Shown here: positions 1-33,716 of the stretch, piece by piece
Position numbering within the stretch: position 1 is the stretch's first letter
Layout of the letters: every line of letters starts with the position of its first letter
Assembly (NCBI GenBank): GCA_005772955.1
Contig: SXID01000129.1
Span: 1 to 33,716 of the forward strand
Direction: 5' to 3'
DNA: 33,716 nt
Source of the DNA: Planctomycetia bacterium
Lineage (GTDB): Bacteria > Planctomycetota > Planctomycetia > Gemmatales > Gemmataceae
Program-made: the position numbers and the translations under genes
Notes under the pieces: generated by a model
Seen by the model: the letters and a program-made list of their open reading frames with translations, nothing else
What the model was told of the DNA's origin: nothing
Database searches by the model: none

Positions 1-60
1 CCCTCGCCGGTCGCGTGGGTCGGTCAGTTCGCCAAGACGTTCGACCAGCGATCGGGCCAT
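1..60 (-). CDS. N-terminal start of a transposase-like protein (cut by window edge)
   Basis: Only the first 20 codons are inside the window, read leftward from an ATG at 58-60. They give MARSLVERLGELTDPRDRRG. A GGAG lies six bases before the ATG, a good ribosome binding site. A short basic leader followed by L-x-D-P-R-x-x-R-G is how ISAs1/H-repeat type DDE transposases usually begin (family knowledge from memory). The catalytic domain lies outside the window, so the call rests on this short motif alone. No terminal inverted repeat was recognised in the roughly 100 bases between this start and the next gene. Confidence 0.45.
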   Translation of the reverse strand, partial: MARSLVERLGELTDPRDRRG

Positions 61-164
61 GAGCGGCTCCACACAGAGGAGCACGATCCATACCCAACCA
101 AGCTACCTTGCCCAAGATCAATCCGTGCGTCGCCCTGGCTGAAGTCTGCGAACCGTTGAGCGTA

Positions 165-1625
165 TCAGTCCAGCGGGTACATCGGCCGGTGGATGCGATT
201 GTACTCGAAGCGCGCCGCGTTGATCGCGGTGAGACCAGGCGTGTCCACTTCGATGATCTCGCCGCCCACCGGTGCGTACGCGGCCTTGTACGCGACTGCG
301 GCTTTCACCACGACCGCACGCGCGTGCTTTGGGTCGATGCCAAGGCTCGTGAGCTGACCGAGGCTGAACGGCGGCGTGCGGAGCGTGTTCAGCACGAGCA
401 GGTTGCCGTCGGCAAGGTCGAGTACGGCGGTGTGCCCCTGATCGTTCTGCCGGCGCCCGCCGTGCCGCGATTCCACCTCCACCCACTTTCCGTCGTGAAG
501 CGAGCGCACCGTGCCGCGAACCTGAACCGGGTCGCCGTGAAGCGGTCCCGTTGCGCCGCCGACGGTGACTTCCAACCTCCCCCCCACGCCCGCAGTCTTC
601 GCCTGTTCGACGGCAGCGGGCGCGTGAAGCACGACCACGAACCCCTTCGCCTTCTGCTTCAGCAACTCCGCGAGCAGCACGGTTCCGTCGCCCGCGGACC
701 CGCCGCCGATGTTATCACCGAGGTCGATGAGCAGCGCCGGCGTCTTCATGCAGGCAAGCGCCCGGCGAACCGCTTCTTCCGGTTGCGGGCTGATCACGTT
801 GAGTTGTTCGCGCACGGACCACATCGCGTTCGCGAGTTCGTCCGCAGCGGCCTTCGCATGACTGCGGTTGCCATCGGCGACGACGATCACGCTCGCGCCC
901 ATCTCCGGCACGTCCGCATAGGGGAAGCCGGCCATCAGGCTCACCGAGAGAATGCCCGGTTGTTTCTCCATGTCGCGAGCCGTGCGCATCAAGCCAGCCA
1001 TCGGTTCGCGTGCGGTGTCCTGACCGAGCAGGTTTAACAGCATCGGCGGCTTGGCGACGTGGCACACCGGGCGAATCTCGCCCTTCACCGCGCGCGAAAG
1101 CAACTCCGCTGCGACCAGTCCGCGCTGCCGCTGATCGACGTGCGGGTACGTTTGATAGCCAACGAGCGCGTTCGCGGTCTCCGCCATCTGCGGCGACACG
1201 TTCCCGTGAAAGTCGAGCGACACCGCGAGCGGCACGTTCGGCCCAAGCGCGGCACGAAGCCTTCGGAGCACCTCCGCGTCCGCGTCCGGGTGTTGGGGGG
1301 TGACCATCGCGCCGTGCAGCGCGATCAACACACCGTCGGCGCGAGCGAGCTTCAGCCCGGTCGCGAGCGCGTCGGTGAAGTGGTTGAAGAACTCGTCCGT
1401 GACCGGTCCGGCCGGTGTTGCCCACGCCATCGCAACCGGGACGAGTTCGTAGCCGAACTGCGCCGCTCCCGCGATGAACCCGCCGACTTCGTGGTGCGCC
1501 TCCTGCCAGATCGGAATCACCGCGTCGCCGTAGGTGAGGCTGCCGTCGCGGAACCGTTGCGGCCCCGTTAGCAGCGGGGCGAAGGTGTTCGACTCGTGCA
1601 TGAACCCGCCGATGGCGATACGCAT
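165..1625 (-). CDS. M81 family metallopeptidase (MlrC-like)
   Basis: This 486-residue protein matches the M81/MlrC family, named after the enzyme that finishes breakdown of linearised microcystin. Most members act on unknown small peptides. It begins MRIAIGGFMHESNTFAP, the family's opening with the HESNTF motif. Further signatures are LDFHGN near residue 140 and YPHVDQRQRG near residue 160, His/Asp-rich segments expected to hold the catalytic zinc. A C-terminal MlrC domain follows, with a glycine-rich stretch (GDNIGGGSAGDGT) near residue 300. Length is normal for the family. There is no signal peptide, so it is probably cytoplasmic. The ATG is preceded by AGAGG at seven bases. It is divergent from asd; their shared gap carries a small GC hairpin. 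The natural substrate cannot be told from sequence. Confidence 0.88.
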   Translation of the reverse strand: MRIAIGGFMHESNTFAPLLTGPQRFRDGSLTYGDAVIPIWQEAHHEVGGFIAGAAQFGYELVPVAMAWATPAGPVTDEFFNHFTDALATGLKLARADGVLIALHGAMVTPQHPDADAEVLRRLRAALGPNVPLAVSLDFHGNVSPQMAETANALVGYQTYPHVDQRQRGLVAAELLSRAVKGEIRPVCHVAKPPMLLNLLGQDTAREPMAGLMRTARDMEKQPGILSVSLMAGFPYADVPEMGASVIVVADGNRSHAKAAADELANAMWSVREQLNVISPQPEEAVRRALACMKTPALLIDLGDNIGGGSAGDGTVLLAELLKQKAKGFVVVLHAPAAVEQAKTAGVGGRLEVTVGGATGPLHGDPVQVRGTVRSLHDGKWVEVESRHGGRRQNDQGHTAVLDLADGNLLVLNTLRTPPFSLGQLTSLGIDPKHARAVVVKAAVAYKAAYAPVGGEIIEVDTPGLTAINAARFEYNRIHRPMYPLD

Positions 1626-1639
1626 GGCATAACCTCTAT

Positions 1640-1654
1640 CGCCCCTGCGGGGCG
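1640..1654. repeat. Small GC hairpin in the M81/asd divergent gap
   Basis: A 6-bp stem with a 3-base loop (CGCCCC-TGC-GGGGCG), followed by CTCTAAAC. The same arrangement, CGCCCC-loop-GGGGCG then CTAAA, appears at 7799-7842 between fae and mtdB, so it looks like a member of a dispersed intergenic repeat family and not a terminator. Both flanking genes point away from it. Confidence 0.45.
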
Positions 1655-1756
1655 GACTCTAAACGTGACACTCTACCTCGCGCCTTGTCAACGAGATTTC
1701 ATATGGTTTCAGTGGGCGTAATCTCTCGCCTTATCTCCAACTTCCGAGGTGGTACC

Positions 1757-2773
1757 GTGTCCGTGAACGTGGCGGTTGTCGGTGCGACGGGTGCCGTGGG
1801 CGATCTGATTCGGAAGGTGCTCCAGGAGCGCAACTTCCCAATCAAATCGATCAAATTTCTGGCTTCCGAGAAGAGCGCCGGTAAATCCGTCGAGTTCGCG
1901 GGGAAACAGTACACCGTCGAACGGATCCGCCCGGAAGCGTTCGCGGACACGCAGATCGTCCTGAGCAGTACGCCGAGTTCGGTGAGCAAACAATATTCGC
2001 CCATCGCCGCGAAAGCCGGCGCGATCGTCGTGGACAACTCGTCCGCGTGGCGCATGGACCCGGACTGCCCGCTGGTGGTGCCCGAGGTGAACGCGGAGCA
2101 GCTTCACCACATCAAGAAAGGCATCGTCGCGAACCCAAACTGCGTCGCGATTCCGCTATGCGTCGCGCTCAAACCGCTGCACGACCTCGCAACGGTGAAA
2201 CGCATCGTCATTTCGACCTACCAGTCGTCCTCGGGCAAGGGCGCGACGGGCTTGACCGACTTTAACGCGCAGGTGAGCGCGTGGGCCGCGGGGAAGCCGG
2301 TGCCGGCCCCAACGGCGCACCGGGCGCAACTCGCGGGGAACGTCATCACGCTCGACTGGACGCTCGACCCAAACGGCTTCACGGAAGAAGAGAACAAAGT
2401 CATCAACGAAACGCGTAAGATCCTGGGCGACGCCACCATTGGTGTTTGCCCTACCTGCGTCCGCGTCCCGGTGAAAGTCGCGCACAGCGAATCGATCACG
2501 GTGGAGTTCGCGCGACCGTTGTCGGTCGCCGACGCCAAAGCCGCGCTCGCGAAGGCGCCCGGCGTGGTGTTCATGGACGAAACGAAGGGCGAGTTCCCGC
2601 AGCCGATCCACGCAGAGGGGAGCGACCACACGTTCGTGGGCCGCGTGCGACAAGACCCGAGCAACCCGAACGCGCTGTGCCTGTGGGTCGTCGCGGACAA
2701 CCTCCGCAAAGGCGCCGCGAGCAACGCGGTGCAGTGCGCCGAAGAGTTGGTGAAACGCGGCATTGTAAAGTGA
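1757..2773 (+). CDS. asd: Aspartate-semialdehyde dehydrogenase
   Basis: It reduces aspartyl phosphate to aspartate semialdehyde with NADPH, the branch point to lysine/diaminopimelate, threonine and methionine. The N-terminal Rossmann motif VVGATGAVG and the active-site motif NPNCVAIPL, with catalytic Cys129, are present. STYQSSSGKG and the substrate-binding VPVKVAHSES segment also fit. Length of 338 residues is typical. I chose GTG 1757 because GAGGTGG stands five bases upstream and translation then starts right at the Rossmann strand. An in-frame ATG at 1703 would add 18 residues of no recognisable character. The gene is divergent from the M81 peptidase and followed by a 130-bp palindromic element. 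The product would also supply the homoserine branch used by the thrC-like gene at 14557. Confidence 0.95.
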   Translation: MSVNVAVVGATGAVGDLIRKVLQERNFPIKSIKFLASEKSAGKSVEFAGKQYTVERIRPEAFADTQIVLSSTPSSVSKQYSPIAAKAGAIVVDNSSAWRMDPDCPLVVPEVNAEQLHHIKKGIVANPNCVAIPLCVALKPLHDLATVKRIVISTYQSSSGKGATGLTDFNAQVSAWAAGKPVPAPTAHRAQLAGNVITLDWTLDPNGFTEEENKVINETRKILGDATIGVCPTCVRVPVKVAHSESITVEFARPLSVADAKAALAKAPGVVFMDETKGEFPQPIHAEGSDHTFVGRVRQDPSNPNALCLWVVADNLRKGAASNAVQCAEELVKRGIVK

Positions 2774-2778
2774 AGAAG

Positions 2779-2910
2779 AGAAGAGCGATTAACCACGAAG
2801 GCACAAAGAACACAAAGAAGAGGAAGGCCAGAAAAGTCTTGTCTTGGAAACGCGGCATTCTCTTCTGCTTTCTTTGTGTCCTTTGTGCCTTTGTGGTTAA
2901 TCACTCTTCT
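2779..2910. repeat. Palindromic intergenic element, copy 1 (TTAACCAC family)
   Basis: The left arm runs through GATTAACCACGAAGGCACAA at 2787 and onward to about 2820. The right arm ends in CTTTGTGGTTAATC at 2902. Outside this core, AGAAGAGC (2779-2786) pairs with ACTCTTCT (2903-2910) with one mismatch. The inner arms differ at a few positions, so this copy is slightly decayed. A second, better-preserved copy lies at 15832-15940. The right end stops five bases before the truA ATG, so the element forms the whole truA leader and no ribosome binding site is seen there. It has no coding capacity. It resembles a REP or MITE-like non-autonomous repeat. Confidence 0.85.
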
Positions 2911-2915
2911 GTCTT

Positions 2916-3659
2916 ATGCGCAACCTCAAACTCACGATCCGCTACGACGGGACGGACTTCTTCGGCTGGCAGACGCAGCCCGGCCGCCGCACGGTGCAAG
3001 AGACCATCGAGAAGGCGATCATCGAGATCACACGCGAAGATCGCGTTCGCGTGAACTGTAGCGGGCGCACCGATTCCGGCGTTCACGCGGTCGGACAGGT
3101 CGCGAACTTCTACACCGCCAGCAAGCTCTCGTGCGAAGTGCTGTTCAAAGCGATCAACGCGAAGCTATCCGAAGACGTGAGCGTTCGCAAAGTGGTCGAG
3201 GTGCCGCAGAGCTTCTGCGCGAACAAGGACGCGGTGCGGAAAAAGTACCGCTACGTCATTCAGGACGGCCGCATTCAAGACCCGTTCCTGCGGAAGTACG
3301 CGTGGTTCGTGCGGCAGTCGCTCAACGCAACTGCGATGTTGCGTGCGTCGCGGTGCCTCGTTGGTCAGCACGACTTCCGGTGCTTCGAGACGGAGTGGCC
3401 GAACCGCCTCACGAGCGTGCGGACCATCACGCACCTGAGCGTGAACCGCTTTGGCGAATGCATCTGGATCGACGTGGAGGCAAACGGCTTCCTCTATAAC
3501 ATGGTGCGGGCGATCGCGGGGAGCCTGGTGCAAGTCGGCCGCGGCTTCTGGCCGGAAACGCAGATCGCTGAAGTGCTTCACGCGATGGATAGAAGGCTGG
3601 CAGGACCGACTGCGCCGCCTGAAGGTTTGTTTCTGATGCGAGTGACGTACCCCACCTGA
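2916..3659 (+). CDS. truA: tRNA pseudouridine(38-40) synthase
   Basis: TruA converts uridines 38-40 in the anticodon arm of many tRNAs to pseudouridine. The 247-residue protein has the usual length. It opens with LTIRYDGTDFFGWQTQPGRR, the family start, and carries the catalytic motif GRTDSGVHA with Asp53. The RCFETEWPN segment and the C-terminal GFLYNMVRAIAGSLVQVGRG are the second-half signatures. The ATG at 2916 directly abuts the upstream palindromic element and lacks a visible Shine-Dalgarno, but the family start leaves little doubt. A perfect 20-bp hairpin begins immediately after the stop and separates it from aroA. Confidence 0.97.
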   Translation: MRNLKLTIRYDGTDFFGWQTQPGRRTVQETIEKAIIEITREDRVRVNCSGRTDSGVHAVGQVANFYTASKLSCEVLFKAINAKLSEDVSVRKVVEVPQSFCANKDAVRKKYRYVIQDGRIQDPFLRKYAWFVRQSLNATAMLRASRCLVGQHDFRCFETEWPNRLTSVRTITHLSVNRFGECIWIDVEANGFLYNMVRAIAGSLVQVGRGFWPETQIAEVLHAMDRRLAGPTAPPEGLFLMRVTYPT

Positions 3660-3702
3660 GCCGCGTGCGGCGTAGCGGGCACCCCGCTACGCCGCACGCG
3701 GC
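3660..3702. repeat. Perfect 20-bp hairpin between truA and aroA
   Basis: The left arm at 3660-3679 (GCCGCGTGCGGCGTAGCGGG) is exactly complementary to 3683-3702, with a 3-base loop CAC. It starts one base after the truA stop and ends 12 bases before the aroA ATG. The following GAAAATAAC is not a T-run, so it is not a classic intrinsic terminator on the plus strand. It contains GTAGCGGG and CCGCACGCGGCGAAA, words shared with the palindromes near 16.6, 17.7, 18.9 and 26.3 kb. Confidence 0.9.
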
Positions 3703-3714
3703 GAAAATAACACC

Positions 3715-5025
3715 ATGTCCGACTTCGTCTACCCACCAGAACTCGCAATCGCGCCACTGGCGAAGCCCGTGAATGCGACTGTCGCTGTTCCCGGCAGCAA
3801 GAGCATCACCAACCGCGCGCTGGTCCTCGCGGCGCTGAGTGGGATTCACTCGTGCGAGTTGCGCGGCGCGTTGCAGAGCGAAGACACCGCGGTCATGCTC
3901 GGTGCGCTCCGCACGCTCGGCGCGCTCGGGTTGGATTTTGAGATCGATGACAAAGACCCGACGTGCATCTTCATTTCGCATCCCGAACAACTCGAAGCGG
4001 CCCCGCCAACTGCGGATTTGTTCGTCGCGAACTCCGGAACGACGATTCGTTTCCTCACCGCGATGCTCGGCACACTGAAGGGCCGCTACCGGCTCGACGG
4101 GGTGCCACGGATGCGCGAGCGCCCCATCGAGGAACTGCTCGACGGGATGCGGCAACTCGGCGTAGACGCGCGGAGTGAACGTGGCAACGAGTGCCCGCCG
4201 GTCGTCGTGACCGCGACCGGTGCGATGGGTGGTACGGCGCGGATTCGCGGCGACAGGAGCAGCCAGTTCCTTAGCGGTCTGCTCATGGTCGGGCCATTCA
4301 CCTCGACCGAAACCGTTATCGAGATCGACGGCCCGCTCGTGTCCGAACCTTACGTCGCCATGACGCTCGCGATGATCCGTCAGTTCGGGTACGAGGTCGA
4401 TGTCGGTCCGGGACACCGCTACCGCTTCCGACCGAACCAGGGGCGGAACTTCTGCGGCGCTTACACGATCGAACCCGATGCGTCCGCCGCGTCGTACTTC
4501 TGGGCCGCGGCGGCCATCACCCGCGGACGAGTCACCGTCAGTGGCCTGAACCGCGCGTCGCTGCAAGGCGACGTGCGGTTTGTCGATGTGCTCGCGCAGA
4601 TGGGCTGTCGCGTTGAGGAGTGTGACGCGGGCATCACTGTGCACGGTGGCACGCTTCACGGCGTCGATGTCGATATGAACGACATTAGTGACACCGTGAT
4701 GACGCTCGGTGCGGTCGCGTGCTTCGCCGACGGGCCGACAAACATCCGTAATGTCGGGCACATACGACACAAGGAGACGGACCGCATCGCGGCGCTCGCG
4801 ACCGAACTGCGCAAACTCGGCGCGGGAGTCGAGGAGCGAGAGGATGGGCTGACGATCACGCCGAAGCCGCTTCGCGGCGTCGCGGTCGATACTTACAACG
4901 ATCACCGCATGGCGATGAGTTTAGCGCTGGTTGGGCTGAAGATACCGGGTGTGGCGATTCGTAATCCGGGGTGCGTCGCGAAGACGTACCCCGGGTTCTG
5001 GCAAGACCTGGAATTGCTGAAGTAG
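3715..5025 (+). CDS. aroA: 3-phosphoshikimate 1-carboxyvinyltransferase (EPSP synthase)
   Basis: AroA transfers the enolpyruvyl group of PEP to shikimate-3-phosphate in the chorismate pathway. At 436 residues it is the normal size. Signatures include the N-terminal PGSKSITNRALVLAAL, the segment NSGTTIRFLTAMLG around residue 110, the RDSSQ-like GDRSSQFLSGLLM, and the C-terminal YNDHRMAMSLALVGL. The HKETDRIAAL motif is present before it. These are the substrate-binding loops of the two-domain fold. The ATG follows a strong hairpin and an A-rich stretch, with no clear Shine-Dalgarno. The gene converges on a small minus-strand gene at 5107-5277. Confidence 0.97.
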   Translation: MSDFVYPPELAIAPLAKPVNATVAVPGSKSITNRALVLAALSGIHSCELRGALQSEDTAVMLGALRTLGALGLDFEIDDKDPTCIFISHPEQLEAAPPTADLFVANSGTTIRFLTAMLGTLKGRYRLDGVPRMRERPIEELLDGMRQLGVDARSERGNECPPVVVTATGAMGGTARIRGDRSSQFLSGLLMVGPFTSTETVIEIDGPLVSEPYVAMTLAMIRQFGYEVDVGPGHRYRFRPNQGRNFCGAYTIEPDASAASYFWAAAAITRGRVTVSGLNRASLQGDVRFVDVLAQMGCRVEECDAGITVHGGTLHGVDVDMNDISDTVMTLGAVACFADGPTNIRNVGHIRHKETDRIAALATELRKLGAGVEEREDGLTITPKPLRGVAVDTYNDHRMAMSLALVGLKIPGVAIRNPGCVAKTYPGFWQDLELLK

Positions 5026-5050
5026 GTTGTTGTTGGTCGTGATTGACGGT

Positions 5051-5097
5051 GCTACGCAACAAGTCGCGAGATGACGACTTGCAACTTGTCACGTAGC
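5051..5097. repeat. Imperfect hairpin between convergent aroA and small ORF
   Basis: GCTACGCAACAAGT (5051-5064) pairs with ACTTGTCACGTAGC (5084-5097) at 12 of 14 positions. It lies between the stops of two convergent genes, where a bidirectional terminator would be useful, but no T-run follows on the plus strand. Confidence 0.5.
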
Positions 5098-5106
5098 TTT
5101 CGACAA

Positions 5107-5277
5107 TCACTTTCCTTCCGGCTTCGCCGGTTCGGTCCAGAACGGGCTGATGCGGCGCATCTTGTACAGCAACTTCTCACGCGCCTCGCCGGTCGCGGTC
5201 TCCAGTTGCGCCTTCAGTTTGTTCATCTTCTTCTTGCGCATGTAGCGCCGGTCCAGTTCAATACGCCGCTCGACCAT
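5107..5277 (-). CDS. Small conserved basic protein (56 aa, DUF6800-like)
   Basis: A 56-codon gene read leftward from the ATG at 5275-5277 to the stop at 5107-5109. The product starts MVERRIELDRRYMRKKKMNK and ends ISPFWTEPAKPEGK. It is highly charged, with a KKKMNKLKAQLETA helix likely to be exposed or to bind nucleic acid. GGAG lies about eight bases upstream. I recall small planctomycete proteins of this pattern (ERRxELxRRYxRKKK, grouped as DUF6800), but the name is from memory and no function is known. The reading frame is clean and unlike the shadow frames around it, and the gene fills the gap between aroA and the membrane protein. It is short enough to be missed by gene callers. Confidence 0.72.
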   Translation of the reverse strand: MVERRIELDRRYMRKKKMNKLKAQLETATGEAREKLLYKMRRISPFWTEPAKPEGK

Positions 5278-5318
5278 ATACTGCACTCCGTGAAAGAGCC
5301 GCTCCGAATGTCAAACCG

Positions 5319-6668
5319 ATGACACAAACTTACGCATCCACCCCCCCGGCGACAAGCGCGGTCCCCCGTTCACTGCGCCGAGCACTCATCGCGGTGTGGC
5401 TCCTCTTCGTTCTCTGCGCGCTCGCGTTCGTTGGGATGCTCGGCACCAACGCACCCTACGCCGACGAGTGGGAGTTCGTCCCGGCACTGCTCGGCGACGA
5501 ACCAGTCGTGCCGTGGCTGTGGCAGCAACACAACGAGCACCGGATGCCGCTGCCGCGAGCGATCGTGTTCGCGTACTTCAAACTCACACGCGACTTCCGG
5601 GCCGGGATGGTCCTCCAAGTCGCGATGCTTGCGGCACTGGCGTTGTTCCTCATCCGCCTCGCGGACAAACTGCGAGGCAAGCCGCACTGGGCGGATGCGT
5701 TCTTCCCGGTCTCGCTGCTGCACATCGGGCACTGGGAAAATTTCGTGATGGGCTACCAGGTGTGCTTTGTGCTGTTCGCAGTGTTAGCGACTGCCCTCGC
5801 GGTCGTCGCGCTGCGCACCACACGCGAGAACGCGCTTCGGTCCGGCATGATCGCGGGCGCGTGCTTGATGCTGCTCGCGCTCACCGGCGGTTCGGGGTTG
5901 GTACTCGTGCCAGTGGTCGGCGCATGGCTGGTGTTCGTTGCGGTGAGCGTCTGGCGTGGTGGAGCGAAAGGCAGGGCACTGCTGTTACTCCTGCTTGCGG
6001 CACTACCGCTCGCGTACCTCGGGGTGTACTTTCAGGGCTACCACCGGCCGCCACACCACCCGCCACCGAGTTCCGACTTGGTAGCGGTGACCAACGTGAC
6101 AGGTCAGGTACTGGCGATGTCGCTCGGGATCGGACTGAGCGCGGTGTGGTGGGCCGTGTTCCCCGGTCTGCTCGTGATCGGGAGTGCGACACTCTATCTG
6201 TTGCTCTCCGGGCGATGGAACAAACCCAGCGAACGTCTCTCGGTCACGGGACTGATCGCGGTCGCAGCCGGGGTGACCGGGGTCGCGGTCGCGGTCGGCG
6301 TTGGCCGGGGCGGGTTCTCGCAAGAACACCCGATGGGGCTGTGGTCGCGATACTCACTGCTCACGTGGCCGCTGCTCGCGACGGCGTATCTCTCGTGGGT
6401 GAAATTGGGGGGGGAGTGGATTCCGATCGCGCTGTGCGTCGCGGCGGCGATCGCGATCCCCGGCAACACCGGCGCCGGCATGATGAACGGGGCGCAAGTC
6501 GCGGGCGATTACGCGGGCATCGCGGCGCAGGCCAAAGCCGGACTGACGGCTGAGCAAATAGTGAAGGCGGAGCCATTCAAGATGAGTCATCACGCCGGGC
6601 AGGAAGAGCGGGCGGCACGCGCCATCCCGCTGTTGCGCCGCGACCGTGTCGGCATCTTCGCGAGGTAG
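5319..6668 (+). CDS. Polytopic inner-membrane protein, possibly GT-C glycosyltransferase-like
   Basis: A 449-residue protein with about ten hydrophobic segments from residue 20 to 390. The first helix (LIAVWLLFVLCALAFVGML) is followed at once by a loop with YADEWEFVPALL. An acidic pair directly after the first helix is a feature of GT-C fold glycosyltransferases and their relatives, which use lipid-linked sugar donors. WQQHNEHRMPLPRAI and HIGHWENFVMGYQ are other conserved-looking loop motifs. I do not recognise a named family and the enzymatic role is inference. The C-terminal 70 residues are soluble and charged. The start ATG lies in a gap that also holds the promoter side of the divergent 56-aa gene. 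The next gene follows after six bases, so the two are probably co-transcribed. Confidence 0.8.
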   Translation: MTQTYASTPPATSAVPRSLRRALIAVWLLFVLCALAFVGMLGTNAPYADEWEFVPALLGDEPVVPWLWQQHNEHRMPLPRAIVFAYFKLTRDFRAGMVLQVAMLAALALFLIRLADKLRGKPHWADAFFPVSLLHIGHWENFVMGYQVCFVLFAVLATALAVVALRTTRENALRSGMIAGACLMLLALTGGSGLVLVPVVGAWLVFVAVSVWRGGAKGRALLLLLLAALPLAYLGVYFQGYHRPPHHPPPSSDLVAVTNVTGQVLAMSLGIGLSAVWWAVFPGLLVIGSATLYLLLSGRWNKPSERLSVTGLIAVAAGVTGVAVAVGVGRGGFSQEHPMGLWSRYSLLTWPLLATAYLSWVKLGGEWIPIALCVAAAIAIPGNTGAGMMNGAQVAGDYAGIAAQAKAGLTAEQIVKAEPFKMSHHAGQEERAARAIPLLRRDRVGIFAR

Positions 6669-6674
6669 CGATCC

Positions 6675-7148
6675 ATGGGCAGCTTGTGGTGGTGGTTCGC
6701 CGGCAGCATGATGTTCCTCGCGATCGTCGCGATTGTGGTGCGCTGGCTCTGGTACCTCGGCCGGGTGGTTCACGTCGAACGGTGCCGCGAACTGTTCCGG
6801 CTCCAGCACGAGCGGTTTGAAGAACAATTACTCAAGGCGGCGGGTGCGACCGGGCTGCCGCGCGGGCTACGGTGGGTTGCGTGTCGCATCACCGGCGACG
6901 CGGTGCTTGTCCGCGACACCGCGACTGGCGGGGTCGTTGCGCTGGTGCCGGTGCTGGTGGAGTTTGAACCGGTGGCGGGCGGCGACATGGAGAACGTGCC
7001 CGCGGCTCGCGAGCCGCGCCCGGCGACGGCGGTGTTCACGTTCCACCGTGGGAACTGGCACACCGCGGGGCGAGTCGTGTTCAACCACACGCCCGACCAG
7101 ACCGTGACCGCGTTCCCGGAGTTACAGCGATTACCCGATCACGTGTGA
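6675..7148 (+). CDS. Hypothetical single-pass membrane protein
   Basis: A 157-residue protein with one N-terminal membrane helix (FAGSMMFLAIVAIVVRWLW) and a cytoplasmic or periplasmic remainder. The soluble part is mostly beta-strand-like, with GDAVLVRDTATGGVVALVPV near residue 75 and a TAVFTFHRGNWHTAGRVVFN segment near the end. It starts six bases after the membrane protein gene, which suggests one transcript and perhaps one complex. I do not recognise the family. A short helix rich in Arg, Glu and Gln follows the membrane segment. Confidence 0.75.
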   Translation: MGSLWWWFAGSMMFLAIVAIVVRWLWYLGRVVHVERCRELFRLQHERFEEQLLKAAGATGLPRGLRWVACRITGDAVLVRDTATGGVVALVPVLVEFEPVAGGDMENVPAAREPRPATAVFTFHRGNWHTAGRVVFNHTPDQTVTAFPELQRLPDHV

Positions 7149-7275
7149 CGATTCTCTGCGAAGCGAGGGCGTCCACCGCTGTCGTAATGCGAAATCCGTT
7201 TGCCTTCGCGCGCCGCCCCGCTACCATCTACGCCGTCGGTCCACGCATTACCTCTTCACACTCCGAGGCGCTACG

Positions 7276-7773
7276 ATGTCCATGTTCATCGGCGAAGGTC
7301 TGGTCGGCGACGGCAACGAAATCGCGCACATCGACCTGCTGATCGGCGACAAGACCGGGCCGGTCGGCGTCGCGTTCGCGAACGCACTCGCGACCCAAAG
7401 CCAGGGCCACTCCAGCCTGCTCGCGGTCATCGCCCCGAACCTGATCTGCAAGCCAGCCACGGTGATGATCACCAAGGTCACCATCAAGGGTGCGAAGCAG
7501 GCCGTTCAGATGTTCGGCCCGGCGCAAGCGGCCGTCGCCCGCGCGGTCGCGGACAGCGTCGTCGAAGGCGTCATCCCCGCGAGCAAGGCCGAAGACTACG
7601 TCATCGTGTGCGGCGTGTTCATCCACTGGCAGGCGGCGGACGACAACAAGATCTTCGAGTACAACTACGCGGCCACGAAAATGGCCATCAAGAGCGCGAT
7701 GGCTGGCACGCCGACGGTCGCCGAGATCACCGCCAAGAAGGACACCGTCAAGCACCCGTACAGCCCCAAGTAG
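7276..7773 (+). CDS. fae: Formaldehyde-activating enzyme
   Basis: Fae condenses formaldehyde with tetrahydromethanopterin to give methylene-H4MPT. The 165-residue protein is the usual single-domain length. The N-terminal GEGLVGDGNEIAHIDLLIG carries the conserved His18 that acts as the general acid in characterised Fae. AFANALATQSQGHSSLLAVI and the C-terminal KHPYSPK are typical too. The next gene, mtdB, acts on the product, so the pair forms the first two steps of H4MPT-linked formaldehyde oxidation. Planctomycetes are one of the few bacterial groups with this archaeal-type route. The ATG is not preceded by a strong ribosome binding site. Confidence 0.97.
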   Translation: MSMFIGEGLVGDGNEIAHIDLLIGDKTGPVGVAFANALATQSQGHSSLLAVIAPNLICKPATVMITKVTIKGAKQAVQMFGPAQAAVARAVADSVVEGVIPASKAEDYVIVCGVFIHWQAADDNKIFEYNYAATKMAIKSAMAGTPTVAEITAKKDTVKHPYSPK

Positions 7774-7789
7774 TCGCTGGTTGTTGGTG

Positions 7790-7842
7790 GTTTAGCGGTC
7801 GCCCCGCCGGGGCGACTGCGGCCCTTCGGGTCCGGCGCTAAA
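7790..7842. repeat. Compound palindrome between fae and mtdB
   Basis: Outer arms TTTAGCG (7791-7797) and CGCTAAA (7836-7842) enclose an 8-bp stem GTCGCCCC-GCC-GGGGCGAC (7798-7816) and the word GGCCCTTCGGGTCC. The right half recurs at 10616-10637 after the pseudokinase gene, and the inner hairpin resembles 1640-1654. This is a dispersed family and not a single-use terminator. Confidence 0.8.
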
Positions 7843-7874
7843 ACGGAGTTCGCCCCACCTCATTCCGCACGCCG

Positions 7875-8747
7875 ATGGACAAGCACACAATCCTCGTTCA
7901 ACTCGACACCGATGCGCTGCCGAGCGTGTTCGACCGCGTCGTCGCGGTGGACGCCGGCGTGCAACACGTCTTCAGTTACGGCGGGGTCACGCCGCAGAAC
8001 GTGATACCGCTGGTTCACGGGTGCATCTTCACGCGCGGCGGCAAAGACCTCGCGCGCACCGCGATCTTTATCGGCGGCTCCGACGTGGCCGCGAGCGAAG
8101 CGGTCCTCGCGGAAGTGCGGAAGCAACTCATCCCGCAGTATGGGTTGAGCGTATCGGTGATGCTCGATTCCAACGGCGCGAACACCACGGCGGCAGCCGC
8201 CGTTCGCGCCGCGGGCCGGCACCTCGATCTGAGTAAAGCGAACTCGCTCGTCCTCGGCGGCACGGGTCCAGTCGGGCAGCGCGTCGCGCGGCTTCTGGCG
8301 CGCGCCGGTGGAAACGTCAGGCTCGGCTCGCGCCAGAAGGAACGCGCCGAAGCAGTGTGCGCCAAGATCCGCGCGCACGTCCCGAGTGCCGACATCCAGG
8401 CGGTGAGCGTGGCTTCCAGTGCCGACGCCCCGCTCGCGCTCGACGGCTGCAATCTGGTGATCGCCGCAGGCGCCGCGGGCGCGGTGCTGCTACCGAAAAA
8501 ACTGCGACTCGCGTGCCGAGCGTTGAAAGTGGCGATCGACTTGAACGGCGTGCCGCCAACGGGTATCGAGGGCGTCGAACTCAACGACAAGGGCGCCGAC
8601 AATAACGGCCACATCTGCTACGGTGCGATCGGCGTTGGCGGCACCAAGATGAAGGTTCACCGCGCCGCGATCAACAAACTCTTCGAGTCGAACAACGCGG
8701 TACTGGACATCGAAGAGGTGTACACTCTCTCGCTGCTGCTGCCGTAA
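7875..8747 (+). CDS. mtdB: NAD(P)-dependent methylene-H4MPT dehydrogenase
   Basis: MtdB oxidises methylene-H4MPT to methenyl-H4MPT with NAD or NADP. At 290 residues the length fits. The N-terminal part includes HVFSYGGVTPQNVIPLVHG and FTRGGKDLARTAIFIGGSD, both family signatures. A Rossmann segment SLVLGGTGPVGQRVARLLA sits near residue 125. The C-terminal GAIGVGGTKMKVHRAAI is also typical. Choice between MtdA and MtdB rests on the fae neighbour and overall similarity, and cofactor preference cannot be decided here. The genes for the later steps (cyclohydrolase mch and the Fhc complex) are not in this window. Confidence 0.92.
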   Translation: MDKHTILVQLDTDALPSVFDRVVAVDAGVQHVFSYGGVTPQNVIPLVHGCIFTRGGKDLARTAIFIGGSDVAASEAVLAEVRKQLIPQYGLSVSVMLDSNGANTTAAAAVRAAGRHLDLSKANSLVLGGTGPVGQRVARLLARAGGNVRLGSRQKERAEAVCAKIRAHVPSADIQAVSVASSADAPLALDGCNLVIAAGAAGAVLLPKKLRLACRALKVAIDLNGVPPTGIEGVELNDKGADNNGHICYGAIGVGGTKMKVHRAAINKLFESNNAVLDIEEVYTLSLLLP

Positions 8748-8761
8748 GGCGTGTGGTCGGC

Positions 8762-9139
8762 TCACGCACCGGTTCGCGTAACTTCATTCGCGCGCTGTTC
8801 CACCACATCGACCAACAGCGGGTGCCGGCCGAGCGGTTCCGCGAGCACGAATCGCACGCTGGGGAACCTCGCACTCAGTTTGTCACGGGCGGCGCTCAGA
8901 TCTTCGACCACATGAACGCCTGGCGAGAGAAAATACGGCAGCAGAATCACGTCCGTCGCGCCGGCTTCGACACACTGCACCCCACCGGCTTCGATGTTCG
9001 GCTCGGCCAACTCCAGATACGACACCCGCACGACGGGATACCGCCCGCGATCGCGCAGCGCGGCAGCGACGAATTCCAGATCGGCGTTCGCCTCCGTTCG
9101 CCGGCTTCCATGTGCGATGAGTAGCAGTGCTGTTGGCAA
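8762..9139 (-). CDS. CbiX/SirB-type sirohydrochlorin chelatase-like protein
   Basis: A 125-residue single-domain protein of the short CbiX family, which inserts cobalt or iron into sirohydrochlorin for cobalamin or siroheme. The first strand ends in LLIAHGSRR with metal-binding His10. A second motif, YFLSPGVHVVEDL, holds His76, and Glu43 lies in the SYLELAEP segment. These match the metal-site residues of small CbiX proteins. The tail EPLGRHPLLVDVVEQR is also usual. Siroheme is required by sulfite reductase, so a link to the sulfur genes at 14-19 kb is possible but not shown by position. It converges with mtdB and diverges from the kinase-like gene. Confidence 0.9.
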   Translation of the reverse strand: MPTALLLIAHGSRRTEANADLEFVAAALRDRGRYPVVRVSYLELAEPNIEAGGVQCVEAGATDVILLPYFLSPGVHVVEDLSAARDKLSARFPSVRFVLAEPLGRHPLLVDVVEQRANEVTRTGA

Positions 9140-9154
9140 AGAACCCCTCCGAAG

Positions 9155-9198
9155 AGACCTAACCCCCCCTTCCCTGAATGGAAGGGGGGGTTAGGTCT
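9155..9198. repeat. Perfect 19-bp palindrome in a divergent promoter region
   Basis: The left arm at 9155-9173 (AGACCTAACCCCCCCTTCC) is exactly complementary to 9180-9198, with a 6-base loop CTGAAT. A short T-run (TTTT, 9198-9201) follows, so it looks like an intrinsic terminator. Yet it lies between two gene starts pointing away from each other, where a terminator would have nothing to end. It is best read as a dispersed repeat or as structure in the kinase leader, 16 bases before that ATG. Confidence 0.85.
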
Positions 9199-9214
9199 TT
9201 TCTATACTACTCCC

Positions 9215-10615
9215 ATGATCGGTGCGCGAGTCGGCAACTGGTACGTCGAAGCAGAGATCGCGCACGGCGCGCTCGGCGTGGTGTACCGCGCGCGGGGCTT
9301 CGATGAACCGGAGCGCCTCGCCGCGGTGAAGGTGTTCACCGAGGTGCGCGACCCAGCCGCGGTTCGACGGCTCGCCGCGGAGTTACTCCCGCTTCAGCGC
9401 CTCAATCACGCCAACATCGCCAAGGCGCTCGATTGTGGGATTCACGGCGGCTTGGCGTTCGTCGTCTCGGAGCTCATCGACGGCACCGACTGCGCGAAAC
9501 TGCTCGAAGCCGGGCGTCTCCCTTGGCGCGACGCGATCGGCGTCGCGGTGCAAGCCGCACGTGCCCTCAAGCACGCACACAACCGCAACGTGCTCCACCG
9601 CGATCTCAAGCCCGCGCACCTCATCCTCACGCCCGACGGTACGCTGAAGGTTCTCGCGTTCGGGGTCGCGAAGGTATTCCCGCCGCCGCCGAATCACAGC
9701 CCCGCGATTGGCTCGTCCGCTTACCTGCCGCCCGAAGTCGCGAGCGGAAAGGCGCTCACTCGCCGGAGCGATTTGTACTCGCTTGGTGGCGTCCTCTATA
9801 CTCTCGTCACCGGGCGACCGCCATTCTCGGCCGGGTCGGTCGTTGAACTGATGCACAAGCAGTGCTACACGCTGCCCGAGCGTCCGGCGATGCTCGTAAA
9901 TGACCTTCCGATGGAGGTCGATGGGTTCATCTGCACGCTGCTCGACAAGAACCCGGCGCGCCGGCCCGGCACCGCGGCGGCGTTGCTCGACGAACTCGAA
10001 CGCATTCGCGGGAAACTGGAACGCAAGGGCGAGAGCCTGACGTGGCCCGCGAAGCTCACCGCTGACACCGCGGAGATGGCATCGCTGCCCGCCGCGCTCG
10101 GCGGCGTGGACGAAGGGACCGACTCGCAACCGGAACCGCGACCACTATTGAAGCGCCCAGCGGTGGTGTTTCCGCTATTCCTGTTGGTGCTGGCGGCGCT
10201 GGTTCTGCCGTTCGCGTGGCCGTCAAAGTCCGCGGAGGAGTTGTACGCGGTGGCGGAACCGCTGATCACGTCGGACAACCCAGACGACTGGGACGCGGCC
10301 GAGAAGTACCTCGAACTGCTTGCGCGGAAGTATCCTGACCGGTATAAGGACGAGGTCAGCGAAGCACGCCGCAAGTTGAAGGACCGGCGCGAACTGCGCC
10401 GCGTGATTGCCGACAGCGCGAAGCCCGATCTACGAACCGAAGCGGAGCGCGGCTACTTTCGTGGGTTGCGGTCCGTGCAGGACGGCGACCCGGCGCAAGC
10501 CCGGGCAGCGTGGGAAGGTGTCGTGACCAGGTTCAGCGAAGTGAAGACCGAAGAGCGGTGGGTGGACCTGGCCCGCGCCGGGCTGAAACTCCTCGCACCA
10601 CCGCCTTCAAGGTAG
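9215..10615 (+). CDS. Membrane-anchored Hanks-type kinase homologue, probable pseudokinase
   Basis: A 466-residue protein with a kinase-like domain (about 10-265), one membrane helix (FPLFLLVLAALVLPFAW, about 315-332) and a charged helical outer domain to the end. The ATP-site Lys39 (AAVKVF), helix-C Glu56 and catalytic-loop Asp130 (HRDLKP) are present. Two metal ligands are changed. The catalytic-loop Asn is His135 (HRDLKPAHLIL), and the DFG Asp is Ala148 (VLAFGVAK), encoded by GCG. The glycine loop is also worn (IAHGALGVVY lacks the first Gly). YLPPEV and DLYSLGGVLY are intact, so the fold is probably kept. Loss of both metal ligands usually abolishes phosphotransfer, so a scaffold or regulator of the next kinase is likely. 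Start: ATG 16 bases after the palindrome. Confidence 0.9.
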   Translation: MIGARVGNWYVEAEIAHGALGVVYRARGFDEPERLAAVKVFTEVRDPAAVRRLAAELLPLQRLNHANIAKALDCGIHGGLAFVVSELIDGTDCAKLLEAGRLPWRDAIGVAVQAARALKHAHNRNVLHRDLKPAHLILTPDGTLKVLAFGVAKVFPPPPNHSPAIGSSAYLPPEVASGKALTRRSDLYSLGGVLYTLVTGRPPFSAGSVVELMHKQCYTLPERPAMLVNDLPMEVDGFICTLLDKNPARRPGTAAALLDELERIRGKLERKGESLTWPAKLTADTAEMASLPAALGGVDEGTDSQPEPRPLLKRPAVVFPLFLLVLAALVLPFAWPSKSAEELYAVAEPLITSDNPDDWDAAEKYLELLARKYPDRYKDEVSEARRKLKDRRELRRVIADSAKPDLRTEAERGYFRGLRSVQDGDPAQARAAWEGVVTRFSEVKTEERWVDLARAGLKLLAPPPSR

Positions 10616-10708
10616 GCCCCTTCGGGTCCAACGCTAAACTGGACTGTCTCCTGTTCTCCTTCTGTCGTCTTCTGTCCTCTGACATCTGTTCTTTGTCCTC
10701 TGGCTTCC
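10614..10708. repeat. Half repeat and pyrimidine-rich tract between the two kinase genes
   Basis: The segment begins with GGCCCCTTCGGGTCC followed by CGCTAAAC, the right half of the 7790-7842 element without its left half. It then runs into a C/T-rich tract at about 10640-10705 built from variants of TCTGTCCTCTG and TCTTCTGTC. No gene was found. The tract forms the leader of the second kinase gene and leaves no obvious Shine-Dalgarno. Confidence 0.6.
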
Positions 10709-10714
10709 ATCCCT

Positions 10715-12331
10715 ATGGCAACTCCCGCCGCGACCGCACGCGAATACTGCACGCTCCTGGCGAAGAGCAAGTTGCTCCCGCCGGAAGAGGTGGAGTCGCA
10801 GTACCGTCAATGGAAAGAAGAACGACCGGGGTCGGACGACCGCGTGGACTCGCTCCGCCGGTTCCTCGTCGCGCGCAAATGCCTCACCGAGTACCAGGCG
10901 TTGCTGGTCCAGCGCGGGCGCGCCGACGGTTTCTTCCTGGGCGAGTACAAGATCCTCGACCGCATCGGGAAAGGCCAGATGGGCAGCGTGTACAAGGCCA
11001 TTCACAACTTTGGTCAGCTCGTTGCACTCAAGATTCTCCCCGCGTCGCGTGCGAAGAACCAGCAGATCCTCGGCCGGTTCCAGCGCGAGGCCCGGTTGCT
11101 CACACACCTTGATCACCCCAACGTGGTGCGTGCCTATCAGGTCGGCGAGGGCGCCGGCGTCCACTTCATCGCGATGGAGTTCCTGGAGGGCGAGACGCTC
11201 CGCGATGTGCTGGAACGGCGCAAGCAACTCCCGTGGACGGAGGCCGTGCGGTTGGTGCGCCACGTGCTTGACGGACTTCAGCACTTGCACGACCGCCGCA
11301 TGGTTCACCGCGACCTGAAGCCCGCGAATATCATGCTCACGCCGGAACTGGCGAAGGGAAAGCCGGACACCACCCGGGACGCAACCGCAAAGATCCTCGA
11401 CGTCGGCCTCGGACGCGAACTGTTCGACGACGAGGCGCCCGAGTCGGAGATCGAAACACAGCTCACGCAGGAAGGTTCGGTCCTGGGCACACCGGACTAC
11501 CTCGCCCCAGAGCAGGCGAAGGACGCACGCTCGGCCGACGTGCGGGCGGACATCTACAGCGTCGGGTGCGTGCTGTACCACTGCATCGTGGGTCAGCCCC
11601 CGTTTCCCGAAACGAACATCATGGCGCAGATGCTCCGGCACGCGACCGAACCAGCCGCGCCGCTGAGTTCGTTCGCGCCCGATTTGCCGGCCGGGTTCCA
11701 GCAAGTGTTGGACCAGTTCCTGGCGAAGTCACCCGACGAGCGGTTCCAGACACCTGCGGCGGCAGCCGCGGCGCTCAAGCCGTTCGATCGCGGTGGCGCA
11801 CCGGCGGCGGTCTCGAAACTGGTGCCCGCGTACAGGGACTGGCTGGAAAGTGAATCGCAACTGGAGATGCCGAAGGAACTGCTCCAGAAAGCCGCTGTGA
11901 AACCGATCGTGGCAGCGCCCGTCCCGCCCGTGAAGGCACCCGTCCCCGCACCGAAGTCGCCCGCGTCCACGGCTAACGCCGCGCCGAAGCCGTCTCCGGC
12001 GAAGCCCGAACCCGCACCGGTACCTTCGCTCAAGACCACGGGACCGCTCCCGACGAAGCCCGTGGCCGCGCGACCCGTGCCGGCCCCTGTTCCCGCTCGC
12101 GCGCCGGATGTCGAAGAAGTCGATGTCGAACTCGTGGCCGAATCGGTGGCGCCGATGCCTGTGCTGCTGCCGGCACCGGTTGCGCCGGAACGCCCGCTCT
12201 GGCAGCCGGACCGCCGCGACTGGATCATGCTTGCCGCGGGCGCAACGGGCGTGCTGTCTGCCGTCGGCATCGGCTACGGACTGGCCCGCGCACTCGCCCG
12301 CAAGTCGAAGCCAGAAGACCCGAAGGAGTGA
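10715..12331 (+). CDS. Membrane-anchored serine/threonine protein kinase (PknB-like)
   Basis: A 538-residue kinase. Residues 1-75 form a small helical domain (SLRRFLVARKCLTEYQALLV) that I recall in front of many planctomycete kinases. The kinase domain follows (about 76-350). It has the glycine loop IGKGQMGSVYKA (85-92 core), Lys106 (VALKIL), and HRDLKPANIM with Asp200. The metal-binding Asp229 sits in an unusual DVG instead of DFG, then GTPDYLAPEQ and ADIYSVGCVLY. Next comes a Pro/Ala/Lys-rich linker (about 385-470), and a C-terminal membrane helix (MLAAGATGVLSAVGIGYGLA) with a short basic tail. No sensor domain follows the helix. All catalytic residues are present, unlike the upstream gene. 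A pair of one degenerate and one active kinase suggests partnership. Confidence 0.92.
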   Translation: MATPAATAREYCTLLAKSKLLPPEEVESQYRQWKEERPGSDDRVDSLRRFLVARKCLTEYQALLVQRGRADGFFLGEYKILDRIGKGQMGSVYKAIHNFGQLVALKILPASRAKNQQILGRFQREARLLTHLDHPNVVRAYQVGEGAGVHFIAMEFLEGETLRDVLERRKQLPWTEAVRLVRHVLDGLQHLHDRRMVHRDLKPANIMLTPELAKGKPDTTRDATAKILDVGLGRELFDDEAPESEIETQLTQEGSVLGTPDYLAPEQAKDARSADVRADIYSVGCVLYHCIVGQPPFPETNIMAQMLRHATEPAAPLSSFAPDLPAGFQQVLDQFLAKSPDERFQTPAAAAAALKPFDRGGAPAAVSKLVPAYRDWLESESQLEMPKELLQKAAVKPIVAAPVPPVKAPVPAPKSPASTANAAPKPSPAKPEPAPVPSLKTTGPLPTKPVAARPVPAPVPARAPDVEEVDVELVAESVAPMPVLLPAPVAPERPLWQPDRRDWIMLAAGATGVLSAVGIGYGLARALARKSKPEDPKE

Positions 12332-12573
12332 GGCAGGGGTTCCGAAAAGAAAGAGAAGGGGAATCGGGCACGGGCACTCGCGGGCGAACAGGCGCCGAGC
12401 GACCCCGAACCTGGACACAGAACGGGCCCTCCTTCAGGAACGGCTCGAACACGCTTGGCCGCATCGAAATTCCTCGCTGCACTTCCCACAGTCTGTTACC
12501 TACCAGCAACATTGGACCGATCCGTACCACCTTGGAAGCCATGACCCGAAGGGTACAGAGAAAGATAAAGGCT

Positions 12574-13908
12574 ATGTCCACGCTCATCACTCCGCGAACC
12601 CTCTCAGGATTCCGCGACTACTTGCCGTCGGTCATGCTCGCGCGCGAAGAGGTGCTTCGCCGTGCCCGCGAGGTGTATCGTTCCTACGGCTTCACCCCCA
12701 TCGACACGCCGGCGTGCGAGAGCCTCGATGTGTTGCTCGGCAAGGGCGGCGACGAGTCCGACAAACTCGTGTATCGCGTGCTGAGCGCGAAGGGCGATAA
12801 GGCCGAGATGGGTCTGCGGTTCGACCTCACGGTTCCGTTCGCACGATTCTCGGCGCAGTACATCAACGAACTCGGTACGCCGTTCAAGCGGTACGCAATG
12901 GGTCCGGTGTGGCGCGGCGAGCGTCCCGGCCAGGGGCGTTATCGCGAGTTCTGGCAGTGTGACTTCGACACCATCGGCACCACATCCAACGCCGCCGACA
13001 TCGAGGTGGCGCTCGTCATCAACGACCTGTTCACCGCGATCGGCTTCGACGGGTTCGAGATCCGCATCAACAACCGCATGGTGTTGAACGGACTGCTCGA
13101 ATCGCTTGGCATCGCGGATAAGACGGCCTCGGTGCTGCGGTCGCTTGACAAGCTGCCGAAGATCGGTCGCGAGAAGGTGATTGAGGAGATGGTGAAGGAA
13201 TCGGAGATCACCGCCGAGCAAGCCGGGCGCGTTCTCCTGATGACCGACATCACCGGCTCGAACGACCAACTCCTGAACGACCTCGAATCCTGGTTCGCCG
13301 GCGCGAATGAAACCGCCGCGATGGGCATTCGCAACTTGCGCGAACTGCTCGCGGTGGCGAAGGCCGCGGGCGTTCCCGACGGGCGTATCAGGATCGACCT
13401 GAGCATCGCGCGCGGGCTGGACTACTACACCGGCACCATCTACGAAACCTTCCTCACCGCTCTGCCCGGCATCGGCAGTGTGTGCAGCGGTGGCCGGTAC
13501 GACAACCTCGCGAGCAAGTACACGAAGCAGGTTCTTCCCGGTGTCGGCGCTTCGCTCGGCGTGGATCGGCTCATCGCCGCGATGGAGGAACTGAAACACC
13601 CGCTGCTCACGGGACAATCCACACCGGCGCAAGTGTTGGTCGTGAACTTCGACGCGACCCGCCTCGGCGACTACCAGCGCATTGCGCGCGCGATGCGCGC
13701 CGACGGCGTGAACGTGGAGGTGTACCCCGACGCGAAAAAGATCGGGGTGCAGCTCGCTTACGCCGAGAAGCGAGGGTTCAAGCTCGCGGTGATCGCCGGT
13801 CCGGCCGAGTTCGCGCAAGGCGTCTGGAAGGTGAAGAATCTGGCGAAGCGTGAAGAAGAAACCATCTCTGAGACGCAATTGGTCGAGCGGATCAAGACGT
13901 TCCGTTAG
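12574..13908 (+). CDS. hisS: Histidyl-tRNA synthetase
   Basis: HisRS charges tRNA-His. The 444-residue protein is a class II synthetase of normal length. It starts MSTLITPRTLSGFRDYLPSV, and motif 2 (YAMGPVWRGERPGQGRYREF) is near residue 105. The two histidine-specific motifs follow: GLDYYTGTIYE near residue 285 and CSGGRYDNL near 305. A C-terminal anticodon-binding domain begins near residue 345 (AQVLVVNF). The frame stays open back to 12328, but the extra 82 residues show no family similarity, so ATG 12574 is chosen. The 242-bp gap before it holds no gene I can support and no T-box-like leader. Confidence 0.96.
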   Translation: MSTLITPRTLSGFRDYLPSVMLAREEVLRRAREVYRSYGFTPIDTPACESLDVLLGKGGDESDKLVYRVLSAKGDKAEMGLRFDLTVPFARFSAQYINELGTPFKRYAMGPVWRGERPGQGRYREFWQCDFDTIGTTSNAADIEVALVINDLFTAIGFDGFEIRINNRMVLNGLLESLGIADKTASVLRSLDKLPKIGREKVIEEMVKESEITAEQAGRVLLMTDITGSNDQLLNDLESWFAGANETAAMGIRNLRELLAVAKAAGVPDGRIRIDLSIARGLDYYTGTIYETFLTALPGIGSVCSGGRYDNLASKYTKQVLPGVGASLGVDRLIAAMEELKHPLLTGQSTPAQVLVVNFDATRLGDYQRIARAMRADGVNVEVYPDAKKIGVQLAYAEKRGFKLAVIAGPAEFAQGVWKVKNLAKREEETISETQLVERIKTFR

Positions 13909-14192
13909 CCGCGAGTCAACGGCGTGCGTGCGGAGGAGAGGTGCGAGTTGGCTGTGTTCACCCCGACGAACACCGGCGGGAATGACGATGATGATCCCGT
14001 CCGAACAGGAGCTGGACGGGTGTGGCGAAGAAATCAGAGCGAGGGCAACGAGAGGGATCAACCGGCGACACTGACGGCCGCTTGCGTCGCGACAATTTCA
14101 CCCGAATGCCGTTGCCGCGCCGGCAGCCCCACCGTATCCTTCTCCCAACGCACTGCGTTCGCGCAGCCGTATTGACAACTTAAGTTGGTGAG

Positions 14193-14359
14193 TATCTTAT
14201 CCAGAGTGGCTGAGGGGCCAGGCCCGACGACGCCACAGCAACCGGTCTGCCGTTACGAGGTCACAACTCGTAACCCAGATGCAGGTGCTAACTCCTGCCC
14301 GGCAAACGCTGTCTTCCTCCCAAAACAAGGGGAAGCGGTATGGCCGGGGAAGATAAGAT
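14193..14359 (+). promoter_or_regulatory. SAM-I (S-box) riboswitch
   Basis: This leader matches the SAM-I consensus in order. P1 pairs ATCTTATC (14194-14201) with GATAAGAT (14352-14359). P2 pairs GTGGC (14206-14210) with GCCAC (14232-14236), around the kink-turn-like GAGGGGCCAGGCCC and CGACGACGCC. AGCAACC closes the junction at 14238. P3 contains GTTACGAG-loop-CTCGTAAC (14252-14274). The J3/4 core GGTGCTAACTCC (14284-14295) is nearly invariant in the class. P4 is CTTCCTCC-loop-GGGGAAG (about 14313-14335). SAM binding usually turns such RNAs off. It lies 198 bases before the thrC-like start, on the same strand, and nothing else intervenes, so it should control the sulfur-carrier cluster behind it. 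Confidence 0.92.
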
Positions 14360-14401
14360 CTCGCGCGGGGCCGCCCAAACCGGTCCGCCGTAGTCTTATC
14401 T
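14351..14401 (+). promoter_or_regulatory. Candidate riboswitch expression platform (alternative pairing)
   Basis: AGATAAGA at 14351-14358, the 3' strand of P1, is exactly complementary to TCTTATCT at 14394-14401. It can therefore pair either with the P1 5' strand (8 bp, SAM-bound) or with the downstream copy (8 bp, SAM-free). The two states exclude each other, as expected for a switch. What the freed or trapped downstream sequence does is unclear, since no terminator with a T-run was seen before 14456. Confidence 0.55.
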
Positions 14402-14455
14402 CACCACAACCGCCCTTCCCGGCGGCACCTCTGGTTAAGCACTCCCCGACAAGTG

Positions 14456-14540
14456 AGTTGCGAGTCTCGTGTTCCGAGTTGAAGACGAGCAACTCGGCAC
14501 TAGCTTTTGGCTCGCAACTCGGAACACGAGACTCGCAACT
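14456..14540. repeat. Perfect 26-bp inverted repeat in the thrC leader
   Basis: The left arm at 14456-14481 begins AGTTGCGAGTCTCGTG and ends TTCCGAGTTG. The right arm at 14515-14540 is its exact reverse complement. The 33-base loop holds a third copy of CAACTCGG (14489-14496), so CCGAGTTG (14474-14481) has two possible partners. The structure ends 16 bases before the GTG start. It may serve as the riboswitch terminator or simply be another member of the intergenic palindrome set. Confidence 0.85.
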
Positions 14541-14556
14541 TTCCTCGGGGTGTGCC

Positions 14557-15822
14557 GTGCCGAGTAACGACTTTGTCCTCGGGCTGAAGTGCCGCGTGTG
14601 CGGCAAACTCTACCCGAAGGCCGCGACCTTCTTCTGCCCAGACGATTCCGGACCGCTCGAAGTCGCCTACGACTACGACAAGATCAAACCGAACGTCAGC
14701 CGGGCCAAGTTCGCAGCGCGCCCGAAAAACATGTGGCGCTACAAAGAACTCTTGCCCCTTGATGGCGAACCCACCGTCGGACCGCAGGTCGGCGGCACAC
14801 CACTCATTCGCGCGGACCGACTCGCGGACGCGCTCGGCGTCGAGCGACTCTGGATCAAGAACGACGCGGTCAATTTCCCGACGCTCTCGTTCAAGGACCG
14901 CGTTGTGTCCGTCGCGCTCTCGAAGGCGCGCGAACTCGGCATGCGAATGGTCGGGTGCGCCAGCACCGGGAACCTCGCGAATAGCGTCGCGGCGCTGGCC
15001 GCGTCCGCGGGTCTGGAGACAGTCATTCTCGTTCCTGCGGACCTGGAACGAGTCAAGATTTACGGCACCGCGATCTACGGCGCAAAGGTCGTGAAGGTCG
15101 CCGGCACCTACGATCAAGTGAACCGACTCTGCACTCAGATCGTGATGAAGTACGGTTGGGGCTTCGTGAACGTGAACCTCCGGCCGTTCTACGCGGAAGG
15201 CTCGAAGACCGTCGGCTTCGAGATCGCGGAAGACCTCGGCTGGCGGTTTCCACAGCACGTCGTCTGCCCGATGGCCGGCGGCGCGCTCATCGGCAAGATC
15301 CACAAGGGCTTTAACGAACTGAGCCGCTTGGGGTTGGTTGATCAACCGGTGACGACGAAGATGTACGGTGCGCAGGCGACCGGGTGCAACCCGATCAGCG
15401 ATTGCGTGAAGTCGAACCGCGACCGGCACAAGCCAATCAAGACGCCAAACACGATCTGCAAGTCGCTCGCAATCGGCGACCCAGCCGACGGGTACTTCGC
15501 CGCAAAGCTCATCAAGGACAGCGGCGGTTGGGCCGAAGATGTGAGCGATCCCGAAATCGTGGACGCAATGATGCTCCTCGCGAAGACCGAAGGCGTGTTC
15601 GCGGAGACGGCCGGCGGCGCCACGCTCGCGGTCGCGAAGAGATTGATCGAGTCGGGCCGCATCCCACGGAACGAAGAGATCGTGATCTGCATCACCGGCA
15701 ACGGGCTGAAGACACAGGACGCGGTGTTCGACGCGATTGACGAACCGACGACCATCAAGCCGGCGCTGGCCGACTTCGAGGCGCTCGCGGGCCTGGTCGG
15801 CGCGGAACCGGCGATGGTGTGA
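14557..15822 (+). CDS. thrC: Threonine synthase-family PLP enzyme under SAM riboswitch
   Basis: Threonine synthases turn O-phosphohomoserine into threonine. This 421-residue protein has the N-terminal zinc-ribbon-like CRVCGKLYP...FFCPDD segment. PLP-binding Lys113 lies in TLSFKDR, GCASTGNLANSVAALAA is the phosphate/substrate loop, and MAGGALIGKIHKG is also present. The C-terminal VICITGNGLKT binds the cofactor nitrogen region. GTG 14557 is chosen because GGGG lies six bases upstream. The frame runs back through the riboswitch but that part is RNA, not protein. Control by SAM and the sulfur-carrier genes behind it suggest it may use a sulfur donor (homocysteine formation) instead of, or as well as, water. 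That is inference, and plain threonine synthesis remains the default. Confidence 0.9.
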   Translation: MPSNDFVLGLKCRVCGKLYPKAATFFCPDDSGPLEVAYDYDKIKPNVSRAKFAARPKNMWRYKELLPLDGEPTVGPQVGGTPLIRADRLADALGVERLWIKNDAVNFPTLSFKDRVVSVALSKARELGMRMVGCASTGNLANSVAALAASAGLETVILVPADLERVKIYGTAIYGAKVVKVAGTYDQVNRLCTQIVMKYGWGFVNVNLRPFYAEGSKTVGFEIAEDLGWRFPQHVVCPMAGGALIGKIHKGFNELSRLGLVDQPVTTKMYGAQATGCNPISDCVKSNRDRHKPIKTPNTICKSLAIGDPADGYFAAKLIKDSGGWAEDVSDPEIVDAMMLLAKTEGVFAETAGGATLAVAKRLIESGRIPRNEEIVICITGNGLKTQDAVFDAIDEPTTIKPALADFEALAGLVGAEPAMV

Positions 15823-15831
15823 AGAAGCCGA

Positions 15832-15940
15832 ATTAACCACAAAGGCACAAAGGACACAAAGAAAGCCAAAGAGAATTGGTTCAAAGAACTCTGTGTTGTC
15901 TGCTGTCTTCTTTGTGTCCTTTGTGCCTTTGTGGTTAATC
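15832..15940. repeat. Palindromic intergenic element, copy 2 (TTAACCAC family)
   Basis: ATTAACCACAAAGGCACAAA at 15832 opens a 32-bp arm that is exactly complementary to 15908-15939. The spacer is about 45 bases and unlike that of copy 1 (2779-2910). Arms of the two copies are near-identical in sequence. It ends 16 bases before the sulfur-carrier ATG and leaves that gene's own ribosome binding site intact. Confidence 0.9.
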
Positions 15941-15956
15941 TTTCTTTGGAGTTTCG

Positions 15957-16229
15957 ATGGCGATCAAAGTTCAAATTCCAACCCCGATGCGCGAGCAGTC
16001 GGGCGGCAAGGCGGAAGTCGAAGTCACCGGCGCGACCGTGAAGGCCACGCTCGAAGACCTGCTGCGCCAGTACCCCGCGATGGGACCGAAGCTGTTCGCG
16101 GATGGCAAACTGCGGCCCTACATCAACGTGTTCCTCAACGACGAGGACATCCGCTACCTCGACGAGATGGACACTGCGGTCACGGACGGCGTCGTACTCG
16201 CGCTGATCCCAGCCGTCGCGGGGGGCTGA
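15957..16229 (+). CDS. CysO-like ubiquitin-fold sulfur carrier protein (MoaD/ThiS family)
   Basis: Carriers of this family bear sulfur as a C-terminal thiocarboxylate after an E1 enzyme adenylates their GlyGly end. The 90-residue protein ends LIPAVAGG with Gly89-Gly90 exposed. Its C-terminal half (YINVFLNDEDIRYLDEMDTA) is close, from memory, to mycobacterial CysO, which has NDEDVRF and the same PAVAGG end. It is less like MoaD of molybdopterin synthase. GGAG five bases before the ATG fixes the start. It follows the thrC-like gene after one palindrome, and the stop is four bases from the next ATG. A role in cysteine or homocysteine formation is therefore more likely than in cofactor synthesis. 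Confidence 0.92.
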   Translation: MAIKVQIPTPMREQSGGKAEVEVTGATVKATLEDLLRQYPAMGPKLFADGKLRPYINVFLNDEDIRYLDEMDTAVTDGVVLALIPAVAGG

Positions 16230-16233
16230 GTTG

Positions 16234-16575
16234 ATGTCCGATGGAGCGCCCGAAGCGAAGCCCGAAGAAACGCCCGATGGCGCCGCGGTGTTCCCGATGA
16301 TCCCAGAGGAACTCGGCGTTCACCCGCTGCTCCTCGCCGCGATCCACGCGTACGTGTTCCTCGAAGGCTCCGAGACCGCGGTACTGAACGCCGCAGTCGC
16401 GGAAGAAGCGATGAACTACGTCGTGTCGTACCTTCAGCGGCTTGACGGGAACGATCTGCGCCGCGCCCGCGAAGACATGGCCACGCTGATCGGGTTCGCA
16501 AAGGCCGAGAAGTGGCCCAAGCAACACATCCGATTCCTGCAAGAGTTCCTCAAGGAAAACGGAATAGGTTCGTAG
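16234..16575 (+). CDS. Unknown 113-aa protein between sulfur carrier and E1 enzyme
   Basis: A 113-residue acidic protein starting MSDGAPEAKPEETPDGAAVF. After a flexible head, residues 25-113 look all-helical, with LGVHPLLLAAIHAYVFLEGS and EEAMNYVVSYLQRLDG as two amphipathic helices. It has no Cys, no JAMM-type H-x-H...D metal site, no signal peptide and no membrane segment. The ATG at 16234 lies four bases after the carrier stop, so the two are translationally close. Position suggests a partner of the carrier or of the PLP enzyme, perhaps an adaptor. I do not recognise the family and give it no function. Confidence 0.85.
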   Translation: MSDGAPEAKPEETPDGAAVFPMIPEELGVHPLLLAAIHAYVFLEGSETAVLNAAVAEEAMNYVVSYLQRLDGNDLRRAREDMATLIGFAKAEKWPKQHIRFLQEFLKENGIGS

Positions 16576-16577
16576 GC

Positions 16578-16641
16578 ATCGCGTAGCCGCGACGCGCAGT
16601 CGAGCGCTTTCGCGCTCCGCTGCGCGTCGCGGCTACGCGAT
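16578..16641. repeat. Perfect 22-bp inverted repeat inside the sulfur cluster
   Basis: ATCGCGTAGCCGCGACGC at 16578 opens a 22-base arm that is exactly complementary to 16620-16641. The 20-base loop itself holds a small hairpin, GAGCGC-TTTC-GCGCTC. It starts two bases after the 113-aa gene's stop codon and ends 12 bases before the E1 ATG. No T-run follows, so it may limit but probably does not stop transcription. Confidence 0.9.
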
Positions 16642-16653
16642 TGGATACCCACC

Positions 16654-17709
16654 ATGATCGACCCCAACCCGCTCGAACGATACTCCCGCCAAATGCGGTT
16701 CCCCGGTCTCGGCAAAGCCGGGCAAGAGAAGTTGCTCGCGAGCCGCGTCACGCTCTGCGGGTGCGGCGCGCTCGGCACTGTGCTCGCGAACGTACTCGTG
16801 CGCGCCGGCGTCGGCTTCGTCCGCGTCATCGACCGCGACTTCGTGGAGCCGTCGAACCTTCAGCGACAAGTTCTCTTCGACGAATCGGACGTGCGCGACA
16901 ACCTTCCCAAAGCCGAAGCCGCCGCGACCAAGTTGCGGCAGATCAACTCATCGGTCACGGTGGAACCGATCGTCGCTGATATCAACCGCACCAACATTGA
17001 AGACTTCTGCGACGGCGCGGACATCATTCTCGACGGCAGCGACAACTTCGAGATTCGTTACCTCATCAACGATGTCGCGATCAAACACAACAAGCCGTGG
17101 GTGTACGGCGGTGCGGTCGGCAGTCAGGGGATGAGCATGACCATCATCCCCGGCGAAACCCCGTGTCTGCGCTGCGTGTTTGAAGCCGCACCCGCGCCGG
17201 GCGAAACCGGCACGTGCGAGACCGCCGGCGTGCTCGCACCCGCCGTGAACATCGTCGCGAGCTATCAGGCCACGGAAGCGATCAAGTTGCTCTCCGGCAA
17301 CAAGGCCACGATCAACCGCGAGCTAATCATCATCGACGTGTGGGAGAACACCAACAAGCGAGTTAAGGTTGCTCCGCTTGCCGGTCGGAAAGGGCAGTGT
17401 CCGTGCTGTGCGAAGCGGAACTTCGAGTGGCTCGACGGCGCGCACGGCACGCAAACGACCACTCTGTGCGGACGAAATGCCGTGCAGGTGAGCCACCGCG
17501 TAAAGGGAAAGCTCGACTTCGCGTACCTTGCGTCGGTTCTGAAGCAATCCGGCGAGGTGAGTTACAACAAGTTCCTGCTGAAGTTCCAACTGACTGAGAA
17601 CGGCGACCCATACGAGTTCACGGTGTTCGAGGACGGCCGCGCGATCATCAAGGGCACGGACGAACCGGACAAGGCCCGCACGCTCTACGCGAAGTACGTC
17701 GGGCACTGA
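16654..17709 (+). CDS. ThiF/MoeB/HesA-type E1-like adenylyltransferase
   Basis: These enzymes adenylate the GlyGly tail of a sulfur carrier with ATP so that sulfur can be loaded. The 351-residue protein has the nucleotide motif GCGALG (36-41) and NLQRQVLFDESDV. Paired zinc cysteines are Cys171/Cys174 (CLRC) and Cys249/Cys252 (CPCC). Cys188 in GTCETAGVLAP is where E1 enzymes keep their active cysteine. It has no rhodanese domain. Instead the last 90 residues (TTLCGRNAVQV ... VFEDGRAIIKGTD) form the small tail domain seen, from memory, in Bacillus-type ThiF/MoeB. The sulfur source is then likely the desulfurase encoded next. Start ATG follows a palindrome. Confidence 0.93.
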   Translation: MIDPNPLERYSRQMRFPGLGKAGQEKLLASRVTLCGCGALGTVLANVLVRAGVGFVRVIDRDFVEPSNLQRQVLFDESDVRDNLPKAEAAATKLRQINSSVTVEPIVADINRTNIEDFCDGADIILDGSDNFEIRYLINDVAIKHNKPWVYGGAVGSQGMSMTIIPGETPCLRCVFEAAPAPGETGTCETAGVLAPAVNIVASYQATEAIKLLSGNKATINRELIIIDVWENTNKRVKVAPLAGRKGQCPCCAKRNFEWLDGAHGTQTTTLCGRNAVQVSHRVKGKLDFAYLASVLKQSGEVSYNKFLLKFQLTENGDPYEFTVFEDGRAIIKGTDEPDKARTLYAKYVGH

Positions 17710-17711
17710 GT

Positions 17712-17773
17712 TGGCGTATACCCGCGACGCCGCACGCGGCGGAACGTGCTTGCGGCGTCGCGGGTATACGCCA
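17712..17773. repeat. Perfect 23-bp inverted repeat before the desulfurase gene
   Basis: TGGCGTATACCCGCGACGCC at 17712 opens a 23-base arm exactly complementary to 17751-17773. The spacer is 16 bases. It begins three bases after the E1 stop and ends 23 bases before the next ATG, leaving the AAGGTGAAAGAAG ribosome-binding region free. It shares GCGACGCCGCAnGCGGCG with 26299-26318. Confidence 0.9.
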
Positions 17774-17796
17774 GCCAAGGTGAAAGAAGTGTTCCC

Positions 17797-18939
17797 ATGA
17801 TCTACCTCGATAACGCCGCGACAAGTTTCCCGAAGCCGGAGGCGGTCTACGTTGCGATGGACCGCTTCGCGAGGCACTCGCTCGCCAACCCCGGGCGTTC
17901 GGGCCACAAGATGGCACTCGAATCCGAGCACGCCCTCTCCGACGCCCGCCACCGGCTCAACCGGTTCTTCAACGGCCGCAACCCGGACCGCTGGGTGTTC
18001 ACGCTCAACTGCACCGACGCGCTCAACATGGCCTTCAAAGGTGTGTTGAACGACGGCGACCACGTTATCACTACCGACCTCGAACACAACAGCGTGTCGC
18101 GCCCGCTGGTCGCACTCGCGGAGGCGAAGCGAATCACGCTCACGCGCGTGCCTTCGGACACCGGCGGCACCATCAGCCCCGAAGCGATTCGCGCCGCGAT
18201 CACGCCGAAGACGCGACTCGTCGCGATGACGCACGCGAGCAACGTCCTCGGCACCGTTCAGCCGGTCGCGGACGTCGGTCGTATCGTGCGCGAACACGAC
18301 CTGCTGTTCCTTGTGGACGCGGCGCAAACCGCGGGAGTGATCCCGCTCGACGTGCAAACCGCGTGCATCGATCTGCTCGCGTTTCCGGGTCACAAGTCGC
18401 TCTTCGGTCCCACCGGTACCGGTGCGCTGTACGTCGGGTCTCGCGTCACGCTGCGCCCGTGGCGCGAGGGCGGCACCGGCGGCGACTCGCTCACGCCCAC
18501 GCAACCCACCGACTTCCCGCACTACTTGGAGGGCGGCACGCCGAACGTGCTCGGCGTCGCGGGGTTGGTTGCGGGGTTGGACTTCGTGGAAGAACGCGGT
18601 CTGGAAGCGATTCGCAAGCACGAAGTGGATCTGTGCGACCGGTTGCGGCACGCGATCGCGGACCTACCCGGCTTCGAGCTGTTCGGTCACGCGGACGCTT
18701 CACGCCGCGTTGGCGCGGTCAGTTTCCGGTGTGAGATGCTCGCCGCACCGGAACTCGCCGGGCTTCTCGACGAGAAGTTCGACATCGCGGTGCGCCCCGG
18801 ACTGCACTGCGCACCATACATCCATAAGGCGCTCGGCACCGCGCCCGACGGACTCGTGCGGGTCAGCCCCGGCCCGTTCACCACAAACGCCGAAATCGAC
18901 CACCTCATCGACGCGCTGAAGCAGATAACTGGAATGTGA
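17797..18939 (+). CDS. Cysteine desulfurase family protein (class V aminotransferase)
   Basis: Desulfurases use PLP to take sulfur from cysteine as an enzyme persulfide. The 380-residue protein begins MIYLDNAATSFPKPEAVYVA, the NifS/SufS start. PLP Lys200 is in FPGHKSLFGPTGTGALYVG. The presumed persulfide cysteine is Cys338 in RPGLHCAPYIHKALG, a short loop of the SufS-like group. DAAQTAGVIPLDV is the cofactor Asp/Gln motif. I chose ATG 17797 because the family start falls there and a purine-rich AAGGTGAAAGAAG precedes it; the upstream frame is palindrome. As the last gene of the cluster it can supply sulfur to the E1/carrier pair. A role in Fe-S assembly or tRNA thiolation is also possible. 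Confidence 0.92.
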   Translation: MIYLDNAATSFPKPEAVYVAMDRFARHSLANPGRSGHKMALESEHALSDARHRLNRFFNGRNPDRWVFTLNCTDALNMAFKGVLNDGDHVITTDLEHNSVSRPLVALAEAKRITLTRVPSDTGGTISPEAIRAAITPKTRLVAMTHASNVLGTVQPVADVGRIVREHDLLFLVDAAQTAGVIPLDVQTACIDLLAFPGHKSLFGPTGTGALYVGSRVTLRPWREGGTGGDSLTPTQPTDFPHYLEGGTPNVLGVAGLVAGLDFVEERGLEAIRKHEVDLCDRLRHAIADLPGFELFGHADASRRVGAVSFRCEMLAAPELAGLLDEKFDIAVRPGLHCAPYIHKALGTAPDGLVRVSPGPFTTNAEIDHLIDALKQITGM

Positions 18940-18956
18940 TGTCTCTGGAGCCGGTC

Positions 18957-18992
18957 GCGGCTTAGCGGGCGTTCGCGAAGCCGCAAACGGCG
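18957..18992. repeat. Short palindrome after the desulfurase gene
   Basis: GCGGCTT (18957-18963) pairs with AAGCCGC (18978-18984), and CCGCAAACGGCGAAAC follows. It carries TTAGCGGGCG and the CCGCA-n-CGGCGAAA word of the other palindromes. It may mark the end of the sulfur cluster. Confidence 0.55.
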
Positions 18993-19104
18993 AAACCTCA
19001 ATTCCTTCTGGCAACTCGCCGGCGTCGCGCCTAACCTAATCATCATTCCGCCGGTGAACATTCCCTCTACCCTGCTGCCGGCGGTACTCGCGAGGTTCTT
19101 ACTC

Positions 19105-20892
19105 ATGCTGCGTCGCGTACTGTTCGCGCTCGCCGGGGTTGCCGTTGCGGCGTTCCTGGCGACGGACCGCGCTCCGAAGGCCACCGCTGCTGATGACGAT
19201 ATCGCAGGCAGTTGGATGCTCAGCTACTCGGTCCGCGGTGGGTTCGAGCAGAACACCGCTATCATTCGCGTGCAGGTGAAGGACGGCAAAGCCGCCGCGA
19301 TGGTGCTGTACACACCCCTCAAGGGCGCGGTCCTGAAGGTCACCGGATTCGAGATGAAGGACGGCAAGACGGTGAAGTTCAACCTCGGCACCGCGGTCTT
19401 CGAGGGCACGCTCGACAAGGACGGTAAGCTCGCGGTTGGGAGTTACGGCAACGATCAGGTCGCGTACCGGGCGAAGCTCGCGCGGACTGACAAGACGGAA
19501 CTGGCCGCGAACGAAATCACGACCATCACCGCGGCGCCGGCCCCGATGGCCGCCGCGAACAAACTCACGAGCGCGGTGACACTGCTGCGCGGTCAGGCAC
19601 TGCGCGAGAAAGATGCCGACAAGAAGAAGGAGATTCTGGACAAGATTCCCGCGGCCGAGAAGGAAGCCGACGAGAAGGCACCGGACCTGTTCCGCGAGGT
19701 GCTCGCCAAGCACGCGGACACGCCCTTCGCGCTCGACGCTGCGATAACGCTGCTCCAAAACGGATCGAAGATGAAAGTCACCGCCGACGAAGCGGCGAAG
19801 TTACTCACGACAGTCGAGAAACAGTCGGCCCCGTTTGGCACCCGGTTCACGCGGTTCCAGATGATGAACGCGGTCGAAGCGCTCGCGAGCCAGAAGGGAC
19901 TTGAGGGCGCCGCGGAAGGCGCGGCCGCGAAGTTGGCGAAGACCGAAGGCGCCACGGCAGCGTTCGTGTCTCGCGCACTCACCGCGCGCAAAACCGCGCT
20001 GGAGGCGCTGGGCAAGACCGAGGAAGCGAAAGCCATTGCCACCGAACTGGTGAAACTCGAAGAGAAGATCGACGCGGAGTACCTCAAGACGGTACCGCCG
20101 TTCAAGCCGACCGCGTTCACCGGGCGCAAGGAAAAGGGCGCGAATCAGGTCGCCGTGATGGAACTGTTCACCGGGGCGCAGTGCCCACCGTGCGTCGCCG
20201 CCGACGTCGCGTTCGACGCGCTGCTGAAGTCGTACAAGCCGAGCGAACTGGTTCTCATCCAGTACCACCTGCACATCCCCGGACCGGACCCGCTCACGAA
20301 CGCGGACACCGTCGCGCGCGCGAAGTTCTACGGCGCTAACAGCACGCCCAGCACGTTCTTCAACGGCGCGAAGGCCGCGGCTGGCGGCGGCGGGATGGCC
20401 GCTTCCGAGAACAAGTACGCGCAGTACGTCGGCGTCATCGACCCGCTGCTGGAGAAGACGACCGAGGTTAAGGTCGGCGGACGGGCCACCCGCACCGGGG
20501 ACAAGATCGACATCGCGGTGGAGGTGAACGGCGGCAGCGGCGACGACATGAAGCTCCGCGTTCTCGTCGTCGAGGACACCGTGAAATACACCGGCAGCAA
20601 CCAGCTTCGGTTCCACCACCAGGTGGTTCGCGCGATGCCGCTGGGGGCTGAGGGCGTTGCGATCAAGGACAAGGCGTTCAAGCAGACCGCGTCCGTTGAT
20701 CTGGCCGGGGTGCGCAAGAACCTGACCAAGTACCTCGACGACTTCGCCGCGAACAGCCGGCCGTTCCCGAAGCCGGACCGCCCGATGGACATGAAGGCGC
20801 TGAAAGTGATCGTGATCGTGCAGAACGACGACACGAAGGAGATCGTCCAGGCCGCACAACTCGAAGTCGAGAACAAGGGCGCCGGGCAGTAA
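19105..20892 (+). CDS. Exported protein with thioredoxin-like CPPC domain
   Basis: A 595-residue protein with a signal peptide (MLRRVLFALAGVAVAAFLAT, cleavage probably near TAA). Residues about 35-130 form a beta-rich domain (GSWMLSYSVRGG, GTLDKDGKLAVGSYG). A long Lys/Glu/Ala-rich helical part follows (about 145-335). A thioredoxin-like domain then carries the redox motif CPPC at Cys360-Cys363 (LFTGAQCPPCVAAD), and a beta-rich tail follows. The layout resembles the TlpA-like secreted proteins with added domains common in planctomycetes. It would act outside the cytoplasmic membrane on disulfides, with unknown partner. ATG 19105 is chosen because the signal peptide starts there; a GTG at 19054 would place 17 extra residues before it. 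Confidence 0.85.
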   Translation: MLRRVLFALAGVAVAAFLATDRAPKATAADDDIAGSWMLSYSVRGGFEQNTAIIRVQVKDGKAAAMVLYTPLKGAVLKVTGFEMKDGKTVKFNLGTAVFEGTLDKDGKLAVGSYGNDQVAYRAKLARTDKTELAANEITTITAAPAPMAAANKLTSAVTLLRGQALREKDADKKKEILDKIPAAEKEADEKAPDLFREVLAKHADTPFALDAAITLLQNGSKMKVTADEAAKLLTTVEKQSAPFGTRFTRFQMMNAVEALASQKGLEGAAEGAAAKLAKTEGATAAFVSRALTARKTALEALGKTEEAKAIATELVKLEEKIDAEYLKTVPPFKPTAFTGRKEKGANQVAVMELFTGAQCPPCVAADVAFDALLKSYKPSELVLIQYHLHIPGPDPLTNADTVARAKFYGANSTPSTFFNGAKAAAGGGGMAASENKYAQYVGVIDPLLEKTTEVKVGGRATRTGDKIDIAVEVNGGSGDDMKLRVLVVEDTVKYTGSNQLRFHHQVVRAMPLGAEGVAIKDKAFKQTASVDLAGVRKNLTKYLDDFAANSRPFPKPDRPMDMKALKVIVIVQNDDTKEIVQAAQLEVENKGAGQ

Positions 20893-21015
20893 CCGCGAAA
20901 CGTCACGGTGCGTCGCGACCCGCTTTCGCCGGGTTGGATTCGGTTTGTGACCCACAAGAATGTCTGTGTCCAGTGAACTACACTGTACCCGGTCGGGAGT
21001 GAGACGTTTGGCCCA

Positions 21016-21114
21016 CTCGCCCCGGCTTGAGGGGTAGGGTGAGGGGGCTTCTGCGTGACCCGACTCAAACCAAGCACCCCTCACCCTACCCTCTCCCCGC
21101 AAAGCCGGGGCGAG
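21016..21114. repeat. Imperfect long inverted repeat
   Basis: CTCGCCCCGGCTTGAGGGG (from 21016) with TAGGGTGAGGGG to 21046 faces CCCCTCACCCTACCCTCTCC (from 21077) to 21114. The right arm has about seven extra bases in the middle. The word CCCTCACCCTACCCTCTCC resembles a repeat I recall from many bacterial genomes. Confidence 0.75.
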
Positions 21115-21310
21115 GGAAGTAGCTCAAACCGGGCCGCGAAAAGTCTATCGGGACACCGACATTCTTCAGGAGTTGCCATCGTAACTCTGTTACGCGCAAG
21201 TCGGAAACAGCCTTGGTGAACCACCTGCTAACCTCAAGTACCCAAGGGATTTCGCAGCTCTGGTCGCCATCGCCCACCAAATCCGCCTCGCCCCAACACC
21301 TCTCCAACAA
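21086..21310 (-). pseudogene. Possible gene remnant
   Basis: The minus strand reads through protein-like sequence, for example IPWVLEVSRWFTKAVSDLRV and LRWQLLKNVGVPIDF, with a balanced residue mix unlike ordinary GC-rich shadow frames. There is no ATG or GTG start (only TTG), a stop lies about 30 bases before the TTG, and the 3' end runs into the inverted repeat at 21114. I do not recognise a family. It may be an eroded gene or chance. Confidence 0.22.
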
Positions 21311-21518
21311 TGATGTTGCGGACTTATTCAGAATAGATTAGGTGTCACCCCTAGCCCGGCCGCGGGTAACACGGGGAACGACACATGGGGAACGCCAATC
21401 GCTGGATTGGTGGGACAACCCATTGTCCGGAACCCCATGCGCCACTCAATTACTGCGGCAACTCCTGAAGGGTGTCCGTGCCACGGAAAAGAAAGCAACA
21501 CTTAAAGGACCCAGCCGT

Positions 21519-22124
21519 ATGAAGCGATCGATGTGGGCCGCGGTGTTGGCATTCGTCGTGTTCGCACTGTTGGGCGCGCAGCCGCCAGCCGCAGTGCCCC
21601 CGCCAAAGACGGTCGAGTTGATGTTGGAAGACCAGTTCGACCGCAGGACGAACATCACCGACCTGCGTGGCAACGTGGTCGTCTTGGTGTTCGGCGACCG
21701 CAAGGCGAATGATGCGTGCCGCACGCTCGGCGAGCAACTTCACGTGCACTGGCATCCGAGCGCGAAGGGGCTGCCGCCCGCGAAGGCGCAGGCCGCGCCC
21801 GTGGTGCCGCTCGACGGACTGAAGCCGGGTAAGATGTCGCCAAACGTGATCGTGGTGCCGGTCGCGTGCTGCGGCAAACTGCCCGCGGCAATCCGCGGAG
21901 CCGTCAGCAAGCAGATCGCGAAAGGTTCACCCGATGTGGTGGTGTGGCTCGACTACGCAGATAAGATGAAGGATACGTTCGGCATGACTGCGGGCGAAAC
22001 GAACGTGGCCGTGATCGACGCGACCGGCACGTTGCGGCTGAAGATCAACGGCACGCTCGACCAGCCCGCGATGAACAAACTCGTGAAGGCGGTACAGACG
22101 GTACGCTACGAAGCCGTTCGCTAG
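21519..22124 (+). CDS. Exported redoxin-like (thioredoxin-fold) protein
   Basis: A 201-residue protein with a signal peptide (MWAAVLAFVVFALLGAQPPA). The mature part starts ELMLEDQFDRRTNITDLRGN and continues VVVLVFGDR, the opening strand-helix-strand of peroxiredoxin/TlpA-like folds and close to YtfJ-type proteins. The expected catalytic CxxC is absent. Cysteines occur singly in NDACRTLG and as a pair in PVACCGKLP, so redox activity is doubtful. VAVIDATGTLRLKINGTLD is the usual late strand pair with a bound-ligand loop. The start ATG has AAAGGA nine bases upstream. It is followed after 28 bases by the lipoprotein gene, so both may be one operon. Confidence 0.78.
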   Translation: MKRSMWAAVLAFVVFALLGAQPPAAVPPPKTVELMLEDQFDRRTNITDLRGNVVVLVFGDRKANDACRTLGEQLHVHWHPSAKGLPPAKAQAAPVVPLDGLKPGKMSPNVIVVPVACCGKLPAAIRGAVSKQIAKGSPDVVVWLDYADKMKDTFGMTAGETNVAVIDATGTLRLKINGTLDQPAMNKLVKAVQTVRYEAVR

Positions 22125-22152
22125 CGGACCACAACCGCGAACAAGGAACGTC

Positions 22153-22647
22153 ATGCTCCGTTCTTGCATCCCGGTCGTGGCACTCGCGCTCTGCGGGTGC
22201 CTCAACGACCCGAAACCGGCCCCAACCGCGTTCAAATCGGACCCACACGGCCACTCGCACGAACGCGACAAAATGCTCATCGAGGACGCGGGACGCTACC
22301 ACGCGGCGCTCACCGCTCACCTCTCCAGCAAGGACGGCAACGAACTCGACATCTTCTTCGAGACGATCGACAACCCACCGAAGCCGGTACCGTTACCCAT
22401 CGTGAAGTTCGCCGCGACCGCGAAGACCGCCACCGGCGAGGAGCACCAGCTTGCGTTCGAGCCAACCCCACTTGAGGAGCGCAAGGGCGACCCCGAGGGG
22501 AAATGTTCGCACTTCGTCGCGAAAGCGGGTTGGATGAAGGCCGAAAACGTGCTGACCGTGACCACTACCGTGGACATCGACGGCAAGCCGACCGCGATCG
22601 CGTGGAAGAACTTCAACCCGAAGAAGTACGCGCACCACGAAGATTAG
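22153..22647 (+). CDS. Small His-rich exported lipoprotein
   Basis: A 164-residue protein with a short signal peptide ending in LALCGC, a plausible lipobox with the second cysteine (Cys16) as lipid site. The mature N-terminus carries HGHSHERD and the C-terminus KKYAHHED, so both ends are His-rich and could bind a metal such as copper, zinc or nickel. The middle is beta-strand-like (ELDIFFETIDNPPKPVPLPI and VLTVTTTVDIDGKPTAIAW). No family is recognised. Together with the redoxin-like and CPPC proteins upstream it forms a run of exported proteins. Metal binding is inference from composition. Confidence 0.78.
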   Translation: MLRSCIPVVALALCGCLNDPKPAPTAFKSDPHGHSHERDKMLIEDAGRYHAALTAHLSSKDGNELDIFFETIDNPPKPVPLPIVKFAATAKTATGEEHQLAFEPTPLEERKGDPEGKCSHFVAKAGWMKAENVLTVTTTVDIDGKPTAIAWKNFNPKKYAHHED

Positions 22648-22682
22648 TGTTGGGTTCGCGCTCCCCTCTGGGTCGCGGCTAA

Positions 22683-22744
22683 CCAAACACGAAACACCAA
22701 ATACAAAACACTCTGCCCAAAACACCAAACACGAAACACCAAAT
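22683..22744. repeat. Exact 20-bp direct repeat before serA
   Basis: CCAAACACGAAACACCAAAT occurs at 22683-22702 and again at 22725-22744, 42 bases apart, in an A/C-rich, almost G-free leader. The second copy ends five bases before the serA ATG, so no Shine-Dalgarno is possible there. Confidence 0.9.
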
Positions 22745-22749
22745 CCGAA

Positions 22750-24366
22750 ATGCGCGTACTGATCGCCGACAAGTTGGAATCGCCGGGAATCGAACTGCTC
22801 GTCGCGGCCGGGATCGAAGTGGACAACCGTCCCGGTCTCACGGGCGACGAACTCAAGACCGCCATCAGAAGCGCGGACGCACTAATCTGCCGCTCGCAGC
22901 CCAAACTCACCGCCGAATACTTTGAAGACACCGGCACGCTCCGCGTCATCGCGCGTGCCGGTGTCGGCGTGGACAACATCGACGTCGCCGCGGCCACCCG
23001 CAAAGGCGTCGTGGTCGTGAACACGCCCGGCGGGAACACTGTTTCCGCCGCGGAACACACCATCGCACTACTGCTCGCGCTCGCGCGCCGCATCCCGGTC
23101 GCGGACGCCACCATGAAAGCCGGCGGCTGGGACCGTAACAAGTTCGTCGGAACCGAAGTCGCGGGAAAGACTCTCGGCGTCGTCGGACTGGGGCGCATCG
23201 GACGCGAGGTCGCGCGGCGTGCCAAGGGACTCGACATGCGCGTGATCGCGCTCGACCCGTTCGTGACCGCGGCGAAGGCCGCCGAACTCGGCTACGACAC
23301 CGCCACGAACCTCGACGAGTTACTTCCGAAGGTGGACTTCCTCACGCTTCACGTTCCGCTCGGCACCGACACAAAGAGCCTCATCGGGGCGCGCGAACTT
23401 GCGATGATGAAGAAGACCGCACGCGTACTCAACGTCGCACGCGGCGGCATCGTGGATGAGAAAGCCCTTGCAGACGCGCTCACAGCGGGCACCATCGCCG
23501 GTGCGGGCGTGGACGTGTTCACCGCGGAACCAATCGTCGCGGACAACCCATTGCTGAAAGCGCCCAACATCGTGCTGACGCCGCACCTCGGCGCTTCGAC
23601 GCTTGAGGCACAGGAGAATGTCGCGATCGAAGCGGCGCAACTCGTCGCGGACTTCCTGCTCCGCGGACAGGTCGCGAACGCGGTGAACATGGCGGCCGTG
23701 AACCCGGCGGAACTCGCGGAGGTGCGCCCCTACGTCGATCTCGCGCGCCGGCTGGGACTGCTTCAGGCGCAGATCGCACAGGGAACCGTTCGCAAGGCAT
23801 CACTCGCTTACCGGGGCGAACTGGCTGGGCAGAAGACCAAGTTGCTCACAGCTGCGTTCACCGCGGGGTTGCTCGAATACCGGCTCAGCGAAGGCGTCAA
23901 CCTCGTCAACGCCGAAGTGCTCGCGCGCGAGCGCGGGATCGAGATCGCGGAATCATCCAGCCCCAAGAAAGGCGACTTCGCGGCTCTCCTGCACACGGAA
24001 GTCGAAACGGAACAGGGTACGACAGTCGCGGCCGGCACGCTGTTCGGTGACCAGTACGTGCGGTTGGTGCAACTCGGGCCGTATCGCATGGAGGGGTACC
24101 TCGACGGTGTGCTGCTCGTGTTCACGCACCGCGACGTGCCCGGTCTGATTGGGTTCGTCGGCACCATCTTCGGCACGCACGGAGTGAACATCGCGCAGAT
24201 GACAGTGGGCCGGCAGGCGCCCGGCGGCTCGGCGATCGGCATCCTGAACCTGGACAACCCGCCGCCAGAACCGGCGCTGGCCGCGGTGAAGGGGCATCCG
24301 CAGATCAGTTCGGTCACAGTCGTGAAGTTGCCCGCGGCCGGCGTACTCCCGACGTGGCTCGGGTAG
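22750..24366 (+). CDS. serA: D-3-phosphoglycerate dehydrogenase
   Basis: SerA oxidises 3-phosphoglycerate as the first step of serine synthesis, the precursor of cysteine. The 538-residue protein is the long form. It has the substrate domain (1-98, 284-318), the NAD domain with GVVGLGRIGREVA near residue 140, the catalytic Arg in NVARGGIVDE, and the Glu/His pair in DVFTAEP and LTPHLGAST. An intervening (ASB) domain spans about 320-455, and a C-terminal ACT domain (LVFTHRDVPGLIGFVG to the end) usually binds serine for feedback control. The ATG is set by family alignment and lies directly after the A/C-rich direct repeat. Confidence 0.96.
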   Translation: MRVLIADKLESPGIELLVAAGIEVDNRPGLTGDELKTAIRSADALICRSQPKLTAEYFEDTGTLRVIARAGVGVDNIDVAAATRKGVVVVNTPGGNTVSAAEHTIALLLALARRIPVADATMKAGGWDRNKFVGTEVAGKTLGVVGLGRIGREVARRAKGLDMRVIALDPFVTAAKAAELGYDTATNLDELLPKVDFLTLHVPLGTDTKSLIGARELAMMKKTARVLNVARGGIVDEKALADALTAGTIAGAGVDVFTAEPIVADNPLLKAPNIVLTPHLGASTLEAQENVAIEAAQLVADFLLRGQVANAVNMAAVNPAELAEVRPYVDLARRLGLLQAQIAQGTVRKASLAYRGELAGQKTKLLTAAFTAGLLEYRLSEGVNLVNAEVLARERGIEIAESSSPKKGDFAALLHTEVETEQGTTVAAGTLFGDQYVRLVQLGPYRMEGYLDGVLLVFTHRDVPGLIGFVGTIFGTHGVNIAQMTVGRQAPGGSAIGILNLDNPPPEPALAAVKGHPQISSVTVVKLPAAGVLPTWLG

Positions 24367-24456
24367 CGTCGTTTCGCCTGCACATCAATTCCGCGGATTC
24401 CGATTGTCGGGAGGTCGCCAATTCTTCCGCAGAATTGGGGGTCGCGTTCTACTCCG

Positions 24457-24942
24457 CTCGCCAAGCGGGTTCACAAGAAGTATTACCAGGACGAGTTCCA
24501 AGGGCTGAAGGGCGGGACCGCAGAGTTCACGACAAAATGGAAGGAACTCGCGGAGAAAGACCCGAAGTCGCTCCACGCCAACGAACACGCCTACATCAAG
24601 GAGACGCACTACTCCCCACAGGCCGTGAAACTGGAGAAGGATTTGAAACTCGACGTGACGAAACGCAGCGCCGCGTTCCGCGACGTGGTGTGGTCGGTCG
24701 CGGTGCAGCATGGGCCGAACACGGACGTGATCGTGACTGCGGTGAAGCCGCTGTTGAAGGACGCGAAGATTGAGGACGTGACCGACGAAGCAATCATCCA
24801 CGCGGTCTACACCGAACGCGGGCGCAAGGACAAGGACGGGAAGCTCGTTCGCTTCAAAGCCGTGAGCGAGGACTGGATTCCGGCACTCACGAAGCGGTTC
24901 GACAGCGAACGGAAAGATGCGATGGAGATGCTAAAGAAGTGA
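24457..24942 (+). pseudogene. 5'-truncated remnant of a phage/VgrG-lysozyme-like protein
   Basis: From about 24457 the frame reads LAKRVHKKYYQDEFQGLKGG, then EFTTKWKELAEKDPK, YIKETHYSP, RSAAFRDVVWSVAVQHGPNT and RFDSERKDAMEMLKK to the TGA at 24942. From memory this matches the C-terminal half of proteins found in phage tail, VgrG-like and cell-wall hydrolase contexts (the DVVWS-AVQHG block is typical). The frame is open back to the serA stop (24366) but has no ATG, GTG or TTG before GTG 24625, which lies inside the domain. Only 90 bases remain for the missing N-terminal half, so the gene has lost its front. A 105-aa product from GTG 24625 is possible. Its stop overlaps the methyltransferase start (GTGA). 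Confidence 0.7.
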
Positions 24943-26198
24943 ACGACCAGCGCGACAAACAGCCTGACGCGGACGCTCCGAAACGCCGACGGGCGCTGAC
25001 CAACATCGGCGGCGCGATCGACGTCGAGGGCGACCGCGCCGACGCGGACCGACTCGCTCGCGCCTTGGCGGTGCCACCATCGACCGACGCGGACGACGAC
25101 CCCGCGCGCTCGCACGTTCACGGTTTCCACACCTACCCCGCGCGAATGCACCCCGATACCGCGGCGCGGCTCGTGATCGCGTTCACGGAAATCGGCAATC
25201 GCGTGCTCGACCCGTTCTGCGGTTCCGGCACCGTTCTCGTCGAGGCACTCGTCGCCGGGCGGAACGCGATCGGCACCGACCTGAACCCGCTCGCGGTCAG
25301 GCTTGCTACGTGCAAGACTCGCCCGCGAACCGCGGCCGAGTTGGAACAGTTCGTCTCACGGGCCGCCGAGTGCGCAGAACACGCCGACACGCGACGCAAG
25401 GCGAAGGCCGGCGCGAGCCGACGGTTCCCACCCGAAGACGTGGAACTGTTCGAGCCACACGTTTTGCTCGAACTCGACTCGCTCCGCGTGAAGATCGAAA
25501 CACTTCAACACGACCACGTTCGCGCCGATCTGGACCTGGTGCTGTCCGCGGTGCTGGTGAAGCTGTCGCGTAAGCCGGGCGACACGTCTTCGCGCGTGGG
25601 GCAGCGGCACACGCGGGCCGGGTTCGCGGCGAAACTGTTCGTGCAGAAGGCGCAAGACCTCGTCGTACGATTGGCCGCACTGAACCTGTTGCTTCCCGCT
25701 CCACGTCCGAACGCGATCGTGGCGCTCGACGACGCAACCGAGTTGCGGCACCTCCCGCCGGGACCGGTGAACGCGATCATCACGTCGCCGCCCTACGCGG
25801 CCACCTACGACTACCTCGCGCACCACGCCTTACGCTTGCGGTGGCTCGGCCTCGACGCTGGCCCGCTGGCGCGCGGCGAGATCGGTTCGCGTGCGGCCTA
25901 CTCGCGCATCAATCCAAACGACGCGCGCGCCGCGTGGGGGAAGGAACTCGCCGCGTTCTTCAGTGCGGCTGCGCGCGTGCTTCCATCGGGCGGGCCGCTC
26001 GTGTTGATGATGGCGGACTCAGCGGTGGGCGACGTGGCGATTCGCGCCGAGGAAACGGTCGCGGAAGTCGGTCGCATCTGCGGGCTAATTCCGAGCGCGC
26101 GAGCGTCGCAACCGCGCCCGCACTTCCACGGGCCAACCGCGAAAGCGTTTCGTCAGCGCCCGCGGTTCGAGCACGCGCTGTTGTTGCGGAAAGCGTGA
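24939..26198 (+). CDS. Orphan DNA methyltransferase (N4-cytosine/N6-adenine type)
   Basis: A 419-residue methyltransferase. Motif I, DPFCGSGT (91-98), binds S-adenosylmethionine, and the catalytic motif TSPPY (282-286) comes after it. A preceding HGFHTYPARMHP block (about 61-72) is common in N4-cytosine methyltransferases. The order FxGxG then SPPY is that of the alpha or gamma groups, and the 180 residues between would hold target recognition. TSPPY points to N4-cytosine, but the base cannot be fixed from sequence. Start GTG 24939 overlaps the stop of the truncated upstream gene by GTGA. No restriction enzyme gene adjoins it, so it is an orphan. Acting on RNA is a less likely alternative. 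Confidence 0.85.
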   Translation: MNDQRDKQPDADAPKRRRALTNIGGAIDVEGDRADADRLARALAVPPSTDADDDPARSHVHGFHTYPARMHPDTAARLVIAFTEIGNRVLDPFCGSGTVLVEALVAGRNAIGTDLNPLAVRLATCKTRPRTAAELEQFVSRAAECAEHADTRRKAKAGASRRFPPEDVELFEPHVLLELDSLRVKIETLQHDHVRADLDLVLSAVLVKLSRKPGDTSSRVGQRHTRAGFAAKLFVQKAQDLVVRLAALNLLLPAPRPNAIVALDDATELRHLPPGPVNAIITSPPYAATYDYLAHHALRLRWLGLDAGPLARGEIGSRAAYSRINPNDARAAWGKELAAFFSAAARVLPSGGPLVLMMADSAVGDVAIRAEETVAEVGRICGLIPSARASQPRPHFHGPTAKAFRQRPRFEHALLLRKA

Positions 26199-26345
26199 GG
26201 TTTCACGATACGAGAAGCCCGATCGAACGAGCCGCGACCGTAAGGGCGAGGGAATCGTGACCGAGCGAGTCGGGCCGAGGGCTGGCGTGAATAAGCAACC
26301 CGCGACGCCGCAAGCGGCGAAAGCGTGTCGCGAGCGGCGGCAACC
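26199..26345. repeat. Convergent gap with palindrome-family words
   Basis: The 147-bp gap between two convergent stops holds GAGCCGCGACCGTAAGGGCG (from 26228) and CCCGCGACGCCGCAAGCGGC (from 26298), the latter with a GCCGC-AA-GCGGC hairpin. It shares its core with 17721-17740. CGCGAC and GTCGCG (about 26300 and 26326) pair around it. It may terminate both genes. Confidence 0.5.
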
Positions 26346-27386
26346 TTAACTGCTCGCGAGGATGTGCAGGATGTCCGCGTCCTTCACGATGTACGACTTG
26401 CCTTCGGTGCGGTTCAGACCCTTCGCCTTCGCTTCCTTCTCGGAGTAGTGACACGCGACGAAGTCGTCGTAACTGATCACGTTCGCGCGAACGAACTTCT
26501 CGCTCAAGTCCTTGTGAATGCAGCCCGCGGCTTCAACGGCTTCGCACGCTTTCGGGATCGACCAGGTGCGGCACTCATCCTCGCCGGTCGTGAAGAACAC
26601 TTCGCGACCAACACCGTAGAACATCGCGCGGATCGTCGCGCCGCGCCGGAACTCGGTCACGCCCAGGTCGGCCATGAACGTCGCACGGTCTTCGTCGCCC
26701 AGCGCGAGCAGTTCGTTTTCGAGCTTCACGGGAGCTTGCACGCTGTGCGGTTCGAGCGCAATCAGGTCCGCGGGGAGCGGATCGTTGAAGCCGTTGTCGC
26801 CGCGGTTCACGAACGCGATCTCGGGCTTCAGCGTGAGCAGTTGGAAACTGCGTAATGCCTTGTCTTCGTCTTCGGTCAGGCCCAGAGCGGACGCCGGCTT
26901 GCCGGCCTCGAACGCGGCGACGACCCGTTCGAGCAGCGCGAGTTCCGCTTCCTCCGCTTCGCGCTCCTTCGCGGGCTTCGCTTTCTTCAAACCGGCTCGA
27001 ACCTTCGGCACGCGGTTCGACACCACTTCGAGGTCCGCGAACAACAGCTCCTCGCGGAACCGCTTGAGTTGGTCCGCGAAGTCGGTGCGCGAAAAGCCGT
27101 CGAGCACGATCACCATGCCGTTCGCTTCGCGGATCACGCCGAGCCGGCGCGCGTTGTCTTTCTGCTCGCCGATCATCAGGCCGGGGGTGTCGAGCACCGC
27201 GACCTTCGTGTAAGTCGTCTTCTTCGGTTTGATGATTGACGCGATCTTCGCGAGCCGTTCGTCGGGCACGTCGGCCATCGCCGTCTGTCCTTGCTGCACC
27301 TTCGCTGGGTCCGGCTTCTCGCCGGTGAGCCACTCGAACACCGTACTCTTGCCCGTCCCCGCGTACCCGACCAGACCCATCTTCAT
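26346..27386 (-). CDS. YchF/OLA1-like GTPase (divergent)
   Basis: YchF proteins are ribosome-associated P-loop NTPases of the Obg class, often preferring ATP. The 346-residue protein begins MKMGLVGYAGTGKSTVFEWL with Lys13 in the P-loop. The switch motif is DTPGL, where standard YchF has DIAGL. A coiled-coil-like Lys/Glu/Ala stretch (about 135-175) and a C-terminal TGS domain (about 265-346, with FFTTGEDECRTWSIP and the closing DADILHI) follow. The P-loop GYAGTGKS differs from the usual GLPNVGKS, so this may be a second, planctomycete-type paralogue and not the housekeeping copy. ATG 27386 is chosen; an in-frame GTG at 27425 would add 13 residues. Confidence 0.82.
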   Translation of the reverse strand: MKMGLVGYAGTGKSTVFEWLTGEKPDPAKVQQGQTAMADVPDERLAKIASIIKPKKTTYTKVAVLDTPGLMIGEQKDNARRLGVIREANGMVIVLDGFSRTDFADQLKRFREELLFADLEVVSNRVPKVRAGLKKAKPAKEREAEEAELALLERVVAAFEAGKPASALGLTEDEDKALRSFQLLTLKPEIAFVNRGDNGFNDPLPADLIALEPHSVQAPVKLENELLALGDEDRATFMADLGVTEFRRGATIRAMFYGVGREVFFTTGEDECRTWSIPKACEAVEAAGCIHKDLSEKFVRANVISYDDFVACHYSEKEAKAKGLNRTEGKSYIVKDADILHILASS

Positions 27387-27460
27387 TGGTGAACCCGCCA
27401 CACAAGTTGAGGAGTTGAGGCGCACTCACGCCATGCAGATAGAGTACGGAAACGCAAACA

Positions 27461-27476
27461 GGGGGCTTACGCCCCC
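27461..27476. repeat. Small GC hairpin between minus-strand genes
   Basis: GGGGGC-TTAC-GCCCCC, 6 bp with a 4-base loop, lies after the stop of the hydrolase gene and before the GTPase gene. No T-run adjoins it on the minus strand. The surrounding 197-bp gap holds no gene. Confidence 0.45.
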
Positions 27477-27583
27477 CGCTCGCCATAGCTGTACTTCGCC
27501 GCGTTTCAGTCCAGCGAGCGAATGCTGCCCGCACCGCTCACGCTGGCCTTCAGATTGAGAGTCCCAGAAGTGAAGCCGATGGC

Positions 27584-28369
27584 TCACAACTCCGGCATCT
27601 TCCCCGCGAGGATGTCCCGCTTCCACTCCTCTTCGAGCGGCCACGAAACCGTGCAGGTTCCGAAATCGGCCATGTGCTGATACTTCGTCAGCCGGTCGAT
27701 CGCATTTTGAAGAATCGCGGGGTCTCTGCGGAACACCGGGCCGTGACTCGGGAGCAGGAACTCCGCGTCGTCGTCGCGGATTCGCGTGAGAGACGAAATG
27801 AAACTCGGCAGGTGCGAACCGTGGTGCGCGTCGATCGCGCCAACGCACCCGTCCTTGTAGATGTTGTCGCCGCTGAACAGGAGGTTGCCGAGTTTGAAAC
27901 TGAGTTGTCCCGGTGTGTGACCGGGCGTGTGCCAGACCTTCAGCTTCAACTTGCCGATCTTGATCTCGTCGCCCTCGGTCAGTTTCACGTCGATCTTGCA
28001 CGGTGGCATCGGCATGTCGATGTTCTGCGCCGTGATGCGGGCGAACGTCTGCACGGTGTCGCCGGCTTCGAGCGCGACCGCGGCGCGAGGGTGCGAGCCG
28101 GTCTTGGCCTTGAGCCGGTCGCGCGCCGCGGCCAGTCCCTGCACGTGATCCGCGTCCGCGTGCGTCGCGATCAGCATCTTGCACTTCGACAGTGGGAAGT
28201 CGAGTTTGCGGATGAGTTCGATCACCTCGCCGAGCGTGTCGTCGAGGCCGATGTCGATGAGCGCCCACTCCGTGCCGCCGTCGATGAGGTAGAGGTTCAC
28301 CCCGAACGACTGCGACGCTTGAAGGTTCAGTTCGACCACACCGGGGAAGAGGTACTTCCGCTGGACCAT
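27584..28369 (-). CDS. Metallo-beta-lactamase-fold hydrolase
   Basis: A 261-residue member of the MBL fold, the group that includes glyoxalase II and many thioester or ester hydrolases. The metal motif THADADHVQG replaces the standard HxHxDH with H-A-D-A-D-H, so the first His is kept, the second is Asp, and the following Asp-His pair is kept. HTPGHTPGQLSF, FSGDNI and PSHGPVF supply the remaining ligands. The start at 28369 is chosen because GGAG lies seven bases upstream; a GTG at 28411 would add 14 residues. No signal peptide is seen, so it is cytoplasmic. The substrate is unknown. The Asp in place of His also occurs in some families of the fold. Confidence 0.88.
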   Translation of the reverse strand: MVQRKYLFPGVVELNLQASQSFGVNLYLIDGGTEWALIDIGLDDTLGEVIELIRKLDFPLSKCKMLIATHADADHVQGLAAARDRLKAKTGSHPRAAVALEAGDTVQTFARITAQNIDMPMPPCKIDVKLTEGDEIKIGKLKLKVWHTPGHTPGQLSFKLGNLLFSGDNIYKDGCVGAIDAHHGSHLPSFISSLTRIRDDDAEFLLPSHGPVFRRDPAILQNAIDRLTKYQHMADFGTCTVSWPLEEEWKRDILAGKMPEL

Positions 28370-28441
28370 CGCGGCGCTCCGTGCTGTGTATCCGTTCATC
28401 ATACCCCGCACGAACCGCGATTCAACAACCCTCGCCCGGTG

Positions 28442-29812
28442 CTAGCCGGCAGCAACTTCAACCCTGTACAACTCCGCGACGTACCCCCGCCGCAGCCAGT
28501 ACGGGGCGCGCGAGACCCTGTGGAACCCGCCCGTCTCGGCAACCAGTTCTGGAACGCTAAGTTGGTGGCTCCCGCCGCCGATCGTGATCGGCTTGCTCTC
28601 GTGGTTGAGTGAAAGGAAGTAGCGGCGCGAGGCGGTCTTGATCCACGACAAGTAGCCGCGCACGATTGCCGCGTTGATCTCCGGGAACGAGTCTTGATTC
28701 AGCACAAGGTCGAATGACCGCGGCGGCACTTCGTCCATCGCGAAGTACGGCAGGACGGTCGTCCCGCCCGCGTCCGACGGGCGCGGCTCGCCGTACAGGG
28801 AGACGCGGTCTTCATTCTGTGCTTTGAGCAAGTAGTAACCCTGGATCACGTTGATGTGCGGCAAGTCGAAGATGGTGTATGACGCGCACCCGAGGCGCCG
28901 GCTCCAGTACGCGACCCGGCCCGAGCCGGCCCCGATCTCGCACAGCGAGCATCCGTCCGTCGGGCCGAGAATCTGACGGAGACTCCACGCGGTGAACAGC
29001 GCCTGGCAGTCGCGCTCGCAGAAAAGGCCACGCCCTGTTTGAATCTTCAACAGCCCACCGTCGATCGGCGGGGGCGTGATGTCCAGACCAAGAACGCGCT
29101 CGATCGCGGACACCAGCGTGTCCGCGTCCGTGTGGAGGGCCAGCCCCCACGGCCCCTGTTCAGGATTCTCGTACGCGACCGCGCCGACCGCTTCAGCCAG
29201 CGTCAGAAGTTTGTCTTTGAACCGCAACGCGAGCAGGTCGCGGTACGCTGGGTCACTCTGGAGTTTGTCGTACTCCAGGTTCCCCTGGTCGGTGCCGATG
29301 GTCGCGTCACGACGGCCCATATTGCACAGGTACGCGGCCAGTTCAGCCGGGTCGTTGCGCTCCAGCGTGCCCAGGAAGTCGGGCTGAAGGGTTCTGATCC
29401 ACGCCCAGCAATCGCCCTTCGGCGCGCACGCTCGGCGTGTCTCCTCCGCGACGGCACGGTGGTAGGCGTTCAACAACCGCCCGGCGATCCGCACGTCCTG
29501 TTCGGTGGGCGCAAAGTCGGGGACAATCACCGACGGGACCGACGGCAATTTCTCTCCGAAAGCGTGGGCGAGTACCTCGTACGCGCGCCAGCTCGCGTTC
29601 GCGGTGTGCCCACCGGAGCGGACGAATGCGTCGAGGTGTTGGAGCGCCGCGTCGAGCTTGTGCGCGTGATCCCAGGCGGACTGAATCTCCTGATCCTTCG
29701 CCCGTCGCAGATCGTCCAGTTCGCGTGCGCCTCGCCCGAGCGTCGCGGCGGACCGGCCTTCGCGCACCGGACCGAAGAACCTCAGCGCAAGTTTGTTCAG
29801 GAGTTGCCTCAT
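28442..29812 (-). CDS. Putative sugar O-methyltransferase
   Basis: A 456-residue protein. The first half is helical with no recognised domain. The second half (from about residue 290) is a Rossmann methyltransferase with motif I in [17 protein letters not shown], then [18 protein letters not shown], and LNQDSFPEI near the position where such enzymes have a catalytic or binding Asp. FDLPxxNxxQxYYL is a signature I recall from the putative sugar O-methyltransferase family found near polysaccharide genes. No glycosyltransferase genes adjoin it here. The ATG at 29812 is divergent from the DUF1559 gene. Confidence 0.78.
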
Positions 29813-29905
29813 CCGTCCCTCGCCGTTTCAGGGTAACCGCGCGAATCTGTGCAAACCTGGGTCTATACGGCAACCGGGCGAACGTGTCGAGTGGAACCCC
29901 GGTGC

Positions 29906-29939
29906 GGTCACGTCGCGCCCACGCGTGGTCACGTCGCGC
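29906..29939. promoter_or_regulatory. 13-bp direct repeat with 21-bp period in a divergent promoter region
   Basis: GGTCACGTCGCGC occurs at 29906-29918 and 29927-29939. Start to start is 21 bases, about two helical turns, so a dimeric regulator could bind both on one face. The pair lies between the divergent starts at 29812 and 30052, where an operator is expected. No regulator is named. Confidence 0.5.
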
Positions 29940-30051
29940 GCATCCCCCCACGCTCTCGCGAGCGAAATGGCCGCGAAACCGCTGTTTCCGCTCACGGCAT
30001 CGCGGTTGCAATGGCGAACACCGCATCCCGAACACTCACGAGAACACCATC

Positions 30052-31029
30052 GTGCGCAACCGTCGCGCGTTCACTCTGATCGAACTGCTTGTTGTGATCG
30101 CGATCATCGCCATTCTGATTGGGTTGTTGTTGCCGGCCGTCCAGCAGGTGCGGGTCGCCGCGGCGCGGATGAGTTGCCAGAACAACCTCAAGCAACTCGG
30201 GTTCGCTGCCCACAACTACGAGAGCGCCAACGGCGCGTTCCCCACCTCGAAGCGGACGACCACGCCGAAGCGCAGTTGGGCGCCCGACCTGCTCCCGAAC
30301 CTGGAGCAGGGAAACACGGTGGCCGGCGCGAACTACAACCTGAACGAAAACTGGTGGCGGACCATCGGCCAGGTGGCGCCGAACGTCGGCGTGACCATCC
30401 CGAACGGCACCACGGTGCAGACCCAACTCAAGGTGTTCAACTGCCCGTCCACGCCGGTCCAACCGCGGCTCCAGCACAAGATCGAGACGCCGCCGGAGCA
30501 GAACAAGATCGGTGCCTGCACCGACTACTTTGCGGTCGAAGGGGTGAACCCCGCAATCGCCGGCGACCTGGGCTTCACGCCCGCCGGCGACCTGCGCGGC
30601 GTGCTGCGTGTCGAGGGACCGACCGCAATCACGGCTATCACCGACGGTACCTCGAACACGATTCTCTTCGCCGAGAACGCCGGCCGCGAGGACATCTATC
30701 GCGGGCGTACCCGCACCGCGGCGCAAACGGACAAGACCCTGCCGAACTGCGCCCGCGCCCGCGGCGGCGCGTGGGCCACCGACGACAACCCCTACGACAT
30801 CGGTCAACGGATCGACTGGTGTACCAGCACTGCCGCACCGCTCGCGAGCCTGCCCATGAAGATCAACAGCTCGAACGCGTGGGGCTTCCTGTTCTACAGC
30901 TTCCACGATGGCGGCGCGAACGTGGTTTTCGCCGACGGCAGTGTCCGGTTCCTAAAGGAGAGTGCGCCGCTCGCCACGCTGGTCGGGCTGTCCACGCGCA
31001 GTGGCGGCGAGGTGGTCGTTAACGACTGA
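30052..31029 (+). CDS. DUF1559 pilin-like protein (type II/IV prepilin N-terminus)
   Basis: A 325-residue planctomycete-type protein. It begins with [19 protein letters not shown], a prepilin leader and helix. The peptidase would cut between Ala and Phe (more often Gly-Phe), and Glu at +5 is present. After [20 protein letters not shown] and [19 protein letters not shown] comes the DUF1559 domain, with [16 protein letters not shown]. The end [11 protein letters not shown] is the usual closing motif. Such proteins are numerous in planctomycetes and are thought to form surface or pseudopilus-like structures; this is family inference. The start is GTG 30052, since no ATG fits and the leader begins there. 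A hairpin with T-run follows the stop. Confidence 0.93.
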
Positions 31030-31075
31030 CGCAAACCACGAAGACACCGATCGCACGGTTTCCGCGACCGGTCGT

Positions 31076-31109
31076 GCCCGCCCGGATGGTCCAGGCGGGC
31101 GTTCCTTTT
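31076..31109 (+). terminator. Intrinsic terminator after the DUF1559 gene
   Basis: GCCCGCCCGG (31076-31085) pairs with CCAGGCGGGC (31091-31100) at 9 of 10 positions around a 5-base loop. GTTCCTTTTG follows, a short T-run on the plus strand. It lies 47 bases after the stop. Confidence 0.75.
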
Positions 31110-31323
31110 GTGCCGAACGAATCGCCACGTCTCCGCAACACTTCATTCGCCCTTTACTCAATCTTCACACACCGCGACTACAACACCACCGCACTTGTTG
31201 TCCGTTTACAGGGTAGACTGATAATGGAAGTCGTCACGCTCGATCCCTCACGGAACCAGACATCGTGCGCGCGACTCCTGCACTTCCCCGCCCGGAACCG
31301 CCTTCACGCACGAGGGAGCACCG

Positions 31324-32034
31324 ATGTCGCAGCCGCGGATCCTGATCATCGAGGACGAACGCGGATTGACTCAATCGCTCACATGGTACTTCAACAAGGA
31401 AGGGTTTGAAGTCACGGTTTCCGGCGACGGACTGGAGGGGTTGCGCAAGGCCCAGACCGCGTTGCCGGACATTGTGCTGCTTGACCTCAACCTGCCCGGC
31501 ATGAACGGCTTGGACGTGTGTCGCGAGTTAAGGGTCGGCGAGCGCACCCGCGACATCCCCATCATCATGATCACCGCCAAGACCGAGGAGACCGATCAGG
31601 TTGTCGGGTACTCGCTCGGCGCCGACGACTATGTGGGCAAGCCGTTCAGCAACAAGATTTTGCTCCACAAGGTGAAGGCACTGTTGCGGCGGGCACAGGG
31701 GCAGGGCGAACCGGGCGACGTGACCGACTATCGCAGCGTGAAGATCGACCGCGTCCGGCACCGCGTGACCTTCGGAGACGAGGCGCTCGACCTCACGCCC
31801 ACCGAATTCCGACTGTTGGAGTGCCTCGTCAGGCAGCCGGGGCGGGCGTTCAGCCGCAAGCAACTGATGGAAGCCGCCATCGGCGACAACTCCATCGTCC
31901 TCGAGCGCACGATCGACGTTCACATCAAGACGCTGCGTCAGAAACTCACCAAGGCCGGTGGTGCTGGCGACCTGATCGAAACCGTGCGGAGCATCGGCTA
32001 CCGGTTCCGCGAGGACAAGCCCGACGCAACGTGA
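31324..32034 (+). CDS. OmpR/PhoB-family response regulator
   Basis: A 236-residue two-component regulator. The receiver domain (about 1-122) has the acidic pair at Glu10-Asp11, phospho-acceptor Asp54 (LLDLNLPGMNG), MITAK and the Lys of VGKPFS. A winged-helix DNA-binding domain follows (about 138-230), with LDLTPTEFRLLECLVRQPG and the recognition-helix region RTIDVHIKTLRQKL. The ending ETVRSIGYRFRE is typical. GAGGGAG five bases before the ATG is a strong ribosome binding site. No histidine kinase gene adjoins it, so it is an orphan in this window. The 294-bp gap before it holds only the terminator of the preceding gene and its own leader. Confidence 0.95.
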   Translation: MSQPRILIIEDERGLTQSLTWYFNKEGFEVTVSGDGLEGLRKAQTALPDIVLLDLNLPGMNGLDVCRELRVGERTRDIPIIMITAKTEETDQVVGYSLGADDYVGKPFSNKILLHKVKALLRRAQGQGEPGDVTDYRSVKIDRVRHRVTFGDEALDLTPTEFRLLECLVRQPGRAFSRKQLMEAAIGDNSIVLERTIDVHIKTLRQKLTKAGGAGDLIETVRSIGYRFREDKPDAT

Positions 32035-32059
32035 CGCACCACGAACACCCAAAATAGAA

Positions 32060-32086
32060 CCGCCCCGCAGGTGACCTGCGGGGCGG
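32060..32086. terminator. Terminator hairpin between convergent genes
   Basis: CCGCCCCGCAGG (32060-32071) pairs exactly with 32075-32086 around the loop TGA. On the minus strand TTCTATTTTGG follows the stem, so it fits best as the intrinsic terminator of the repeat-rich gene ending at 32110. It can also act for the response regulator. Confidence 0.8.
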
Positions 32087-32109
32087 GCGTGTTCACGGAA
32101 CTCGGCGTG

Positions 32110-33716
32110 TCACGTCGCGTCGGGACGCGAGGGAGTGGTCGCCGCACCCCCCGGGCCGACCGGAGCGGGGTTGGTGGGCTTGCCCTTCTTCGGCGGAGGA
32201 GGAGGCGGAATCACGCCACCCATGCCTGGGTTCACGCCCCCAGGAACGACACCGCCCCCACCCGGAGGAACGACACCACCACCCGGAGGAATGACACCAC
32301 CGCCACCCGGAGGAATGACACCACCGCCACCCGGAGGAATGACACCACCGCCACCCGGAGGAATGACACCACCGCCACTGCCAATCACGTTGTTGGTGTC
32401 GATCACCACGCCGTTGTGGAACATCAGCGTCTTCCCGTCCGGGACAGAGAAGAAGTGTCCGCCAACAAACTCGCCCTTGGCCGTGCGGATGGACGATTTC
32501 AGTTTCAGCCCGTTCGCGGCGGTCGCATCGGCCACCTCGTACACATCCAACCCCTGGCCGCGGTACGACGACACGAACAGCCGCTTATTGTCGGGGTCGT
32601 ACTCAAGGTAGCCGTTGTTCGCGGACCGGTTGCCGACACCGAGGTCCATCTCCGTGCTGCCCTTGAGGAGGAACATCTTGAAGTTGAACTGATGGACCGG
32701 GGCACCGGGGCCACCTGGCTGCATCGGAGGACCGCCCACGCCACCGGCAGGGGGGGCCGGCGGGAGAACCGAGACCATCGCGCCACCACCGATCAGCGGG
32801 GCGACATCGACCACGGCCCCCGAGAACGAGACCGGGTTGATCGCGGCCATCGCCGCCGTGTCGAACGTCAGCACGCTGGCCGTCTTGGTCTTGGCGAATT
32901 CCTCGATGATCAGAAGGTTCTTGCCGTCGCTGGCCTTCGCCATGTCCTTCGCGAGTTCCGGCAACACCTTCCGCGAAGTCTCCTTGCGCAACTCGGTGTC
33001 GATCACCACGACGTAGGACTTCTTCGGGAGCGCACTCCCAGTGATCAGGACGTAGAGCATCTTTCCGTCGGCCGACAACTCGATTGCGTGGATCATCTGC
33101 TTCACGCTGATGAGAACGGGTTTGAGTTCACTCCCGTCGTCGAGCACCTTACCGTCAGCGGTCTTGCCATCGCGGATAGGCTTCAGGTCGTAGATGGCGA
33201 TGTCGCCGCTGGCCGAGGCGTTGTCGCGCTGGTCGAGCTGTGCCGCGATGGGGTTGGTCACGGTCGCGACGTACAGGAGACCGGCCTTCGCGTCGAGAGT
33301 GGCGCGGACGCCGAGTTGCGGCAGTTTGAACCGGTTCAGGGTCTTGAAATCGGGGTACGAGTATCGCCGGAGCGAGCCTTTCACCGTTCGCGGGTCAAGC
33401 TGACGCGCGTCGATGGTGTAGACTTCCTTCTTCTCCGAATCAAACGCCGCCGTGTAGAAGCCCTCGATCTTGAGCTTCAGGTTCCCGTCACCGTTACCCG
33501 CGGGCGGGTCGCCGGGACCGGGTTGCGGTCCCGGACCGGGCATCGGGTCAGGACCGGGACCAGGGCCAGGGCCAGGACCGGGACCAGGGCCTGGGCCAGG
33601 ACCAGGACCAGGCGTCGGGTCAGGGCCGGGGCCAGGACCAGGACCAGGACCAGGCGTCGGGTCAGGACCAGGCGTCGGGTCAGGACCGGGACCAGGACCA
33701 GGACCAGGACCAGGAC
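32110..33716 (-). CDS. Secreted-type protein with (PG)n region and beta-propeller-like repeats (5' end outside window)
   Basis: The frame stays open to the window edge, so the start is missing. The methionine encoded at 33541-33543 lies inside the repeat and is not the likely start. Coming in from the edge, about 60 residues are proline-glycine dipeptides broken by PDPTPG units. A beta-rich domain of about 330 residues follows, with strand pairs like LDAKAGLLYVATVTN and ELSADGKMLYVLITGS that resemble YVTN/WD40-type propeller blades. Then come four GGGVIPPG units and a tail PPPPPPKKGKPTNPAPVG. The PG stretch looks like an extended linker that could join the propeller to an upstream domain or the membrane. 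Function unknown. A terminator hairpin follows the stop. Confidence 0.82.
   Translation of the reverse strand, partial: PGPGPGPGPGPDPTPGPDPTPGPGPGPGPGPDPTPGPGPGPGPGPGPGPGPGPGPDPMPGPGPQPGPGDPPAGNGDGNLKLKIEGFYTAAFDSEKKEVYTIDARQLDPRTVKGSLRRYSYPDFKTLNRFKLPQLGVRATLDAKAGLLYVATVTNPIAAQLDQRDNASASGDIAIYDLKPIRDGKTADGKVLDDGSELKPVLISVKQMIHAIELSADGKMLYVLITGSALPKKSYVVVIDTELRKETSRKVLPELAKDMAKASDGKNLLIIEEFAKTKTASVLTFDTAAMAAINPVSFSGAVVDVAPLIGGGAMVSVLPPAPPAGGVGGPPMQPGGPGAPVHQFNFKMFLLKGSTEMDLGVGNRSANNGYLEYDPDNKRLFVSSYRGQGLDVYEVADATAANGLKLKSSIRTAKGEFVGGHFFSVPDGKTLMFHNGVVIDTNNVIGSGGGVIPPGGGGVIPPGGGGVIPPGGGGVIPPGGGVVPPGGGGVVPGGVNPGMGGVIPPPPPPKKGKPTNPAPVGPGGAATTPSRPDAT
32285..32380. repeat. 24-bp tandem repeat, four units, in coding sequence
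   Basis: The unit GGAGGAATGACACCACCGCC plus ACCC starts at 32285, 32309, 32333 and 32357, with only the last unit changed at its end. On the minus strand it encodes GGGVIPPG. Two degenerate units lie just before it (about 32240-32284). Near-identity of the units suggests recent expansion. Confidence 0.9.
33544..33716. repeat. Hexanucleotide-like CCAGGA/CCGGGA repeat encoding (PG)n
   Basis: The plus strand is built from variants of CCAGGA and GGGCCA with inserted GGCGTCGGGTCAGGA units at about 33611, 33656 and 33671. It continues to the window edge. It encodes alternating proline and glycine on the minus strand. Confidence 0.85.

Follow-up and report, generated by a model that had tools for sequence, protein, structure and literature searches.

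A planctomycete operon, probably of the MetM–MetO kind, with a threonine synthase-like enzyme, under predicted SAM-I riboswitch control

In Streptomyces albulus, O-phosphohomoserine is converted by the homocysteine synthase MetM, a homologue of a protein annotated as threonine synthase (ThrC), with metO as the gene for the sulfur carrier; a SAM riboswitch reportedly lies upstream and homologues occur in cyanobacteria (Hasebe et al. 2024, Appl Environ Microbiol 90:e01247-24, as cited in PMC12172450). In Microcystis, the metO counterpart adjoins thrC, whose product shares 51.6% identity with Streptomyces MetM and acts mainly as a threonine synthase and threonine deaminase; this ThrC, encoded beside a metO-like gene, does not appear fully MetM-like (PMC12172450). 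The Microcystis case serves as a warning that homologues need not share one role, and this protein may lie outside the enzyme clade described below.

A second route from a protein thiocarboxylate to methionine, that of Wolinella, was reportedly described by Krishnamoorthy and Begley in 2011 (cited in PMC5764234) and is said to use a MetY-type sulfhydrylase acting on O-acetylhomoserine, with the involvement of a metalloprotease. The Wolinella-type route is defined by a PF01053 sulfhydrylase and a JAB protease together with a carrier and an E1 enzyme.

The window analysed here—the whole stretch of 33,716 nucleotides, from a member of the Gemmataceae—is best described as holding a planctomycete operon of the MetM–MetO kind under SAM-I control. 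Its relevant features are as follows.

14194–14359, + strand: SAM-I (S-box) riboswitch aptamer, RF00162 (cmscan, full-length match)
14351–14358, + strand: P1 3′ strand AGATAAGA, common to the P1 helix and the alternative stem (Rfam alignment, alternative fold)
14394–14401, + strand: TCTTATCT, which can pair with the P1 3′ strand in place of the P1 5′ strand (exact complement)
14457–14539, + strand: inverted repeat with exact 25-nt arms, in the leader after the alternative stem and before the start codon
14557–15822, + strand: MetM-type enzyme, a threonine synthase paralogue and fold-type II PLP enzyme (TIGR00260, PF00291, active-site signature, trees)
15957–16229, + strand: MetO-type sulfur carrier, ThiS/MoaD/SAMP1-like, C terminus AGG (PF02597, 49.2 bits; NF041918, 62.3 bits, cut-off 60)
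16231–16575, + strand: conserved 114-aa helical protein without family assignment (model, relatives)
16654–17709, + strand: MoeB/ThiF (E1-like) adenylyltransferase, predicted carrier activator (PF00899, 254.8 bits)
17797–18939, + strand: cysteine desulfurase family protein, predicted sulfur source (TIGR01977, 415.1 bits, cut-off 377; PF00266, 302.1 bits)

It is highly probable that the SAM-I riboswitch shuts off, at high SAM, a homocysteine-synthesis operon of the MetM–MetO kind, in which the ThrC-like enzyme is an O-phosphohomoserine-dependent homocysteine synthase fed by the carrier; SAM binding, the off-direction, the substrate, the product, and the sulfur donor are what we infer. At low SAM, the P1 3′ strand would pair with TCTTATCT at 14394–14401 and the operon would be on; with SAM bound, P1 would form, the partner would be freed, and the operon would be off. 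The MetM-type enzyme would swap the phosphate of O-phosphohomoserine for sulfur, which would ride on the MetO-type carrier as a C-terminal thiocarboxylate, with the carrier activated by the operon's E1-like enzyme and charged by the cysteine desulfurase or another sulfide source.

The likeness to the Streptomyces MetM–MetO route lies in a ThrC-type enzyme, an adjoining gene for a GG-ended carrier, and an upstream SAM riboswitch; the planctomycete operon differs in that it also encodes an E1-like enzyme, a cysteine desulfurase, and the helical protein. A protein search also found the actinomycete Nonomuraea gerenzanensis, in which a SAM-I match (68.7 bits) is followed by the enzyme and then by a carrier of 91 aa ending in AGG. 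This enzyme, taken as a proxy for that of S. albulus, is 48% identical to the window's, has an equal residue at 20 of 24 compared positions, and, in a quick, long-branched tree, groups with the window's clade (SH-aLRT 100).

With the Wolinella route, the operon shares a ThiS-like carrier, an E1-like activator, and homocysteine as the predicted product, but its enzyme is of the ThrC type and no JAB gene was found among the operon genes. The best Pfam matches of the latter are PALP, ThiS, ThiF, and Aminotran_5, with one gene unmatched, which places the operon outside the Wolinella type; the desulfurase additionally shows a marginal cross-match to PF01053 (28.3 bits, cut-off 27). The 114-aa protein at 16231–16575 gave no NCBIfam or Pfam match; its predicted structure contains four helices (mean pLDDT 90.4), and a comparison with solved structures returned nothing with E < 0.001, the best E being 1.2.

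The initial annotation had read the leader as a SAM-I riboswitch, and the Rfam covariance-model search (cmscan) bears this out: RF00162 matches 14194–14359 on the + strand over all 108 model positions (1–108), scoring 73.3 bits (gathering score 44.4; E 1.6e-15), and is the sole gathering-score match to any family in the window. Judged by its sequence, the element is a genuine SAM-I riboswitch and presumably binds SAM. The extent first given to it, 14193–14401, stands as regards the aptamer and the partner but begins one base outside the model match, which starts at 14194. A second SAM-I match in the genome (C234:17233–17339, 29.5 bits, below the gathering score) was taken as chance because the 8.2 kb around its downstream side held no operon-gene matches.

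For the wider comparison, one genome per species was scanned, and the best 80 of 199 related stretches were taken; by their record titles as given, these come from Gemmataceae, other planctomycetes, Verrucomicrobia, Brocadiales members, and a few others. A covariance model for the leaders, built from 24 aptamers (18 out of these best 80 of 199 loci), found an aptamer ahead of the enzyme in 78 of these 80 loci; L163 begins within the gene, and L174 gave no match. Of the matched loci, L117 is truncated at a contig end, L127 shows two weak matches, and L136 has its aptamer as far as 930 nt upstream; these three, along with L163 and L174, were left out of the leader counts. Rfam's own SAM-I model matched in 24 of the 25 loci submitted from the best 80.

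A mutually exclusive pairing partner for the P1 3′ strand had also been proposed, and it is present, by sequence and predicted folding, as the exact TCTTATCT. Folded by itself, the 51-nt stretch 14351–14401 is predicted to close with an outer stem of 9 pairs (−23.7 kcal/mol, z −3.67), and none of 200 shuffles was as good. The partner recurs in relatives: across 76 leaders—the window and 75 relatives, giving 75 distinct sequences with one identical pair—each P1 3′ strand was compared with the 90 nt that follow its own aptamer; its exact complement occurs there in 24 leaders, against 0.09 expected from dinucleotide shuffles, and a complement with at most one mismatch over the same distance in 40, against 2.76 expected, these being counts over mutually related leaders and not over independent cases. 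Dropping the identical copy leaves both counts at 24 and 40, of 75. Folding predictions for 22 Gemmata-type leaders, picked because they carry the element, give the alternative-stem ensemble a higher stability than the P1 ensemble in all 22. Co-variation of the P1 3′ strand and its partner across the 76 leaders follows no clear pattern, with P1 3′ strands of the TGAGA type accompanied by TCTCA in 2 of 14 and by TCTTA in 1 of 14, and those of the TAAGA type by TCTTA in 30 of 56 and by TCTCA in 21 of 56.

A full-length aptamer and an alternative pairing of the P1 3′ strand are what the window leader has in common with SAM-I (S-box) riboswitches of RF00162. It differs in having no terminator-like site within 13900–14620 (consensus scan), unlike 25 of the 76 leaders, in which a terminator-like hairpin with a U-run was counted without a shuffle control; 12 of these 25 are, by record title, members of Verrucomicrobia, Limisphaerales, Pedosphaera, or Brocadiales. 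In L180, L185, and L190, read by eye, TCTTATC falls within the terminator's 5′ half, so that the terminator-like site and the TCTTATC-type element overlap; this placement is the classical SAM-I arrangement.

Neither of two candidate expression platforms drew clear support. A terminator was sought in the window leader by the consensus scan and none was found. A translational switch through masking of the Shine–Dalgarno sequence found no significant backing in constrained folding of 22 leaders chosen for the alternative partner, a weak test in which 8 of the 22 start positions lay off the start codon: the mean difference in accessibility between the P1 and alternative states was 0.41 kcal/mol (p = 0.22). 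Of these 22 leaders, the 8 with an offset start included, 11 came out higher and 5 lower by more than 0.5 kcal/mol.

A 95-nt stretch with the inverted repeat at 14457–14539 folds at −61.1 kcal/mol. The 22-nt core of this repeat has no exact copy among the other fetched loci, save those of the same place, and the repeat is perhaps a recent insertion into the leader. Inverted repeats of another kind, with arms like AACCACAAAGGCACAAAGGACACAAAG, occur in two copies at 2791–2898 and 15835–15936, the second of which separates the enzyme gene from the carrier gene within the operon.

The terminator-free leader, the Shine–Dalgarno result, and the 25-nt-arm repeat with its uncopied core would all fit a riboswitch that has become a functionless relic in this genome, with an inverted repeat inserted by the start codon. 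Against such a relic stand the full aptamer, scoring well above the gathering threshold, and the exact alternative partner, present as it is in 24 of the 76 leaders; a U-run, moreover, is unnecessary for Rho-dependent or translational control. A relic has very little likelihood.

Linkage to the carrier is nearly as regular as linkage to the riboswitch. A carrier gene lies downstream on the same strand in 76 of the best 80 of 199 loci, with no carrier match near the enzyme in L142, L162, L176, and L179. Of 75 related carriers, counted without the partial one of L135, 71 end in GG, and the other 4 have a tail beyond it. These four, the carriers of L180, L187, L190, and L174, have extra residues beyond the conserved AGG; by analogy with ubiquitin precursors, such tails would need removal before activation. 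The remaining genes were found in fewer of the best 80 loci, many of which are cut short: the E1 enzyme (>55% identity) in 52, the desulfurase (>55%) in 33, and the helical protein in 51. In one relative's locus, an MISL RNA match of 577 bits was seen (L173:513–1264).

Within the window's family, a SAM-I match occurs in 87 of 95 genomes, and in 65 of 66 among the better assemblies. Thirty family SAM-I loci were inspected for the gene that follows, of which 27 have the enzyme downstream, 2 stand at a contig end, and 1 (L006) is without such a gene. The locus L078 (G039:C121:18124–18235) has a strong SAM-I match of 85.7 bits and no operon-gene match within the 8.1 kb fetched; on the other strand, genes that read as trpB and trpA follow downstream. 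Across the phylum, 49 of 294 genomes drawn have an orthologue of the enzyme at no less than 51% identity, the other 18 of the 67 matches, at 34–42% identity, not being taken as orthologues. Among the 29 phylum orthologue loci listed besides the window's, Rfam's SAM-I model reaches its gathering score in 21 and does not in 8, including all of L249–L254.

The enzyme itself, with its frame start placed at GTG 14557, shares with threonine synthases their fold family, the SFKDR lysine motif, and a TIGR00260 match of 280.9 bits (cut-off 167.1). It also matches PF00291 with 234.3 bits and NF006050 with 288.3 bits, the latter under the cut-off of 303, and its nearest solved relatives are threonine synthases. 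It differs from them in the active site. Aligned to four solved ThrC and in Thermus numbering, all 110 sequences of the clade (108 distinct strings) carry the substitutions T88L, S155N, N157R, R160Y, and Q164S, along with changed residues at 18 further positions (D52, V64, V65, N90, E113, Y134, N138, M186, A187, G189, L191, K194, S240, D248, G249, T288, G290, and T323). The loop 186–194 is likewise altered, with N188 replaced by G in 97 sequences and by S in 13, and N191 by L in 110. The original T88, S155, N157, R160, Q164, N188, and N191 are kept in all four solved ThrC and in 11 of 11 paralogues of the C192 type, named after a second ThrC-type gene of the window's genome.

The changed positions are ones that we take to contact substrate and phosphate in Thermus ThrC. 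Replacement of the presumed phosphate-binding residues of ThrC makes the substrate of the MetM-type enzyme less than certain. As a pattern in aligned residues, the signature appears to distinguish threonine synthases from MetM-type enzymes. The clade forms one side of a branch with SH-aLRT values of 99 and 100 in two quick trees, in which long branches were flagged and the place of the clade among ThrC relatives is accordingly uncertain. The genome has two more ThrC-type genes, one on C192, beside a gene reading as dapB by translation, and one on C178, at a contig end; in the 61 family genomes searched, ThrC-model matches number 2 to 9 per genome, some of them weak or fragmentary.

A true threonine synthase as the riboswitch target was the first idea and is what the initial annotation had proposed; on such a reading, repression by SAM would keep the threonine and methionine branches in balance where they part at O-phosphohomoserine. 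The TIGR00260 score and the closest solved relatives agree with it, and a Microcystis MetM homologue formed threonine in vitro (PMC12172450). The idea was rejected on the active-site signature and the linkage to a sulfur carrier: all 110 clade members lack active-site residues of ThrC that are retained in the genome's own C192-type paralogue, and the carrier gene accompanies the enzyme in the 76 of 80 loci given above. Plants activate their threonine synthase with SAM, and control that is off with SAM would run in the wrong direction for the branch point. We regard a working threonine synthase as decidedly improbable. Since the ThrC active-site residues are absent, a sulfur carrier gene adjoins, and the arrangement is of the MetM type, the riboswitch most likely controls methionine biosynthesis. 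The target, thought at first to lie outside the usual SAM-I genes, would thus be a normal one as far as sequence can tell; the companion surmise, that so odd a target would reveal the true role of the enzyme, proved apt in view of the changed active site, the carrier gene, and the MetM-type arrangement.

A carrier-fed enzyme might also make cysteine. In the CysM–CysO system of mycobacteria, O-phosphoserine and a thiocarboxylated carrier yield cysteine, and SAM-I switches can regulate sulfur assimilation genes, which leaves room for a cysteine synthase that acts here in the same manner. Operons of a ThiS/MoaD-like carrier, an E1-like enzyme, a JAB peptidase, and a cysteine synthase are on record (PMC1779556). 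The enzyme, however, falls on the ThrC side and scores 39.3 bits with the CysM model NF008735, far under the cut-off of 413, and linkage to SAM-I indicates methionine. Furthermore, a cystathionine beta-synthase (TIGR01137, 514.1 bits, cut-off 510.25) is encoded near the sole full-length PF01053 enzyme of the genome, a pair that suits the conversion of homocysteine to cysteine. A cysteine synthase is thus extremely unlikely, and an O-phosphohomoserine-dependent homocysteine synthase is the preferred reading.

That PF01053 enzyme, which lies on a contig other than the operon's, could run in either direction, because its best model is named cystathionine gamma-synthase (554.8 bits, cut-off 513). 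A second route to homocysteine, from O-phosphohomoserine via a cystathionine gamma-synthase-like enzyme, is possible on this sequence evidence. If the desulfurase takes cysteine as its sulfur source and homocysteine in turn supplies that cysteine, sulfur would only cycle; it would then have to enter elsewhere as well, for instance as sulfide that reaches carrier or enzyme directly, or by way of a distinct cysteine synthase.

Other known routes are sparsely represented. This genome gave no match to MetA or to an HcyBio/DUF39-type protein, and to MetX only a partial local match of 21.6 bits. Across the family, MetX is near-complete (>220 bits) in 5 of 95 genomes and partial in 3 more at 100–114 bits, the rest reaching 36 bits at most, and MetA is present in 1 of 95; with MetX or MetA in some genomes, the MetM-type route is not always the sole route in the family. 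MetX and the orthologue rarely share a genome in the phylum sample: MetX turned up in 85 of the 245 genomes that lack the orthologue and in 2 of the 49 that have it (Fisher p = 3.8e-6, kinship ignored). For the supply of O-phosphohomoserine, no ThrB passes its cut-off in this genome; the proposed homoserine kinase TIGR02535 scores 490 bits (cut-off 446.3) and passes in 78 of 95 family genomes.

A link between carrier and homocysteine of a different make is found in L174, the locus without a SAM-I match to either the Rfam or the trained covariance model. Here, a ThiS-like carrier is fused to a NIL domain (L174:1809–2321; 53.7 bits, cut-off 24), and the cluster beside the fusion contains an E1-rhodanese, a rhodanese, a JAB peptidase, a second PLP enzyme, and Thi4. 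In Desulfovibrio and methanogens, a NIL/ferredoxin protein is involved in making homocysteine (PMC5764234). By analogy, the ThiS–NIL fusion may be an independent link of the carrier to homocysteine. New here are the distribution, an operon that encodes a sulfur relay of its own, and the ThiS–NIL fusion; a literature search of titles and abstract openings that covered few subscription papers found no description of the operon in planctomycetes or Verrucomicrobia, and Hasebe et al. 2024 may go further on distribution.

Taken further, the SAM-controlled operon of the Gemmataceae could be a self-contained homocysteine machine and the main methionine route for most members, with desulfurase, E1, carrier, and MetM-type enzyme forming one dedicated relay, the helical protein a new part of it, and a related lineage fusing the carrier to a NIL domain as in the DUF39 homocysteine route; we put this forward tentatively, as somewhat short of probable. 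The genes modelled as threonine synthase in the best 80 of 199 loci are probably homocysteine synthases. Correcting them would fill a gap in methionine biosynthesis in genomes without a MetX or MetA match, and the active-site signature offers a means of separating threonine synthase from homocysteine synthase. The findings also suggest that the Streptomyces route, together with its riboswitch control, spans several phyla.
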